Part shown: positions 1-64,000 of the stretch, in pieces
How positions within the stretch are numbered: the first letter of the stretch is position 1
How the letters are laid out: each line of letters begins with the position of its first letter
Source: Leptolyngbya sp. FACHB-261
GTDB lineage: Bacteria > Cyanobacteriota > Cyanobacteriia > FACHB-261
Assembly (NCBI RefSeq): GCF_014696065.1
Contig: NZ_JACJPL010000031.1
Span: 558,001 to 622,000, forward strand
DNA: 64,000 nucleotides
Direction: 5' to 3'
Program-made: the position numbers and the translations under genes
The notes under the pieces: generated by a model
The model's input: the letters and a program-made list of their open reading frames with translations, nothing else
What the model was told of the DNA's origin: nothing
Databases searched by the model: none

Positions 1-100
1 GGACTAGCTCGTTGCGGAGTTGGGCAGTGGGATAGCGCCGATACTCCTGCAAAATTTGTAGGCTCTGGCTCTTTAAATCCGCAGAGACAGGTGTAGGCAT
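1..100 (-). CDS. sigF: RNA polymerase sigma factor, SigF-like, N-terminal fragment
   Basis: Only the first 33 codons lie in the window; the gene runs off the left edge. The reverse strand starts with ATG at 98-100 and reads MPTPVSADLKSQSL, then LQILQEYRRYPTAQLRNELV. The pattern of a short polar start, an 'LL/LQEY' helix and 'LRNELV' matches the N-terminus of cyanobacterial group 3 (SigF, sigma-B/F/G-like) factors, where the next residues are usually a conserved 'LNLGLVRKEAH' segment. That diagnostic part is outside the window. SigF factors direct transcription of stress, motility or envelope genes. The assignment rests on this short segment alone. Confidence 0.55.
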   Translation of the reverse strand, partial: MPTPVSADLKSQSLQILQEYRRYPTAQLRNELV

Positions 101-616
101 AACGAACTTTACAGAGTTAGAGAACTGAGCATCGAGTAAGTCTTCAGGTTTCACTTAATGTGTCACGGAAAAAGTCCGCTCAGCATAATGGAAACCTGAG
201 GAGTAATTAAAGATTTGATGAAGAGCCAGAGTCCCTAATATCCATGTTGAGAATCGAACCGTGCGCCTTCAAATAACCTTTGTTGCTGCTGAGGCACTGA
301 CCAATTGGACTGCTCATCTTGATCAAACGAAGTTCGTACAGCCAGCTTGTGTAGAACTTTTGACTCTGAACTATAGATTAAAAGCTTGCACGCAGAGCAA
401 CAACGGCATTTTCACTGAAAGGTTCACAGGCCTTGGTGGGTGATGATGCTGATGGTTGAAGCTGCTGCCAGATGTAGGCTGAATCAATGTCTTTGGTTGG
501 TGAAACATGAAAATTTTTGTAGTAGCACCTCCACACAATACGCTGACCTTTAAGAACCGTATTCAGGATCGGACCGTCAGATATGGCCAAAATGCTAGGT
601 GTTAGAGTGAGCTGAC
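101..616. other. Intergenic region, no convincing gene
   Basis: About 500 bases between the sigma factor start and the psbO terminator. The reverse strand upstream of the sigma factor must hold its promoter, but I see no convincing -35/-10 pair. A segment near 243-310 reads on the reverse strand like an eroded tRNA (D-loop-like AATTGGTCAGTG and T-loop-like GGTTCGATTC), but the T-stem and acceptor stem do not pair. Two short open frames here look like chance frames. Confidence 0.6.
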
Positions 617-646
617 AACAAAAAAGAGGAGCACTTGCTCCTCTCA
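617..646 (-). terminator. Rho-independent terminator of psbO
   Basis: GAGGAGC and GCTCCTC form a 7-base stem with a four-base loop at about 626-643. On the reverse strand the stem is followed directly by a run of T residues (618-624). It lies about 60 bases after the psbO stop codon and fits an intrinsic terminator. Confidence 0.85.
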
Positions 647-707
647 CCTAACGTGCTGAAGGCACGCATTGAAAGCTATTGAAAGCCCTAGATTAGACCT
701 GTTGATT

Positions 708-1535
708 CTAGGCCTCAGAGGGGTCCACACGAGCGTAGAATAGCCCACGGATTTTGACTTCTCTAGGTTCCTCTGCACCCATATCAGTGTCCGAGGTTTG
801 CTCACTCTCGAAGGTACCGGCGATTTCACCTGTGGAGTTATCTACACGAGCGACTTGAAGAGACAGATGACCAGGCAATGTAAGTTCACGCTTGATATTC
901 TTCTCTGTCAAATCTTCCCGATCAGACTGAGCAGGAAGGGCAACCGCGTTGTCATAGCCAGCAGTTAAACCACGGCCTTTGGGATCGAGAAAGTTAGCAG
1001 TACGATAGGTGTTGACTCTGAAATCGCCTTCAAAGTCTGTAGAGGTGCTAATTGCAGACAGACCCGGTTGCGTTTCAGCCACCAATCCCTTCACCGTAAA
1101 TAGCAGAGCAACGCGCTCACCACCAGGTAATTGAACTGTGATCGGCTGGTAATCAAGGCCATCTTCTTCAACGAAGCGCAGAGTACCCGCTTGGGTAGGC
1201 TCTAACTTGCCTTTCACATAGGCAATCGTTGAGGTTGAACGGGTCAGTAATTTACCAGGGACGAATTGGGCAGCTTGCCGCTTATTGGTCGGTTCTTCCT
1301 TAACGAAAAATTCGGTGGGCTGGAGGCACAAATCAGAGATTTGGTAGGACTTGCCAGAATCAATAGGAATGTTGCCTCGGCTGACGCCCTCAAGCTGAGG
1401 GCAGTTGTTAGCGAGACCAGTTCCTCTGATCTGGTCGTAGGTTAGGGGACCACTACTGGTTGGAGCATCACTGCAAGCAGTCAACAGGCCAAAACACAGA
1501 GCAATCAGGGCGGTGATTAGAGCGCGATACCTCAT
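708..1535 (-). CDS. psbO: Photosystem II manganese-stabilizing protein PsbO
   Basis: PsbO is the 33-kDa lumenal extrinsic subunit that stabilises the Mn4CaO5 cluster of photosystem II. The 275-residue product has an N-terminal hydrophobic signal ending in LTAC (Cys21), as in many cyanobacterial PsbO precursors. The family hallmark LTYDQI..TGLANNCP follows at about residues 31-45, and the rest is the beta-barrel domain with the usual GGERVALLFTVKGL region. The ATG at 1533-1535 precedes the signal peptide well. The gene stands alone, with its own terminator just downstream, so it is probably monocistronic and strongly expressed. Length and motifs are complete. Confidence 0.97.
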   Translation of the reverse strand: MRYRALITALIALCFGLLTACSDAPTSSGPLTYDQIRGTGLANNCPQLEGVSRGNIPIDSGKSYQISDLCLQPTEFFVKEEPTNKRQAAQFVPGKLLTRSTSTIAYVKGKLEPTQAGTLRFVEEDGLDYQPITVQLPGGERVALLFTVKGLVAETQPGLSAISTSTDFEGDFRVNTYRTANFLDPKGRGLTAGYDNAVALPAQSDREDLTEKNIKRELTLPGHLSLQVARVDNSTGEIAGTFESEQTSDTDMGAEEPREVKIRGLFYARVDPSEA

Positions 1536-1610
1536 GACAACCTCTCAACAGAACTGAGATAGAGCCGACAGAGCAGATGATTTCAGGCGACCACAGCTAG
1601 GTCGGACCTT

Positions 1611-1616
1611 ATTTTA
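1611..1616 (-). promoter_or_regulatory. Possible -10 element of psbO
   Basis: The reverse strand reads TAAAAT here, 76 bases before the psbO start codon. No good TTGACA-like -35 lies 16-18 bases upstream, so it would be a -10-only type promoter. The assignment is tentative. Confidence 0.3.
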
Positions 1617-1709
1617 CACGGGCTGTGTAGCCTTTATTTGCCCTTCTTTCAAACCTGGAGATCATGGCGAGATCACAGATTTGGAAGAGGCAACCGATAC
1701 AATGTCGAT

Positions 1710-2036
1710 ATGTCTAATGCCCCTTCTGGCTTGTCTGAAGACCTGAACAGGCTGAGTTCTGAAGTTCACTCTCTCGCTCAGTCGTGCCAAGGCAACGCTG
1801 TAGAATTACTGGCGCTGCTGCGCTTGCTTGAGAATCTGCATCACGAGATTCGAGATACGTTCTTTCAAGAGGCGCTACCCAGCAATCGTCAGGCTCTATA
1901 CAGTCTGCTCCGAGATATTGAGAATGCTGGAGGCTGGCCTAGCATTCCCCGATTGAAACTGCGTGAACTACTCATCCGCCTTCAAGCGCAAGAGATCTTC
2001 CCTGCCGAAAATAACTCTCATCGAGATAGCCTCTGA
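1710..2036 (+). CDS. Conserved small cyanobacterial protein of unknown function
   Basis: A 108-residue soluble helical protein if translation begins at the ATG at 1710. The open frame extends upstream to a TTG at 1638, but those residues look non-conserved and overlap the psbO promoter side. The body is rich in Leu, Glu and Arg with heptad-like spacing (LLRLLENLHHEIRDTFF) and ends with a PRLKLRELLIRLQ helix. There is no signal peptide or membrane segment. It is divergent from psbO and convergent with aat. I do not recognise a named domain; the ordered helical character suggests a real gene. Confidence 0.6.
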   Translation: MSNAPSGLSEDLNRLSSEVHSLAQSCQGNAVELLALLRLLENLHHEIRDTFFQEALPSNRQALYSLLRDIENAGGWPSIPRLKLRELLIRLQAQEIFPAENNSHRDSL

Positions 2037-2147
2037 ACTTAGGGTCTAGTGACCTTAAGGTTGCAAAGCTTCAGACAAAGAGTTGCACAGATGTAGAGTT
2101 CCGGAGATGTATTTAGGTTGAGAGGAGCTCGGCTACCCTGAATCTCG

Positions 2148-2738
2148 TTACAGATGACAGGCTTTGCGGACTGCCTGTTGCAGCAAGTGCTGGTACTCCT
2201 GATCAGAAATGGTATAGGCCCCAAAACGATCGAGGTGGGGGTTGTTCATCTGTGCGTCAAAGAGGATAAAGCCCTGCTGTCGCAGATGTTCTACAAGTTT
2301 AACCATCGCGACTTTGGAACCCTCAGGAATGGCGAAGAACATTGATTCGCCGATGAAAGCGCCACCAATGGCAAGTCCCAGAATCCCACCTGCAAGCTGG
2401 TCTCCCTGCCAAGTCTCAAAGCTGTGAGCCCACCCCGCTTCGTATAGGGCGTGATAAATGGTCTTCAATTCTGGGGAGATCCAGGTGCTTTCTCGATTCG
2501 CACAACCCTCAACCACGTCAGCAAAAGCTTGATTTATGGCAACTGAAAATCGGTTTTGGTTGAGAACTCGTTGGAGAGAGCGAGGATAGCGGAAGCCCTT
2601 GTCTAAAGGGATGAGCGCTCGCTGTCTGCTGCTATACCAGCCCAGGCGGTCACGGGGTCCCTCCGCCATTAGGAAATAGCCTTGAGCGTAGTTGTTAATG
2701 ATGGTGGGGATGTCGAACCGCAATTTGCTCACGCTCAT
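2148..2738 (-). CDS. aat: Leucyl/phenylalanyl-tRNA--protein transferase
   Basis: This enzyme transfers Leu or Phe from aminoacyl-tRNA to proteins with N-terminal Arg or Lys, creating N-degrons for ClpS/ClpAP-type proteolysis. The 196-residue product shows the family order: '[10 protein letters not shown]' near residue 18, a tryptophan segment ending in PR near 35-50, '[25 protein letters not shown]' across about 87-110, the glycine-rich '[18 protein letters not shown]' near 118-135, and '[15 protein letters not shown]' near 160-174. Length is slightly shorter than the E. coli enzyme (about 234), mainly at the N-terminus, as is usual in cyanobacteria. It starts with ATG at 2736-2738 and lies downstream of the GAPDH gene on the same strand. 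Confidence 0.93.
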
Positions 2739-2779
2739 CCCTTCGGATTCAAACCTATAAGATACAAAGCTTTGCGATA

Positions 2780-2811
2780 GGTTGGGGGCTCCTATTCAAG
2801 TGCCCCCAACC
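2780..2811. terminator. Strong GC-rich hairpin between gap and aat
   Basis: GGTTGGGGGC and GCCCCCAACC form a perfect 10-base stem around a 12-base loop. It lies between the end of the GAPDH gene and the start of aat, both on the reverse strand. Neither side carries a long T run, so it may be a weak terminator or an mRNA-stabilising or processing hairpin that separates expression of the two genes. Confidence 0.55.
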
Positions 2812-2864
2812 CTGCTAATCAAACCTGCTAATTAAAGCCGTTGCTGCTGAAAGCTATTGCAGGT

Positions 2865-3896
2865 CTAAGCGTTCACCAAAGAACGGCGGGCAATCAGTTG
2901 AGTCAGATCCTTAACCCGTGAGGCATAGCCGTACTCGTTGTCATACCAGGAGAGAACTTTGATTGTGTACTCGCCCAAGCTCATCGTGGAGCCTGTATCA
3001 ACGATGGACGACAACGGATTGCCGACAATATCGCTAGAGACAATATCGGGGCGAGCGATGCCGAGGATTCCTTTCATGCGCTCAGAGTCCGCAGCCTGAT
3101 GGAAGGCTTGGTTAACGGCATCGACGCTAACTGCTTTCTCAGTTCGGACCACGAAGTCCACAACGGAGCCAGTGAGAGTAGGCACCCGTAGGGCTAAACC
3201 ATCCATCTTGCCCTTGAGGGCAGGCAAAACCTCAGCTACCGCAGTAGCAGCGCCAGTGGTTGAAGGCACGATGGAAACTGAGGCAGCACGGCCACGACGA
3301 AAATCTTTGGGATCTGGTTTATCCACCAATCCCTGAGTAGCCGTGAAAGCGTGGCAGGTCGTGAGGAAGCCCGTCTCGATACCAAAGTTATCGAGCAGCA
3401 CCTTCGCTACTGGAGCTAGACAATTGGTGGTGCAGGACGCATTAGAGACAATGTGGTGCTTGCCAGGATCGTACTGATCTTCGTTGACGCCCAGCACCAG
3501 AGTTAGGTCTGGTCCCTTAGCCGGAGCCGAGATGATGACTTTCTTGGCACCCGCTTCTAAATGTTTGGCAGCTCCATCACGGTTAGTGAAGAAGCCAGTA
3601 GATTCAATGACAATGTCAACGCCTAACTTACCCCAGGGAAGACTGGCGGGATCGCGCTCGGCGAAAACTTGGAATGCAAGCTGATCACCAACACGAATTT
3701 GACCATCCTCAGCGGTAACAGGAATCCCTAGAGGACCATAAGCACTATCGAACTCCAGGAGATAAGCCAGATTTGCAGGATCGGTCAAGTCGTTGACTGC
3801 TACTACCTCAAGATCATTTTGCGGATCTTTGAGGATCGCACGCAGCAGGGCACGACCAATCCGACCAAAGCCGTTAATGCCAATTCGGGTTGCCAT
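2865..3896 (-). CDS. gap: Glyceraldehyde-3-phosphate dehydrogenase, probably NAD-preferring
   Basis: This enzyme interconverts glyceraldehyde-3-phosphate and 1,3-bisphosphoglycerate. The 343-residue product starts with the Rossmann motif INGFGRIGR. It has the catalytic SNASCTTNCLAP segment and the HAFTATQ histidine segment. The cofactor loop reads VNDLTD, with Leu-Thr-Asp after the Asn-Asp, and a proline occupies the 'D-x-P' loop near residue 190 (VDKPDPKDFRRGRA). These features resemble NAD-specific enzymes such as the Bacillus type rather than NADP-using cyanobacterial Gap2, which has a Thr-Ser pair at those sites. The sequence also lacks the usual Gap2 start. I therefore infer a glycolytic-direction paralogue (Gap1/Gap3 class) and do not assign a number. 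Confidence 0.93.
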   Translation of the reverse strand: MATRIGINGFGRIGRALLRAILKDPQNDLEVVAVNDLTDPANLAYLLEFDSAYGPLGIPVTAEDGQIRVGDQLAFQVFAERDPASLPWGKLGVDIVIESTGFFTNRDGAAKHLEAGAKKVIISAPAKGPDLTLVLGVNEDQYDPGKHHIVSNASCTTNCLAPVAKVLLDNFGIETGFLTTCHAFTATQGLVDKPDPKDFRRGRAASVSIVPSTTGAATAVAEVLPALKGKMDGLALRVPTLTGSVVDFVVRTEKAVSVDAVNQAFHQAADSERMKGILGIARPDIVSSDIVGNPLSSIVDTGSTMSLGEYTIKVLSWYDNEYGYASRVKDLTQLIARRSLVNA

Positions 3897-4040
3897 AGAG
3901 GGTCTACGGATTTTTTACTTTTATTCTGTTAGCACTAATCTGCTGAACCTGCCCTATCCTCAACGATTACTTCAAGCTTGTATTGCAATAGAGCGCTCAG
4001 AGCTTACGTTTTATTCAACTGCTCATTCAAATGTTTCAAA

Positions 4041-4847
4041 CTATTTCTGTTTCAAATTGTTGAGACCACTGTTGAAACCATTGCTGAGACTCAAATGCCA
4101 AGATTCCATTACCTTCAGGCCAACTTCACTGGTGAGGTTGGGGTGTAGAGGCGTGATACTGACTTGTTTGGCTCGCACAGCCCCAATATCAGTATCGGGC
4201 TCAGCCTCCTCTTCAATAGCTTCCCCAGCCAGCCAGTAATAGATACGCCCTCTTGGATCGACTCGCTTCTCAAAAATGTCTTGGTAGCGCCGAACGCCTA
4301 GGCGAGTGAGTGCAAAGCCCTGTAACTCAGCAAAAGCAATAGGGGGCACATTGACATTGAGTAATGTCAGAGGCAATGGAGCGCGTTCAATCTGAGCCAC
4401 TAGTTCACAGGACACCTGCGCAGACACGGCAAAATCAAGCGAGGTGTAACTAACCTGGCTGATGGCCAGACTGGGAATGCCCTCTAGCAACCCTTCCATC
4501 GCTGCTGACACAGTGCCAGAGTAGAGGACATCTGTACCGAGATTAGCTCCTCGGTTAACACCAGATAGAACTAGCTCTGGCGGCTCAGATAGCAAAGCAT
4601 CTAGGGCCAATTTGATGCAATCCGAGGGGGTGCCAGAGCAAGCCCAAGCCTGTACTGCTGAATGGAAAATCTCGGAAATATTCTCAACTCGCAGCGGTTT
4701 GTGTAGGGTCAGAGCATGCCCTGTCGCCGAGCGTTCTCGATCAGGGCAGACAACAGTAATTGTGTGTCCTGCTTGTGCTAGGGCATTCGCTAACGCTCGC
4801 ACTCCAGGAGCGAAAATTCCATCATCGTTACCGATCAGCAGACGCAT
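4041..4847 (-). CDS. surE: 5'/3'-nucleotidase SurE
   Basis: SurE is a metal-dependent nucleoside-5'/3'-monophosphate phosphatase associated with stress survival. The N-terminus [10 protein letters not shown] supplies the paired acidic metal ligands. It is followed by [20 protein letters not shown], the Ser/Asn motif [21 protein letters not shown] near residue 95-115 and a serine-rich substrate loop. An upstream TTG extends the frame by six codons, but the ATG at 4845-4847 places the conserved NDDG at the normal position. The C-terminal 20 residues ([18 protein letters not shown]) look non-conserved. The gene lies upstream of the GAPDH gene on the same strand, separated by 144 AT-rich bases. 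Confidence 0.95.
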
Positions 4848-4994
4848 AACTGAATCTGAGCTCAAGTCAATGGTTTTAGCTCAGGCTGATCGTATGCCAG
4901 ATGGGACAGAATCGATAGAATCTTGGCAGGCTCAGTTACGAATAGCTGCCTCCTAAGTTTCGGAATCCTTTACGCAGGCATTGGAAGCAAATCT

Positions 4995-5342
4995 ATGCGT
5001 TTCTCGTTTGAGGGTTTGACCAATCGAGATTTTAAGACCAGCCTGAGCACATGGGTGAGTCTGGAATTTTTGGTTTTTGTCGTTCTGCCGGTTCTGAAGA
5101 TTATCCCCAGTGATAATTTACAGCGCTGGTTTCTACTGAGTCTGCCGTTGGGTCTGGGGGGCGCTTTTCTAGTCGGCGTGGCCTCTGATTTCGTTGCCAG
5201 GGCGAGAGAGGACGAGTTTGAAGGTTCACGCATAGTTCTGGTTTGGATCGGTCAGGTTGGGGGGTGGTTTGGTTTAGCAGGCATCGGCTTCCCCATGATT
5301 CTGGCGGTCAGCCGTTTTCTGCGAGCCTTTGGCAATCTGTGA
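4995..5342 (+). CDS. Small membrane protein of unknown function
   Basis: A 115-residue protein beginning MRFSFEGLTNRDFKTS if the ATG at 4995 is used. The frame is open further upstream without an obvious ribosome site. It has three hydrophobic stretches: about residues 18-36, 48-65 and 83-105, typical of a small inner-membrane protein. Charged residues (ARAREDEFEGSR) lie between the second and third. It is divergent from surE and ends 65 bases before rpsO. I do not recognise the family; the clean membrane topology and position suggest it is real. Confidence 0.6.
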   Translation: MRFSFEGLTNRDFKTSLSTWVSLEFLVFVVLPVLKIIPSDNLQRWFLLSLPLGLGGAFLVGVASDFVARAREDEFEGSRIVLVWIGQVGGWFGLAGIGFPMILAVSRFLRAFGNL

Positions 5343-5407
5343 TTTGCCAGCGCCAGTAGAGTGCCGTGATAGGATAGTTAGCTGCTGCGAGACCTGAAAC
5401 AGAAACC

Positions 5408-5677
5408 ATGACCCTGCTGCAAGAGCGAAAGCAAGAACTCATTTCGGACTACCAAATTCACGAAACGGATACCGGTTCTCCTGACGTTCAGGTGGCGATT
5501 CTCACCGAACGGATCAACAAGCTGAGCGCCCACCTCAAAACTCACAGTAAGGATTTTGCCTCTCGCCGAGGTTTGTTGAAGATGATTGGTCAGCGCAAGC
5601 GCCTATTGGCCTACGTCCTCAAAAACGATCCCGAACGTTACCGGGCCCTACTGACTCGCCTGGGAATTCGTGGCTAG
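5408..5677 (+). CDS. rpsO: 30S ribosomal protein uS15
   Basis: An 89-residue primary 16S rRNA-binding protein of the small-subunit platform. The sequence shows the full family signature: [19 protein letters not shown], then [32 protein letters not shown]-like segments and an ending of [12 protein letters not shown]. The ATG at 5408 fits the family start. It is followed after 14 bases by a PAM68-family gene on the same strand, so the two are likely cotranscribed. Confidence 0.98.
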
Positions 5678-5691
5678 AAACCGGCAGAAAG

Positions 5692-6129
5692 ATGACCTCT
5701 GATCCTGAGTCCGGTCAAGAGCGAGTCCGGCTCCCCTTCGAGCCAGGGACATCTCGCAAGAAGCGTTCTGAGTCTAAGCAAACTGTTCCTGTGCCCCCTT
5801 CCGCTCCGGCCCGTGGCGATAGCACCATGCCCAAGGCAGTGAGCGATCGGATTGTTCGCCGGGTCTTGACATTTTGTGGTGTGCCAACGCTGCTGGGTTT
5901 CTCAACGTTCCTGGGCAGTTACGGGTTAATTCAGAACGGTGTAGCAGTGCCCAATGCTGTAGTGCTGTTGCTTAGTATGGCTTTTCTCGGCTTAGGTGTT
6001 CTGGGCCTAAGCTATGGCGCGATTTCAGCATCCTGGGATGAAGGCCGTCCAGGGAGCAAACTCGGGTGGGACGAGTTTCGGAAGAATTTTGGCTATTTGA
6101 CCGAGGCCTGGAAGGGTCAGAAGAGTTGA
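5692..6129 (+). CDS. PAM68-family photosystem II assembly protein
   Basis: PAM68 proteins (plant PAM68; Synechocystis Sll0933) help assemble early photosystem II modules in the thylakoid membrane. The 145-residue product has a disordered, Pro- and Lys-rich N-terminus to about residue 45. A VSDRIVRRVLTFCGVPTLLGF segment follows, then two transmembrane helices (about 57-77 and 83-105), the conserved LGVLGLSYGAISASWD turn and a short EFRKNFGYLTEAW tail. It sits 14 bases after rpsO. An internal ATG at 5827 (MPKAVSDR) is an alternative start that would drop the disordered leader. Confidence 0.88.
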   Translation: MTSDPESGQERVRLPFEPGTSRKKRSESKQTVPVPPSAPARGDSTMPKAVSDRIVRRVLTFCGVPTLLGFSTFLGSYGLIQNGVAVPNAVVLLLSMAFLGLGVLGLSYGAISASWDEGRPGSKLGWDEFRKNFGYLTEAWKGQKS

Positions 6130-6148
6130 TTGTTGCAGGGGACTGAGC

Positions 6149-7207
6149 ATGATTGTTGTGATGAAAGTGGGCTCGCCGGAAACTGAAGTGACTCGCGTTT
6201 GCGAGGATCTGAAGGGATGGGGATTGACGCCCGAGAAGATTGTCGGCAAGCACAAGGTGGTGATTGGGCTAGTCGGTGAGACCGCGGCCCTTGACCCCTT
6301 TCAGATTCAGGAGATAAGCCCCTGGATCGAGTCGGTGCTGCGGGTCGAACAGCCTTTCAAGCGGGCTAGCCGTGAGTACCGTCATGGTGAGTCGAGCGAA
6401 GTAGTGGTTCAAACACCTAACGGTCCCGTCGTCTTCGGTGAACATCACCCAGTGGTGTTAGTGGCAGGTCCCTGCTCAGTCGAAAATGAAGAGATGATCG
6501 TAGAGACGGCGCGGCGCGTGAAAGCTGCTGGTGCGCAGCTTCTGCGTGGCGGCGCTTACAAACCTCGGACTTCGCCCTACGCCTTCCAGGGCCATGGCGA
6601 GAGCGCTCTAGGGTTACTAGCAGCAGCACGATCTGCTACGGGGCTAGGCATTGTTACTGAAGTGATGGATGCAGCGGATCTAGACCGCCTTGCCGAGGTT
6701 GCCGATATCATTCAAATCGGCGCCCGCAACATGCAGAACTTCTCATTGCTCAAGAAAGTTGGTGCTCAGGATAAGCCAGTACTCTTGAAGCGAGGCATGG
6801 CTGCCACTATCGAAGACTGGTTGATGGCGGCAGAATACGTCCTGGCCGCGGGTAACCCCAATGTCATCTTGTGTGAGCGGGGCATTCGAACCTTCGACCG
6901 TCAGTACAGCCGCAACACTTTGGATCTCGCGGCAGTGCCTGTATTACGTACGCTGACTCACCTCCCAATCATGGTGGATCCTAGTCACGGTACGGGCTTA
7001 GCTGAGTACGTACCTGCAATGGCTCTAGCTTCCGTTGCCGCAGGTGCCGACTCCCTGATGATTGAGGTACACCCCAATCCTAAGAAAGCACTATCCGACG
7101 GGCCACAATCACTGACGCCTGAGCGGTTTGATAGCTTAGTACCCGAGATTGCAGTCGTGGGCCGGGCGGTGGGTCGCTGGCCTGAGCGGCAACCGGTTCT
7201 CACCTGA
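6149..7207 (+). CDS. aroF: 3-deoxy-7-phosphoheptulonate synthase (DAHP synthase, type I-beta)
   Basis: Catalyses the first step of the shikimate pathway, condensing phosphoenolpyruvate with erythrose-4-phosphate. Residues 1-70 form a ferredoxin-like regulatory domain ([14 protein letters not shown]) as in Thermotoga-type enzymes. The barrel has VAGPCSVE near 107, [16 protein letters not shown] near 130, the EVMDAADL segment, [11 protein letters not shown] near 190, VLLKRG near 215, and the metal-binding VDPSHGTG near 275. The length of 352 residues is normal. Its TGA stop overlaps the ATG of the following acetyltransferase gene, implying translational coupling. Confidence 0.95.
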
Positions 7208-8475
7208 TGGTTTCTCGTGGTTCGGAGCCCTTGATGGGGTCCCCTGCCACGGGGCTAACAATTCGACGCGCTGAAGTGGAGGATATTCCGGCTTTGGCGC
7301 GGCTTGAGCGTTTGGCTTTTTGTCCGCAGCAGGCAACTGAACCCATTGAGCAGCAGCTTCGAGAAGATCCTGAAGCCCTAGAGGGCCAGTGGTTAGCAGT
7401 TGCAGCGGATGGGCGAGCAGTCGGAGCCTATAAGCTTCTAGACCTGAACACCGTGTTAGAGGGACAAATCCTACCTCTAGGCGGTCTGGCAGGAGTGGCC
7501 GTGTCACCAGAAGCACGGGGGCGTGGCGTAGCGAGAGGGCTGGTTCGCCACGCCCTCGCTGAGTTGCATAGCCAGAAAGTTCCTCTGGCTATGCTTTACC
7601 CATTTCAGCATGGGTTTTACCGACAGTTAGGTTGGGCGTGGGTTGGACGATTGCACCAGTACACAGTTGCCACTGACAGTCTTCCCAAAGGCTCGGAGCG
7701 GACAGGTGTTGTGCCTTGCGAGTGGGCTAAACATGGTCCTGAGTTGTGTGAGCTATACCAACGAGCTGCTCTGCGACATAACGGCTGGCTGGTCCGTCAG
7801 GAGCGCCAGTGGCAACAGTTCGCTAAGCCTCATCTAGGACGCGAGATTTTCTGTTATTTCGAGCAGGGGCGTTTGTTAGGCTACTTGGTCGTGCAATATC
7901 AGCCTGATGGGCCGCCTACAGGTTCTCGATTGTTAGTACGCGAGTGGGTAGCAGTCTCCCGAGAAGCCTATTGGGGGCTCCTAGGCTTCTTGAGCGCCAT
8001 GCGCGATCAAATTAAGGCAGTTATGTGGACTACCTACCCTGAAGATCTCTTTCCCTATCTGCTGCGTGAACAACGGCGGGTTGAGAAAGAGACACTCTTT
8101 GGACTAACTCCTCGCTTTGGAGAGATTGGCGGCGGCTTTATGTGGCGATTGGTAGACGTACAGGAAGCCTTTCGTCTAAGAGTGATTAATCAGGGGCCGC
8201 CATTCATGTTGACCTTTGAAATTCAGGATCCAGAATTAGGCGAACAGGTTGTCACAGCCAACTTCACCGCAGGCCGTATGCATCCTGTAACTCGACCAGA
8301 GCCAGCAGTGCTACGCCTCTCGATCGACCACCTGGTAGAGCTATTTTGTGGGCTGCGCAAAGCCTCAGAACTGGCTTGGACACGGGAGCTAGAGTTTACA
8401 GGCGAACGGTCCTTACTCGCCCAGCTTGACCGAGCTTGGCAATGCACGCCACCTTTCTGCTGGAATGAATTTTAG
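7207..8475 (+). CDS. GNAT-family N-acetyltransferase, Eis-like
   Basis: A 422-residue protein with an N-terminal GNAT domain: [22 protein letters not shown], then the acetyl-CoA pyrophosphate loop [13 protein letters not shown] near residue 100-112, then [16 protein letters not shown] second, divergent acetyltransferase fold occupies the middle. A C-terminal SCP2-like domain ends the protein ([19 protein letters not shown] and [10 protein letters not shown]). This three-part layout is that of the Eis family, whose members acetylate amines such as aminoglycosides or polyamines; the substrate here is unknown. The start overlaps the aroF stop by one base. A later ATG at codon 10 (MGSPATGL) is also possible. 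Confidence 0.82.
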
Positions 8476-8523
8476 TCCGTTCAAGCTAGGTTAAAGACGC
8501 TAAAGATGGCTGAGCGGCCCCAT

Positions 8524-9450
8524 CTACAGCTGGCTGACAACCTGTTGCAAGGCGCCGTTAATTTCAGGATATTGGTATTGAAAGCCAACAGCTTGAGTTT
8601 GCTTAGGGAGCACTCGTTGGCCTTCCAAAACGATCTGAGCGGCATCCCCCAGTAAAAGTTCCAGGGCAAAGTTAGGAACAGGTAGCCAAGAAGGGCGGTT
8701 AACGGCCTTGCCTAAAGCATCACACAACTCAACCATACGCACAGGCTCTGGTGCAGTGGCGTTGAGGACACCGCTGACCTTGGAATTAGTCAGGGCGTAG
8801 AGGATTAAACTGACGGCGTCCTCGCGGTGCACCCAGGAAAACCACTGTCTGCCACTGCCAATTGGGCCGCCAACTCCTAACTTAAATGGAGGCACCATCT
8901 GGGCCAATGCTCCACCTGGAGCTAGAACAATCCCCATCCGCAGGATTACTAAGCGCACTCCCGATTCAGTAACCTTCTGAGCCTCGGCTTCCCAGGCTTT
9001 GCACACACCGGCCAGAAAGTCAGCGCCAGGAGCGCTTGTTTCGTCAAAAGTTGCAGTTTCGCTGGTGCCGTAGTGGCCAATTGCTGAAGTGCTGACCAAC
9101 ACTTGTGGTTTCCGCTGAGCTTGAGCAATGGCTTCAACCAAGCGCTGGGTACCAAGTTGTCGGCTCTCTAGAATCTCCCGCTTAGACTCAGCTGTCCAAC
9201 GGGCGCCGAACAGAGGTTCACCAGCTAAGTTAACAACCCCATCACAGCCATCCAGGCTGCGCTGCCACTCGCCTCCCGCTTTAGGCGTGTAGGTGATAAT
9301 TTCTAAATTGGCAAACTTACTGCTTGGAAACAGCTGTCGAGCTCGCTCAGGATTGCGAACTAGCAGGAGCACTTGATGACCCTGTTGCTGCAGACGTTCC
9401 ACAAGACGACTGCCAACCAGGCCAGTTCCACCGGTCACAGCAACTTTCAT
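8524..9450 (-). CDS. TIGR01777 / SDR39U1-type NAD-dependent epimerase family protein
   Basis: An extended short-chain dehydrogenase-like protein of about 308 residues. It opens with the nucleotide-binding motif MKVAVTGGTGLVGSRLVERL. The subfamily features follow: VVNLAGEPLFGARWT, STSAIGHYGTSE with the YG catalytic region, RMGIVLAPGGALAQM, and WFSWVHREDAVSLILYAL near residue 215-232. It ends in a C-terminal DUF1731-like region (NRPSWLPVPNFALELLLGDAA). The biochemical role of the family is poorly defined. The ATG at 9448-9450 overlaps the stop of psb28 (ATGA), so the pair is translationally coupled; the frame is open upstream only because it overlaps psb28. Confidence 0.9.
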   Translation of the reverse strand: MKVAVTGGTGLVGSRLVERLQQQGHQVLLLVRNPERARQLFPSSKFANLEIITYTPKAGGEWQRSLDGCDGVVNLAGEPLFGARWTAESKREILESRQLGTQRLVEAIAQAQRKPQVLVSTSAIGHYGTSETATFDETSAPGADFLAGVCKAWEAEAQKVTESGVRLVILRMGIVLAPGGALAQMVPPFKLGVGGPIGSGRQWFSWVHREDAVSLILYALTNSKVSGVLNATAPEPVRMVELCDALGKAVNRPSWLPVPNFALELLLGDAAQIVLEGQRVLPKQTQAVGFQYQYPEINGALQQVVSQL

Positions 9451-9839
9451 TGGCTGGTTCCTTCCGGGGTTGAACCCCTGTAGCTTAAGCCGTTTGCCTC
9501 GGCATATCGATTCATAAAGCGCATAAAACGGTCCCAATGCTCATCGCTGATCTCAAAGCGGCAATCCATGCGCTGCAATTGGTCGCCTTCTTCGCCGCCA
9601 AAGCGAAACTGTACAGAAGAGGGTTCAACCTCAATCTCGCCCTCGACGTCAAGCAGGCGCATGGTGTTAGTGGAGGCGTGAGTGAAGCTGTTCAGCCTCT
9701 CCAACGCCTGCAGTTTCTCAAAGGTCATGAGCACGGTGCGCTCGCCAGTACGATTTGAACGTCGTAGGCTAACGCCACTGAGTTCTTCGTTTAAGCCGCT
9801 GAAGAACTGGATGACTGCAGATGCCGTGCTATCCACCAT
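9447..9839 (-). CDS. psb28: Photosystem II assembly protein Psb28-like
   Basis: Psb28 binds the cytoplasmic face of photosystem II assembly intermediates, near cytochrome b559 and CP47. The 130-residue product has the family order: IQFFSGLNEE near residue 10, SNRTGERTVLMTFEKL, MRLLDVEGEIEVEP, the arm RFGGEEGDQLQRMDCRFEIS, and the diagnostic WDRFMRFMNRYAEANGL near 105-121. Compared with the classical Psb28 the sequence is divergent, so it may be the second paralogue (Psb28-2 type). The ATG at 9837-9839 has AAGGA six bases upstream; the TTG one codon earlier is less likely. Its stop overlaps the next gene by four bases. Confidence 0.88.
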   Translation of the reverse strand: MVDSTASAVIQFFSGLNEELSGVSLRRSNRTGERTVLMTFEKLQALERLNSFTHASTNTMRLLDVEGEIEVEPSSVQFRFGGEEGDQLQRMDCRFEISDEHWDRFMRFMNRYAEANGLSYRGSTPEGTSQ

Positions 9840-9911
9840 CAAAAATCCTTAAGGGCACTCAGGAATCTTAACATTTTGTTGCGAACTTACTGAGGACCTT
9901 TGAGGCAAGTT

Positions 9912-10517
9912 TTAAGGACGGACAGTAACTGGGACGCCAATTTGAACTTGAGCGAACAACTCAGCAACGTCTCGGTTATGCATCCGCAAGCAGCCATGCG
10001 AGACAGGCAGGCCCACGGACTCAGGCCGGTTGGTACCGTGGAAGCCAATCCAGTTGGTGCCATCGGTCCAGAAGCCAATCCAATGGCGTCCTAAAGGATT
10101 AGCTGGGTCACCGCCTCGAATGACTGCCCCAGTCATAGGGTTCATCCAATCGGGGTTGTGGACGATTTGGGCTACTTGAAAAGTGCCAGTAGGCGTCTCC
10201 CACCCCGGGCGTCCTACGGCAATTGGATAACGCTTGACCAGGGAGCTACCTCGGTAAAGGCTGACTCGGCGTTTGCTAACCTCAACTTCCAAACGCAAGG
10301 GTTGCTCAACAGGCAGTGTTTCTACTTGAGGGGCAGCTGGTTGAGGGACAGGGGGGTCGATTATGAAGTCGGGCGCAAGCAGACCTGGCGCGAGCACACT
10401 GGGTGTGGTGGTCGTAGTTGCGGCTGGTGTCGGAACTGATTGAGCTTGGGCAGCTAAACCAGCTAGCAGAATCGGACCTACAAACAAACTGTGAACAGAC
10501 CAAGAAAGAGAACGCAT
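9912..10517 (-). CDS. L,D-transpeptidase (YkuD domain), exported
   Basis: A peptidoglycan-modifying enzyme that forms 3-3 crosslinks or anchors proteins. From the ATG at 10515-10517 the 201-residue precursor begins with a signal peptide (MRSLSWSVHSL to AAQAQS). A Pro/Thr-rich linker follows (TPAATTTTTPSVLAPG). The YkuD domain contains LEVEVSKRRVSLYRG, TPTGTFQVAQIVHNPDW, IGFHGTN, and the catalytic motif SHGCLRMHNRDVAELF with His and Cys. The last residues VGVPVTVRP-like are a normal domain end. The frame extends 20 codons upstream without a better start. It precedes the response regulator on the map but lies downstream of it in transcription. Confidence 0.92.
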   Translation of the reverse strand: MRSLSWSVHSLFVGPILLAGLAAQAQSVPTPAATTTTTPSVLAPGLLAPDFIIDPPVPQPAAPQVETLPVEQPLRLEVEVSKRRVSLYRGSSLVKRYPIAVGRPGWETPTGTFQVAQIVHNPDWMNPMTGAVIRGGDPANPLGRHWIGFWTDGTNWIGFHGTNRPESVGLPVSHGCLRMHNRDVAELFAQVQIGVPVTVRP

Positions 10518-10593
10518 GAGTGTCGCAGTGCAGAACCAACGAGCAACAGGGTGAGAATCCCTTGTTAGTCTATGCATACCCCAGCTCAGAAAT

Positions 10594-11298
10594 TCAGGCT
10601 GAACGGGACTGCAGTAAGTCAGCTTGTAGATTCAAAATATAGCCCTGGTCCCGTAGATGGCGAATGAGCAGTGGCTGACTGGGCTCATTCTCTAGCTTGC
10701 GGCGCAGATGATAAATGTGAACACGCAGCTGGTCTAATTGGGCCGGACGGGGATGCTCCCAGATGCGTTCAGCCAGCTGGCTAGATGTCAGAGGCATGCC
10801 TTGGGCTTCTAGAAGAACAGAGAGGAGCCGGAATTCCAGAGCAGAGAGCAACACTGGTGTCTGGTCGCGGATCTGCACAGTCGAGGAGATCGCATCTAGC
10901 CGCAAGTTTGGTCCTACAGGGCGCAGGCGGCTAGACCGCCGGATAGCAACCCGGATTCGAGCCTCTAACTCGGCTGGATCGATAGGCAAACGCAAATAGT
11001 CATCGGCGCGGGTCAGTAGTTCGACAACCCGCGGTATTGACAGGTCTGGCCCAACCAGCAAAATTGGCAGATCTTGAAGAAAATCTACCTGGCGACAGCG
11101 CTCTGCCAAACTATAGCCATCAAATGGCTCCAAACACTCCACATCGGCAATTAAGACTTGAGCCTTACCCGAAAGCAGGAGTTGCCAAGCAAGCTTGGCA
11201 TTGGTCTGCATGATCGTCTGCCAGTTGTGCTCGTGTAACCAGATACGGGTCTTCTGATTCCAGGGCGAGCGGTCACTGGCAATTAGAATCGTCAACAT
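10594..11298 (-). CDS. OmpR-type response regulator with a degenerate receiver
   Basis: A 234-residue protein with a receiver-like domain (about 1-118) and a winged-helix DNA-binding domain (about 128-225). The DNA-binding half includes LRLDAISSTVQIRDQTPVLLS, LLSVLLEAQGMPLTSSQLAERIW, VHIYHLRRKLE and IRHLRDQGYIL. In the receiver, the phospho-acceptor candidate is Asp52 (LIADVE). The usual N-terminal acidic pair is reduced to a single Asp9, and the conserved Lys of the 'TKP' loop is replaced by Leu (DDYLRLPID). Signalling may therefore be phosphorylation-independent or altered. It lies 76 bases upstream of the L,D-transpeptidase gene on the same strand and diverges from the MscS gene. Confidence 0.85.
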   Translation of the reverse strand: MLTILIASDRSPWNQKTRIWLHEHNWQTIMQTNAKLAWQLLLSGKAQVLIADVECLEPFDGYSLAERCRQVDFLQDLPILLVGPDLSIPRVVELLTRADDYLRLPIDPAELEARIRVAIRRSSRLRPVGPNLRLDAISSTVQIRDQTPVLLSALEFRLLSVLLEAQGMPLTSSQLAERIWEHPRPAQLDQLRVHIYHLRRKLENEPSQPLLIRHLRDQGYILNLQADLLQSRSA

Positions 11299-11595
11299 GA
11301 TTTCTAAGCTCCAGCCAGGGTATCGGGTGTAAAGTCAGCCCCTGACCCCTGCACTGAAGCTTTCCCCAGAACGGTAGCCTATTCCCATCCACGCAGGTTC
11401 CCTAGCTGGAATGCTCAGCAGGATGTACTAGTACTGCGTAAAGTGCCAAAGCAAAGTAGCTTTCTGGCTCACTGCAAACAATCGCTCTTGTAGCTAGCTA
11501 AGCGACTAGATGCTAATGACGGCTATCAGATTTGTGGCAGACTACTCAGGCTACTCAAATCTCCTGAAGTTAAGACGTAGAGTGGGGGAGGGAAA
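11299..11595. other. Divergent intergenic region
   Basis: About 300 bases between the response regulator and the MscS-like gene, expected to hold two divergent promoters. A purine-rich ribosome-binding site (GGGGGAGGG) sits at about 11583-11591, just before the MscS start. I see no clear -35/-10 pair, repeat or small gene. Confidence 0.5.
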
Positions 11596-12780
11596 ATGAG
11601 TGAGCTGCTCCTGGGGTGCGGCTTTGCGTTGCTAATACTGGGCATTGCACTGGGTTTAAATGTGCTGCTCAATCAGGTGTGGCGAACACTAGAGCGCTAC
11701 ACCGAAGCACAGGTTGCATTACCAACCCGACGCTACCTGGAACTGGCAGAGGATATTATCATCTGGCTGTTGCGAGTGAACTTGTGGTCGGTTGCTCTAG
11801 CAACGGCAGCGGCTCAAGTGCCGCCGCTACGTCCAGCTCGCGCTCGGGTCTTGCAAGTTTTGGCGGAACTGGTCAATCAAGCCTGGGGAGTTCTTACCTA
11901 TGACTTCTCGGTTGGCAAGGATACTAGCGTCTCAATCCTGTCACTACTGGCTCTAGTTCTCCTCGCTTTAGTCGTTTTTGTTAGCTCCCGCTTTTTGAGC
12001 GACCTAGTCCGCGATCGCTTCCTTAATCGCCTTGGTTTGGAACGGGGAACGCAAGAGGCGGCGGCTACAGTCCTCAGATATCTGCTCACGGTGTTGGGTC
12101 TGACCGTGCTCTTACCCAGCCTAGGCATTAACCTGAGTTCTCTAGCCTTGCTAGCGGGAACCGTTGGTATCGGGATTGGCCTGGGGTTGCAGAGCATCAG
12201 TGCCAACTTCATTAGTGGCCTGACCTTGTTATTTGAGCGGCCCATTCAAGCTGGGGATCTGATTGAGGTCGATGGTCGTCTGGGGACGGTAGAGCGGATC
12301 AGCGTGCGCGCGACAACCATTCGCACCCCCGATAATGTTTCAGTGATCGTTCCCAACTCCCGCTTCACTGAGTCGCAGGTAGTCAACTGGAGCCATCGCA
12401 ACCCTACTTGTCGTATCCATATCCCGGTTGGTGTTGCCTACGGTTCTGATACTCGACAGGTAGAAGCGGTACTTCTGAAAGTCGCTCAGGGCCACGATCA
12501 AGTTCTCAAGCATCCTGTACCTCAAGCCTGGTTACGCTCCTTTGGTGATAGTGCTCTTAATTTCGAGTTGCTGGTTTGGATTTACAACCCTCAGGATCAG
12601 TTCCGCATGATCAGCGATCTCAATTACGCCATTGACCAAGCCTTCGCCGAGGCTGGGATTCAAATTCCCTTCCCGCAGCGCGACCTCAATATCCGGAGCT
12701 TGAAGCTAAGTGAAGAAGGGAACCTAAGTGCAAATAGCTTGGAGACGGCAGGTGGATTGGAAAGTGAGCCGCTCAGTTAG
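11596..12780 (+). CDS. MscS-family mechanosensitive ion channel
   Basis: A 394-residue membrane protein of the small-conductance mechanosensitive channel family. The N-terminus has hydrophobic segments at about 5-25, 50-70 and 115-135. The channel core follows: LRYLLTVLGLTVLLPSLGI, then the Gly/Ala-rich pore helix LALLAGTVGIGIGLGLQSI near residue 190-210. The beta domain comes next, with PIQAGDLIEVDGRLGTVERISVRATTIRTPDN and VPNSRFTESQVVNW. The C-terminal alpha-beta domain ends with GIQIPFPQRDL, a typical family ending. The ATG is preceded by GGGGGAGGG. It may be cotranscribed with the histidine kinase 50 bases downstream. Confidence 0.92.
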   Translation: MSELLLGCGFALLILGIALGLNVLLNQVWRTLERYTEAQVALPTRRYLELAEDIIIWLLRVNLWSVALATAAAQVPPLRPARARVLQVLAELVNQAWGVLTYDFSVGKDTSVSILSLLALVLLALVVFVSSRFLSDLVRDRFLNRLGLERGTQEAAATVLRYLLTVLGLTVLLPSLGINLSSLALLAGTVGIGIGLGLQSISANFISGLTLLFERPIQAGDLIEVDGRLGTVERISVRATTIRTPDNVSVIVPNSRFTESQVVNWSHRNPTCRIHIPVGVAYGSDTRQVEAVLLKVAQGHDQVLKHPVPQAWLRSFGDSALNFELLVWIYNPQDQFRMISDLNYAIDQAFAEAGIQIPFPQRDLNIRSLKLSEEGNLSANSLETAGGLESEPLS

Positions 12781-12830
12781 TAAGAGTTGCTCCAGCCGCA
12801 ACCTAGAGCACAAACGCTAGGATCAGTGGA

Positions 12831-14084
12831 ATGCTTCTGTCTTCTAGCCAAGAATTTCTGGCCCTTTGTCAGGCCCAGATCTCACTCCTGACTCGTAGTC
12901 TGGGGGCAACTGCGAGTGCAGTTTATTTGGCTGATCCAGAAGCATCTAATGGTCTGGAGCTGGCGCCTAACCTAATTCAAGTAGTTGCCTATCCTGATGA
13001 CGAAAGCTTAGATCTGCTGGCAGCACTCAGTCCTCAACACCGGTTGATGGCACCTTCAGACCCCATGACCTCGGCTGATTGGATGCCTCAAGAACTTGAG
13101 CCCCTGGCTGAATTAAACCTTGACCCGGATCCCGCAGACGCTGCTGAGCCAATGAGTCTAAGTTGGCAGGGCAGGTTGGTAATACCGCTCGTACATCAAG
13201 GTGCAGTGCTGGGCTTTCTAGTGACCCGCCGAGAGGGAAAGCCCTGGGATGAGCCGGAACGAGCTCAAATCGAGCAGGTTGCCAGTACTCTAGCCTTAGC
13301 CTGTGTGCTTGACCGACGGGCTCTCTGGCTCAATTTGGAGCAGGAGCAGCAACGGGAGGCCGAAGCAACCCTGCTCCATCAGTTGCGTAATCCTCTGACT
13401 GCTCTGCGCACCTTTGCTAAGCTGGTACTGCGGCGACTGAAACCTGACGATAACAACCGCGACTCAATTAACAGCATTCTGCGCGAGAGTGAGCACATTC
13501 AGGATTTGCTCACGCAGTTCGAAGCCTCGACTGCATCTTCTGCTCCATCATCGCAGCCTTATTCTCTAGAAGCTTCCCCTAGCCCCCTGGCACTGCCACC
13601 AGCCAACACTCTACCTCTCGAACAGTTAGATATAGCCTCAGTGCTCGTGCCTTTACTGGATTCGGCAGCAGCCGTTGCTCAGGAACGTGGGATCGCTCTA
13701 AGCTCTCAACTGGTAGGGAATCTGCCTCATATTCGGGCGAATGCTCATGCCCTGCGGGAGGTCTTGGGCAACCTGCTAGACAATGCTTTGAAGTACACCC
13801 CTGCTGGCGGGCGAGTCCAGATCTATGCCACTGGTAGCCTTACCAGTGGGGTGGTAATCACGGTGGCAGATGATGGTCCTGGTATCCCTACGACTGATCA
13901 GAAGCATATTTTTGAGCGCCACTATCGAGGAGCCCAGCAGGACAGCGAGATCCCTGGTACTGGTCTGGGATTAGCCATCGCGCAGGATTTGAGCACTCAG
14001 ATAGGCGGCACCTTACAAGTCAAAAGTGTGCCTGGTAAGGGAAGTGCTTTTAGCCTGTGGTTGCCAACTGTAGCTGCTGGCTAA
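12831..14084 (+). CDS. GAF-domain sensor histidine kinase
   Basis: A 417-residue soluble kinase with no membrane segment. Residues about 1-165 form a GAF-like sensor domain. A HisKA-type segment follows with the H-box ATLLHQLRNPLTALRTF near residue 182; its His is the expected phosphorylation site. A Ser/Pro-rich linker lies at about 230-260. The HATPase domain carries the N-box LREVLGNLLDNALKYTP, G1 ADDGPGIP, the F-box IFERHYRG and G2 GTGLGLAIAQDL. It ends at GSAFSLWLP. No response regulator gene is adjacent on this strand; the divergent regulator at 10.6-11.3 kb is a possible but unproven partner. Confidence 0.9.
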   Translation: MLLSSSQEFLALCQAQISLLTRSLGATASAVYLADPEASNGLELAPNLIQVVAYPDDESLDLLAALSPQHRLMAPSDPMTSADWMPQELEPLAELNLDPDPADAAEPMSLSWQGRLVIPLVHQGAVLGFLVTRREGKPWDEPERAQIEQVASTLALACVLDRRALWLNLEQEQQREAEATLLHQLRNPLTALRTFAKLVLRRLKPDDNNRDSINSILRESEHIQDLLTQFEASTASSAPSSQPYSLEASPSPLALPPANTLPLEQLDIASVLVPLLDSAAAVAQERGIALSSQLVGNLPHIRANAHALREVLGNLLDNALKYTPAGGRVQIYATGSLTSGVVITVADDGPGIPTTDQKHIFERHYRGAQQDSEIPGTGLGLAIAQDLSTQIGGTLQVKSVPGKGSAFSLWLPTVAAG

Positions 14085-14252
14085 GGGGCATAAAGTGAAG
14101 AGTTTGAGCTAGGCACTCCACCCTTAAATGAATCTACAGTCAGGTGCCTGCAATATCTTGAGCTTGGGTCCCTGTACTCTCAGCAGGCAGACAAAGCCCC
14201 AAGCATCAAGAGTCCTGAACCCAATGATTGGCTAAGGTTCAGCTGAGCTCTT

Positions 14253-15248
14253 TTAGACCTTCTTCAGCCAGCTAAACATAGCTCGCAGATCGCTGCCCAC
14301 TTCCTCAATGGGGTGCTCAGCTTCGCGACGGCGCATGGCTGTGAATCCAGCTTTGCCTGAGATATTCTCCAACACGAACTCACGGGCGAACTGCCCTGTC
14401 TGAATTTCACTCAAGATCTTGCGCATCTCAGCTTTGGTGGCATCAGTGACGATGCGTGGACCTCGGGTATAGTCGCCGTACTCAGCTGTGTTAGAGATGC
14501 TGTGGCGCATATTGGCCAAGCCACCCTCTACAACTAGGTCTACAATCAACTTCACCTCATGCAGGCACTCGAAGTACGCGAGTTCCGGTTGGTAGCCTGC
14601 TTCCACCAGTGTTTCAAAGCCGGCCTTGATTAGAGCGCTCAGACCCCCACAAAGCACCGCTTGCTCACCGAATAGGTCAGTTTCGGTTTCTTCTCGAAAG
14701 CTGGTTTCTAGGATGCCAGCACGGGTGCCGCCAACGCCCTTGGCATAGGCCATCGCTCGATCACGCGCTTGTCCAGTGGCGTCCTGATACACAGCAAACA
14801 GTGCGGGTACGCCCTGCCCTTGCTCAAAGGTCCGTCGAACCAAGTGGCCTGGACCTTTAGGAGCGACCATCACCACATCGACTTCCTTGGGTGGCAAGAT
14901 TTGTGCAAAGTGAATGTTGAATCCGTGGGCGAAAGCCAACGTATCCCCAGCTTTGAGATTTGGCTCGATCTCGCTTTTGTAGATACTCTTTTGCACCTCA
15001 TCTGGTAGCAGGATCATGATGAAGTCAGCTGCTTTAGCGGCTTCAGCAGTGGTATGGACTTTCAAACCTGCTGCCTCTGCTTTTGACCAAGAGGGGCTAC
15101 CCTCGTAGAGACCTACGATCACATTCAGGCCACTGTCTTTCAAATTCAAGGCATGAGCATGCCCTTGGGAGCCGTAACCCAGAATGGCAATCGTTTTGCC
15201 CTCTAGTAAATCCAGATTTGCGTCAGCATCGTAGTACATGCGGGCCAT
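14253..15248 (-). CDS. ilvC: Ketol-acid reductoisomerase (class I)
   Basis: Second common enzyme of branched-chain amino acid synthesis, converting acetolactate or acetohydroxybutyrate by isomerisation and NAD(P)H reduction. The 331-residue length is typical of class I enzymes. The start [18 protein letters not shown] is followed by [21 protein letters not shown], a cofactor loop containing [15 protein letters not shown], the metal-binding [13 protein letters not shown] near residue 190, and [15 protein letters not shown]. The ATG at 15246-15248 has GGAG ten bases upstream; an upstream start adds 16 non-conserved residues. In the cofactor loop a Tyr-Glu occupies a site where many NADPH-dependent enzymes carry Arg, so the cofactor preference is open. 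Confidence 0.97.
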
Positions 15249-15812
15249 GAGGTCATCTCCTTGGAAGCAGCCAGCTAAGGTGTGCAAGCCCTTCATTCTA
15301 CTGTTTGTCTGTACTCAGAGCATAGAGATGTCTGACACTAGCACCAGCAACTATAAAGCTTATGAAAAGCCAAAGCCTAATGCAGCCCGTCCAAGATAAA
15401 GATGTGCTTTGCAACTCTAGCTTGAGGCTGAGAGTTCCCTGATCAAGGGCTAAAACTGGTGATGGATCAGAAAGGGCCGAGGGCACTCTAATCGAAGAGC
15501 CTCAGTAGGGCTTCGTTCCACCACTCCTATACCGAAATGAACTCTAATACCTGGCACAAAATCTGGAAGTTCCTCAACCAACCTCTGTTTGTAAAGCAGC
15601 CCAATTCCGCTGAGCGTCCTGATTGGCAACAAATTCAGTATCTTGAGCGCTGCTGGCTTCGAACTGTTTCCGACCCTAAAACTAAGCAGTGAAAATATAG
15701 TTCAATTTGCAATTCTCGACATTTTTTAGAGAGCCTGACAGGCAGATTTAATCCTCCCAGTCCGCCTCTATTTACTGGGAGGAGCTGTTATTTCAAAGCT
15801 CCCAAAACAGGT
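15249..15812. other. Intergenic region upstream of ilvC
   Basis: About 560 bases between ilvC and tlyA, both on the reverse strand. The part near ilvC must carry its promoter and leader. Two short reverse frames (within 15298-15632) have no recognisable sequence and overlap each other, so I do not call them. Nearest tlyA is an inverted repeat described separately. Confidence 0.5.
15759..15782 (-). terminator. Hairpin downstream of tlyA
   Basis: TCCTCCCAG (from about 15751) and CTGGGAGGA pair over nine bases with a 14-base loop, about 30 bases after the tlyA stop. On the reverse strand it is followed only by a short T-poor stretch, so it is a candidate terminator or 3' stabilising hairpin rather than a classical one. 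Confidence 0.4.
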
Positions 15813-16601
15813 TTATACGCTTTGAATCCAAACATCTAGGTCGGGAATAGCTGACTCAGATTCAGTATGTAACCACAGCCAATATTCCCGATTGCCTGCC
15901 GGTCCCTCCAAGGGAGATAGAGCTACACCTCGATAGCACCAGCCCAGTTCTTGCGCTCGACTAAGCACCTTGCGAATCGCTTGAGCTTGGACTTGCCGAT
16001 CGCGTACAACGCCATTTTTACCCACCTGACTTCGGCCAGCTTCGAATTGGGGTTTCACGAGTAGCAGTAGTTCACGGGGAGCCACTAAGAGTCCCCACAA
16101 CGCTTCTAAAACTTGCGTGAGCGAGATGAAAGACACATCAACCACCCCTAGGCCAGGTCGGGGGGCTTCTGAGTTATACAACTCCTCTGGTTTGAGGTAG
16201 CGCAGGTTAGTACGCTCCCGCAGAATCACGCGTGGGTCAGTCCGCAAAGACCAGGCCACCTGACCGTAGCCCACGTCAACACCATACACCTGGGCTGCTC
16301 CGTGCTGAAGCAGGCAGTCTGTGAAGCCGCCAGTTGAAATGCCTCCATCCAGACAAATGCGGCCTGGGATCAGGACAGCAAAGGCTTGCAAGGCACCTAG
16401 AAGCTTCTCACCACCTCGGGAAACAAAAGGAGGCGGTTGACGCACTTCAATCTGAGCAGCTTCGTCTACCTCGGTGCCAGGTTTATCAACGACGCTTTGG
16501 TTGACTCGAACTTCGCCTGCTCGAATCACACGTTGGGCCTGCTGCCGCGAGGGTAGCAGGCCCAAGTCTACAATCAGTGCATCCAGGCGTTTTTTTGCCA
16601 A
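15813..16601 (-). CDS. tlyA: TlyA-family rRNA 2'-O-methyltransferase / hemolysin-like protein
   Basis: TlyA proteins are S-adenosylmethionine-dependent ribose methyltransferases acting on ribosomal RNA. The 262-residue protein starts with an S4 RNA-binding domain: KRLDALIVDLGLLPSRQQAQRVIRAGEVRVNQ. An FtsJ-like domain follows with FVSRGGEKLLGAL, the SAM motif CLDGGISTGGFTDCLLQHGA near residue 83-102, and YGVDVGYGQVAWSLR. The catalytic region includes LGVVDVSFISL and LLLVKPQFEAGR. It starts at a TTG (16599-16601), since MAKKRLD is the normal family start and no ATG is nearby. It lies 24 bases downstream of apcF on the same strand. Confidence 0.93.
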   Translation of the reverse strand: MAKKRLDALIVDLGLLPSRQQAQRVIRAGEVRVNQSVVDKPGTEVDEAAQIEVRQPPPFVSRGGEKLLGALQAFAVLIPGRICLDGGISTGGFTDCLLQHGAAQVYGVDVGYGQVAWSLRTDPRVILRERTNLRYLKPEELYNSEAPRPGLGVVDVSFISLTQVLEALWGLLVAPRELLLLVKPQFEAGRSQVGKNGVVRDRQVQAQAIRKVLSRAQELGWCYRGVALSPLEGPAGNREYWLWLHTESESAIPDLDVWIQSV

Positions 16602-16625
16602 GCTAGAGTTGCCGGATTATCAAAC

Positions 16626-17150
16626 CTAGATGTTCTTCTCACTCAGTTCGCGAGACATATAGTCGAAGGGCTGGTCTAGGAAGTTGCCATTGGCACTGCT
16701 TGTGTCAATGCTGTTAACGCCGTTGACCAAGTCCTTAACAATTTCCTTCATGAGCTGGATGCCCTGCACGGTCGGACCGATGGGTACACCCAGGGAGTTG
16801 TAGGTTTCGCGCAAGCCGTTGAGAACCCGCTCATCAAGCACATCAGTGTTACCGGCAACCACAGCATAGGTGGCGTAGCGCAGGTAATAATCCATGTCTC
16901 TTAAACAAGCGGCGTAGCGGCGGGTAGTGTAAGCGTTGCCACCGGGACGGATGAGATCTGGGGCCTCTTCAAAAAGTTTTGATCCAGCCTGTTTCACAAT
17001 GGTTGCCGCGTTGGCACTGAGTAACGCTGCCGCCTTGACTCGCGCCGTGCCAGTGGCGAAGTAGGACTTGAGGCTATCGAGGCCGTTGCGGTCGAGATAG
17101 CGACCAGTGGAATCGTAGCCTCTGATCAGATCGCCGACTGTATCCCGCAT
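16626..17150 (-). CDS. apcF: Allophycocyanin beta-18 subunit ApcF
   Basis: ApcF replaces one beta subunit in the phycobilisome core trimer that carries ApcE, and helps energy transfer to photosystem II. The 174-residue product opens MRDTVGDLIRGYDSTGRYLD, followed by LKSYFATGTARVKAA. The bilin-binding region AYTTRRYAACLRDMDYYLRYATYA has the chromophore Cys near residue 82. The segment LRETYNSLGVPIGPTVQGIQ matches ApcF rather than ApcB. The C-terminus FDYMSRELSEKN is typical, but a small Ser/Asn insertion (SIDTSSANG) just before it makes the protein about five residues longer than common ApcF. It lies 88 bases after cpcT. Confidence 0.93.
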   Translation of the reverse strand: MRDTVGDLIRGYDSTGRYLDRNGLDSLKSYFATGTARVKAAALLSANAATIVKQAGSKLFEEAPDLIRPGGNAYTTRRYAACLRDMDYYLRYATYAVVAGNTDVLDERVLNGLRETYNSLGVPIGPTVQGIQLMKEIVKDLVNGVNSIDTSSANGNFLDQPFDYMSRELSEKNI

Positions 17151-17238
17151 AAAAGTCGTTCTCCCTTAAGCATCTATAAGCAGATCCAAGCAAGCTGGGC
17201 AAATTTTACCACTCCGTTGAGACCAATCCCTTGCCTTT

Positions 17239-17829
17239 CTATCCAGTAATCTCGTGGGCAAAACTGGTGCGTCGGGTGAACTCAAAGGGGCCTGCAACTG
17301 AGCCCCACACCATTTGCTCAGTCTCGGGATCAAACCCTCGATCAAGACTAACAAATCGGTCTGGACCAACCTCAAACTGCGTTTCTAGATAAGTATTTTT
17401 GCCATTACGAAAGACCATACAGGCTTTACCTGGCTCAACATTACCTTTGAAGCTGTGTCCGGTCCATTGCACATGCATGTTGCAACCTGGACGCTTTTCG
17501 CATTCTGCGGGGGTGAGTTTGCTCAAACGGCTCAGATCCCGAGAGGCGCCATAGTAAGGAGTTGAATCTTTGAGACCGTAGTTTTCAATTTCAAGACGGT
17601 CTTCAACAGTGATGATTTTGAGCAAGGCAACCCGATAGGGGTCATTGAGCATGTAATCGTAGGCTTGCTCGACAAAAAGACCAATACCCCCCAGCAGTTC
17701 TACTGGCAGGGGGCGCATACACACTCGAATATGAGCGTAAAAAGGAGGATTCTCGAAAGCCTGGGCTTGATTACTGAAGTCTCCAGCCAACCAGCGAGCC
17801 AGGGTTAGTACATCAGTGGCGTGAGTCAT
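17239..17829 (-). CDS. cpcT: CpcT/CpeT-family phycobiliprotein bilin lyase
   Basis: CpcT attaches phycocyanobilin to Cys-153 (consensus) of the phycocyanin beta subunit. The 196-residue product has the family pattern: LARWLAGDFSNQAQAFENPPFYAHIRVCMRP near the N-terminus (split motif), LFVEQAYDYMLNDPYRVALLKI, LTPAECEKRPGCNMHVQWTG, GKACMVFRNGKNTYLETQFEV, and the ending MVWGSVAGPFEFTRR. All are typical of the calycin-fold CpcT. It is placed between a Tic20-like gene, whose stop codon directly abuts its ATG, and apcF downstream. This puts a chromophore lyase beside a phycobilisome core gene. Confidence 0.9.
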   Translation of the reverse strand: MTHATDVLTLARWLAGDFSNQAQAFENPPFYAHIRVCMRPLPVELLGGIGLFVEQAYDYMLNDPYRVALLKIITVEDRLEIENYGLKDSTPYYGASRDLSRLSKLTPAECEKRPGCNMHVQWTGHSFKGNVEPGKACMVFRNGKNTYLETQFEVGPDRFVSLDRGFDPETEQMVWGSVAGPFEFTRRTSFAHEITG

Positions 17830-18312
17830 CTAGCGAACTTGGGCGTACACCGCATCAGAGATCGTTGGGATCTCAGCATACCGCCCTATTAAGCTCTGTA
17901 CGACTGCATAGATAATTGCAGCGATGCCACCCAGGAATATCGTGTTGTAGAGAATCGGCAGAACAATCGCTTGCCCTAGACCCTGGCTGAGTAGATCCAG
18001 CACGATGCTACAGGCAACCAGCAGAAAGTCGATCAGCAAGGCCTGCATTGTGTTGAAGCGGATGAAGTGCTGTATGTCTGTATTGCGCACAACCAGGAGA
18101 AACAGCGCAAAGAAGACGGCAAGCCCAATGAAGCCAGTGGATAGGGGCGCCAACAAACCGCCTAGGGTTAATAAGGGATCGCTAACTGCAGGCGGTAGAA
18201 GATTGAAAATTCCACCCTTAAGCCCAACCAGCACAGCGCCTGATAAAGGCAATAAGTAGGGTAAGCAGGCCAGAATTCGATCCGGAACTGTTGTTGTGCC
18301 GCGCCAAGCCAT
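17830..18312 (-). CDS. Tic20-family membrane protein
   Basis: From the ATG at 18310-18312 this is a 160-residue protein with four predicted membrane helices, at about 10-35, 50-70, 85-105 and 115-140. It opens MAWRGTTTVPDRILACLPYLLPLSG and contains VRNTDIQHFIRFNTMQALLIDF, both typical of the Tic20 family. Chloroplast Tic20 is part of the inner-envelope import channel; the cyanobacterial role is not settled. The open frame extends 48 codons upstream with unlike composition, which overlaps the preceding small gene and is not used. Its TAG stop abuts the cpcT start. Confidence 0.85.
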   Translation of the reverse strand: MAWRGTTTVPDRILACLPYLLPLSGAVLVGLKGGIFNLLPPAVSDPLLTLGGLLAPLSTGFIGLAVFFALFLLVVRNTDIQHFIRFNTMQALLIDFLLVACSIVLDLLSQGLGQAIVLPILYNTIFLGGIAAIIYAVVQSLIGRYAEIPTISDAVYAQVR

Positions 18313-18407
18313 GAACGACTTCTCCTGAAGAACTGGATTCCGCAAGTGCAGCTTCTCGCAGGCAGCCTCGCTTCTCCAGGATAACCTGAGACACCAGGCG
18401 CCCAGGT

Positions 18408-18617
18408 CTAGTCTTCCAGACAATCGACGTTGGTGAGTTGAAAGCCCATCGGGCACTGGTACAAATCCGGTTGACTTGCAACCAGTTTAGGCAGTGCCCG
18501 ACCGCAGCGGAGAGTTCCCCCTTGCCAACGCGGACTACCGTTGACATTGGCCAGCAGACAAGTTTGACACACTTGGTGGGAGGGAACGAGCTGCTCGTTC
18601 ATCAGAAATACCAGCAT
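18408..18617 (-). CDS. Small four-cysteine cyanobacterial protein
   Basis: A 69-residue protein starting MLVFLMNEQLVPSHQVCQTC at the ATG 18615-18617. Cysteines at 17, 20, 38 and 55 form a C-x2-C-x17-C-x16-C pattern suited to binding zinc or an iron-sulfur cluster; Cys66 is extra. The conserved-looking elements are CQTCLLAN, GSPRWQGGTLRCGRAL and YQCPMGFQL. I believe similar mini-proteins recur in cyanobacteria, without a known function. It sits 56 bases after hisG and 95 bases before the Tic20-like gene, all on the reverse strand, so it could be cotranscribed with either. Confidence 0.72.
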   Translation of the reverse strand: MLVFLMNEQLVPSHQVCQTCLLANVNGSPRWQGGTLRCGRALPKLVASQPDLYQCPMGFQLTNVDCLED

Positions 18618-18673
18618 AAGCCAGCTCCTGGAAGCCCATGCCCTGATTGTAGTGCAGCACACTCGGGCTAGCC

Positions 18674-19321
18674 TCAGGAAATTGTCGATTGACAGCTCAT
18701 CCGGAGCTGATCAACCCAGTCACTTAAATTGCCGCGATTGAGACGATAGCTTAGGGGGTGCGCGACGAGTCGGGCTGTACTCTCAAACAGCACCTCCAAT
18801 TCCACCAAGCCATTGTCCCGCAGAGTACGACCCGTCGAGACTAAATCAACTATCGCCTCAGACATACCTGTGATTGGTCCCAGCTCCACTGAGCCATATA
18901 GAGGCACCACCTCAACGGGCAGATCGAGTGCTTGAAAGTAATGACGAGCGCAGTGAACGAATTTTGTTGCGACGCGGCAGTGCGGGGGGAGTTCCAGAGC
19001 GCTGCGGTAAGGACTGTCTCGCCGCACGGCTACCGACAGGCGACAGCGCCCGAAGCCTAGATCGACCAGTTGGGCAACTCCTGGCTGCTTCTCACGCAGA
19101 ACATCTGAACCTACGACCCCAAGCTGAGCTTGACCGTACTCGACATACACGGGGACATCCTGTGTGCGCACCAGCAGAGCGCTGGCAGTCCCAGTTGGGT
19201 CGCTGACTTGCAGTAGCCGGTTCTTCGGGTCTAGAAGCACGCTGAAGTCTAGACCAATGCTGGCAAACAGACGGATACTCTCTTCCAGCAGGGCACCCTT
19301 GGGCAGCGCTACAGTAATCAC
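18674..19321 (-). CDS. hisG: ATP phosphoribosyltransferase catalytic subunit HisG (short form)
   Basis: First step of histidine synthesis, joining ATP and PRPP. The 215-residue length identifies the short form, which lacks the regulatory C-terminal domain and needs HisZ. Motifs: [18 protein letters not shown] at the start, [25 protein letters not shown] near 50-75, [13 protein letters not shown] near 115, and [26 protein letters not shown] near 147-172, which is the PRPP-binding region. Translation starts with GTG at 19319-19321, and its first bases overlap the stop of hisZ (GTGA). This coupling fits assembly of the HisG-HisZ complex. Confidence 0.96.
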
Positions 19322-20520
19322 GGTTCGCTCCCCTCCACATGCTCTAACTTGATTGTGTCTGGACCGCTGACCCAGGCTAATTTAGCGATGCGACGACGGC
19401 GAGCGTAAGCACGCACTTCTTCGGGCGGACGCTGATGCAAATCAAGCTCTACCCGTAGCTGGGCTGCCCGCAACAGAGCAGCATGGGAAAACGCTGTGGC
19501 ATACGCCTCAGGGGTTAGGGGCACAACCAACCAATCGGCAATTGGAACTCGCTCGGGCAGTTGCCCAGTAGCCAGGAGCCAACTGTGCAGCTCCTCTAGA
19601 TTTAAGACGAAGCCAATACCTGGACAAGGTTCACGCTCAGGAGCATAAAGGTTTAGCAACTGGTCATACCGTCCACCCTGCCCCAGCAGATGGGTTCCGG
19701 ATACGACCTCAAACACAATCCCCGTGTAGTAGTCGAAGGTCTGGATCAGGCTGAGGTCTAACACTAGGGGGACACCCTCTAGCAGCTCGACTAAAGCTTT
19801 GAGACGATTGAGTAAGCCCCGCTCACGAGGTGCCAAGTCTAAAGCAGCTAGCCGCGCCAGCACCTCGGCAGGTTCTCCTCGCAACTCCAGTAAGAAGAGA
19901 GCCCTCTGCCGCAATGCCGGATCTAGAGGCATTGTCTCCAGGCTTACTCGATCCAGGCCAGCAATGGCCTGCCGAACAGTCTCCCGCACTGCCTCCGGAA
20001 ATCCAGACAGCAATGCCTGCGTGAGCCCTGCTTCGCCTAGAATCAGAGACCAGCCGCTCTGAGCCACACCCAGGTTTTCTAGGCAGTCACGCAGCAGCAG
20101 CAAGACTTCGGCATCGGCAACGAGTCCGCCGCCGCCCAAAAGCTCAACGCCTGACTGGAAAGATTCTTGAGGACCTGGATAGCTGCTGCTACGCAGAGGT
20201 CTAAAGACATTGGCGTTGTAGTAGAGACGCAGTGGCAGAGTGGCTCCGGCCATCCGAGTGACTGCGGCTCGGGCAATTGAGGCAGTCAGCTCGGGCCGTA
20301 ATCCCAGAGTCTGCCCCTCTCCATCGCGCAACTGCATCACCGTGTGCGACTGCAGTGCCCCCCCTGCCGTCAGAGTGTCTAAACGCTCTAGAGTCGGCGT
20401 AATAATTTGATGGTAGTTCCAGGCACTAAAGACCTGCTGGAGGCGCTGCTCGATCCAGCGTTTCTGGACAACGTCTAGGGGCAGCAGGTCGCGGCTCCCG
20501 GCGGGCGGTTGATGAATCAC
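19318..20520 (-). CDS. hisZ: ATP phosphoribosyltransferase regulatory subunit HisZ
   Basis: HisZ is a histidyl-tRNA-synthetase-like protein without charging activity; it forms a complex with short HisG and confers histidine feedback control. The 400-residue product shows class II synthetase-like motifs: [23 protein letters not shown], then [19 protein letters not shown] near residue 70-88, YYNANVFRP and [12 protein letters not shown]-terminal [13 protein letters not shown] segment follows. The anticodon-binding domain of true HisRS is replaced by a shorter C-terminus. It begins with GTG (20518-20520). It overlaps hisG by four bases in the order hisZ-hisG, which strongly supports the pairing. 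Confidence 0.93.
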
Positions 20521-20603
20521 CTGAAGAGATCTCGCGCGGCTTGCGATGCTTGGGCTTTGCTAGTTTACCGCTTTGACCACCCTCTGCCGTTGCTCAGGCA
20601 AAA

Positions 20604-21557
20604 TTATTTTTTACCGAATAGACCACCAAACAGGCCACCACCTTTGCCTGAGTCACCCTTACGGGGCGTGGTTTTTCCCTTCGCGCTAGTGCCTGCCGCA
20701 CTAGACCGGGAGGTAGTTCCGCCACTAACGTCAGGCAGATGCTTTAGGGCTAAGGGCTCGTTTGGATTGATGCGCAGAGCCTTTTGAAAGCTAATACGGG
20801 CCATGCCCGCCAAGCTCTGTTGCATATACACAAAGCCAAGCTGAGCGTGGAAGGCACTGTTCTCCGGCTCTATCTTGAGGGCATCACGCAGTTCTTGCAC
20901 TGCTTCCTGCCACTGCCGCTTAAGAATATAAGATTTGGCTCTCTCGAAGTGACGGCTGGCGTAGTTCACTCTTTCCGACTTCACCGGAACGGGCGGCTGG
21001 TCTAGATCCTGCTTGTTAGAGGAGCGGACAGCGGGCGTCCCCTCACGGGATAGCAGAAAGACCAAATTGAGTTCACTCAGATTGGCCACTAGTTCAAGGG
21101 CAGTGTCTAGTGAGTCGTAAAGCTTACTAGAAGCTGTACCGACTGCCTCTTCGTAAGGGTTATCAATAATGCTGCTACGTTGGGCTAGGCGTTGCAGCTC
21201 AAGAGCCGCTTCGCTGCGGACTAGCAAGCCAGAGGGATCACGCTGAAGCCGCTGCGCTAACAGGCGCATCATGGCGCCATACTCGGTCCGCTCACGCTCA
21301 TTGGTCAGTACCTGGTAGGCTGGGCTGACCAACTTGGAAAACAGTTGGCTAGCAAAGTCCTTCGTAGCCGCATCACTGGAGCCAAAGCTATCGGGATGGA
21401 GACCCTTGGCAATTTTCAGGTAACGTTTACGGATACGAGCAGGATCCGATGTGATTGGAAGTCCCAGGACGGCATAGTGGTCAGGGACGTCAAATTGCGG
21501 GAGCCCGCGCTCGATTCGGATGGTGCTGTTGATGATGTGCTGTCCCACAGATTCCAT
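20604..21557 (-). CDS. J-domain and TPR protein
   Basis: A 317-residue protein with an N-terminal J domain: FDVPDHYAVLGLPITSDPA, then IRKRYLKIAKGLHPDSFG with the HPD motif near residue 53, then FSKLVSPAYQVLTNERERTEY. The HPD tripeptide is what activates Hsp70 partners. A middle helical region precedes two TPR-like repeats at about 205-275 (SYILKRQWQEAVQELRDALKIEPEN and ALRINPNEP). A Gly/Ser/Lys-rich tail ends GGGLFGGLFGKK. The start codon lies inside the 3' end of the upstream solute-binding protein gene, in a different frame. The partner Hsp70 is not adjacent; a distant Hsp70-like domain occurs in the giant gene at 48-55 kb. Confidence 0.86.
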   Translation of the reverse strand: MESVGQHIINSTIRIERGLPQFDVPDHYAVLGLPITSDPARIRKRYLKIAKGLHPDSFGSSDAATKDFASQLFSKLVSPAYQVLTNERERTEYGAMMRLLAQRLQRDPSGLLVRSEAALELQRLAQRSSIIDNPYEEAVGTASSKLYDSLDTALELVANLSELNLVFLLSREGTPAVRSSNKQDLDQPPVPVKSERVNYASRHFERAKSYILKRQWQEAVQELRDALKIEPENSAFHAQLGFVYMQQSLAGMARISFQKALRINPNEPLALKHLPDVSGGTTSRSSAAGTSAKGKTTPRKGDSGKGGGLFGGLFGKK

Positions 21558-22390
21558 TGCTGGAGAATTGATTTTAGTGTACCTACCTGACGCATGCGAT
21601 CGATCGCCCGATCGACAGCAGCCTTCAAGGCCTGGTCTTTGCTTTCCAACACCCCGACTAAATCAACAGGTAACAGAGGGCGACCCACCATTGCCAGTCT
21701 AGCTCCCCTTTGCCCCTGACTTTGCTGGACCTGCCAAGCTGCAACCGGCTCATCTATCAGGATGGCATCAATTCGACGATTGGTCAGTAGCCTAAGCAAT
21801 CGCTCCATGTCTCTAGAAGAGAATAGACGAACTGCGTTCCCCCGGTTGCGGTTATACGTTTCTACCACAGCCGCTCCGCCACTGTCAGCAACAACACCTA
21901 AGCGCTTGCCGACTAGGCTGCGCAAGCTGGTCAGCTTTTGGGCATCTTCGGTTCGCACTAGCAGCCGTTGGGGGCTACGGTAGTAGGCTTGGGAATCCGT
22001 GAATTCACGGTTAGCAATACTGCCTCGTTCTCGGGCGCTGAGAACCAGATCAACGCGATTACGGCGTAGCGCCTCAAGCTGGTCGGTCCAGGGAATATTC
22101 ACAGGGCGGACTTGAACCCCAAGCTGTTGGGCTAACTGCTGAGCAATGTCCCACTCAAAGCCGTCGTAGTACTCAGTTGTAGGATTCCAAAACATGTATG
22201 CCCCTCCAATTGAGGCGTCGACGCCAACGCGCAAGTAACCACGACGCTCCACGGCCTCCAAGCTGTTATCAGAGGCGTTTGCCTCCAGGTTGTACATCAA
22301 GGCCAAGGCCGTCAGTCCACCCCCAAATAGGGTCAGAGACGCAAGGACTGGCAGCAGAAGAGCAGATCGGCGCTTGAAGCGTTGCAACAT
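21416..22390 (-). CDS. Extracellular solute-binding protein family 3 (amino-acid-type)
   Basis: A 324-residue periplasmic binding protein of the amino-acid ABC-transporter type. A hydrophobic N-terminal anchor or signal lies at about 10-35 (LLLPVLASLTLFGGGLTALALMY, given in part). The binding domain follows: RGYLRVGVDASIGGAYMFW, YYDGFEWDIAQQLAQQLGVQV, ALRRNRVDLVLSARER, SLVGKRLGVVADSGG and RIDAILIDEPVA. The domain is normally complete by LKSILQQWNLW near residue 286. The remaining 38 residues read into the start of the J-protein gene and look non-conserved. No permease or ATPase gene is adjacent, so its transporter is elsewhere or it acts as a sensor. Confidence 0.85.
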   Translation of the reverse strand: MLQRFKRRSALLLPVLASLTLFGGGLTALALMYNLEANASDNSLEAVERRGYLRVGVDASIGGAYMFWNPTTEYYDGFEWDIAQQLAQQLGVQVRPVNIPWTDQLEALRRNRVDLVLSARERGSIANREFTDSQAYYRSPQRLLVRTEDAQKLTSLRSLVGKRLGVVADSGGAAVVETYNRNRGNAVRLFSSRDMERLLRLLTNRRIDAILIDEPVAAWQVQQSQGQRGARLAMVGRPLLPVDLVGVLESKDQALKAAVDRAIDRMRQVGTLKSILQQWNLWDSTSSTAPSESSAGSRNLTSLTTMPSWDFQSHRILLVSVNVT

Positions 22391-22501
22391 CGTGGTTAAA
22401 CTCCCAGCCCAACAGTGAAGTTATGGTTTGTAACAGTGTCTTACAGGTACCGTCAAGCTTGATCAATGTCAATCTGAGTCAGACAACCTGAGTCGATTTG
22501 G

Positions 22502-23365
22502 TCAGGGTTCAAAAGGAAAGTTCTGAGTCAGTGGTCTGACTTTGCCAAGCTCCACACTCATAAGCTGATGCAAGTGCCTATTGCTAGCCAGGATGCGGCC
22601 AGTGCCTAGCTCCAAAACGCCGCCATCATAAGCACTGACCAGTCCGCCTGCTTCTCGAACCAGAACTACCCCCGCTGCCATATCCCAGGGGGCTAAACCC
22701 CGCTCCCAGTAGCCATCTAGACGACCGCAAGCTACATAAGCCAGGTCAATCGAGGCAGAACCACCGCGACGAACGCCTTGGGTCAGATGGGTGAAATGGC
22801 AGAACTCAGCGTAGTTATTATCTACCGTCTCGCGGCGGTCATAGGCAAAGCCTGTGACGAGCAGGCTGCGCTCAAGTTGACGGGTTTGAGAAACCTGAAT
22901 TGGACGACGGTTGCAGCTTGCTCCCAAGCCTGTTGCTGCCCGAAATAGCTCGTTGTGGAAGGGGTCAAAGATCACACCAACCAGAGGCTCTCCCTGAAAT
23001 AGCAGTCCTACAGATACAGCGCTGAAGGGATACTGGTGGGCAAAATTAGTAGTGCCATCTAGAGGGTCGATAGCCCACAGGAAAGGACTTTCAGCATTGC
23101 CAAGGCTACCTGATTCCTCAGCCAAAATTTGATGGTCGGGTACATGTCGCTCAAGCACCCGCAGTACCTCAACTTCTGCCGCCTTATCTGCCTCGGTGAC
23201 AATATTGTCAGGTTTACCTTTGTCCTCGATTTCACGTAGCTCTCCCCAATAGGACTGAAGGACCGCACCTGCGCTCAACGCTGCTTCAGTTGCGATATCC
23301 AGTAGCACTTGGAGCTGATCGCCCTGTGGTGCAAGGGGGGAGGAGTCGGCTTTGATAGAGCCCAT
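22502..23365 (-). CDS. Inositol monophosphatase family protein
   Basis: A Mg-dependent phosphatase of the inositol monophosphatase superfamily, about 287 residues. Motifs: DKGKPDNIVTEADKAAE near 50, ILAEESG near 85, the metal-binding motif WAIDPLDGTTNFAHQYPF near 98-115, and WDMAAGVVLVREAGG near 225. The superfamily includes inositol, histidinol-phosphate and fructose-1,6-bisphosphate phosphatases, so the substrate is not certain. The nearby hisZ-hisG genes make a histidinol-phosphatase role worth testing, although they are not contiguous. The ATG at 23363-23365 is preferred to an upstream TTG seven codons earlier. Confidence 0.9.
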   Translation of the reverse strand: MGSIKADSSPLAPQGDQLQVLLDIATEAALSAGAVLQSYWGELREIEDKGKPDNIVTEADKAAEVEVLRVLERHVPDHQILAEESGSLGNAESPFLWAIDPLDGTTNFAHQYPFSAVSVGLLFQGEPLVGVIFDPFHNELFRAATGLGASCNRRPIQVSQTRQLERSLLVTGFAYDRRETVDNNYAEFCHFTHLTQGVRRGGSASIDLAYVACGRLDGYWERGLAPWDMAAGVVLVREAGGLVSAYDGGVLELGTGRILASNRHLHQLMSVELGKVRPLTQNFPFEP

Positions 23366-23405
23366 TTGTAACGGCGTTTGTAACAAACGTACTCAGTTTA
23401 CGTGG

Positions 23406-24599
23406 CTAAGGGACGGAGGCAACGTGTTGGCGCAGTGCCTCGATAATTTGTAAGTTCGCCTTCGGAAAGGGGTATTGATCTAGGTCTGCCAAGCTGACCC
23501 AGTGAATTTCTTCGCATTCGAGCGGTTGAGGCTCCCCGCCCAAATAGCGACAGTGGTGGACCATCAGGCTAACGGAAAAGTGGGTGTAGGCATGCTCCAC
23601 TGTGATCAGGTGGTCGCCTACAGCAATGTCTATAGCTAGTTCTTCTTGGATCTCACGGTGGATGCATTCTTGCACCGTCTCTCCGAGTTCCAACTTGCCA
23701 CCTGGAAATTCCCAGAGTCCCCCTAGAAGACCCTCAGCGCGGCGTTTGTCAATCAAAATCTGGTCACCTTTCCAGATCACGGCAACGCCGATGCGCTTGT
23801 GAGGACGTTCAGGTTTGGCTTCGCTCATTGGGATCTCCTGTTGCACTCCAGCATTGTACGCAGCACAGTAACGTCTCCAAGGGCAAAGTAGACAGGCTGG
23901 AGCGCGAGGCGTGCAGATCGTGGCGCCCAGGTCCATCACAGCCTGATTGAAGTCGCGGGCTCGTTCAGGATCTAGCAGGCTCTCAGACAAGGTCCAAAGC
24001 TGGTTCAAGGCCTTACTAGGGGGCACTTCTAGTGCCAACAGGCGAGCTAGAACCCGTTTGACGTTGCCATCCAAGATAGCGACGGGTAGGTTAAAGGCTG
24101 CACTTAGAACACCCCCTGCCGTAGTGCGACCGATACCGGGGAGTGCGACTGCGTCGGCAAGCGTTTTGGGGAACTCACCACCTTGTGCAACCAGCACTCG
24201 GGCACAACGGTGGAGATTTCGAGCCCGAGCATAGTAACCTAGCCCCTGCCAGAGCTTGAGCACGGTTTGAAGATCGGCGGTAGCCAGATCTTGCACAGTG
24301 GGCAAGGCTTGGAGCCAGCGCTCGTAGTAGGGAATTACAGTCTTAACTTGAGTTTGCTGGAGCATGATTTCGGAGATCCAGATCGCATAAGGATCTCGGG
24401 TGCGTCGCCAGGGCAAATCCCGACCCTGCTCGGCATACCAAAGTAAGAGGCTGGTTCGCAGCTCGTTGAGATGATTTCGGAGAAAGTCTAAATGGTTCAA
24501 AGCAGAGGGAAGGTTGGCGCAAGCAGGCGCCAGACGGGAAACCTTTCGATGATGATCAGGTCTCTGTGTAAGGGGGCTCTGACTTGCATGGGCAGTCAT
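23406..24599 (-). CDS. mutY: A/G-specific adenine glycosylase MutY with C-terminal NUDIX domain
   Basis: MutY removes adenine mispaired with 8-oxoguanine. The glycosylase core contains LPWRRTRDPYAIWISEIMLQQTQVKTV, then YYARARNLHRCA and the helix-hairpin-helix LPGIGRTTAGGVLSAAF with the catalytic Asp in ILDGNVKRVLARL. The iron-sulfur ligands follow the pattern C-x6-C-x2-C-x5-C (CTPRAPACLLCPWRRYC). A NUDIX-like domain follows with GLLGGLWEFPGGKLELGET and REIQEELAI, which helps recognise 8-oxoG. The length is about 397 residues. A GTG start lies eight codons upstream; either is possible because the first 50 residues look non-conserved. Confidence 0.95.
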   Translation of the reverse strand: MTAHASQSPLTQRPDHHRKVSRLAPACANLPSALNHLDFLRNHLNELRTSLLLWYAEQGRDLPWRRTRDPYAIWISEIMLQQTQVKTVIPYYERWLQALPTVQDLATADLQTVLKLWQGLGYYARARNLHRCARVLVAQGGEFPKTLADAVALPGIGRTTAGGVLSAAFNLPVAILDGNVKRVLARLLALEVPPSKALNQLWTLSESLLDPERARDFNQAVMDLGATICTPRAPACLLCPWRRYCAAYNAGVQQEIPMSEAKPERPHKRIGVAVIWKGDQILIDKRRAEGLLGGLWEFPGGKLELGETVQECIHREIQEELAIDIAVGDHLITVEHAYTHFSVSLMVHHCRYLGGEPQPLECEEIHWVSLADLDQYPFPKANLQIIEALRQHVASVP

Positions 24600-24724
24600 T
24601 GCTTCAGACACGGGGGCATTCACTCAAGCCAGTCGCTAGTCGCTAGACTTTGAGCAGGTAGCCCCCTGGAGCGCTGCTCAAAATTGTATCTACCTACGCC
24701 CTATCGTGAGCGCTTACCCCAACC

Positions 24725-27178
24725 ATGTCTACTTTGTATCCGGGTGGTTCGCTTGTCAGCTTCAGTCAAGGTGCTTATGGCAGTCTGACGCTTAACGAGA
24801 AGATCAGCCAGCTTCCTAGTACAGAGTTTGCTGGAATCTTGGACCAGATGACCCGCGAACTGGAACATTTTCAACGGGCAATTGAATTCATCGGCCATGA
24901 AGAACTTGATAATTTATTAGGGCAGATCTTAGAAGCATTCACGCTCAAAATCGGCAAAATTCTCAAGGCTGAGCGAGTCACAATTTTTCTAGTAGATCGA
25001 GAGCGGGGCGAACTAACTTCTAAAGTTGCTGAGGGCACCACTGATGGCATTCGAATTCCTTACAATGCTGGGATCGCTGGTTATGTAGCTTGTACAGGAG
25101 ATTGTCTAAACATTACCGATCCCTATAGTGATCCCCGATTTAATCGCGAGATTGACGATAAACATAATTTTAAGACGCGCAGTATTTTATGCATGCCCAT
25201 CTTCAGCAAATCGGATCCAGATGTGCTGAACGTGCCGGGGGAAGCCAATCAGCCTGATTCTCATCCGGTGCCGGGTTTAGTAGCTGTTGCTCAGCTGATC
25301 AATAAAATTGGTGATGATTATTTCGTTCAAGAAGATGAAGAAGAGTTCAGTTCTTTTGCCCACAAAATTGGGGTCATTCTAGAGAGCTGTCAGGCGTTTT
25401 ATATGGCTGCGCGAGCACAGCGCGGCTTCCAAGCCTTGATGCAGGCAACCCTGTCCCTTTCGCAGCAGGGATTGGACCTGAATAAAACCTTGGACACGGT
25501 GATTGAAGAAGCCCGCAAGCTAATGAAAGCCGATCGGGGGACACTGTTTTTGCTTGATGAAGAGCATCAGCAACTATGGGCACCCAGAGCGCGCGACCAA
25601 GCTGGTAATCTGTTTGAAATCCGCATTCCTCACAATGCGGGAATTGCAGGTCATGTGGCATCTACCGGTGAAACTCTCAACATTGCTGATGCCTATGCCG
25701 ATAGCCGTTTTGATCCCTCTACTGATAATCGCTCGGGCTACCACACGCGCAATATCTTATGTATGCCAGTCTTTAGCTCTACTGCTCAAACTAAGAATGG
25801 CAGAAAAAAAGTTGTTGCTGTAACTCAATTACTCAATAAAGAGAACGGTCCCTTTACCAATGCGGATGAAGAATTACTGTCCACGTTTAGTATTCAGGCT
25901 GGAGTGGCTCTAGAGAACGCTCAACTATTTGAGACTATTAAGCAAGAGAAGCAGTACCAACTCGATATCCTGGGCAGCCTTTCTGATGCAGTGATCTCGA
26001 CCGACAAGCAGGGTTATATCGAAACGGTTAATCCCAGTGCTTCAGAGTTGCTGGGCTTAAAGAATGAGACCACAATCGGTCTATCGATCGCTGAAGTGAT
26101 TGAGTTACGAACCAATGATGGTCAAGTCAGCACCATCCTCGATACCTGGTTTGCAGCCGATCCCGACACCCGGATCCGTCAATATCACCCTGAGCAAACC
26201 TTAGGCACCCGTAGTGTCCACGTTACGCTTAGCCCATTGAAAACGACTCAAGGTCGCGTGCGCGGTGGCCTAGTCGTAATGGAGGACTTCAGCCAGGAGA
26301 AGCGGATGAAAACGGCTCTGGTACGCTACGTGAGCCAGAGTGTAGCCGATCAACTCCTCAAGCAAGGCGCAGATGCCCTGATGAAAGGGGAGCGGCGCAC
26401 CGTGACCGTTCTGTTCTCGGATATTCGGGATTACACTCGGCTGACCGAGACGATGGGACCAGACGAAGTGGTTTCAATGCTGAACGCCTACTTCGATCGC
26501 ATGGTTGATGCCGTGATGTTGGAAGAGGGAACGCTCGACAAGTTCATCGGCGATGCAGTGATGGCAGTGTTTGGAGCGCCTCTGGCAATGGCAGACCATG
26601 CTTGCAGAGCCGTTAAGGCTGCACTGCGCATGCGAGCGCATCTTCGAGAGTTTAACCAGGAACGGGTTCAAGCTGGTAAATGCCCAATTCGAATCGGCAT
26701 TGGCTTGAGTTCCGGTGAGGTGGTTTCTGGTGACATTGGCTCTCAGAAGCGAACTCAATACACAGCGATTGGGGACGGAGTCAACCTCAGCTCTCGCTTA
26801 GAAAGTGCCAGCAAAAACTATGGCTGTGACATTGTCTTGAGTGAGTACACTTACCAAGACTGCAAAGACATTGTTCAGGTTCGCGAATTAGACCGGTTAG
26901 TTGTGAAGGGCAAAACCCAAGCCGTTACCATCTACGAATTGCTTGGCGCTCCTGGAGAACCCTTAAGCAAACCCGCTGTCTTTTTAGATGCCTATTTTGA
27001 TGCCCGCCAGCTCTATCTTCGGCGACAGTTTGATCAAGCCATTCAGGCCTTTGAACAGGCCCAACCACTCTGTCCAGAAGACAAAACAGTAAAGCTTTAT
27101 CTAGACCGTTGCCAATATTTCCTAGCCAATCCGCCCAGTGAAGATTGGCAGGGCGAATGGATTATGACTGGCAAGTAA
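24725..27178 (+). CDS. GAF-GAF-PAS adenylate cyclase (class III)
   Basis: An 817-residue soluble cyclase with the architecture of Anabaena CyaB1/CyaB2. GAF-A is at about 70-220 and GAF-B at about 235-400. Both carry the cyclic-nucleotide GAF 'NKFDE' pattern: NKIGDDYFVQEDEEEF in the first and NKENGPFTNADEEL in the second. A PAS domain follows (LDILGSLSDAVISTDKQGY) near 415-530. The cyclase domain has metal-binding aspartates in LFSDIRDYTRLTE and FIGDAVMAVFG. The lysine of LDKFIGD and the threonine of YTAIGDGVNLSSRLES favour ATP over GTP. The last 80 residues resemble a TPR-like helical tail. It probably makes cAMP with feedback through the GAF domains. Confidence 0.93.
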   Translation: MSTLYPGGSLVSFSQGAYGSLTLNEKISQLPSTEFAGILDQMTRELEHFQRAIEFIGHEELDNLLGQILEAFTLKIGKILKAERVTIFLVDRERGELTSKVAEGTTDGIRIPYNAGIAGYVACTGDCLNITDPYSDPRFNREIDDKHNFKTRSILCMPIFSKSDPDVLNVPGEANQPDSHPVPGLVAVAQLINKIGDDYFVQEDEEEFSSFAHKIGVILESCQAFYMAARAQRGFQALMQATLSLSQQGLDLNKTLDTVIEEARKLMKADRGTLFLLDEEHQQLWAPRARDQAGNLFEIRIPHNAGIAGHVASTGETLNIADAYADSRFDPSTDNRSGYHTRNILCMPVFSSTAQTKNGRKKVVAVTQLLNKENGPFTNADEELLSTFSIQAGVALENAQLFETIKQEKQYQLDILGSLSDAVISTDKQGYIETVNPSASELLGLKNETTIGLSIAEVIELRTNDGQVSTILDTWFAADPDTRIRQYHPEQTLGTRSVHVTLSPLKTTQGRVRGGLVVMEDFSQEKRMKTALVRYVSQSVADQLLKQGADALMKGERRTVTVLFSDIRDYTRLTETMGPDEVVSMLNAYFDRMVDAVMLEEGTLDKFIGDAVMAVFGAPLAMADHACRAVKAALRMRAHLREFNQERVQAGKCPIRIGIGLSSGEVVSGDIGSQKRTQYTAIGDGVNLSSRLESASKNYGCDIVLSEYTYQDCKDIVQVRELDRLVVKGKTQAVTIYELLGAPGEPLSKPAVFLDAYFDARQLYLRRQFDQAIQAFEQAQPLCPEDKTVKLYLDRCQYFLANPPSEDWQGEWIMTGK

Positions 27179-27586
27179 GATCCCCCAGTTCAACCGGTCT
27201 AGCTCAAGCTGACCTAGTTTTTATCTGCTCTAGTTTTTATCTCAAAGTTCTTGAATTCAAGACTTAGGTCCAAGGCACCTGGATGGTCGTTGCCTTAGCT
27301 AACTTCTTCGCGCCCTAGTGCACAGTGAGTAATCCCCACAACTCCTGCAGGGTCAAAACAGGCGCAACTGAGTTGGTCTGCACTTAGATACTTTTAAGAC
27401 ACTTCCGCTAGCAATCATGAATTGGTTTGGACTCAACATCATCAATATCAGGAGGTGCCCGAACTCGTCACTTGTCCTACCTAATAGAGCACAGCCTATC
27501 CTGTCATTAAGATTGCTTCTCAAAAAACCAAGAACCATACTGACAGCGAGGCGATTAAATGTTTGAGAATATTCTCTTGTAATCAC
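27179..27586. other. Intergenic region
   Basis: About 400 bases between the cyclase and the DUF3598 gene. It contains two copies of CTAGTTTTTATCT within 27212-27241 as a short direct repeat. I see no RNA gene, clear promoter or strong terminator. Confidence 0.45.
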
Positions 27587-28417
27587 ATGCGAACTCAATG
27601 GGAAAGTCTGCTCCAGAATCTGGGGCAATGGCAGGGCTCTTTTATGCGTCTCTCGGCGCAGGCAGAACTTCTGGAGGACATCCCCAGCCTGGTTAGCCTA
27701 GAGGGCTTAAATGACAACAACACCATCCGGCAAACAGTGCGGCGATTCTTACCTGATGCGGCGGGCAAACTAGAGCCACAAGATAAAGTTTTTGAATACA
27801 GCTCACTCAATCGGGCCACACTGTTCTTCGAAAATGGCGCCTTTTCTCAAGGATCAATTCAGTTAGCTCCTTTTGCCGAGTTCGGAGCAGAGTTTGGCTT
27901 CATTGAGGGTGAGCGTCGCCTGCGTCTGGTCCAACTGTTTAACCCAGACGGTGAGCTTCAAGGCTTCACCCTGATTCGAGAAAAACAGCTGGATACTAAT
28001 GTCTCAGAACGTCCTGCCCTAAGGGTCGAAGACCTGCTAGGGGAATGGCATGGAGAAGCTGTTAGCTTGTACCCCGATTTACGCTCACCAGAGACCTATC
28101 CGACCAAGTTGCGACTCGAACGGGAGGGTGATCAGCTGAGCCAGCAGTTGACTTATCCAGGTGGGGAAATCAATTCCACCGCCAGAATCGAGGGCAATAT
28201 ACTGCGCTTTGAGCAGGGCTCCCAGCCCATCCAGGTGTTATTGCTGCCAGATGGGGCTTCGTCCACCACTCCTTTGCGCGTAAAAGTAGGACAACCGCTG
28301 TTTTTAGAGGCTGGTTGGCTGCGCCAATACAATATTCGCCAGCGCATGGTACGCAGCTATGACACCAGAGGTGGCTGGACGAGCCTGACCCTGGTAACTG
28401 AGCACAGACGGAACTAG
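27587..28417 (+). CDS. DUF3598-like lipocalin-fold protein
   Basis: A 276-residue soluble protein beginning MRTQWESLLQNLGQWQGSF at the ATG 27587; an upstream TTG extends the frame by eight residues. The opening 'W..LL.NLG.W.GSF' and the beta-rich body match cyanobacterial DUF3598 proteins, which resemble the calycin fold used by bilin lyases and lipocalins. The pattern includes LFFENGAFSQGSIQLAPFAEFGAEFGFIEGERRLR and a second half starting LLGEWHGEAVSLYPDLRSP. The two halves each begin with a 'W.G' motif, suggesting a duplicated barrel. The function is not established. Confidence 0.68.
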   Translation: MRTQWESLLQNLGQWQGSFMRLSAQAELLEDIPSLVSLEGLNDNNTIRQTVRRFLPDAAGKLEPQDKVFEYSSLNRATLFFENGAFSQGSIQLAPFAEFGAEFGFIEGERRLRLVQLFNPDGELQGFTLIREKQLDTNVSERPALRVEDLLGEWHGEAVSLYPDLRSPETYPTKLRLEREGDQLSQQLTYPGGEINSTARIEGNILRFEQGSQPIQVLLLPDGASSTTPLRVKVGQPLFLEAGWLRQYNIRQRMVRSYDTRGGWTSLTLVTEHRRN

Positions 28418-28437
28418 AACAGAGTCAACTCTGGCTG

Positions 28438-28878
28438 CTAGCTGTTAGCCCTTGGCTGGCTGTTGACCGACGCCAAATGTTTCATCGCCTCTTCGCGGAT
28501 GCGATTGAGGATGTTGTAAAAGCCATTGGCGCGGGACGCGGATAGGCTTTGGACAATGCCAGACTCTTTGAAGGGTTCGGGTGGCACGCTCAGCACCTCT
28601 TCCGGGGATAGGCCATTGAAGCCCTCTACCAGAATCGCCACCACACCACGGGTCGTCAGGGCATCGGCAGCAGCTAAATAGTGCATCTTGCCGTCTTGCA
28701 GCTCAGAGGTGATGAACACATTAGAGACGCAGCCCGGAACCTTCGTCTCATCCGTCTTCAATTCAGCAGGCATCGGCGCAAGACGCTTGCAGTAGTAGAT
28801 GATGGCCTCGGTACGAGTCCTGTCATCCGGGAGCCGCTTGAAGCGGTCTAGAACTTTCTCAAGAAATGGAGGAAGCAT
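28438..28878 (-). CDS. sufE: Cysteine desulfuration protein SufE
   Basis: SufE accepts persulfide sulfur from cysteine desulfurases such as SufS for iron-sulfur cluster assembly. The 146-residue product starts MLPPFLEKVLDRFKRLPDD. The acceptor cysteine is in KVPGCVSNVF near residue 52. The C-terminal fold features GVVAILVEGFNGLSPEEVL and SASRANGFYNILNRIREEA follow. The ATG at 28876-28878 has GGAGG close upstream and is preferred over a TTG two codons earlier. It is divergent from sodB. Confidence 0.94.
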   Translation of the reverse strand: MLPPFLEKVLDRFKRLPDDRTRTEAIIYYCKRLAPMPAELKTDETKVPGCVSNVFITSELQDGKMHYLAAADALTTRGVVAILVEGFNGLSPEEVLSVPPEPFKESGIVQSLSASRANGFYNILNRIREEAMKHLASVNSQPRANS

Positions 28879-29167
28879 GGGCAACAGCCAGGCGGCTCTC
28901 AGTAAGCGGCTCGAATTATGTCTGAGTCGTTACAAATATCCTAACAGCAGAGCACTGTGGTGAACCTGATTCGAGATGTAGATGCTCACTTTAATGCCCA
29001 GCTCGTTCCAAATCCCAATCTGAATATTAGCCAACCGCAAGCAGAGCTTTGTAAATTCTTTGTTATAGAATTTTGAGCGTAAAAGCTATCGTAAGTTCGG
29101 CAGCCCCACGGGATTTCCAAGGGGGCCTGTCCAAAGCGATGGATAGTGATCATCGAGAGGAAGACCA

Positions 29168-29767
29168 TTGACCTACGAACTCCCCCCTCTACCCTACGAT
29201 TACAAGGCTCTAGAGCCCTATATCTCGTCAGGCACGCTCGAGTTTCACCACGACAAGCACCACGCTGCTTATGTGACTAACTACAACAAGTTGGTTCAGG
29301 ACGCGGGCCTGGCTGAGCACCCGATTGAAGAAGTGATTAAGGTATCCTTCAAAGATCCATCGAAGGCTGGCATTTTCAACAATGGTGCTCAAGCCTGGAA
29401 CCACACGTTCTACTGGAGCTCTATGAAGCCCGGTGGGGGTGGCACACCAACCGGTCCCCTAGCTGACAAAATCAACGCTGACTTTGGCAGCTTCGATAAG
29501 TTCAAGGAAGAATTCAAAGCCGCTGGTGCTACTCAGTTTGGCAGTGGCTGGGCTTGGTTGGTGTTGGATAACGGCACACTCAAAGTCACGAAGACCCTAA
29601 ACGCTGAGAACCCAATTGCTCAGGGTCAAACACCCCTGTTGACTATGGATGTTTGGGAGCACGCCTACTACCTCGATTACCAGAACAAGCGACCCGACTA
29701 CATCGCGACCTTCCTGGATAACCTGATCAACTGGGAGTTTGCCACTGCCAACTTTACAGCTGCCTAG
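29168..29767 (+). CDS. sodB: Iron superoxide dismutase
   Basis: Converts superoxide to oxygen and hydrogen peroxide. The 199-residue product shows TYELPPLPYDYKALEPYIS, the metal histidine in LEFHHDKHHAAYV, and NNGAQAWNHTFYWSSMKP, in which the Ala-Gln pair marks the iron rather than manganese type. It also has FGSGWAWLVL and the ligand segment TMDVWEHAYYLDYQNKRPDY. The start appears to be TTG at 29168, because the family starts at this position, a GAGGAAG ribosome site lies five bases upstream (29157-29163) and no ATG fits. A strong terminator follows the gene. Confidence 0.96.
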   Translation: MTYELPPLPYDYKALEPYISSGTLEFHHDKHHAAYVTNYNKLVQDAGLAEHPIEEVIKVSFKDPSKAGIFNNGAQAWNHTFYWSSMKPGGGGTPTGPLADKINADFGSFDKFKEEFKAAGATQFGSGWAWLVLDNGTLKVTKTLNAENPIAQGQTPLLTMDVWEHAYYLDYQNKRPDYIATFLDNLINWEFATANFTAA

Positions 29768-29798
29768 CCTAACTAAGCTGGAGCGCTAGGTTAAAGCG

Positions 29799-29839
29799 AA
29801 AAAGCAGGGCGTGAAAGGTATTTCACGCCCTGCTTTTTC
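29799..29839 (+). terminator. Rho-independent terminator of sodB
   Basis: A long hairpin pairs AAAAGCAGGGCGTGAAA with TTTCACGCCCTGCTTTT around a four-base loop. The A-rich and T-rich arms mean it could act in both directions, serving sodB and possibly the converging psbM transcript. Confidence 0.92.
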
Positions 29840-30009
29840 AAGCAATAAAGATTAGCAAAGAAATGCAACTAATCTGAATCCGACTAGCTGAATCAGAATT
29901 CTCTAGCCAGTAGCGCGGACAAGTAAATTAGCCCTACCTACCGACTCTCTGGAGCTTTTAGGCTGGTTCAAGACAGGACAGTCCTAAGTGGAAGGACGAC
30001 TGCTACAGG

Positions 30010-30117
30010 CTATTTGCTTTCGCGGCTAGCTGTCTGAACGTAGAGAATAATCAGAAAGGCGGTAGGCACCAATAGAGCTAGTGCGGTGCCGATCAGCCCC
30101 AAAACATTGGTTTCCAT
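30010..30117 (-). CDS. psbM: Photosystem II reaction centre protein PsbM
   Basis: A 35-residue single-span membrane subunit at the photosystem II dimer interface. The reverse strand reads [20 protein letters not shown], followed by a membrane-spanning end [11 protein letters not shown] and a short polar tail. This matches the PsbM pattern (MEVN-like start, LVPTAFL core, IIYV end). The ATG is at 30115-30117. It lies 53 bases downstream of a 2Fe-2S ferredoxin gene on the same strand. Confidence 0.92.
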
Positions 30118-30170
30118 CAAAGACCTCCCCTGCGCTGCTATGTCTGGAATTGAATACCCAACAGGATACC

Positions 30171-30470
30171 TTATCGAGGTTTGGTCTTCACAGCGACATC
30201 CCCATTGACCAGTGCTTGGCAAGCCAATCGATAAGTTGCGGGCTTTTTCTTGAGCTTTTGGTCTTCAAAGGGGGTTCGCTCTGACAAATTCTCGGCGCCG
30301 GACTCAATTTCAACTAAGCAGGTGCCACACTGACCACTACCACCACAATTAAGCAGTTTCGCCATCGTTTTGTAGATATCAATGCCGTTCTCGATGGCTT
30401 TGATGCGCAGATTGGCGCCCTCCGCAGCAATAACTTCCTTGTCCTCGTTGATAAACCGGATACAGGCCAC
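30171..30470 (-). CDS. 2Fe-2S ferredoxin (plant-type fold)
   Basis: A 99-residue electron-transfer protein. The cluster ligands are in [11 protein letters not shown], which provides three cysteines in the order C-x5-C-x2-C, and in YRLACQAL. The surrounding [25 protein letters not shown] is typical of a cyanobacterial ferredoxin often found beside psbB or psbM rather than of PetF. I place the start at the GTG 30468-30470 ([13 protein letters not shown]), because GGGAG lies six bases upstream; a TTG six codons earlier is the alternative. It is divergent from psbB and probably cotranscribed with psbM. Its electron partner is not known. Confidence 0.85.
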
Positions 30471-30792
30471 AGTTAATCTCCCAATCAATCCCTGCGTCTC
30501 TTTCAGCTTAGCCGTCTAGCTCACAAAAAGTTAAATTTTGTAACTGACTTTTGGGCTTGGGGATCACTGCTTAGAAAACGCTTGCAAAGGATGCACTGGC
30601 TGGTTACACTTCTTTATACGTTTTCATTTTTCCAAAGGCAGTCTTAAGGATGCCATTGCCTTGGGTCCAAGCTGCTGGTACTTAGGTAGAAAAGTTAGTG
30701 AGGCAGCTGCCAGAGCGGCAGGCTCACCAGAAAACTAGAAAGAATCAAATGAACGCGATCTCAAGCGCTCGACTCTAGGAGGACTGTAATTC
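30471..30792 (+). promoter_or_regulatory. Divergent control region and psbB leader
   Basis: About 320 bases between the ferredoxin and psbB genes. A TATACG hexamer at 30615-30620 and a nearby TTACAC are possible -10 elements for psbB, but neither has a good -35, so the start site is uncertain. A strong ribosome-binding site AGGAGG at 30777-30782 lies ten bases before the psbB ATG. No small gene is seen in the long leader. Confidence 0.4.
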
Positions 30793-32325
30793 ATGGGATT
30801 ACCCTGGTACCGGGTACATACCGTCGTCCTGAACGACCCCGGACGGTTAATTGCGGTGCACCTGATGCACACCGCACTGGTGGCAGGCTGGGCTGGCTCG
30901 ATGGCCCTATACGAGACTGCCATTTTCGACCCTTCTGATGCAATTCTGAACCCCATGTGGCGTCAGGGCATGTTCGTACTGCCCTTCATGGCCCGTCTGG
31001 GGGTTACTGACTCCTGGGGCGGCTGGTCTGTACTCGGGGGCAACGCAAACTACAGCGGTTTCTGGACCCTTGAAGGGGTGGCTGCTGCTCACATTGTTCT
31101 ATCTGGGCTGCTGTTCTTAGCGGCCTGCTGGCATTGGGTGAACTGGGATCTAGAGCTTTTCCGCGACCCTCGCACAGGTGAGCCGGCGCTGGATCTGCCC
31201 AAGATGTTCGGCATCCATTTGTTCCTGTCTGGTCTTCTATGCTTCGGTTTTGGTGCTTTCCACCTAACGGGTCTTTTTGGTCCGGGGATGTGGGTGTCTG
31301 ACCCCTATGGTTTGACAGGGCATGTACAACCAGTGGCACCCGAGTGGGGACCTGATGGCTTCAACCCCTTCAACCCTGGCGGCATTGTGGCTCACCACAT
31401 TGCTGCTGGTATTGTCGGGATTTTGGCTGGCTTGTTCCACCTGACCGTGCGTCCGCCCCAGCGTCTGTATAAGGCACTGCGGATGGGCAACATCGAAACG
31501 GTGCTTTCTAGCAGCATTGCAGCCGTGTTCTTTGCTGCTTTCGTGGTCGCTGGCACCATGTGGTATGGCAGCGCTGCTACCCCAATCGAACTGTTTGGCC
31601 CTACCCGCTACCAGTGGGACGGGGGTTATTTCAAACAAGAAATCACCCGTCGCGTCAGCGCTGAGGTCGCTGCTGGTTCTAGTCTGGATCAAGCTTGGAA
31701 TAGCATTCCTGAGAAGCTTGCCTTCTACGACTACATCGGTAACAACCCATCCAAGGGCGGTCTGTTCCGTGCTGGCCCCATGAACAAGGGTGACGGTATT
31801 GCTCAAGGCTGGGTTGGTCACCCTGTGTTTCAAGATAAGGAAGGCCGCGAGCTAGAAGTTCGTCGTTTACCCAACTTCTTCGAAACCTTCCCGGTGATCC
31901 TCACCGACAAAGATGGTGTTGTTCGGGCTGACATTCCTTTCCGTCGCGCTGAATCTAAGTACAGCTTCGAGCAAGCTGGCGTCACTGTTAGCTTCTACGG
32001 AGGTGAACTGGGTGGTCAAACCTTGAGCGACCCATTCGCTGTCAAGAAGTATGCTCGCCGAGCTCAGCTGGGCGAACCCTTTGAGTTCGACCGTGAAACG
32101 CTCAACTCTGACGGTGTATTCCGGACTAGCACCCGGGGTTGGTTCACCTACGGTCACGCCGTATTCGCACTGCTGTTCTTCTTTGGCCACATCTGGCATG
32201 GCTCTCGGACTCTGTTCCGCGATGTGTTTGCTGGTATTGATCCAGAGCTGGACGAAGAGCAAGTTGAATTTGGCTTCTTCCAAAAGGTTGGTGACCGCAC
32301 CACCCGTAAGGAAGCTGAGGTCTAG
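30793..32325 (+). CDS. psbB: Photosystem II chlorophyll-binding protein CP47
   Basis: CP47 is the inner antenna protein of photosystem II, with six membrane helices binding chlorophyll through histidines. The 510-residue product begins [19 protein letters not shown] and includes [59 protein letters not shown] and [20 protein letters not shown]. The large lumenal loop lies between helices V and VI, and the terminal helix is near [30 protein letters not shown]. Length and sequence are complete and strongly conserved. It heads the psbB-psbT group. Confidence 0.99.
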
Positions 32326-32472
32326 TTGCCAATGTAGGGGCGCTTTCCTTGGATTAGTTGCCCCTGCCTAGGGTCCAGTCAAGAGGGTCAGGCTTAATCA
32401 CATCTTTCTGGTAAAGTCTGCTCCTCTTGCTGATACCTTGATGAATAAGCAGACTCGATTGGTAATTTCTCA

Positions 32473-32571
32473 ATGGAAGCGATCACTTACGTTCTGATTT
32501 TGGCTGGTGTGATTGGCCTACTATTCTTCGCGATTTTCTTTCGCGAACCGCCGCGCATTAACAAGAAGTAG
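32473..32571 (+). CDS. psbT: Photosystem II protein PsbT
   Basis: A 32-residue single-helix subunit near the photosystem II dimer interface. It reads [20 protein letters not shown], then [12 protein letters not shown]; the FREPPRI ending is diagnostic. It begins 147 bases after psbB and ends before a nested hairpin terminator. Confidence 0.95.
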
Positions 32572-32602
32572 CTCACCGTTTTAACGTGCAATTTGAGCAT
32601 GT

Positions 32603-32637
32603 AAAAGGGCCGCCCCTAGTTCTAGGATGCGGCCTTT
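32603..32637 (+). terminator. Nested hairpin terminator after psbT
   Basis: An outer stem pairs AAGGGCCGC with GCGGCCTTT. An inner stem pairs CCTAG with CTAGG around TT. A T-rich stretch follows. It lies between psbT and the oppositely oriented psbN and probably ends the psbB-psbT transcript. Confidence 0.8.
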
Positions 32638-32664
32638 GCTATTTTCATTTTTTTACCTTCCCTA

Positions 32665-32796
32665 TCAGTCTTCATGCTTTTCGTAGGGGTCTTCTAAAGC
32701 TTTGGAAGGGGGACCAAATGCGGTGTAAATGGAAAAGCCAGTAATGCCAAGAACGAGGGTACCAATGCTGATGATAAGAACTGTTGCGGGTTCCAT
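32665..32796 (-). CDS. psbN: Photosystem II biogenesis protein PsbN
   Basis: A 43-residue single-span protein, needed for photosystem II assembly and repair rather than being a stable subunit. The reverse strand reads [20 protein letters not shown], then [23 protein letters not shown]. The FGPPSK.L.DP..EHED ending is diagnostic. It lies antisense between psbT and psbH, the conserved arrangement in cyanobacteria and plastids. Confidence 0.95.
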
Positions 32797-32826
32797 TTGA
32801 GCTGCAAATTATGAGTTTTCTTCTTC

Positions 32827-32832
32827 TATAAT
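32827..32832 (+). promoter_or_regulatory. Probable -10 element for psbH
   Basis: A perfect TATAAT lies 48 bases before the psbH ATG. The -35 region is weak (TGCAAA at 32803-32808). The overlapping reverse-strand reading is also A/T-rich and may serve psbN in the opposite direction. Confidence 0.5.
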
Positions 32833-32880
32833 ATTACGAACGATTAATACTTCTGTCCAGAATTTAGACACAGGTGAACT

Positions 32881-33087
32881 ATGTCGCAACGTACGTGGCT
32901 GGGTGACGTTCTAAGGCCCTTAAATTCCGAGTATGGCAAAGTCGCTCCTGGCTGGGGTACCACTCTCCTGATGGGAGTGTCTATGGCGCTGTTTTTGGTC
33001 TTTTTGCTGATTATTCTGCAAATCTACAACTCCTCTCTGCTACTAGAAGGAGTAAAAGTTGACTGGCGTAGCCTAGGCGGTAGCTGA
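32881..33087 (+). CDS. psbH: Photosystem II protein PsbH
   Basis: A 68-residue single-helix phosphoprotein-type subunit next to CP47, involved in quinone-site function and bicarbonate stability. It contains [25 protein letters not shown] (given in part), followed by the membrane helix [20 protein letters not shown] and the [14 protein letters not shown] tail. All are typical. It is preceded by its own TATAAT box and followed by a long inverted repeat, so it may be transcribed separately from psbB-psbT. Confidence 0.97.
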
Positions 33088-33127
33088 GCTATTTCTGCTG
33101 CCGAAGAGGCTAAAGTGTTAGGCCTAG

Positions 33128-33166
33128 AGAGCCTGATCTAGGCGTTAGACACCTAGGTCAGGCTCT
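33128..33166. terminator. Long inverted repeat after psbH
   Basis: AGAGCCTGATCTAGG and CCTAGGTCAGGCTCT form a 15-base stem with one G-T pair and a nine-base loop. There is no long T run. It lies between psbH and tatA and probably terminates or stabilises the psbH transcript. Confidence 0.65.
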
Positions 33167-33214
33167 TACTGACTTGAGCCTATACTTAAGGGGAACCGTG
33201 ATGAGAGCGATCAC

Positions 33215-33553
33215 ATGAACGTATTTGGCATTGGCTTACCAGAAATGGCCCTGATTATGGTAGTAGCTCTGCTTATTTTTGGGCCAAAAAAGCTGCCAGA
33301 AATTGGCCGTAGTCTAGGCAAGGCAATCCGAGGCTTCCAGGACGCTTCCAAAGAATTTGAGAACGAATTCAAGCGAGAAGCGGCTCAACTGGAAAGCCAA
33401 GAAGTTGAACAACCAGTTGCTGCCGTTGAACCTTCTCAAGCCGCTAAAGTTGATCCAGTTGCAGTGGTTACAGAAAACACAAGTGCAGCAGAGCTGACCT
33501 CGGCTGAGCCCAGCCAGAACGGCACCGGCATCAACGAGACGGTTGCCAGCTAA
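33215..33553 (+). CDS. tatA: Sec-independent translocase protein TatA/E family
   Basis: TatA oligomers form the pore-like component that moves folded proteins across the thylakoid or cytoplasmic membrane. The 112-residue product begins MNVFGIGLPEMALIMVVALL, a short membrane helix. The hinge FGPKKLPEIGRSLGKAIRGF and an amphipathic helix (ASKEFENEFKREAAQ) follow. The rest is a disordered acidic tail rich in Glu, Ala and Val. A TATACT hexamer at 33181-33186 may be its -10. It is followed closely by pth. Confidence 0.95.
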   Translation: MNVFGIGLPEMALIMVVALLIFGPKKLPEIGRSLGKAIRGFQDASKEFENEFKREAAQLESQEVEQPVAAVEPSQAAKVDPVAVVTENTSAAELTSAEPSQNGTGINETVAS

Positions 33554-33562
33554 GCTTTGGTT

Positions 33563-34168
33563 GTGAGTGAGTTAGTTCAACCTGCATTGCTTGTTGGTCT
33601 TGGCAACCCTGGTGCCAAATACGAGCGAACCCGCCACAATATCGGGTTTGAAGCAATCGATTATTTAGCGAGAAATTGGCGAATTCCTCTGAGCGAGAAC
33701 AAACGCTTCCAAGGAATTTTTGGGGAGGGGCAAGTGGGCTCTCATCGAGTTCGGCTCCTGAAGCCCTTTACCTATATGAACCTGTCAGGACAGTCGGTTC
33801 GGGCTGTTGTTGACTGGTACAAGCTCGAGCCTGCTTCTGTCCTAGTGTTTTACGATGACCTAGATTTACCGGTGGGCCGGATTCGGCTACGTTCTTCAGG
33901 TTCAGCGGGCGGACATAACGGCGTGAAGTCGCTAATTGGTCATTTGGGAACTCAGGAGTTTCCACGGCTGCGCTATGGCATTGGTCGACCTGCGCCAGGG
34001 GAGCAGCGTGACACTGTAAATTATGTTCTGGGCACCTTCCGGCCAGAAGAGCGCGAGTTACTCTCTGAGGTGATGGTGATGAGCCGAGACGCTGTAGAAC
34101 TAATCTTTCGGTCGGGGTTCGAGAAGGCAATGAGCCTTTACAATGGACGCTCAGCACTCAAGCTCTGA
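33563..34168 (+). CDS. pth: Peptidyl-tRNA hydrolase
   Basis: Releases peptides from prematurely dropped peptidyl-tRNA. The roughly 201-residue product has LLVGLGNPGAKYERTRHNIGFEAID with the catalytic His, LLKPFTYMNLSGQSV, VFYDDLDLPVGRIRLRSSGSAGGHNGVKSLI, and FPRLRYGIGRP. All catalytic residues (Asn, His, Asp) are present. I choose the GTG at 33563-33565; a TTG two codons earlier is also in frame. It starts nine bases after tatA and is followed by a DUF3146 gene three bases later, suggesting one transcript. Confidence 0.95.
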   Translation: MSELVQPALLVGLGNPGAKYERTRHNIGFEAIDYLARNWRIPLSENKRFQGIFGEGQVGSHRVRLLKPFTYMNLSGQSVRAVVDWYKLEPASVLVFYDDLDLPVGRIRLRSSGSAGGHNGVKSLIGHLGTQEFPRLRYGIGRPAPGEQRDTVNYVLGTFRPEERELLSEVMVMSRDAVELIFRSGFEKAMSLYNGRSALKL

Positions 34169-34171
34169 CCC

Positions 34172-34429
34172 GTGCCTCGTTTGCCTCGGACTATTGCCCA
34201 CGTTCGCATTACTTATCTGAGTTGGCAACAAGGCCATATTGAGGGCGACGTCGTTGCCAATGAGCTAGAGTGGCAATTTCAATGGCGCTTCCGCCAAGGC
34301 AAATTGGTAGTCGAGCCCTCGCTCGGTCGTGCCTTGATTCAAGAGCCCCTGAACCGCTTTCTTGAAGAAAGTGATTACCGCCTAGAGCCAGGTAGCGACT
34401 ACTCGTTCGTTATTCGAGCTGAAATTTAG
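34172..34429 (+). CDS. DUF3146-family small protein
   Basis: An 85-residue soluble protein found in cyanobacteria, function unknown. It contains AHVRITYLSWQQGHIEGDVVANELEWQFQWRFRQGKLVVEPSLGRALIQEPLNRFLEES as its main segment (quoted by parts: AHVRITYLSWQ, GHIEGDVVANELEWQF and GRALIQEPLNRFLEE). The start is a GTG at 34172, three bases after pth. No membrane segment or catalytic motif is visible. The tatA-pth-DUF3146 spacing suggests a small operon. Confidence 0.75.
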   Translation: MPRLPRTIAHVRITYLSWQQGHIEGDVVANELEWQFQWRFRQGKLVVEPSLGRALIQEPLNRFLEESDYRLEPGSDYSFVIRAEI

Positions 34430-34461
34430 CGCTAAGGATTTAGCACTCCAAAATCTAAAAC

Positions 34462-34875
34462 TTAGCCCTGCGCCCCGTTACTCGTTAAGCGCTCTAAATA
34501 GCGCTCAATTAGGATGAGAGCCACAATGTCATCCACAGGCCGTGGAGCCACCCGCACCCCCTTAGGTAAAAAGCGATATAACCCGCGAGGTGGGTACATC
34601 TGCCAATAGCGCTCGCGTGCCTCTAAGCTGCTGTAGCGCTCATCCACAGTGATCATGCGTAAATCAGGAAAAGCTGCTTCCAAGCGCTGTCGCCAATCGC
34701 GACCAGTGGTTTGATCGCCCAGCACTAACAACGACACCGGAAATCGCTCTCGTAACTTCTGGATTTCAGGGACAGCACCGGTGGAGGGCACAACCTGATG
34801 GTACTGAACGCTGCGGTCGAGACCCATCACCGCAAGACCACACTTATCGCGACCTGGATCAAAGCCTAGAATCAC
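34462..34875 (-). CDS. RuvC/YqgF-type RNase H-fold protein (pre-16S rRNA nuclease-like)
   Basis: A 137-residue protein with an RNase H-like fold. The first strand carries the acidic motif ILGFDPGRDKCGLAV. LLVLGDQTTGRDW forms a middle strand and VDERYSSLEARERYW follows. The last acidic site is in VDDIVALILIERYL. This is a cyanobacterial variant of the YqgF/RuvX family, whose better-known members process 16S rRNA ends. It begins with GTG at 34873-34875, 12 bases after a DUF3084 gene; this pairing appears to be conserved in cyanobacteria. The precise substrate is not known. Confidence 0.78.
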   Translation of the reverse strand: MILGFDPGRDKCGLAVMGLDRSVQYHQVVPSTGAVPEIQKLRERFPVSLLVLGDQTTGRDWRQRLEAAFPDLRMITVDERYSSLEARERYWQMYPPRGLYRFLPKGVRVAPRPVDDIVALILIERYLERLTSNGAQG

Positions 34876-34887
34876 TGTCCCATCACC

Positions 34888-36243
34888 CTACTCCGAACCA
34901 ATTCTGAGTAAAACCTCGTTATCACGAGTCACTACCAGTTCCAGGGCTAAAGGACCTGCTGTGTAAGTACTGCGGCTGGTCACGGCTAGAATATCTACCC
35001 GCCCTGTATATTGTTGCAGTTCCTGAATAAGTTCGATCACAGATGCTTGTGAGAATTCCCCGACTTTACCCGTGAGCGGATCAGCTAAAACGCCAGCTTG
35101 TCGGGCCCGAAAATTGGACGCAGTGAACAGGAAATCTAGTCGCTCCAGGAGAACTTTCTGGTCCCGAGTTTGCGATAGATCAACGCTAATTGCGGCTACT
35201 ACCTCACCCGCTGGAAAGACAACGCGGTTCGGATCCAGATCGGCATAGACCCGCACACTGGTTTCGCCAACTAGGTAATTGGCGGCTGACTGAATCCTAA
35301 TCACATAATTGCCACCATCGGTAATGCGATTCATCAGCTGGGTGACTTCAGGTTCGGTGATTTGAATGGCCAAATAACTGTCATTCTGAACATCGCGCTC
35401 TGGTATCCCCGCGATCAACTGCTGTACTTCCCGGTTAGCCTGCCGCAGGATTTGATCTATGGCCTGCCGAGCGTCTGCCTGGTTAGAAACTTGATTCACG
35501 ACGCCAGTCGCTAACACTTGGCCCGCTTGGAGACCGACTGGCCCCTGGCGCAGGACTTGAGCACTCCGGCGAATTTGCTCTTGGCTAATGCGCAAAGAGC
35601 GAATTTCTAGCTCTAGTTGAGAGCGCTGGTCCTCCAAAGCACTCAGGCGATCCTGGGCTTGGCTCACAGAGGTTTCCAGTTGCACCCTCAGTTGAGTGCG
35701 TTCTTGAGACAAACGTTGGCGTTCGGCTATGAGCTGAGTGATGGTCTGGCGCAGGGCAACTTCCTGCTTCGACACGGTTGACAGCTGTTCATTCACTTGA
35801 CGGTAGCGTCGCTGCAACTCAGCCAAACCCTGCTCTGCAGTTTTAAGCTGGGTGGCTGTCTTCTGCTGACGCTGCAACGATTGGGCAAGGGACTGGTTCG
35901 TTTGGTTCAGCCGCCTCTGCGCTTTGGACTGTCGATCCTGTGCCACTTTCAGCGCTGACTCAGCTTGCTGCCGCTCGGTTCTAGCATTTCGCAGCTGCTC
36001 CTGAATTTGGCCGAGTTGGAACAAGCCTGTGCGCAACTGGCGATCGGTCAAGAACAGCAGTAGCAGGGTCGAGCCGGAGATCAGAACGCCTGTAATAATC
36101 GTGATCAGAACCGCAGTCTTTTTTGGGCGTAGGTTGAAAAGACTGAGGCGGGCTTTGCCAACTCGGGTACCAATACGGTCGCCCAGTGTAGCGATAACAC
36201 CGCCCAAGATCAGGACCACCAGGACCAGGATATAGCCGGTCAT
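34888..36243 (-). CDS. DUF3084 membrane-anchored coiled-coil protein
   Basis: A 451-residue protein with two N-terminal membrane helices: MTGYILVLVVLILGGVIATL and KKTAVLITIITGVLISGSTL. A long Gln/Arg/Leu-rich coiled coil spans about 80-220 (for example LRNARTERQQAESALKVAQ). A C-terminal globular part follows at about 240-450 with LATGVVNQVSNQADARQAI, YLAIQITEPEVTQLM and VIELIQELQQYTGRVDI. This architecture is typical of the DUF3084 family of cyanobacteria, whose role is unknown. It is transcribed into the yqgF-like gene. Confidence 0.85.
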   Translation of the reverse strand: MTGYILVLVVLILGGVIATLGDRIGTRVGKARLSLFNLRPKKTAVLITIITGVLISGSTLLLLFLTDRQLRTGLFQLGQIQEQLRNARTERQQAESALKVAQDRQSKAQRRLNQTNQSLAQSLQRQQKTATQLKTAEQGLAELQRRYRQVNEQLSTVSKQEVALRQTITQLIAERQRLSQERTQLRVQLETSVSQAQDRLSALEDQRSQLELEIRSLRISQEQIRRSAQVLRQGPVGLQAGQVLATGVVNQVSNQADARQAIDQILRQANREVQQLIAGIPERDVQNDSYLAIQITEPEVTQLMNRITDGGNYVIRIQSAANYLVGETSVRVYADLDPNRVVFPAGEVVAAISVDLSQTRDQKVLLERLDFLFTASNFRARQAGVLADPLTGKVGEFSQASVIELIQELQQYTGRVDILAVTSRSTYTAGPLALELVVTRDNEVLLRIGSE

Positions 36244-36308
36244 ATGTTTGGGATGGCCTCGGCAGTGCGAATCGTTGGGAACGGCTCTAAGGTGTGATCT
36301 GTAAATCT

Positions 36309-36992
36309 ATGCACGCAATCTTAGCACCGCCCTTGTTTGCTCCCGACACCTGTCGTCTGCTCCTGCTAGCTAAAGCGCCTGCGCCAGGACGGGTCAAGAC
36401 TCGCCTCTGTCCGCCCCTCTCTTTTGAGCAGGCGGCTCGCTTAGCTGAGGCGTTTCTACTCGATACCTTAGCCTTGCTTCGTCAAGCTCGGTTTCAATCA
36501 CGTTATTTAGCCTACAGCGGCGATTGTGACTGGTTTAGCCAAGTTGCTCCAGACTTCCAGAGCTTTGCCCAAACGGAAGGCGATTTGGGGACTCGTTTGC
36601 AACAGGCCTTCCAGCAAGTGGCCGTGCCTGGGTCATCTGTGATCTGCATTGGTAGCGATAGTCCGCACCTACCTGTTTCGATCCTGGAGCAGGCGGAGCA
36701 GGCACTAGAGGCAGTAGATGTGGTCCTGGGACCTGCTCAAGATGGCGGCTACTATCTAGTCGGTGCGCGTCAGGCATTTCCGATCTTTGTGGGCATGCCG
36801 ATGAGCACCCCCCAATTACTACAGGTAACCCTACAGCGTTTACAAGCACTGGGGCTGAGCTGGAGATTGCTCCCGCAGCACTCGGACCTTGACACCTGGT
36901 CCGATGTGCAGCAACAACGCCAGCAACTGCCACCCAGTTCTAGCCGCGTGCTGCAACAACTGGAGCAGGAACTGAGGTCGCCTCAGCCTTGA
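36309..36992 (+). CDS. DUF2064 / TIGR04282-type nucleotidyl- or glycosyltransferase-like protein
   Basis: A 227-residue protein with a GT-A-like fold. Motifs: LLLLAKAPAPGRVKTRLCPPLSFEQAARLAEAF (in two parts: LLLLAKAPAPGRVKTRL, and AARLAEAFLLDTLALL), EGDLGTRLQQAFQQV, the nucleotide and metal site VICIGSDSPHLPVSILEQA, and VVLGPAQDGGYYLVGARQ. Members have been named for arsenosugar synthesis clusters, but there is no arsenic gene here, so the substrate is unknown. The ATG at 36309 is chosen over a GTG five codons earlier. Its 3' end overlaps the end of a convergent gene by about 50 bases. Confidence 0.82.
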   Translation: MHAILAPPLFAPDTCRLLLLAKAPAPGRVKTRLCPPLSFEQAARLAEAFLLDTLALLRQARFQSRYLAYSGDCDWFSQVAPDFQSFAQTEGDLGTRLQQAFQQVAVPGSSVICIGSDSPHLPVSILEQAEQALEAVDVVLGPAQDGGYYLVGARQAFPIFVGMPMSTPQLLQVTLQRLQALGLSWRLLPQHSDLDTWSDVQQQRQQLPPSSSRVLQQLEQELRSPQP

Positions 36993-37218
36993 AACCAGCG
37001 TAGGTTGGCTGTTGCAAGCGTGAGGGACAAACGTACTCATCATGAACTGCATCTAGCAGCAACTCTAGAGCTGCATAGTCCATGGCTGTAGCCGTTTCTG
37101 AAGCCAGAACCTGATTGATCTGCTCCTCAAGCTCAAAGGTTAGCAACCCGGTTGTCAGGGCAACATGCACCAGCTCAAATAGCGACGTAGAACTGAGGCC
37201 CTCGGAAGGTTGAAACAT
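36940..37218 (-). CDS. Conserved hypothetical small protein
   Basis: From the ATG at 37216-37218 this is a 92-residue protein starting MFQPSEGLSSTSLFELVHVA. It contains acidic and helical segments (LLTFELEEQINQVLASE, AMDYAALELLLDAVHDEYV) and then a non-conserved tail. Its core looks like a small helical domain seen in other cyanobacteria, but I do not know its function. The last 53 bases overlap the 3' end of the convergent DUF2064 gene, so the tail composition is constrained. Confidence 0.6.
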   Translation of the reverse strand: MFQPSEGLSSTSLFELVHVALTTGLLTFELEEQINQVLASETATAMDYAALELLLDAVHDEYVCPSRLQQPTYAGFKAEATSVPAPVVAARG

Positions 37219-37296
37219 GGCAAACAAAGGTTTTGACCCCAAGAACTCAGGACAGAGTGGGTATCCCAATCATGCTGTCCGCTCCCCTGGATCCCC

Positions 37297-37340
37297 CTCA
37301 TGCAGATGGATGATTTCGCCATCTTCGCCATCTGTATGAG
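37297..37340. repeat. 13-base inverted repeat
   Basis: CTCATGCAGATGG and CCATCTGTATGAG pair with one G-T position around an 18-base loop. It is located between the end of the DUF2808 gene and the start of the next reverse-strand gene, so it probably acts as a 3' hairpin. Confidence 0.6.
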
Positions 37341-37402
37341 GCTGCACCACTAGCATTTCCCCAACCCAGTTTTTGTTTCAGCGCTGTTGCTAAAAGACAA
37401 CC

Positions 37403-37945
37403 CTAAGAAACCCCGATAGTGACCAACCACTGACCGACGTAACGGAATAGGGGATTTGCTTCTGTACCTAATAGACGCGCTTGCAAGCGATAGATACTGG
37501 GGCGCGATGGGTTAGTTAACCCCACAACTCGAAGCTCCAGAGGCACACCGGCGGCAACAGGATCCTTGAAGGTAAAACGCAAGCTGCCTGACTCTGCGTC
37601 ATTAGTTGCCTCCTGGAGCGGAATTTCCTGACGGCTGCGACGGTTGTAAACGCGCACTAATTCTGGCCGCAGCAGGCCAATGTAAGCATCAGGATAGTTA
37701 ACCTGCAATTCGGTGCTAGCAACATCTTGGGCTGGCATGAATAGGCGCAAGGTAACTGAGCGGGCATTAGGGCGCTCGTTGATCAAGTCGTAGTCCAGGG
37801 TAGTATCACGACTAGGACCAAACAGCACCCATCCCTCAGCTTGAGCACTTTGGCTGGGTAGCAGGGTTTCTAGACCTGTACCAAGACCGACAAAGCTAGT
37901 TGTGAGGGCTAATAGCGTTAAGAGTTTACGGGTCGAGGTGTGCAT
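37403..37945 (-). CDS. DUF2808 exported protein
   Basis: A 180-residue precursor from the ATG at 37943-37945. The N-terminus MHTSTRKLLTLLALTTSFVG is a signal peptide, with cleavage likely after SAQA near residue 35. The mature part is beta-rich: STELQVNYPDAYIGLLRPELVRVYNRR, then FTFKDPVAAGVPLELRVVGLTNPS and YRLQARLLG. This matches cyanobacterial DUF2808 periplasmic proteins of unknown function. The frame extends 33 codons further upstream without a plausible start. Confidence 0.75.
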   Translation of the reverse strand: MHTSTRKLLTLLALTTSFVGLGTGLETLLPSQSAQAEGWVLFGPSRDTTLDYDLINERPNARSVTLRLFMPAQDVASTELQVNYPDAYIGLLRPELVRVYNRRSRQEIPLQEATNDAESGSLRFTFKDPVAAGVPLELRVVGLTNPSRPSIYRLQARLLGTEANPLFRYVGQWLVTIGVS

Positions 37946-38160
37946 ATTAATCCAGGAAGTCCAGACAACGGAAGATAAAGACAAACCTGACTGCTTGGAC
38001 GTTGGGCTGAAGACAAGGGTTCCGAGCTGGGTTGCCGTACCCAATATCTTACGATGGGGAACTGGCGATAAGGAATTGGTGATGAGGAACTGGCTTGAAC
38101 AGGTCGGTTAGCGCTAGGGAAGTCTGGAAGAAGTCAATGAGACCCATTTTTTGAGATTCT

Positions 38161-38418
38161 ATGGACACTCAAGCTTCCATTCGTCAAATCGCTCTAAGCC
38201 AGCTTGCCAATCAATTTCAGCAGCAGGGCCACGCCCCAGAAGCCGCTCAGCAAATGGCAACCTTGGTCATTTTGCGAGCTGACTTTGATCTAATGAGCGC
38301 TCAGCTCAGCCGTCTGCTTGCTTGGTTAGAAGTCAACCATCCGGCTCTCCACCAAGAAGCCCTTGACTTGGCCGAAGCGACCCGTAAGGAATTTGAGCAA
38401 CGGGTACAACTGGGCTAA
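38161..38418 (+). CDS. Small helical hypothetical protein
   Basis: An 85-residue acidic and Gln/Ala/Leu-rich protein that begins MDTQASIRQIALSQLANQF. It has no cysteines or membrane segment and is almost entirely predicted helix. It sits 79 bases before ddl on the same strand. I do not recognise the family; the long uninterrupted amphipathic frame and ordered start support a gene. Confidence 0.55.
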   Translation: MDTQASIRQIALSQLANQFQQQGHAPEAAQQMATLVILRADFDLMSAQLSRLLAWLEVNHPALHQEALDLAEATRKEFEQRVQLG

Positions 38419-38497
38419 TTAATCCCCAACGATTGCGACCCCCTGCTCTCCCGAGATCGCGATAATTGTCTGGACACTTGCAGGGGAAGTCCAGGCA

Positions 38498-39538
38498 ATG
38501 AGTACATCAGGCAAGCTACAGGTCGGGCTGTTGTTTGGCGGTCAGTCCGGCGAGCATGAAGTTTCTATTCGCTCAGCTCAAGCGATTGCCCGAGGCTTGG
38601 CTGGTAATGCGGAAAAGTACCAGCTTTGCCCGTTCTACATCCAAAAAAACGGTCACTGGAGCGAACCTGAGCTGTCGGCGCAAGTGTTAGCAACTGGCCA
38701 ACCGGTAGCCAACGAAACTAGACGCACTAGCTTTCAATTTCCAGCTAGCGCTGCTGCTGTAGATGTTTGGTTCCCAATCTTGCACGGACCAAATGGTGAG
38801 GATGGCACCATTCAGGGGCTGTTGCGGTTGATGGGCAAACCTTTCGTCGGTGCTGGCGTGCTTGCTTCGGCAGCAGGCATGGACAAAATTGCGATGAAAA
38901 CTCTATTTGCGGCGGCTGAGCTACCACAAGTTCGCTACCTTGCGCTCACGCGTGGCCAATGGCAATCGCAGACAGACCATTGGCTAGCCCGTGTTGAAAC
39001 AGAACTGGCCTATCCCTGCTTTGTCAAACCGGCCAATTTGGGCTCCTCTGTGGGCATTGCTAAAGTCCGTAACCGGGCTCAGCTCCAGAGCGCTTTGGAC
39101 AGTGCCGCTAGCTACGACCGTCGCTTGATTGTGGAAGCGGGAGTGACGGCCCGCGAGATCGAATGTGCGGTGCTGGGTAATGAGCAGGCGCAGGCTTCGG
39201 TTCTGGGCGAGATCACCTACCGCAGCGATTTCTACGACTACGAAACTAAGTACACCGAAGGGCTAGCGGACTTGATTATCCCAGCGGCAGTACCTGAGGA
39301 CTTAAGCCAACGTCTGCGCAAGCTGGCTGTTCAGGCCTTTGAGGCGGTTGATGGCGCAGGGCTGGCCCGAGTAGATTTTTTTTATGTTGAAGCGACCGGA
39401 GAGGTGTTCATCAATGAAATCAACACCATGCCTGGCTTCACGAGCACCAGTATGTACCCACAGCTGTGGGAGGCCACAGGCTTAAGCTTTACTGCCTTGG
39501 TCGACCGACTGGTTCAGCTAGCTCTGGCTGGGGACTAG
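38498..39538 (+). CDS. ddl: D-alanine--D-alanine ligase
   Basis: An ATP-grasp enzyme that makes D-Ala-D-Ala for peptidoglycan. The 346-residue product has [22 protein letters not shown] at the N-terminus. Further motifs are [31 protein letters not shown] (in parts), [29 protein letters not shown] near residue 175, [17 protein letters not shown], and [23 protein letters not shown] near the end. All ATP- and Mg-binding residues are present. The ATG at 38498 has AGGGGAAG about 12 bases upstream. Confidence 0.96.
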
Positions 39539-39831
39539 ACAAAGCGAAGTCCTTGCACCGAGGGGGTTTCAGGACCAGTGGTCCTGCCCCGAGAGATGGG
39601 GTGGGCGTGTTAGAATGAAGCTCCAGTTCCAGTGCTCATCTGATGCTTGAGACCGTTGGGTACCCAGAGAGGCTGAGTAAAAATTGGGCTTCCCGCTCCC
39701 GGCTCTTGAGCGTTGGCTCTTAGAGCTTTTCTGGAGAGCGATGAGCAAGTTCACTCAGCGAGATTGACAATCTCTCCCCGTTTCGGATCCAACCTTCGGA
39801 TTCTGTAAGGCGTTCAGCGCAGTTCTACCCC
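39539..39831. other. Intergenic region before gyrA
   Basis: Holds a small hairpin CAGGACC-AGT-GGTCCTG near 39571-39587, without a T run, that may end the ddl transcript. The gyrA promoter is expected downstream of it; a TTAGAAT near 39609 is a possible -10 without a clear -35. Confidence 0.45.
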
Positions 39832-42537
39832 ATGACATTTTCACAAGAACGGATTATCCCGACCGATCTGCGCAACGAAATGTCGCAGTCCTACCTGGAA
39901 TACGCGATGAGCGTGATCGTGGGACGGGCATTGCCTGATGCCCGCGACGGTCTCAAGCCAGTGCATCGCCGCATCCTCTACGCTATGCACGAGCTGGGTT
40001 TATCGCCAGATCGTCCGTTCCGCAAATGCGCCCGTGTGGTGGGCGATGTAATCGGTAAGTACCATCCTCACGGTGACAGCGCTGTTTACGAAGCTCTGGT
40101 CCGCATGGCCCAGGACTTCTCGATGCGTGAGCGGCTAGTGGATGGCCATGGCAACTTTGGTTCCATCGACAATGACCCACCAGCAGCGATGCGGTATACC
40201 GAGTGCCGACTCACCCGTTTGGCCCAAGACTCGCTGCTGACCGATATTGAGTCTGAAACCGTAGACTTTGGTGATAACTACGACGGTTCACAGCAAGAAC
40301 CGTTGGTATTGCCCTCGCGCCTGCCGCAATTGCTGCTGAATGGCAGTGCCGGTATCGCCGTTGGCATGGCCACTAATATTCCGCCGCACAATCCAGGCGA
40401 ACTGATCGATGGGCTGAGTGCGCTGATCCAGAATCCGGATCTGAGCGATCTGGAACTGATGCAGTATATTCCTGGCCCAGACTTTCCCACGGGTGGTCTG
40501 ATTCTCGGCACTGACGGAATCCGGGAAGCCTACACGACAGGGCGAGGCAGCATCACCATGCGCGGGGTTGCTTCGATTGAAACCCTGGAACAGCGGGGAC
40601 GCCCCGATCGCGAAGCCATCATCATCACTGAGTTGCCCTATCAGACCAACAAGGCAGCTCTGATCGAGAAGATGGCTGAACTGGTCAACGACAAGCGCTT
40701 AGAGGGGATTGCCAACCTGCGCGATGAGTCTGATCGCGATGGCATGCGCATCGTAATTGAGCTGAAGCGCGAGGCTTATCCCCGGGTTGTCCTCAACAAC
40801 CTCTATAAACTCACGCCCCTGCAAGCTAACTTTGGGGTTAATTTGCTGGCTCTGGTCAATGGAGAGCCGCAACTGCTGACACTCCGCAACGCGCTGGCAG
40901 TGTTCTTAGAGTTCCGCGAAGAGGTGATCACCCGTCGCACTCGCTACGAGTTGCGCAAGGCGGAAGAACGCGATCATCTACTGCAAGGACTGCTGACCGC
41001 TCTCAGTAACCTTGATGCCATCGTTAGCTTACTGCGCCATGCAGCAGACGCAGCAACTGCTAAGCAGGAGTTGATGACTACCTTCAGTCTGTCTGAATCT
41101 CAGGCTGATGGCATTTTACAGATGCAACTGCGTCGTCTGACCGCCCTAGAAGCCGAGAAAATTCAGCAGGAACACGAAAGCCTCCAGGTACAGATCACTG
41201 ACCTGCTCGATATTTTGGACCGTCGGGAACGGATTCTAGAGATCATTCAGACTGAGTTGGTTCAACTGCGAACAAGCTTCAGCACCCCGCGACGCTCTGT
41301 GATTGAGCAGGCAGAAGGTGAGATTGACGCGGTCGACTTGATTGCCAATCTCAAGATGGTAGTGTTCCTCACCGAACAGGGCTACATCAAGCGGATGCCA
41401 GTAACTGACTTCGAGGCTCAAAAGCGGGCCACGCGGGGCCGGTCAGGCACGCGGATGAAGGAGGACGATGCCGTTGATCACTTCTTCACTTGCTTCAGCC
41501 ACGACAGCATCCTGTTCTTCACAGACCGGGGCGTTGTCTATTGCCTCAAGAGCTATCAGATTCCCAAAGCCTCGCGTACAGCCCGTGGTGTACCGATTGT
41601 GCAGCTCTTACCGATTCCCAGCAGCGAGAAAATCACCTCGGTGGTGCGGGTGGATGAGTTTGCCGATGATGACTATCTGGTGATGCTCACCACCAAGGGT
41701 TACATCAAAAAAACTCAACTATCTGCCTTTGCCAATATCCGTACAAACGGCCTGATTGCGATCGCTCTAGAAGAAGGCGACCAGCTACGTTGGGTGCAGC
41801 GAGCCCGAGCCACCGACAGCGTGATTATTGGCAGTCGTGCTGGTATGGCAATTTGCTTCCAGGCCAACCATGAGCAGTTGCGTCCCTTAGGCCGACCCAC
41901 TCGCGGTGTGCGCTCGATGACGCTGCGCAATGGAGACTCGATTGTCAGTCTGGATATTCTGCGAGCCCAAGAACTGTCGCCAGAATCAGAACTGCCTGTG
42001 GCAGTGGATCTGAGTGAGGAGCCAGTCGCTGAGAGCGAAGTGGAGGCTTTGCTGGAAGAAGTTGCAGAGAGCAGCTTAGAAGAAAGCCCTACTGAGGAAA
42101 GCCTTACCGAGGAGGGTTCTACTGAAGAAGGCGCTACTGAGGAAGGCCCTACCGAGGAAGGTAAGTCAGCAGGTCCCTGGGTGTTAGTGGTCACAAACAA
42201 TGGCTACGGCAAGCGGGTACCTGTAGCGGACTTCCGCCATCAGAATCGAGCTGGTATGGGGCTCGTAGCTACGAAGTTCCGCAAGAAAGGCGACCAACTG
42301 GCAGCGCTGCGCGTGTTAAGTGCGACTGAGGAACTCATGATAGTGACCAGTCGTGGCATTGTGATTCGTCAAGACCCCAGTGCCATTTCTTGTCAGTCAA
42401 GAATGGGGACAGGTGTCCGGGTGCAGCGCTTGGACGAGGATGATTCTATTGCAGCAGTAGCACTCATTCCAGTCTCGCTGGATGGCGAAGGCGGGGATGA
42501 CGAAGCCCTAGCTGTGGAGGATCTAGCTGAAGAGTAA
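39832..42537 (+). CDS. gyrA: DNA gyrase subunit A with an internal acidic repeat insert
   Basis: GyrA cuts and rejoins DNA while gyrase introduces negative supercoils. The 901-residue product has [19 protein letters not shown], the catalytic tyrosine in AAMRYTECR at residue 122, and the quinolone region [12 protein letters not shown] with Ser83 and Glu87. The C-terminal pinwheel includes [22 protein letters not shown], which stands in for the GyrA box, plus [14 protein letters not shown] and [20 protein letters not shown]. Between blades, residues about 720-785 are an acidic insert ([18 protein letters not shown], then [15 protein letters not shown] units) not part of the pinwheel fold. A terminator follows. 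Confidence 0.96.
42076..42165 (+). repeat. 15-base tandem repeat coding acidic TEE(G/S)x units in gyrA
   Basis: Six 15-base units, the last five of the form ACTGAGGAAGGCNCT with variation, each encode a Thr-Glu-Glu-(Gly/Ser)-x pentapeptide. The period is exact and in frame, indicating expansion by slippage or unequal recombination. Confidence 0.9.
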
Positions 42538-42575
42538 AATTGAGGCTGGATTTCTGAGTTTACTCTTAACGAAAA

Positions 42576-42607
42576 CTCCCAGGTGCTTCTGCCCTGGGGT
42601 TTCTTTT
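42576..42607 (+). terminator. Rho-independent terminator of gyrA
   Basis: CCCAGG and CCTGGG form the stem around a nine-base loop, followed by TTTCTTTT. It begins about 40 bases after the gyrA stop codon. Confidence 0.8.
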
Positions 42608-42691
42608 AGAAAGGGTGCAATTAGTCCTCCAGGGTGGTTAGACCTCAGACAGAATGGCTTTGCCATTGGTAGAAAGACGACTGCCAAATTC

Positions 42692-43216
42692 ATGCAGCCT
42701 CAAGAACTACTGAAACGATATGCGGCGGGAGAGCGAGATTTTTCTGGCGCCGATTTAAGTGAAGCTTCGCTCAGTGGAGCTTCGTTGTGCAAGGCTTCTT
42801 TCCGCAAAGCTTTGCTGAGTAAAGTCTCTCTGGTCGGCGCTGACTTGAAGTGGGTTGATCTCACTGGAGCTGACCTGAGGGAGGCCTGCCTTATTCAAGC
42901 CAAATTGATTCGGGCTAACCTCAATGAAGCCTTACTCGTGCGAGCTTACCTGCAAGAAGCCTACCTGAGAGAAGCTCACCTCAATGGCGCTAATCTGACC
43001 CAAGCAGATTTACGCAAAGCGAATTTGATGCGGACCAACTTGAAGGGCGCGAATTTGAGCTGGGCGAATCTGCGTCAGGTTAACCTACGCGAGGCAGACC
43101 TCAAGGATGCAGACCTGAGTTGGGCCGATCTGCGTGAGGCAGACCTCAGCCGAGTCAACTTGTCCAGAGTGAAACTGAACGGAGCTACTATGCCAGACGG
43201 CAGTATTCACAGTTAA
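42692..43216 (+). CDS. Pentapeptide-repeat protein
   Basis: A 174-residue protein that is almost entirely A(D/N)LXX-type pentapeptide repeats from about residue 18 to 170. Examples are GADLSEASLSGASL, GADLREACLIQAKLIRANL, GANLTQADLRKANL and GANLSWANLRQVNL. It should fold as a right-handed quadrilateral beta-helix. The N-terminal MQPQELLKRYAAGERDFSGAD is a common cyanobacterial opening. There is no signal peptide. Some family members (MfpA, Qnr, AlbG) mimic DNA and bind gyrase; the gene lies 154 bases after gyrA but beyond its terminator, so a link is only a hypothesis. Confidence 0.9.
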   Translation: MQPQELLKRYAAGERDFSGADLSEASLSGASLCKASFRKALLSKVSLVGADLKWVDLTGADLREACLIQAKLIRANLNEALLVRAYLQEAYLREAHLNGANLTQADLRKANLMRTNLKGANLSWANLRQVNLREADLKDADLSWADLREADLSRVNLSRVKLNGATMPDGSIHS

Positions 43217-43421
43217 GACATAGTTAGCTAAAGCGTTAATTACAGGCTCAATGTGACAGGCCCAACTGTATTTTGGTCTTTGAGCCTTTGCGTAGCCTGG
43301 CAACAGAATCGTTCTAATTCTTTCGCTCAAGCCTGCTTGAAAAACTTTGAAAACTAAGGAGTTGATGATACAAGTTCTTAGAGTTTTCTAGTCTTATCGG
43401 TTCTGGCAATGCCCAATCAGA

Positions 43422-43973
43422 CTAGCCTTTGGTTGGTGAACCGCAATGGATACAAAAGCGATCGCTAGCGGCCACAGACTGCCCACATTGAGAGCAGAAA
43501 CGCCCAGGTGTTTGAGACGGCGTTGAGGACGGTTGCGAGGAACTCATGCGCAGTTCTAAGTCACCCATGCGCATCTCCATTGGGTTCATTTGCATCTCCA
43601 TATTGCCCATTCTCATGGGCTGCATGGGTTGCATGGGTTGTATCTCAACAGCCGATTGGTTAGAGGCCAGTGATGGACTAACTTGAAGTGGCAATATGTC
43701 AGCGTCCAGTAGAGAGGGAGCCGTTGCTAAAGTGCTAATGCCACCAGCTTGGAGATGGACAAATTGTTGCCCTTGGGCCGATTCCAGTCGCAGGATCAGA
43801 CCCCTTGGCACTCGAAACAGAATGGGAGGGCTCAGCCACGCCCCCGTCTCAAGGGTGCAGCGTTGGCTCTGCTGCTGCCCAGGACTGCTACTGCTGAGGC
43901 TGATCAGCGTTTGGGTTCCCTGGTTCTCGACGTAAACCTGCTGACCATTACCGAGGTCACCTGTGTAAGCCAT
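43422..43973 (-). CDS. Zinc-ribbon protein with Met-rich repeats
   Basis: A 183-residue protein with a beta-rich N-terminal half (residues 1-85: VYVENQGTQTLISLSSSSPG and ILFRVPRGLILRLESAQG). A Met-rich low-complexity part at about 115-145 is built of QPM, MRMG and MEMRM units. A C-terminal double zinc knuckle follows: FCSQCGQSVAASDRFCIHCG, four cysteines in a C-x2-C-x11-C-x2-C arrangement. The combination suggests an RNA-, protein- or metal-binding role; I do not know its function. It converges on the pentapeptide-repeat gene. Confidence 0.75.
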   Translation of the reverse strand: MAYTGDLGNGQQVYVENQGTQTLISLSSSSPGQQQSQRCTLETGAWLSPPILFRVPRGLILRLESAQGQQFVHLQAGGISTLATAPSLLDADILPLQVSPSLASNQSAVEIQPMQPMQPMRMGNMEMQMNPMEMRMGDLELRMSSSQPSSTPSQTPGRFCSQCGQSVAASDRFCIHCGSPTKG

Positions 43974-44241
43974 GCCAAATCTGAGCCCAGACTAAAGCCC
44001 TATTCTAGATGAGACTGAGAGGCGTTGATGGACTTTGAGTTGCTGCCAACATTGCTTGTCATCGCCGCTCCTTCAGGCAACGATTTATCCTCCATTGTTG
44101 GTTTTCTTGATGATTGTGATGCCCTCGCCATTTTGAAGCTTGCAAAGCGTACTTTACGGCCTGAGAAATAGCGGTATTATTGGCTACAGCGCGACCGACT
44201 ATTAAATCCTATCCATTGATTAGAAGATTGAGTGAGCAGCA

Positions 44242-45684
44242 GTGAAATTTACTAGCTACAACCCAGGGGATTTCTACGACGAGCTATTTGTTGCTAAAGA
44301 TAAACCTCGGCCAGAAGCTAGCCTCTTGGTTAAGAGAATTCATTCTCTAGCACCTGGAGAACTACTACAACGACAGCAGGCTGCTCAAAAAGCTTTGTTC
44401 AAATTAGGTGCAACTTTTAATGTCTATGGTGACACTCAAGGAACAGAGCGGATTCTGCCTTTTGACATTATTCCCCGCATTGTTTCAGCAGAAGAATGGT
44501 CTCGGATAGAACAAGGACTTAAGCAAAGAGTTCAAGCACTCAATCTTTTTATTGAAGACGTTTATCACGCACAAAAAATTCTAGGTGATGGCGTAATTCC
44601 TCAAGAGCTAATTTACTCTGCTAAAGGTTTCTTGAAGCCCTGCATAGGCTTAAAACCTCCGGGCAACATTTGGTGTCACATTACCGGAACCGATCTCGTC
44701 CGGGACCGAGATGGAGAATGGTACGTCCTAGAGGATAATCTCCGCTGTCCCTCCGGGGTCTCTTACGTTTTAGAAAATCGTCGGGTTATGAAAAGCACCT
44801 TTCCTCAGGTGTTCAAAACCCTGGAGATTCGACCCGTTGAGGACTATCCTAGCCATCTTCTAGAAACACTATTGAATTTAGCGCCTAACAAACCACAGGA
44901 TCCTACGGTTGTAGTTCTCACTCCTGGCATCTACAATTCCGCCTATTTTGAGCACTCTTTCCTGGCTCAGCAAATGGGTGTAGAACTGGTTGAAGGGCGG
45001 GATTTGGTGGTTGCAGATGGTTATTTGCAGATGCGCACAACTAAGGGATTAAAGCGAGTCGATGTAATCTACCGACGCGTCGATGATGATTTTATTGACC
45101 CTCTGGTGTTCAGGTCAGACTCTCTAATTGGTATACCCGGTTTGATGGAGGTTTATCGCTCCGGTCGAGTGGCGATTGCCAACGCTCTAGGCACAGGCGT
45201 TGCTGATGACAAGGTTATTTACGCCTATGTCCCAGCAATGATTCGTTATTACTTGGGAGAAGAACCGATCCTGGCTAACGTGCCCACTTACCTGTGCTGG
45301 GAACCTAAACAACTGGAGCATGTGTTGGGCAACTTAGATAAGCTTGTCGTCAAAGCCGCTAACGAGTCTGGAGGGTATGGCATGTTGGTAGGCCCTCATG
45401 CCTCTGCCCAGCAACGAGAAGAATTTGCAGAGCGGATCAAAGCCAATCCTCGTAACTATATCGCTCAACCCACGCTGTGCTTATCGCGGGTTCCAGCAAT
45501 TTTTGAGGATACGTTTGAGGGGTGTCATGTCGATTTGCGGCCCTATATCCTCTATGGTCAGGATGTCTACGTCAATCCAGGTGGCTTGACCCGAGTGGCA
45601 CTCAAAAGAGGCTCTTTGGTGGTTAATTCCTCACAAGGCGGTGGTAGCAAGGATACCTGGGTACTGGCTCAAGATTCACAATAA
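44242..45684 (+). CDS. Circularly permuted ATP-grasp protein (COG2308-type)
   Basis: A 480-residue enzyme of the CP_ATPgrasp family, probably forming amide or ester bonds between amino acids or peptides using ATP. Motifs: [12 protein letters not shown] at the start, [46 protein letters not shown], the ATP-site [25 protein letters not shown] and [25 protein letters not shown] (in parts), and [18 protein letters not shown]. The start is GTG at 44242. It is the first gene of a trio with alpha-E and transglutaminase genes, and the region looks more A/T-rich than neighbours. The substrate is not known. Confidence 0.9.
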
Positions 45685-45757
45685 TGGTGCCTGGTTCTCG
45701 CTTGATCAATATGTCTCTTGGTTTGCTTTCTTCATCGAGTAAAGGTTTAAAGTTCAA

Positions 45758-46711
45758 ATGCTGAGCCGCGTTGCCGATTCCATCTATTGGCTCAATCGTT
45801 ATATTGAACGGGCTGAAAATGTAGCGCGTTTTATCGATGTCAACCTTAATTTAATTCTGGATTTACCAACGGGAATTGCTCAGCAATGGAAGCCTCTGAT
45901 TCTCACGAGTGGTGACCTACCGCTATTTGAGAAGCGCTATGGCGAGGCTACAGCAGAGAATGTCATTCATTTTCTCACCTTTGACCGAGAATACCCGAAC
46001 TCTATCTTGTCCTGTCTCTGCTCCGCTCGCGAAAATGCCCGTTCAGTTCGCGAAATCATCTCTTCAGAAATGTGGGAACAGGTGAATAGCTTTTACCTGA
46101 TGGTAAAGGACGCATGCCCCGATCAATCTCTGTCAGGGCTACACGAATTTTTTGCTGAGGTGAGGTTAGCCAGTCATCTATTTGCTGGCATCATGGACGC
46201 TACGATGGCTCGTAATGAAGGCTGGAATTTTGGGCAAATCGGTAGGGTTTTAGAACGAGCTGATAAGACCTCACGAATCTTGGACGTCAAATATTTTATT
46301 CTGCTGCCTTCAGCTAGAGATGTAGGAACGCTATTGGACGAACTGGAATGGATCGCTTTACTCAAGTCGGCGAGCGCCTACGAAATGTATCGCAAGCGGG
46401 GTCAGCACCGAATTAAGCCTACAGGCATTGCAGAATTCTTAATCTTAGATCGAGAATTTCCTCGCTCCATTCAATTTTGTCTACTAGAGGCGGAGCGTTC
46501 AGTTCACCAGATCACAGGAACTCCCACAGGTACTTGGCGAAATCCAGTTGAACGAGCGCTAGGACGCTTACGCTCCGAACTTGATTATTCGACGATTGAG
46601 GAAATTATTCAAACTGGCTTACACGAGTTTCTAGATCAGTTGCAACGGCGAATGAATGGCATTGGTGAAAAGATGTTTGAAACCTTCTTTGCGCTTGAAC
46701 CTCTTCCCTAA
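45758..46711 (+). CDS. Alpha-E domain protein (COG2307, DUF403)
   Basis: A 317-residue helical protein of the alpha-E superfamily. The start MLSRVADSIYWLNRYIERAENVARFIDVN is diagnostic. Further on are CLCSARENARSVREIISSEMWEQVN, GRVLERADKTSRILDVKYF, and FLILDREFPRSIQFCLLEAERSV. These helix pairs with E and R residues are the family core. It always keeps company with the ATP-grasp gene, which starts 74 bases upstream of it here. The activity is unknown; it may act with the ATP-grasp and transglutaminase proteins on a peptide substrate. Confidence 0.93.
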   Translation: MLSRVADSIYWLNRYIERAENVARFIDVNLNLILDLPTGIAQQWKPLILTSGDLPLFEKRYGEATAENVIHFLTFDREYPNSILSCLCSARENARSVREIISSEMWEQVNSFYLMVKDACPDQSLSGLHEFFAEVRLASHLFAGIMDATMARNEGWNFGQIGRVLERADKTSRILDVKYFILLPSARDVGTLLDELEWIALLKSASAYEMYRKRGQHRIKPTGIAEFLILDREFPRSIQFCLLEAERSVHQITGTPTGTWRNPVERALGRLRSELDYSTIEEIIQTGLHEFLDQLQRRMNGIGEKMFETFFALEPLP

Positions 46712-46784
46712 ATTACTTTCCTAAATCTCTTCCCTAAACGACCTCTCTAAACTAATAACAGGGAGCTGCTGTTCTTGCTGGCTT

Positions 46785-47636
46785 ATGCGTTATCAGATTG
46801 CCCACACGACAACTTATCAGTATGATCAATCGGTTAACTTAGAACCTCATATTCTGCGGTTGCGGCCCCGTTGTGATGGCGCTCAAAAACTGCATGATTT
46901 TGCTTTAGAGATTGTGCCCAAACCAGAGGGAACTGCCCAGATTTTGGATCTGGAGAACAACGCAGTTATTCAGCTCTGGTTTGGACAGCCAACTGATTCC
47001 TTAAGCCTTAAGGTTGTCTCAGACGTAGAAACGCTGTGCACCAATCCCTTTAACTACCTCCTAGAACCCTGGGCCACCCAATTACCAATTGTTTATCCAG
47101 CCCCCATGCTCGCCCATCTCCAGCTCTATCTAGGCGGGCAGTTCCCCTACGGTCTAGATCCAGTTGCTGTTCAGTTGGCCCAAAGCCTTTATCAATCAAC
47201 CGCCGGTAGTACAGTCGCTTTTCTCAACCAACTCAATCAACAGATTCATCAGACCTGTCAGCAACAATTCCGCGAGACTGGCGAACCTTTACCAGCTGCG
47301 GTCACCTGGAACCAACGCTCAGGTTCCTGTCGTGACCTGGCCGTCCTGTTCATGGAGGTCTGCCGTAGCATGGGCTTGGCGGCTCGCTTTGTCAGTGGTT
47401 ATCAGAAAACTGAGCCAGACCTGCCAAAATATCACCTCCACGCTTGGGTAGAAGTTTATTTGCCGGGTGCTGGCTGGCGTGGCTATGACCCAAGCCAGGG
47501 CCTAGCTGTTGCTGACCGCCACATACCACTGGCCACCAGTGCTCAACCGCGCAATGCTGCCCCTGTGACTGGCTTGGTACGAGCTAGTCGGGCTCAAGCT
47601 GTAATGCAATACCAGCTCTCGATTCAGACTCTTTAG
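46785..47636 (+). CDS. Transglutaminase-like cysteine protease family protein
   Basis: A 283-residue protein with an N-terminal beta domain (MRYQIAHTTTYQYDQSVNLEP) and a transglutaminase-like core. The triad is visible: Cys in SGSCRDLAVLFMEVCRSMGLAARFVSGY near residue 185, His in YHLHAWVEVYLPGAGW near 222, and Asp in YDPSQG near 240. It is the third member of the ATP-grasp/alpha-E/transglutaminase trio. Such enzymes hydrolyse or form isopeptide bonds; here it could cleave or cross-link the product of the ATP-grasp enzyme. It begins with ATG 73 bases after the alpha-E gene. Confidence 0.92.
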   Translation: MRYQIAHTTTYQYDQSVNLEPHILRLRPRCDGAQKLHDFALEIVPKPEGTAQILDLENNAVIQLWFGQPTDSLSLKVVSDVETLCTNPFNYLLEPWATQLPIVYPAPMLAHLQLYLGGQFPYGLDPVAVQLAQSLYQSTAGSTVAFLNQLNQQIHQTCQQQFRETGEPLPAAVTWNQRSGSCRDLAVLFMEVCRSMGLAARFVSGYQKTEPDLPKYHLHAWVEVYLPGAGWRGYDPSQGLAVADRHIPLATSAQPRNAAPVTGLVRASRAQAVMQYQLSIQTL

Positions 47637-47671
47637 TTCTGCCTCTGTAGCTAGAGCTTGAGCCTTCGACT

Positions 47672-47803
47672 TCAGAGCCCTCGACGCTTGTGCTGTTGTA
47701 ATTCACGGCGATTACGCCGAAACAGCCAGAAGTTGAAGGCAATTAGCAAGATGAACAGCAGCATCGTGCTGCCCGCCGAGAGGGTTGTGAACACGTCAAA
47801 CAT
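47672..47803 (-). CDS. Possible 43-residue single-span membrane protein
   Basis: The reverse strand reads MFDVFTTLSAGSTMLLFILL, then IAFNFWLFRRNRRELQQHKR and RGL. The product is one membrane helix (about residues 12-30) with a strongly basic tail, a plausible inside-positive topology. It lies 104 bases after the stop codon of the giant gene on the same strand, beyond a hairpin. It has no clear ribosome-binding site and I know no homologue. Confidence 0.4.
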   Translation of the reverse strand: MFDVFTTLSAGSTMLLFILLIAFNFWLFRRNRRELQQHKRRGL

Positions 47804-47851
47804 ATTAGTTTTGTGTATTAGTTTTGAGGTGATGAACTCAGAGCTTTGCAC

Positions 47852-47876
47852 GTCAGGCCCTTTAGTTGGGCCTGAC
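47852..47876 (-). terminator. Perfect hairpin after the giant gene
   Basis: GTCAGGCCC and GGGCCTGAC pair over nine bases around a seven-base loop. It lies 32 bases downstream of the giant gene's stop codon on the reverse strand. No T run follows, so termination would be weak. Adjacent sequence has a near-15-base repeat, CCTGACTTAGTTGGA. Confidence 0.55.
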
Positions 47877-47907
47877 TTAGTTGGACCTGACTTAGTTAGA
47901 ACCTAGG

Positions 47908-50900
47908 TTAGTTGGGCTTAGGTAGAGGATTGATGACCAGTGGTTCTTCTAGGTTTTGGGAGAGGGTCTGCTTCACAGCCTGTAGATAGGAGCGAAGGCG
48001 TTCGAACTGCAGCAGATTGGGCCGATAGCGACCATCACTCATCGGGTCAAATAGCGCTGCTTCTGGCATCGCTGGCTGCGCTGCTAACCAGAGCCGGTCT
48101 TCATCCTGCCAGGCAAACAGTTCAGCAGGCAATTGTCCCTCCAAAATCGCAATTACCCGCTGCCGGCAGACCCGTGTATTGATGCCGCGTCGCTCCAATT
48201 GTTGCAACAAGGCCTCAACTGTGACAGGAGCCGCTAAAGTTGCTGCATTTTCGGCAGTTGATGGCGGAAATGCCTTCAATAATTCCAGTAACAGAAAATA
48301 ATCGCCGTACTGGAGCCGAACTTGGTCGACAACATGGGGATAGAGCGGTAGCAACGCTAACCCCTGCGCTAAGCGCCCCCCCTGAAGTTCCTTAGCCACT
48401 TCATCAGGCTCGATTAGATGGGCCGCGGGCAGCTTCTGACGTAACCAAAGGGAAATTGCTCCCAGTGCTGCAGTGCCACCGGTACAAAGGGCTAATTTCA
48501 CCTCTGCCACTGAAAGCCCTGCAACGCTCAGTAAGTCGTTTAGCTCTCGATTCAAACGTTGAACAAAGGGCAAGAGGACTTGGCTATCCAATTCACGCCG
48601 TACGACCAAAATCGGTTGTCCAGCTAATTGAGCACTGAAGCGGTCCTGCTGAGTGAGTGCAAGTTTCAACTGCTGTGCCAGAGCTTGCAACTCCTGACCC
48701 AGAGTGGAACTTTCTAACCGCTGACGCAACCGGCAACGCGCCGCTGGATCTGGATCGCCAGGCAAGGGTAGGTCCAAATCCTCTAGGCTGAAAGTCTCAG
48801 CAGAGCTTGACATGAACTGCTGGAGCCTAGGGTAGAGCAACTGGCAAACAATGTCTTGCTCAATGCCTTCGCCAGCGTAGCGTAAGCTATGGCAGATAAA
48901 GTCACTGTGGTTCAGGCTTTGAGAGTCATCCGGCAGGTTGACCAAGGTAAATTCTGTGGACTCAGCGCCAATATCTAACAGCAACGCTGGTCCTATCCAG
49001 GGAGATTTGAGCGGTACTGCAGCTGTGCCTATGCTGCTTGGAGCAGCGGCTGAGGATTGTGCTGCTAGCAAGGACAGAATGCCAGCAATCGGATCCTCAA
49101 CCAGGAGCACCTGCTCAGGCCCCTGGACCCAACCCAGGTTGAGAACGGCTTCCCGCAAATTCAGGTAGTAAGTCTCTGACCAGCCTGTCGGTACGCCCAA
49201 GCTTACCCCTGCTAGATTTTGCCAGATGCGGCTCAAGGTCTCTGAGTTCAGCCCCTCGGCTTGAGCCTGCTGCGAACCCTGGGCCAAGATCTGTTGCAGA
49301 GCAGCTTGCAACCAGCGCAGTGGCAAGCGTTGCCGATCAGACCACTGAATTAGAGGTTGCCATTGCTCTGCTTCTCGGTAGGAGAGCCCTGTTTTCAGCA
49401 GCGCCTTGAAGCTATGCAGCAACAGACCCTTGGCAGCGTAGCCTTCCCTTTGAATCACTGCCCAAGCGTCAGGGCCAACTAGCACTTCTGCCTCAAGAGG
49501 CTCTTGGATGCCTGAGCTGAGCAGGTCAGAGTGCAGGTAAGCCAGACAGGGAAACTCAAAGAGAGTTTCGGGGCGGCCAGCCCCATAAGACCAGCTCAAA
49601 GGATAGAGTTTGCCGCTATTTGCCTCAAGCAGTGTGGCCGAGAGAGAACGGCTGCCAAAATCAAGGCCCAGGAACCAGCGGCTCTCGCTGTCCAGATTCA
49701 CTGAAGAAGCACGAGGCGGATTTAAGGTCGCAATCGAGGCCCAGTCTGATTGTGATTCTGTCTCTGAACCAGGATATGAAGCCGGTGTGCTGTTAACTGG
49801 TGGGCTGTTGACGATTGATGTCTCTAGCCAACCAGTTCCTATGGGCTCATTGGGGGCACGATAGCCCGAAACTCCTGTGCCACTCATTGGATCAGGGGGC
49901 AAGGCCGGTTTGGGCTGGGCAGTAGTCAGCCCGGGGACGACCGTGTCTTCTCCAAAGTCTTCGTCAATTTCTCCGTCCGGAGAGGTCAACCAATCCGAAC
50001 CGTCCTCAGTTTCGTCCGACTCATCGCCGCCTTCCTCGGTCCCCAGCATGGTAATCCAGCTGGCGCTGTCATCATCGTCGGCATCAAAAGTCCAGTCGGA
50101 CTCCAACTCTGGTAGTTCCAGGATCGTATTGTCTAAAGCAGAGGCACCACCATCGACTTCTAATGGGGTGAGTTCATCGCCATCGTCCTCATCCTCGCTA
50201 GACCAATCAGAGTCTAGTTCGGGCAGTTCTAGTAGGGTTTCTTCTAAGGCAAACGAGTCACTATCCAAATCCATCTCAGGGAAATCGCCGTCTAATTCGT
50301 CGGTTTCCAATAACTCGGAGCCCAAGATAGCCTCTACATCCAGGTCCGGTAGGTCAGCCTCTTCTGCAAAACCGAACTCCGTCAAATCTGCTAGCTCTGC
50401 TTGACCGGGTAAGGCTTCCAGTTCGGTCAGATCGTCATCCAGATCCAGCTCGTATCTTGTCTCCAAGTCGAGATCTTCAAATCCCATTTCCTCAAATGAA
50501 TCATCTGTGAGTCCTTCCAGCCCAGTCACAGGCCGAGAGAGAACCGTGATGTTAATTTCATCAATCTGCTCAGGGGCTGGAGCAGGGGTTGGATCCGCTA
50601 CCGGTTCGGCTGCTGCTGGCTCAGGGGTGGGTGCCTCAGAGGTCTGGCCCGTTGGCAGTTCAGCACTTGTCAGCGTCTCTGAAGCTTGAAGAGGACTAGC
50701 AGCCGGCTCGGTAGGGGCAACGCTCACTACAGGGGCGATCTCTGATAGCAGCTGCTCTAGGGTGCCCAGGTCTAGATCGTTGAGGTCGGCAGTTGCGGTG
50801 AGGGGGTCAAGGTCAGGTTGCGTAGTCTGCGCAGGCGAGGGGACGGGCTCAGCGTCAATTTGAGCCGAACCAGTTTGATCTGGTCGAGTTTGATCTGGGC

Positions 50901-53900
50901 CAACTTGAACCGGGCTAGCTTGACCAGTCCTGATGGGATCAGCTTCTAGCTGCTCGGCCTCGATTGGCTCTGGAATAATTAACTCAGTCTCGGTTGGTAA
51001 TGGCAGAGCTGGAACCTCAGCCAGATCCCCTAAACCTCCAAAATCGGCTAACAGGTCATCGTCGTCCGACAGATCTGAGAGACCAAAGCTGTCGAAGCCT
51101 GATTCATCAAACTCCTCGCTGTCGTCTGCCTCGTCCCCTACCGCTTCTAGAAGGGTTTGTGCTTCTAGGGCTAGGGGATCGTCACTCCACGCAGCCAGTT
51201 CCTCAAATTCTTCAAGCTCGGGGGTTAAGTCTGCCTCTGTCGAAATCGGGGCGGCTACGGTGGGCAGCGATTCCTCAACAACTTCAATAGGAGCAGCCAA
51301 ATCAGTCGTTGCTTCTAAGTCAGCCTCAGCTGCATCAGCAAAATTGGTGAGCTGCTCGTCTACTAAAGCTTCTGGCCTATCTGGCGTATCTAAGATTGGA
51401 TCGCCAAAGTCCAAATCGTCCAGAGCTAGACTGCTATTGACTAAAACCTCAGGAGTAGACTCTGGCGCTGTCTCTAGTGTTGTTTCTGGCGTTTCTAGCG
51501 TTGTCTCTGCCGCAGTCTGAGGTGGGGTCTGGCGCGCGTTTAGGCTTAATAAATCATCACCCAGGACTGCCAGTAGTTCTGCATCGGGCCAATCTTCAGG
51601 CTCAGCTATTGCTGGAGCCTCAGGTGCCACAGCGGATGCTTCCGACTGAGGGACGGCACCCTCTAAGTTGACCAAATCTATTGCGGTTGGCGTTTGAGGA
51701 GCCGGATCGGACAGGTTTTGAAAGAGGTCTGCCTCTTCGCCTGGTTCAGCGCTCAGTTCAGCCTCTAGCTCCGCCGGAGCAAATTCAACCGGGGCCAATT
51801 CAAGTAGAGGCAGCTCAACTGGAGCCAGTTCAACTGGAGTCGGTTCGCTAGCCTCTGGCTCATCCCAGAAGCTTTCCAAGGTAATTTCAGTAGGGGTTAC
51901 ACCTTCCTCGCCCTGGTCGGGGCTAGTAACCGGGGCTGGAATCGGTTCAGGCGTAAGTTCAGGCCCTGGCTCTGTGTCCAAGAAATTGTCGGCTGTGAGC
52001 GCTGGAGCTTCAGCAGACACTGCTTCTGCACGAGCAGCCTCAACCGTTGGCGCTAAAAAGTTTTCGAGCAGCAGGTCTTCATCAAGAGCGCTGTCACTTG
52101 CTTCTGCTAATGCGGGTTCTGGCTCTGATTCCAGCGACTCCGTCCCTGACTCCGCTACTGACAAATTCTCAGGTTCTGGGCTTGCTGCTTCTGGCTCAGG
52201 CTCTGCTCCACTAGTAATTTCAGGAATGGTTGGGGTCGGCAAAATTGTTAGGTCAGGGAGCAGTCCTTCACTGGCTTCCTCTTCAAACAAGCTGTCTATG
52301 GTGACGTCTGAGAATCCTGCCGAGCTGGTTTCAGGAGGGCTGGTTTCCAGACGGCTCAAATCCTGGCTCAGCTCCTCACGCAGCTGGTCATCCACCCAGG
52401 CATCGCCATCCTCAGTGAAGAAGTTATCTAGCCGTAGAACTTCGTCGCCTGTAGCTTGAGAGAGATCGCCGCTGAGGTCCTCGGCAAAATCAGATAGGGT
52501 TAGGCTGTCGTCCAGCTCCGCTCCTAGTTCTAGGGTTGAGGTAGGCTCCGGGCTGAGTTCTAAACTTGGCTCAGGTGACGGTGTTGCTTGGGCCTCAGCC
52601 TCAAGAGCTTCTGTTGGTAGTTGTAGCGCTTCAGGCTCGGTTGCCGGTTGTGGCTCTGGAGGAGCACTCAAAAGCTCACTCAAGTCAGCCAATGTCTCCA
52701 CGGGTCCGAGCTTATCTACCGCAGCCCACATTAGATCTGGGACTTGTTGTTCTGACTCAGCTAGTACCGGCTCAGGCTGGGGTTCTACGAGTTCTATTGA
52801 GAGTGGGATAACTGAACCAGGACTTGACAACGCCTCTGACAGAGGCCCCGATGGCTGCTCACTTGGGAAGTCATTCAGGCTGGCTAGTTGTTCTGGGCCG
52901 CCTACATCGACTGGAGTCTCTATCGAGCTGGCTTCAGGCTCAGCTGCGATATCACCGAAAAGATCTGACCCTAACAGCTCCAGTTCAAGATCTGATTCTG
53001 AGGCAGGTAAAGGAACCGCTGTGCGCTCCAGTTCCAGCGTGTCTTCAGCTTCAGCAGGTAGACTCTCCGGCGCTTCATTTTCGTCACTAGGCGAAGCAGG
53101 CTCGAAGAATAGCAGATCTGATCCCTCTAGCGCATTAACAGCCTGGGGTTCTGCTTCTGGGCTGGGCGTTTCTGTGGCTTGATTCGCTTCAGGCTCTAGT
53201 ACAGGCTCTTGGTAGAGGTCATTAAGGGTTAAGTACAGGTCACTGAGTCCCAAATCCTCAAAGGCTTCTTCCGCAAAGCTAAGGGATGTGGGGGCTTCAG
53301 CAGAAACCGAGGCATCAAGAGGGGCTTGAGGAGAAACTTGAGCAGGCTCCTCTGTAACTCCGGTAGCCGTTGCTTCAGGGAGGATAGTCTCAGGGGCAAT
53401 AGTCTCAAGAGCGGCAATCTCCTCAGGGGCAATAGCCGCTTCCAGGGGAATGATCTCCTCGGGAGCAGTAATTGCTTCTACGTCGGTTGCTACGTCAGTT
53501 GCTTCGCCGGTTTCTGCATCAGTGGCTGGGATATCTGGGGTTTCTATCAGACTCTCAGCAAGCTCTGGGATCGGTTGGTCAGCCTCCTCAGAAGCTAGAG
53601 GCTCTGAGAGAATATCGAGCAGAGGTTGATCGAATTCAGCTAGGTCCTGCTCAAGCTCAAGGGGCAGGAAATCAACCGAGCTAGTGCCTGTATGCTCAAG
53701 ATCTAAGCGGCTGAGTTCATCTGCAAGCTCATCTGCCCAAGCTGCCGGGGGAGCCACTTCAGAGGACGCCTCAGCTGGAATAGGATCTGGCGTTGGAGCA
53801 GACTCTGGGCTGAGAAGTTCAGGAGGCGTGTCATCAATAGGACCTGCCACAGCCTCAGGGCTTGTGATTGCCTCAGGAGCAGCTGCAACCTCAGGAGTAT

Positions 53901-55563
53901 CTACAACCTCAGGAGTGACAGCAACCTCAGGAGTGACAGCAACCTCAGGGCTCACTTCAGCTTCAGGGCTGGCTACAACCTCAGGACTGCCTACAGTTTC
54001 TGGCGCGTTTGGCTGCTGCAACTCTGAGGCTATTTGTTCAAGCAGGCCCAGAGCAGCGTAAGCATCAGGAAGCGATATACTCAGACCCGATACCGGGGAA
54101 GGCAGGCCAACGGCATCCTCAGTCGTAACGGCATTGCTCTCTAGCTCAGGCGCAAAGGGCTGAAGCTCGATCTCATTCAGGGCCGCTTCCAGTTCCGCCT
54201 CAAAGCTGTTTTCGGTCAAATCTGCTGGCAATTCATAGCCAGGATAAGCATGATCTTCTAGGAGAGCCCCTCGATTTTGTCGGGGTTGGTCGGGTACGAC
54301 CGGGGGCAAGACTTCCATCCCTGCATATGCCCCTGGGTAGGACGGCAGTTCAGCCGTGCTTGCTTCACTAGGGCCAGATTGGTTAAGCCACTGGATCAAG
54401 GAGCTGAGTGCTGCCTCGCCCCGGGACCCTGAGTGATTGACTTGGGATAGACGCTGGCTTAGGCCTGCAAATGTGGTTGACAAACTGCTGTCTAAGGTAG
54501 ACAGCAGCTGCTCAGTGGAGGCGGGGGAAGCTGGGGTCGCTTGCTGAACCTGCGATAGGGTCTGACGGAGTTGCTGGCTCAATTGATCTTTGAGATGAGC
54601 TTCCAGGCTTTGAAGAACTCCGGCAATAAGCTGCTGCTGAAGATCCATATCAGGTTCAGAAGAATCAGGGGTGGTAGAAGAGCTTGTGGCGCTGGGTTGA
54701 GCCTCAGGGATCGAGATTGAAGCTGGAGTGACCAAGGAACTCAAGTCTGAGCGAAGTTGATTATAGTGCTGCTGCAGGTCTGCTAACTCGCGCCTGAGTT
54801 GCTGGCTCCAGTCCTGGCTCAGGGTTCCCAATTCCTGCTTGAGGTTGGTCTCCAGCTCTTGCAACCCGTCTTGCAACTCATGCTGTAGGGCAGCTTGTAG
54901 AGCTTGGGGATCAATTGGGGCAGCTATCTCAGCTGGGCTAGCCGTTGCCTCATCCCGTTGCGCTTTGTCCTGGAGATTCTGTTCTAGTTGGGCGTTTAGG
55001 GCAGATAGCTGATTGAGTAGACGCTGTGACTCAGTGCCTAAGTTGGAGCGCTCTGCTTCTAGTTGCTGACGAGTTACTTCAAGCTGGTCACGAAAGGGGG
55101 TGAGCACGCTTTCCAAGGTGTGCACAGGAGCTTCCTGCAAGCTGCTTAGCCGCTCGGCCAACTCACTAAGCGTACTTTCTAGCTTGAGTTGTTGTTGCCT
55201 TAGCGCTTCGGCCCGAGTCGTTTCCAGTTCAGCGATCTCCTGCTGGAGGCGCTGCTGCTCACTGTGGTGTTCTTGAAGCTGGCTCTCCAGGCTAGTCTGT
55301 TGCGCCTGGGCTGCCTGACATTGCACCTCTAGGCTGGTTAATTCGGTCAGCCTAGCCAAACGCGATTCTTTGAGCTGTTCGAGTTCCTCTCCCAGGGCCT
55401 GCTGCGCTTGAATACTTTCCAGGTGTTGGTTAAGACGCTGAAATAGATCGCGCTGGCGCCGAAGTTCGTCAGTTTGAACTTTCGGGACCAGACTGATCGG
55501 CTTGCTCAAGACAGCCTGAATTTCAGTCATGAATTCGCGAATCTGCTGATTGGGAGCAGTCAC
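47908..55563 (-). CDS. Giant coiled-coil / low-complexity / Hsp70-actin-fold ATPase protein
   Basis: A single frame of about 2,551 residues, counted from the GTG at 55561-55563. Alternatives are ATG at 55528-55530 and TTG at 55663-55665. Residues about 10-270 are a Gln/Glu/Leu-rich coiled coil (for example EEQRLQQ-like heptads and TLSELAERLSSLQ). Residues about 300-1960 are acidic low complexity, rich in Pro, Glu, Ala, Ser and Leu, with recurrent short acidic motifs such as DLSEDLDD-like and a hexapeptide tract. The last 590 residues are an Hsp70/actin-type ATPase: phosphate-1 FLGLDFGSRSLSATLL, connect-1 GVPTGWSETYYLNLREAVLNLG, VEDPIAGILSLLA, phosphate-2 LLLDIGAESTEFTLV and adenosine motif LALCTGGTAALGAI. 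There is no recognisable substrate-binding domain. The function is unknown; the layout suggests a scaffold with ATP-dependent assembly or chaperone-like action. Confidence 0.85.
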   Translation of the reverse strand: MTAPNQQIREFMTEIQAVLSKPISLVPKVQTDELRRQRDLFQRLNQHLESIQAQQALGEELEQLKESRLARLTELTSLEVQCQAAQAQQTSLESQLQEHHSEQQRLQQEIAELETTRAEALRQQQLKLESTLSELAERLSSLQEAPVHTLESVLTPFRDQLEVTRQQLEAERSNLGTESQRLLNQLSALNAQLEQNLQDKAQRDEATASPAEIAAPIDPQALQAALQHELQDGLQELETNLKQELGTLSQDWSQQLRRELADLQQHYNQLRSDLSSLVTPASISIPEAQPSATSSSTTPDSSEPDMDLQQQLIAGVLQSLEAHLKDQLSQQLRQTLSQVQQATPASPASTEQLLSTLDSSLSTTFAGLSQRLSQVNHSGSRGEAALSSLIQWLNQSGPSEASTAELPSYPGAYAGMEVLPPVVPDQPRQNRGALLEDHAYPGYELPADLTENSFEAELEAALNEIELQPFAPELESNAVTTEDAVGLPSPVSGLSISLPDAYAALGLLEQIASELQQPNAPETVGSPEVVASPEAEVSPEVAVTPEVAVTPEVVDTPEVAAAPEAITSPEAVAGPIDDTPPELLSPESAPTPDPIPAEASSEVAPPAAWADELADELSRLDLEHTGTSSVDFLPLELEQDLAEFDQPLLDILSEPLASEEADQPIPELAESLIETPDIPATDAETGEATDVATDVEAITAPEEIIPLEAAIAPEEIAALETIAPETILPEATATGVTEEPAQVSPQAPLDASVSAEAPTSLSFAEEAFEDLGLSDLYLTLNDLYQEPVLEPEANQATETPSPEAEPQAVNALEGSDLLFFEPASPSDENEAPESLPAEAEDTLELERTAVPLPASESDLELELLGSDLFGDIAAEPEASSIETPVDVGGPEQLASLNDFPSEQPSGPLSEALSSPGSVIPLSIELVEPQPEPVLAESEQQVPDLMWAAVDKLGPVETLADLSELLSAPPEPQPATEPEALQLPTEALEAEAQATPSPEPSLELSPEPTSTLELGAELDDSLTLSDFAEDLSGDLSQATGDEVLRLDNFFTEDGDAWVDDQLREELSQDLSRLETSPPETSSAGFSDVTIDSLFEEEASEGLLPDLTILPTPTIPEITSGAEPEPEAASPEPENLSVAESGTESLESEPEPALAEASDSALDEDLLLENFLAPTVEAARAEAVSAEAPALTADNFLDTEPGPELTPEPIPAPVTSPDQGEEGVTPTEITLESFWDEPEASEPTPVELAPVELPLLELAPVEFAPAELEAELSAEPGEEADLFQNLSDPAPQTPTAIDLVNLEGAVPQSEASAVAPEAPAIAEPEDWPDAELLAVLGDDLLSLNARQTPPQTAAETTLETPETTLETAPESTPEVLVNSSLALDDLDFGDPILDTPDRPEALVDEQLTNFADAAEADLEATTDLAAPIEVVEESLPTVAAPISTEADLTPELEEFEELAAWSDDPLALEAQTLLEAVGDEADDSEEFDESGFDSFGLSDLSDDDDLLADFGGLGDLAEVPALPLPTETELIIPEPIEAEQLEADPIRTGQASPVQVGPDQTRPDQTGSAQIDAEPVPSPAQTTQPDLDPLTATADLNDLDLGTLEQLLSEIAPVVSVAPTEPAASPLQASETLTSAELPTGQTSEAPTPEPAAAEPVADPTPAPAPEQIDEINITVLSRPVTGLEGLTDDSFEEMGFEDLDLETRYELDLDDDLTELEALPGQAELADLTEFGFAEEADLPDLDVEAILGSELLETDELDGDFPEMDLDSDSFALEETLLELPELDSDWSSEDEDDGDELTPLEVDGGASALDNTILELPELESDWTFDADDDDSASWITMLGTEEGGDESDETEDGSDWLTSPDGEIDEDFGEDTVVPGLTTAQPKPALPPDPMSGTGVSGYRAPNEPIGTGWLETSIVNSPPVNSTPASYPGSETESQSDWASIATLNPPRASSVNLDSESRWFLGLDFGSRSLSATLLEANSGKLYPLSWSYGAGRPETLFEFPCLAYLHSDLLSSGIQEPLEAEVLVGPDAWAVIQREGYAAKGLLLHSFKALLKTGLSYREAEQWQPLIQWSDRQRLPLRWLQAALQQILAQGSQQAQAEGLNSETLSRIWQNLAGVSLGVPTGWSETYYLNLREAVLNLGWVQGPEQVLLVEDPIAGILSLLAAQSSAAAPSSIGTAAVPLKSPWIGPALLLDIGAESTEFTLVNLPDDSQSLNHSDFICHSLRYAGEGIEQDIVCQLLYPRLQQFMSSSAETFSLEDLDLPLPGDPDPAARCRLRQRLESSTLGQELQALAQQLKLALTQQDRFSAQLAGQPILVVRRELDSQVLLPFVQRLNRELNDLLSVAGLSVAEVKLALCTGGTAALGAISLWLRQKLPAAHLIEPDEVAKELQGGRLAQGLALLPLYPHVVDQVRLQYGDYFLLLELLKAFPPSTAENAATLAAPVTVEALLQQLERRGINTRVCRQRVIAILEGQLPAELFAWQDEDRLWLAAQPAMPEAALFDPMSDGRYRPNLLQFERLRSYLQAVKQTLSQNLEEPLVINPLPKPN
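53851..53994 (-). repeat. 18-base tandem repeat inside the giant gene
   Basis: Eight in-frame 18-base units of the form AACCTCAGGAGTGACAGC and variants encode hexapeptides such as TPEVAV, TPEVVD and SPEVVA. Two adjacent units (53905-53940) are identical, indicating recent duplication. Confidence 0.9.
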
Positions 55564-55831
55564 TTCTGAGGACCCCTTTTTTCTGTGCCTGGAAGCTGAG
55601 TCTGCAGTCCGCTGCTTGCCCCCAGAGGAGTTCAGAGCCAATGCGAACACAGGTATTGCAGCCAACTATACAACCGTCACTCAGCGTGGACCGGATTGTG
55701 CTTCCAGGCTAGCGTCTGTCAAGCAATTTCGCATACACGAACCTTCACCACGTTCGTAGGTTATGGTCGCAATTCGCACTCAACAAATCTCAATTAAGAA
55801 TTAAGTTACTACTACAGGCTTAAGCACGACC
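55564..55831. other. Intergenic region upstream of the giant gene
   Basis: About 270 bases between the giant gene and the DUF4168 gene on the same strand. The giant gene's frame is open through part of it. I see no strong promoter, and no terminator after the DUF4168 gene, so read-through into the giant gene is possible. Confidence 0.4.
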
Positions 55832-56365
55832 CTAAGCCTCTTCGCCGATTTCCTGAAGTTGCATCGTGATCCGCTCGCCAAATTCAGGATCGCTATTGGC
55901 AAGTCCAAGCAGCTGTAGGTACTCCAGTTGCGTCAGTCCTGATCCTTCAATAATGGTGCGTGCGTCTGCTTCAATCTGATGCTCAACCTCGACTGAATCC
56001 AAGTCAGTTTCAGCGCTACGCAGATCTGGCTCTCGGTTGGCCATTAACTTAAGCATTTTGAGATAAGCCTGAGCAAATTGACTCACTTTCTCAGATGGGA
56101 TGTCGCTGGCACTGGGCACAACATCAAGCAGAGGTGGATCGTCATCCGGAAGGCTCACTGGACTTGAGGACTGGGCTAGCCCTGGCAATGAGCCCAAAGT
56201 CAAACTCAGCAACAAGCCCAGAATCAAGCTCCGAGCCCAATTTAGTAACCCTTTGCACAACCTCTTGGCTAGGCCAGATCTAGGCGGGTTGTACTCCTGC
56301 TCACTGCTCTGGCCTTCGAGCTGGCACTTCACCAGGCCCTTAACTGGTCGAGTTTTGATCATCAT
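55832..56365 (-). CDS. DUF4168 exported protein
   Basis: A 177-residue protein. A basic N-terminal region precedes a hydrophobic signal-like segment (ARSLILGLLLSLTLGSLPGLAQ, residues about 44-65). A Ser/Asp/Pro-rich linker and a helical domain follow (KVSQFAQAYLKMLKLMANREP, then EVEHQIEADARTIIEGSGLTQLEYLQL). The helical pattern matches DUF4168, a domain of unknown function in periplasmic bacterial proteins. The first 40 residues are longer than a usual signal, so the true start could be internal. It lies upstream of the giant gene on the same strand. Confidence 0.72.
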   Translation of the reverse strand: MMIKTRPVKGLVKCQLEGQSSEQEYNPPRSGLAKRLCKGLLNWARSLILGLLLSLTLGSLPGLAQSSSPVSLPDDDPPLLDVVPSASDIPSEKVSQFAQAYLKMLKLMANREPDLRSAETDLDSVEVEHQIEADARTIIEGSGLTQLEYLQLLGLANSDPEFGERITMQLQEIGEEA

Positions 56366-56397
56366 TAGAGATTAGAGCCCTTGCGTTCCTAGTTAAG

Positions 56398-57702
56398 ATG
56401 AGCCGTCTTCTTGTTCTAATCTCTTTGCTGCCACTAGTAACAGCTTGTCAGCTGGGCAATGCTGGCGTTGGCAGCCTGCCAACTGCTGAACCCTCCCAAC
56501 CCACAACCAAAAACACAACGGCTGCCCCACCAATAGCCCAGGCAGGCTCTAGGACAGCACGTCGAACTCTGATTCAGGTCTCAGATCTGCCTAAGCCTTA
56601 CGCTTCTAATTCGGTCAGTCGTAGCCCACGGGTGATACCACAGCCGAGTAATGCCAGACTTCAAGCACCGGCAGGCTTCAAGGTCAATCTATTTGCTCAG
56701 GGGTTGTCCCGTCCGCGTTGGCTGTTGAGCGGGCCGAATGGCGACATCTTTCTGGCAGAGTCTTATGACAACCGCATTCGCTTACTGCGCGACACCAACG
56801 GTGATGGTGTAGTTGACCAAAACACTGTGTTTGCACAGGGGCTTCGCCAACCGTTAGGTATGGCTATCTCCCCAGATAACCGGTTTTTCTATATCGCTAA
56901 CACTGACGCAGTAGTGCGCTATCCCTATCAGTTAGGTCAGAGCCGTTTGCAGGGCCAAGCTCAGACCATCACCCGCCTGCCAGGAGGTGGCTACAACCAG
57001 CACTGGACCCGCAACCTAATCTTTAGCCCTGACGGCTCCAAGCTGTTTGTCAGTGTAGGCTCTCAAGGCAACGCGGCAGAGGAACCTTTGCCCCGCGCCT
57101 CGATTCAGGTCATGAACCCCGATGGCAGCAATCGCCAGACCTATGCTTCTGGGCTACGTAATCCAGTTGGGTTAGGCTTTAACCCCAGCACTGGCAAGCT
57201 TTTTACCACGGTGAACGAGCGGGACCAACTGGGGGATGACCTGGTGCCAGATTATCTAACTTCAGTGCAGCCGGGAGGCTTCTACGGCTGGCCCTACTCC
57301 TATTTGGGCGCTAACCCTGACCCGCGCCTGCCACGTCGGGCGGAGCTAGAACGTAAAGCGATTGTTCCCGATGTGCTCTTCCAAGCACACTCGGCGGCTT
57401 TAGGCCTAACGTTCTACGGGGGTGAGCAGTTTCCCGCTGAGTATCGAGGAGATGCGTTCGTAGCCTTTAGAGGTTCCTGGAACCGCTCTGAGGGAACAGG
57501 CTATAAAGTCGTGCGGGTTGCCTTCAATGCTCAGGGACAACCAGAGGGGGGCTACGAAGACTTCCTGACGGGTTGGCTGGTTAATCCTTCGGTCCCCTCA
57601 GTCTGGGGACGCCCTGTGGGTCTGACCGTCAGCTCTGACGGTGCCCTACTGGTCACTGACGAGCCAGGCGGCAAGATCTGGCGGGTCACTTATGTACCGT
57701 AA
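56398..57702 (+). CDS. Sorbosone dehydrogenase-like PQQ/beta-propeller lipoprotein
   Basis: A 434-residue exported protein. The N-terminus MSRLLVLISLLPLVTACQLG has a lipobox with the lipidated Cys at residue 17. A Pro/Thr-rich spacer follows. A six-bladed beta-propeller of the glucose/sorbosone dehydrogenase type then begins: LQAPAGFKVNLFAQGLSRPRWLLSGPNGDIFLAES (in parts), RNLIFSPDGSKLFVSVGSQGN, YASGLRNPVGLGFNPSTGKL, GGFYGWPYSYLGANPDPRLP and VAFRGSWNRSEGTGYKV. Sequence placement suggests a periplasmic, possibly PQQ-dependent, sugar oxidoreductase; the cofactor is not established here. Confidence 0.88.
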   Translation: MSRLLVLISLLPLVTACQLGNAGVGSLPTAEPSQPTTKNTTAAPPIAQAGSRTARRTLIQVSDLPKPYASNSVSRSPRVIPQPSNARLQAPAGFKVNLFAQGLSRPRWLLSGPNGDIFLAESYDNRIRLLRDTNGDGVVDQNTVFAQGLRQPLGMAISPDNRFFYIANTDAVVRYPYQLGQSRLQGQAQTITRLPGGGYNQHWTRNLIFSPDGSKLFVSVGSQGNAAEEPLPRASIQVMNPDGSNRQTYASGLRNPVGLGFNPSTGKLFTTVNERDQLGDDLVPDYLTSVQPGGFYGWPYSYLGANPDPRLPRRAELERKAIVPDVLFQAHSAALGLTFYGGEQFPAEYRGDAFVAFRGSWNRSEGTGYKVVRVAFNAQGQPEGGYEDFLTGWLVNPSVPSVWGRPVGLTVSSDGALLVTDEPGGKIWRVTYVP

Positions 57703-57836
57703 AGTAAGGCCCGCGAAGGTAAAAATCTACCTAAAACTAGCTTGAAATCAACCTAAAGGGTCAGAGAGTTGGACATTGACTTTTTATGGTTTTTTCTTGT
57801 ATTTCTTTTGTCTTCTTGAGCCAATTAAATCGCTAA

Positions 57837-58385
57837 TTAAACAGGATTAGGGGCAGCCACATCCATCCGGGCTTCCCCTTCGGTGCTCTCAGGCTCAACG
57901 GCAATCAATTTCTCAATAGCTTCAACGGCCCGTTTGCTCACACTGAAGGACTCGTCATTCAAGGCGTGACGCAGAGCCGCTAATGCCGCTTCACCGCCAA
58001 TTTGTCCTAAAAGCTCAACAGCACGCTTACGGACACTAGAGCTTTCGTCATTCAGAGCTTGATGTAGGGCAGGAATCGTTGCCTCGCCACCGATTTGTCC
58101 TAAGGATTCAACAACCTGTTTGCGAACATTAAAGTCTTCATCCATCAGAGCTGAGTGTAGGGCTGGAATTACATGCTCGCCGCCAATCCCCTCTAAGGCG
58201 CTTACAGCTCGTTCACGCACGCCAGAGCTAGGGTCCGACAAGGCTTGTAACAGAGCCGGTAAAGCTGCCTCGCCACCAATTTGGCCTAACGCTTCGACCG
58301 CCCTTTTGCGAATGTGAGACTCGTCTTGTTGTAGGGCAAGGTACAACGCAGAAACTGCTGCCTCATTGCTAACTTTGTCATACAT
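57837..58385 (-). CDS. HEAT-repeat protein
   Basis: A 182-residue protein built of about five HEAT repeats of 31 residues. A typical unit reads RAVEALGQIGGEAALPALLQAL followed by a short D/E-S-V turn. The start MYDKVSNEAAVSALYLALQQ is preceded by AGGAAGG at a good distance; a GTG lies three codons earlier. Such repeats mediate protein contacts; cyanobacterial examples include phycobilin lyase-type and regulatory proteins, but none of the residues here shows catalysis. A similar repeat protein follows 330 bases upstream on the same strand. Confidence 0.85.
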   Translation of the reverse strand: MYDKVSNEAAVSALYLALQQDESHIRKRAVEALGQIGGEAALPALLQALSDPSSGVRERAVSALEGIGGEHVIPALHSALMDEDFNVRKQVVESLGQIGGEATIPALHQALNDESSSVRKRAVELLGQIGGEAALAALRHALNDESFSVSKRAVEAIEKLIAVEPESTEGEARMDVAAPNPV

Positions 58386-58715
58386 CCCAACCACCGCCTT
58401 CCTGATCTCGTGTTCTAACAGTACGCTTGCAATGCCCTATTTCACTCCCCCCGCAGTCTGATCCCCGCTGATTCAGAATGCCAAGTGGTTTCTAGAAATC
58501 GCAAGGGAAACTTAGGGCTTGAGAGCAGGTTTTATAACCAAAGCTTAGAGTCATTGAGCTAGCCATTGCGTTAGCTATTGAGCCACTCTCCAGCAATGCT
58601 TGAACCTTGCTGGTTTTCGCTCTACATTAGCCGCAGTTCCATGTATTATTTGCACGCCTGTTACAACATCTGGCGTGTGTTCAAGACTCTGTTAAGTAGA
58701 TTTGATTAAGTAAAT
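58386..58715. other. Intergenic region between two HEAT-repeat genes
   Basis: About 330 bases with a hairpin CCAGCAA-TTGCTGG at 58590-58613 and runs of repeated TAG/GAGCCA text, but no gene. The hairpin lacks a T run on the reverse strand. The promoter of the 58.4 kb gene should lie here. Confidence 0.45.
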
Positions 58716-59561
58716 TTAACTGCCTTGCTGAAACGCTTTGCGTAACGCAGGAACAATGGCAGCGCTACCAATTTCTTCGAGCGCTTCAACTACGCGACGA
58801 CGAACTAGGGGCGATTGATCGGCTAGGGCTGCACTAAGTATGGGAATCACAGACTCAGTGCCAATATGCTGCAGGGCTTCGACAGCACGACGACGAACAC
58901 TCGTTGACTCATCCAGAAGGGCTTGGCTCAGCGCTAAAACTCCGGACTCGCCGCCAATTGATTCGAGGACCTCAACCGCTCGTCTGCGCACACTAGAATC
59001 TGCATCCTTGAGAGCTAAACTCAGAACCGGAATCGATGCTTCAGTTCTGATCTGCTCTAGAGCTTCAACGGCCCTCTCACGAATGTTGGGCGACTCATCG
59101 TTTAATACTTGGCTCAAAACAGCAATCGCCGCGGGTCCGCCAACTAGCTCTAAGGTTTCAACTACCCGTTTACGCACAGTGAATTCAGAGTCAGTAATTG
59201 CCTGTTTCAAGACAGGAATAGTTGCCTCGGTTCTAATTTGTCCCAGCGCCTCAACAGTTCGCTCCCGAACCGCAGGTTCATCATCTTGAAGCGCCTGCTG
59301 TAAGGCCGGAATGACTGCTTCAGTACCAATGCCCTCTAGAGCTTCGACCGCCTTTTTACGGACCCCACTCGATTTGTCTGACAGTATTCGACGTAGGGTA
59401 GGAATTGCTACCTCACCAGCAATTTCTCCCAACGATTCGACTGCACGCCTGCGTACATGGCTGTCCTCATTGCTCAGAGCTTGCCGCAGGGCAGAAGTAG
59501 CCTTTTTGCCACCAATTCGCTCTAGGGCAGCAATTTCTGTTGACTCGTCCCAATCAATCAT
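58716..59561 (-). CDS. HEAT-repeat protein, longer paralogue
   Basis: A 281-residue protein with eight or nine HEAT repeats, with unit length 31. Examples are RRRAVESLGEIAGEVAIPTLRRIL, RKRVVETLELVGGPAAIAVLSQVL and RRRAVEALQHIGTESVIPILSAAL. It opens MIDWDESTEIAALERIGGKKA, a HEAT-capping start. The repeat spacing and similarity of units suggest it arose by internal duplication and is related to the shorter gene downstream. It is probably a scaffold or adaptor; no catalytic motif is visible. Confidence 0.87.
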   Translation of the reverse strand: MIDWDESTEIAALERIGGKKATSALRQALSNEDSHVRRRAVESLGEIAGEVAIPTLRRILSDKSSGVRKKAVEALEGIGTEAVIPALQQALQDDEPAVRERTVEALGQIRTEATIPVLKQAITDSEFTVRKRVVETLELVGGPAAIAVLSQVLNDESPNIRERAVEALEQIRTEASIPVLSLALKDADSSVRRRAVEVLESIGGESGVLALSQALLDESTSVRRRAVEALQHIGTESVIPILSAALADQSPLVRRRVVEALEEIGSAAIVPALRKAFQQGS

Positions 59562-60129
59562 GCTGGGCTCCTGCTCAAGTATGAGTCAAATGTGAGCCGA
59601 ATCTGAACCCGCAAGCCTAGCAAACTTGCAATCTCAATTCCTCTTGATTCTAGCTCAAGCTAGTTCTAAACTACTTGACTGAAAAGCCTGACAAAAGCAG
59701 GCCAAAAAGTGGACTAGAAAGCAAAGGTAAACAAAAGCATCTTTTCATGATGCTGTGTGTGAGATTGGCGTGGATTGCAGCCCAAACTCAATTCTCCTTT
59801 ACAGGAGGTTAGGGCAGTGTCCAAGCAGTATGAGAGCAAGGCTGGGGAGACCTGCAAATGACTGGCGTGAGCCACTTGCCCAAAACACGAAGCTCAAGGT
59901 AAAGTCTTGAACCAGTCCTCTTATGCGGTACTATTTCCCCATGAAAACAACTTGGATTTGAGCGCAGCAACTGTTGAGTCGCTGGGTTTGGATTTATCTA
60001 TACCAATTCAGAAGTTAGGGACAATCTCGATTTGTTCCTGCGTGCTACTCTGCGCTCTCAACCCAAAGGCGTAGATTGCAGAGCCATTGAATTGCCTCAT
60101 TTTTTGGCCCACGTTTCGGTAGTAAAGGC
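59562..60129. other. Intergenic region, 570 bases
   Basis: Separates the HEAT-repeat gene from a divergent DNA-binding-like gene. The right part stays open for a time in one frame upstream of 60130, but its sequence is unlike any domain I know. No tRNA, repeat array or strong terminator is seen. A GGAGG is at 59812-59816 without a following gene. Confidence 0.45.
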
Positions 60130-60699
60130 ATGGCATCCGAGCAACGTCAAGCTCTCACGCAAGCAGATGGAGATGAGATCAAAAGGTTATATGCAGAAGG
60201 TCTCTCTCTGAGAGAGATTGGCAGGCGATATAACCGGACAGGGGAAAGAGTTCGTCAGTATCTTCAGGAGCAGGGCGTCCCTCGTCGTTCTCGCTCTAAA
60301 CCACGAACTGCTCCTCCTTCTGCAGAATATTTAGCAAGGCTAGAGCGTTGTCGAGACTTAGTTCTACAAGGCTGCTCTATTTTGGAATGCGCAGAGCAAT
60401 TAGGAGTAGGGAGAAGCACAGTCAACGACTACAAGAAGAAGTTAGGGCTGGTGCGTCCTTGGCGTAAGGATTTATCAAGTGAGCAGTTTGGACGTTGGAC
60501 GGTAATTAAGCTTGGTGAGTACGTCGATAGTACTGCCTACTGGCTTTGCAAATGTGAATGTGGCACAAAGCGTTTGGTCAATCACCATAACTTAGTTCGA
60601 GGATACTCAAAATCCTGCGGTTGCTCTAAACGAGAATCACTCAAACTCCGACAAGCCAAAGTTGGAGCCCCTCAGGCACCTAGCCTAGTTCCGCTTTAG
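60130..60699 (+). CDS. HTH protein with C-terminal phage-type zinc motif
   Basis: A 189-residue protein. The first part has a helix-turn-helix (EIKRLYAEGLSLREIGRRYNRTGERVRQYLQE). A second HTH-like segment follows (LVLQGCSILECAEQLGVGRSTVNDYKKKL). The C-terminal part, residues about 120-170, reads FGRWTVIKLGEYVDSTAYWLCKCECGTK...SKSCGC. This Cys-rich unit (C-E-C-G and S-C-G-C) resembles the zinc motif of phage and homing-endonuclease-linked proteins (as seen beside HNH or AP2 domains). No nuclease domain is present, so it may be a DNA-binding remnant or a domesticated element. It begins with ATG at 60130. Confidence 0.7.
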   Translation: MASEQRQALTQADGDEIKRLYAEGLSLREIGRRYNRTGERVRQYLQEQGVPRRSRSKPRTAPPSAEYLARLERCRDLVLQGCSILECAEQLGVGRSTVNDYKKKLGLVRPWRKDLSSEQFGRWTVIKLGEYVDSTAYWLCKCECGTKRLVNHHNLVRGYSKSCGCSKRESLKLRQAKVGAPQAPSLVPL

Positions 60700-60996
60700 C
60701 CTAATTTCGCCACAAGGCTCAGGCATAAGCAGCTAGAGCAACTCGTTAGGCTCACTAATTCTAGATGAGTTGCGCTCATCCTGTTGGGTGAGCCAATCGG
60801 AGGAAGTGTACTGGCTAACCTTGGGCTTATCTTATGTTTGTCAGGGAGCAGTCGCCAAGCTAGAAGACTGAGACCAGAGCCGAGAGTCCCTTGGTCCTAA
60901 GTTGGTCTCAAGTTGGTCTCAAGGTTCTATTGAGGTCCTAACTGGGTGCCGCAAGTTCTCTTATGTAACAGCCAAAAATACCTGCATTTGACCCCT
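60700..60996 (+). other. Intergenic region with a tandem repeat, possible small-RNA region
   Basis: About 300 bases lie between the zinc-motif gene and a strong forward terminator. GTTGGTCTCAA occurs twice in tandem (about 60902-60923), next to a related GGTCCTAA. No coding frame is seen. The region could yield the 3' UTR of the preceding gene or a small RNA. Confidence 0.4.
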
Positions 60997-61021
60997 AATC
61001 CTGGCTATTGCCAGGATTTTT
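60997..61021 (+). terminator. Strong rho-independent terminator
   Basis: AATCCTGGC and GCCAGGATT pair over nine bases around TATT, then TTTT follows. It lies about 300 bases after the stop of the nearest forward gene, at the end of a region without a recognised gene. Confidence 0.85.
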
Positions 61022-61349
61022 CATCGTAAGGCAAGTCATGGCAGCTGGATGGCTTGTCTTGCAGTTTCTAGCTTTACTCCGGCTTTCTTCTGCCTGAGCT
61101 TTCTCTTGGCTGTGCCTTCCTTTCCTTGAGGAACTCCTGGCAATCAACGAAGTGTTACTCGCCCAATGTTACTCGCCCAATAGGGTGAGCCGGGTGCAGG
61201 AAGCCTGAGTTACAGCAAATGAGACATTCTCTATAAGAAGCTCTCCTCGGCCTGAAGTTGTCTTGGATTTGCAGCATCGAAGCTCCATCATCTCTTCCGT
61301 CATGCCTTCTCCAGTTGCTTGCCCCCCAGCTCGCAGATTAGCCCGCACC
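61022..61349. other. Intergenic region
   Basis: About 330 bases between the terminator and a small forward gene. It includes a short repeat TGTTACTCGCCCAAT at 61151-61166 and 61167-61181. No gene is evident; the promoter of the small gene should be here. Confidence 0.45.
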
Positions 61350-61535
61350 ATGAATCAATCCCCTCTTGAGCAAGTCGTTGACCGAGTTTTTGCCTCAGGC
61401 AGGATTACTCGCGCCGACCAAAAGCACTTTCTCTCAGCCATGCTGGCTCCGGAACCTCTCTCGAAAACGGAGCAAACTAAAATCAGAGGGGCATTTGAAC
61501 GCTTGCGGATGGGTTTGCTCAAAGTAATGGATTAG
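61350..61535 (+). CDS. Small conserved cyanobacterial protein
   Basis: A 61-residue protein starting MNQSPLEQVVDRVFASGRIT from the ATG at 61350. It contains RADQKHFLSAMLAP, then LSKTEQTKIRGAFERLRMGLLKVMD. This pattern of 'RVFASGRITRADQ..F..A' resembles a small helical protein found in many cyanobacteria, with no known function. The frame is open upstream, but those residues (PSPVACPPARRL) look non-conserved, so the shorter start is chosen. It is followed by a DUF1574 gene. Confidence 0.65.
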   Translation: MNQSPLEQVVDRVFASGRITRADQKHFLSAMLAPEPLSKTEQTKIRGAFERLRMGLLKVMD

Positions 61536-61609
61536 ATTGAGTCTGCTGAGTGGCGGTTGTCCTCTAGCCTGAACTCTTAGCGTGCTTGATGGGCATCCTT
61601 GTAGATTGA

Positions 61610-62623
61610 ATGCGCTTGATACTGCCGACTGTGAATGGTTGGATAACCTACGGTGGACTGTTGCTGCTGTTGGCAGCCCCCGCTGCTCAGACAGCCACTC
61701 CCCCAAGTGGGTCCTCTAGCCCTGAGCCTGCTCAGCCTGAGGTTACCTACCCCACGTTTAATAGCCCCCGCTTAGATGAGCAACTCCAGCATTACCAGCG
61801 TTATTTAGCTGAGGCCGGTCCTGCTGATGTGTTGATCGTGGGGAGTTCTCGGGCCCTGCAAGGCCTTGACCCACTCGTCTTACAACAAGCACTCAATCAA
61901 AAGGGCTACACCGAGCTGAGGGTGTTCAATATTGGTGTCAATGGTGCAACTGCCCAGGTTGTCGATCTACTACTACGGCGAATTTTGCCCCCACAGCACC
62001 TACCTCGCCTAATTTTATGGGCTGATGGCGTGCGGGCTTTTAATAGTGGTCGGCCAGACCGAACTTACCAGGCGATCCTGACGTCCCCAGGCTATCGACA
62101 ACTCACCATAGTCCAGCCGCTCTCGGCTGGCCTGCGACCGACTCAGCTCAATGGTCCATCCTCGGCTGTAGCTAGTCCGCTTGACGAGCGTGGGTTTCTG
62201 GCCGTACCCAACCGCTTTCAGCCTGCGCTCTACTATCAGCAGTATCCTCGCGTGCCTGGTCAGTTCGACGGTGATTACCAAGCCTTCCGATTATGGGGTG
62301 AACAGACGGCAGCAACCACAGCCTTACTGCGCTTCACCCGCAACCGGCGCATTCCGATTGTGTTTGTCAACTTGCCTCTGACCCAGTACTACCTAGACCC
62401 AACTAGGCAGCGCTACGAGCGGCAATTTCAACGTTACTTACGACGGCTGAGCCTAAGAGGTTTGATTGTCCGAGACTTCAATCAACCGGACCTAGCAATA
62501 CCCGATTACTTTCAAGACCCTAGCCACCTGAATCGCTATGGAGCTGCCGCTGTTGCCAGACAACTCGCACAGGACCCAAAAATTCCTTGGCCCAAAGTGC
62601 GAAGGTCCTCAAGCGCCCCATAA
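61610..62623 (+). CDS. DUF1574 / SGNH-hydrolase-like exported protein
   Basis: A 337-residue protein with an N-terminal hydrophobic signal or anchor (LLLLLAAPAAQTA). A Pro/Ser-rich stretch follows, then an SGNH-like domain. The candidate nucleophile is in DVLIVGSSRALQGLDP near residue 80. FNIGVNGATAQVVDLLLRRIL fits the Gly/Asn block, and the D-x-x-H pair is in FQDPSHLNRYGAAAVARQL near 305. This matches DUF1574 proteins of cyanobacteria, related to enzymes that act on acetylated polysaccharides. The substrate is unknown. It begins with ATG at 61610. Confidence 0.8.
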   Translation: MRLILPTVNGWITYGGLLLLLAAPAAQTATPPSGSSSPEPAQPEVTYPTFNSPRLDEQLQHYQRYLAEAGPADVLIVGSSRALQGLDPLVLQQALNQKGYTELRVFNIGVNGATAQVVDLLLRRILPPQHLPRLILWADGVRAFNSGRPDRTYQAILTSPGYRQLTIVQPLSAGLRPTQLNGPSSAVASPLDERGFLAVPNRFQPALYYQQYPRVPGQFDGDYQAFRLWGEQTAATTALLRFTRNRRIPIVFVNLPLTQYYLDPTRQRYERQFQRYLRRLSLRGLIVRDFNQPDLAIPDYFQDPSHLNRYGAAAVARQLAQDPKIPWPKVRRSSSAP

Positions 62624-62878
62624 AGTGCAAAGGGGAGCTAATTAATCGGTGCCGAACTTGTGAGCTGGTCTGGTATCTGCGCTAGTAGTTGATGGCCAAC
62701 TTTCCCGTCTCTTGCCATTACAGGTTATTGGCGTTTGCCAGCGGACCTATCGCCAGTGGCTACCGCCGATCAATGCCGATCAATATTGGCTGTTGCTAGG
62801 GTTGATCGGCAATTGATCAGCGGCAGTTCTTCAACTCAATTTAATTGGTTAAATCAGTCGAGTAGATGTAGATATAGC
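62624..62878. other. Intergenic region with short repeats
   Basis: About 250 bases between convergent genes. GCCGATCAAT is repeated in tandem near 62766-62785 and faces an inverted GATTGATCGGC-like copy near 62801-62811, so a hairpin is possible. There is no T run, so I do not call a terminator. Confidence 0.45.
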
Positions 62879-63679
62879 TTACTTGTTGCCTCCTGGCTCA
62901 GTGAGCTGGCGGTGCTGCTCGGCACTGACGGTATCCGGCAAGACCTTGCTCACATTGCCCTGGATCTTGGTCTTAAGCGAACCGGCAATAATGGCGTCCT
63001 TATCTGCCATCAGAGCTTCAAAACCTTGTTTGGCAACCTGAGACGGGTCGTCCTTCTTGCTCTCACCGACATTGGTGTCATCCATACCGGCCCGGTGGAA
63101 AAAGTTGGTGTCAGTCGGTCCGGGCATGAGCGACGTGACGGTGACACCTGTGTCCTTCAACTCGTTGCGTAGCGCCTCCGCGAAGGAGTGCACAAACGAC
63201 TTTGAGGCTGCGTAGACCGCTTCAAAGGGTCCAGGCATTATGGCTGCAATTGAGGCAGTGAAGAGCATCCGACCCTGGCCACGCTCGACCATATCCTTCA
63301 CCACCCGTTTGGCCAGATGGACGGTGGAAACAACATTCAGGTTAATCAGATTGAGTTCGTCTTTTAGATCAGTGTCGCGAGCGAACTCACCGCCAACCCC
63401 AACGCCTGCATTGAGCGCAATGGCTTCAACAGGGCGACCAGTGGCCTTAATTTGGCTGTAGAGTGACTCGACACCGTCATAGGTAGCCAAATCCGCTTGT
63501 ACCGTCTCGACCTTGGCACCTAGCTGCTCAAAAGCTCTGGCGGCTTCGTTGATGCTGAGTCCTGTAGCTGTGACTAGGAGATCAAAGCCGTTTTGGGCAA
63601 ACTGTTTGGCAAGTTCGTAGCCGATGCCGTTGGAGGCACCCGTCACGACAGCTAGGGGTCGGGTTGATAAACTGTTCAT
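62879..63679 (-). CDS. Short-chain dehydrogenase/reductase
   Basis: A 266-residue SDR oxidoreductase. The cofactor motif VVTGASNGIGYELAKQFAQNG is at the N-terminus. The segment ADLATYDGVESLYSQI follows, then ALNAGVGVGGEF with the NAG motif and TASIAAIMPG. The catalytic YAASKSFVHSFAEALRNEL has Tyr and Lys near residue 157-161, and VTSLMPGPTDTNFF completes the domain. The substrate is not predictable. Codon choice looks less like neighbours (strong GACGGTGACACC-type runs), so possible transfer is worth checking. The ATG at 63677-63679 has GGAG about nine bases upstream. Confidence 0.9.
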   Translation of the reverse strand: MNSLSTRPLAVVTGASNGIGYELAKQFAQNGFDLLVTATGLSINEAARAFEQLGAKVETVQADLATYDGVESLYSQIKATGRPVEAIALNAGVGVGGEFARDTDLKDELNLINLNVVSTVHLAKRVVKDMVERGQGRMLFTASIAAIMPGPFEAVYAASKSFVHSFAEALRNELKDTGVTVTSLMPGPTDTNFFHRAGMDDTNVGESKKDDPSQVAKQGFEALMADKDAIIAGSLKTKIQGNVSKVLPDTVSAEQHRQLTEPGGNK

Positions 63680-64000
63680 AATTCAAACTCCTATAGGACT
63701 GTTCTGCACTCGCTTGTCCTGGCTCGCGGCTCGTGGCCAGACAGCCTCAATTGATGGTGTGCTTTGAACCCTCACAATCCTAAGAAGGCAGCAATGTGCT
63801 TGCGTCTTTCCAATGAAGTATCGCCGGGTGTCTGAGATTAATTTGCTATTGGAGACATGAAGGAGAAGAACTGTTCGCAATAGCAGAGCCAGCTTTTAAG
63901 AGTCTTATAGCGCGTGCCATCTCTAAAAAACCTGAGCACTCAACAGATAATCCTTGTCTCTCTTTTAGGTTAGCGCTTTTCACACAGCATTCTGTAGATG
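63680..64000. other. Intergenic region at the right edge
   Basis: About 320 bases upstream of the short-chain dehydrogenase and extending to the window end. A short reverse frame here has no recognisable sequence. I see no gene, terminator or repeat. The dehydrogenase promoter should lie within it. Confidence 0.4.

Follow-up and report, generated by a model that had tools for sequence, protein, structure and literature searches.

We identified the giant minus-strand gene of the window (the whole 64,000-nucleotide stretch of DNA that was analysed) as a member of an unnamed cyanobacterial gene family without a Pfam or NCBIfam model. From our comparative analyses, we consider it likely that this fused family member derives from an ancestral slippage gene, in which an A run between scaffold and ATPase would have given two isoforms. 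We also lean, less firmly, towards a wider reading, namely an isoform switch of deep origin in which slippage at A9–A11 titrates the Hsp70-type ATPase share of an acidic scaffold, and which several lineages would have hard-wired independently.

Gene architecture

The gene is a single open frame of 2,551 codons from its GTG start (Table 1), and the other two minus-strand frames contain 150 and 210 stops. The start at 55563 is backed by the relatives, nearly all of which share both the GTG and the opening segment (family consensus VTSxxxxIQxLIAEIDxxLxK..PRLPWVMSGE..QR..LER.R.YL). A profile of this segment, from which the window and its clade were left out, matched the window N-terminus with E 2.7e-10, in the frame shared with the ATPase. 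The initial annotation had described one uninterrupted frame of about 2,550 codons with a coiled coil, a strongly acidic middle of about 1,600 residues and an Hsp70/actin-fold ATPase. The uninterrupted frame and the acidic middle were confirmed (residues 401–1950: 24.5% D+E, 17 K/R, net charge −363). The N-terminus is helical, with clear heptad periodicity only around residues 57–112 and 141–196; a coiled coil is thus modestly supported in parts of the N-terminus, not along all of it. The acidic tether may have a phase-separating role. The architecture of a giant scaffold with an ATPase stands, but the view of one giant chain as the natural unit is incomplete, since most relatives encode the two parts in separate, overlapping frames. 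We reject the reading of the frame as an artefact joining separate genes, because N-terminus and nucleotide-binding domain (NBD) share one frame, A/T homopolymers are absent from the window region that joins them, and fused homologues are common.

Table 1. Features of the gene, in positions of the window.
Feature	Position	Strand	Basis or remark
Whole gene	47908..55563	minus	GTG start 55563, stop 47908-47910, 2,551 aa
Conserved N-terminal helical segment (residues 1-65), common to the family	55369..55563	minus	Profile without window clade, E 2.7e-10
Probable coiled coil (residues about 57-196)	54976..55395	minus	Two segments with heptad periodicity above that of shuffles; weak SMC/Rad50-type matches
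Acidic low-complexity tether, residues 401-1950	49714..54363	minus	Net charge -363
Junction region; relatives carry the A9-A11 run here	49690..50060	minus	No A run of at least 7 in the window gene
Hsp70-type NBD and C-terminal extension, last 600 aa	47911..49710	minus	Alignment, AlphaFold, Foldseek, VIA
Phosphate-1 motif LGLDFGSRSL	49642..49671	minus	Asp invariant (101/101)
Connect-1 motif VPTGWSETYYL	49162..49194	minus	Motif in sequence
EDPIAGIL, at DnaK Glu171 position	49075..49098	minus	Glu in 89/101
Phosphate-2 motif LLLDIGAEST	48955..48984	minus	Asp in window; Asn/Ser in 86/101 relatives
Adenosine motif CTGGTAALG	48460..48486	minus	Motif in sequence
Conserved helical C-terminal extension after the NBD	47911..48390	minus	No known fold found

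C-terminal Hsp70-type domain

The C-terminal 600 aa were modelled with AlphaFold from a 27-sequence alignment of relatives (pLDDT 87, pTM 0.89). The model matched Hsp70 NBDs in Foldseek (E 2e-16) and DnaK in VIA (Z 24–25, rmsd 3.1, ~355 residues aligned), the top structural ranks in both being Hsp70 chains, and the family profile matched DnaK with E 0.001. As modelled, the domain is an Hsp70 NBD fold, in agreement with the initial annotation, and the phosphate-1, connect, phosphate-2 and adenosine motifs that it quoted are all present. A Pfam search of the ATPase domain returned no match at E up to 1, and the best NCBIfam hit was noise (YegD-type, 12 bits where the cut-off is 331).

With DnaK residue numbers assigned by our own motif mapping, the equivalents of D8, K70 and E171 are conserved in 101/101, 96/101 and 89/101 sequences, respectively. 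The phosphate-2 Asp (D194) is replaced by Asn or Ser in 86/101 and kept as Asp in seven, including the window, the protein of which has all four residues. This catalytic Asp, at position 246 of the 600 aa, is kept in the window clade and in L041, L035 and L067. The reversed domain order also holds, the NBD forming the last ~600 aa. The claimed absence of a substrate domain is sustained insofar as no substrate-binding domain (SBD) was detected in the window protein, and is qualified by the C-terminal extension, the model of which is mostly helical (pLDDT 76) and gave no PDB match at E < 1. We set PilM aside as the identity of the gene; the genome has a separate PilM gene elsewhere. As to a possible place among the actin-like families PilM, FtsA and MreB, the family profile matched PilM weakly (E 0.006), and Hsp70 chains occupied the top structural ranks.

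Distribution of the family

A first single-protein scan of genome contigs gave no match. With the single protein as query, relatives turned up in 34 of 59 cyanobacterial genomes, and no genome of ≤3.0 Mb in this first sample had a match. The scan of named genomes yielded 227 relatives, and the 80 that were kept are all cyanobacterial, among others from Leptolyngbyaceae, Nodosilinea, Oscillatoria and Nostocales. When 252 genomes of the class were searched with the profile, about half of them yielded strong matches (E below 1e-50); the weak matches may be ordinary Hsp70. The family is widespread in cyanobacteria. Between N-terminus and NBD lie about 550 to 1,990 aa, with the window near the upper end. 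Many acidic linkers (L055, L069, L099, L048, L039 and others) contain repeats of the motif [DSEA]LF[GDE], with seven copies in the L055 linker against 0.8 expected, and 19 of 28 representative linkers contain YxxLFG once. Among the papers searched, none deals with the family or its A run, and the recoding papers do not name Hsp70.

The A run at the frame junction

In many relatives, the upstream frame, encoding the N-terminus and the acidic tether, ends with KKK plus a few further residues. Its overlap with the ATPase frame is tens of nucleotides long and contains 9–11 A's; this usual separation of scaffold and ATPase in relatives was overlooked in the initial annotation. We examined one locus per genome in two samples (28 + 60 = 88 genomes) and found A9–A11 at the junction in 19/28 and 41/60 loci (60/88 in total), spanning at least 16 family-level groups. 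All 19 A/T runs of at least 9 in the 447,617 nt of the first sample were located at the junction, on the coding strand; in the 429,073 nt of the second, 41 of 42 such runs were at the junction, leaving one run outside the junction in 877 kb. Sequencing error in the relatives was ruled out, as the run recurs at one site in 60 genomes. Whole-genome counts of A9 words were six in 5.5 Mb of genome G023 and one in the 6.95 Mb of the window genome (G000). The window organism strongly avoids long A runs, and the pattern GA10 is absent from its genome.

The encoded frame varies (fused, −1 or +1) while the run is kept. All 26 run-bearing split loci of the second sample that need a −1 or +1 join have the run inside the frame overlap, 20 needing a −1 and six a +1 shift, and the shortest run in split loci is 9. 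Outside the Nostocales, a stop lies 0–3 codons past the run in 11/11 run-bearing fused loci and 10/10 run-bearing split(+1) loci, where chance would place one in about 17% per locus and a few rows are near-duplicates. These stops are in the same alternative frame, which is not the encoded one. The Nostocales keep the run, with alternative-frame stops usually 10–30 codons away, and their truncated product is therefore less sharply defined. Close pairs have equal run lengths (10/10, 9/9 and 10/10) and flanks that are 67–98% identical. On the 101-row tree, 12 changes are needed to explain the run, compared with about 33 for shuffled labels, and the run is found in most deep lineages. Five of 45 split loci have no start codon before phosphate-1, and an intact NBD therefore needs the join there. 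In most split loci, the ATPase frame could possibly be initiated separately. The run is A11 in some lineages and A9 in others (L158, L177, L161, L185, L188, L190, L197). Loci L112, L161, L183 and L203 have additional frame breaks for which the A run does not account and which may be due to assembly errors or decay. L057 and L058 represent a third state without an A run, in which the stop and start of separate scaffold and ATPase genes overlap by 4 nt.

Probable loss of the run in the window lineage

The window gene most likely derives from an ancestrally slippery gene and is now hard-wired, because it lacks any A run of at least 7 and groups with fused genes that are likewise run-less (L034, L037 and L038; SH-aLRT 99), although these are long branches and the placement is not beyond doubt. 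Slippage therefore does not apply to the window gene today. The run was also lost elsewhere on the tree, in a 34-row Leptolyngbya/Nodosilinea clade and within the Nostocales.

Slippage model and alternative explanations

The run, the overlap and the stops together are probably the signature of programmed slippage of the transcriptional type; we favour RNA polymerase slippage because both shift directions occur with the same run and the minimum length is nine. The ancestral form would have been one transcription unit with a slippery A9–A11 between a scaffold part, consisting of N-terminal helices, coiled coil and acidic tether, and an Hsp70-type ATPase part. RNA polymerase would add or drop A's at the run, to which ribosomal slippage could contribute, and each slippery gene would yield two proteins, a short ATPase-less one ending with KKK and a long one that includes the ATPase. 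Judging by the reading frames, the ATPase-less form is probably also made in most relatives. Less certainly, the isoforms are predicted to co-assemble through their shared N-terminus, the slippage rate may set the share of ATPase heads on the polyanionic tether, and the nucleotide state may switch partner binding rather than protein folding. We infer that the gene encodes an oligomeric acidic scaffold with a nucleotide-switch head. The Gag/Gag-Pol and dnaX ratios are parallels for the predicted isoform titration. In the window lineage, the run would have been lost, leaving the ATPase on every copy. Counting against the model, 49 loci among the relatives are likewise permanently fused, so dual output is dispensable.

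Ribosomal frameshifting at the A run could make the frame transition instead of RNA polymerase slippage. Ribosomes are known to shift at A-rich heptamers (PMC3711429), and 14/45 loci have SD-like words 4–16 nt before the run, compared with 4/45 at a control position. We nevertheless regard it as rather unlikely: the same A9–A11 run accompanies both −1 and +1 joins and is never shorter than 9 in split loci, the RNA downstream of it is only weakly structured (mean z −0.5; 7/45 loci at z ≤ −2), and mixed shift directions are read as favouring transcriptional slippage in PMC3711429. It is improbable that scaffold and ATPase are two translationally coupled genes, sometimes fused, with the A run incidental. 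The possible start of the ATPase frame in most split loci and the 4-nt overlap in L057 and L058 would fit such coupling, but the run is almost the sole A/T run of at least 9 in the sampled DNA, its length is constant while the flanks diverge, fused genes retain it with a stop just behind, and in five split loci no start precedes the nucleotide-binding motif.

A run acting as a replication-level phase-variation switch would be in keeping with homopolymers being classic contingency tracts and with an encoded frame that varies between lineages; the equal run lengths in close pairs with diverging flanks make this very improbable. Only slightly less improbable is an active chaperone or disaggregase, that is, a DnaK-like protein with swapped domains. 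The Hsp70 NBD fold and the catalytic Asp at position 246 of the window protein agree with such an activity, but no SBD was detected, the C-terminal extension matches nothing, and the phosphate-2 Asp is replaced in most relatives.

Comparison with known systems

Canonical Hsp70 proteins have the NBD first, followed by the SBD. The present domain resembles the NBD of Hsp70/DnaK in its fold, in the phosphate-1, connect-1 and adenosine motifs and in D8, K70 and E171. It differs from it in its C-terminal position after up to ~1,950 residues, in an identity of about 13–17%, in the helical extension found where no SBD was detected, and in the phosphate-2 Asp, which is mostly Asn or Ser in the relatives. 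PilM, the actin-like protein of type IV pili, belongs to the same superfamily and matches the family profile weakly; its architecture is unrelated. Cyanobacterial coiled-coil-rich filament proteins share the coiled coil in a large cytoplasmic protein, whereas their survey (PMC7002697) does not mention Hsp70 (term count 0).

In Thermus thermophilus dnaX, slippage on an A9 run produces tau and gamma, which share their N-terminus, in a set ratio (PMC1088944, PMC3711429). Similarly, presumed slippage on A9–A11 within the present genes would give two products with a common N-terminus. The proteins are different, and the short form of dnaX keeps its ATPase, whereas the predicted short form of the family is without it. 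Transposases of IS elements, including those of Nostoc sp. PCC 7120, use slippage sites of 8–10 A (PMC1088944) and likewise combine a poly(A) run with two overlapping frames in cyanobacteria. IS elements are mobile, however, whereas the family is a chromosomal gene in at least 16 cyanobacterial families.

If our reading is correct, a chromosomal, non-mobile gene has conserved a slippery tract across at least 16 family-level groups while its frame drifted, which would be an unusually strong natural case of programmed slippage setting protein stoichiometry. Annotation of split loci would report a pair of genes and overlook their joint product. Fused and split versions exist naturally and can be compared. 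The results also define an Hsp70-NBD family outside the Pfam and NCBIfam models, usually divergent from a highly conserved Crp-type gene.

Genomic context

Of the 85 loci with sufficient flanking sequence, 71 have a divergent Crp/Fnr-type regulator gene upstream, and DUF2232 and CobT-like genes often come after it. The regulators (L061:3533-4237 and equivalents) show 73–100% identity and could correspond to SyCRP1 (sll1371). The Crp orthologue of the window genome (79% identity) is located elsewhere. This gene neighbourhood gives a hint, though no proof, of a link to cAMP or motility control. At 45758-47636 of the window, an Alpha-E protein gene is followed by a transglutaminase-like protein gene, an ordinary bacterial pair.
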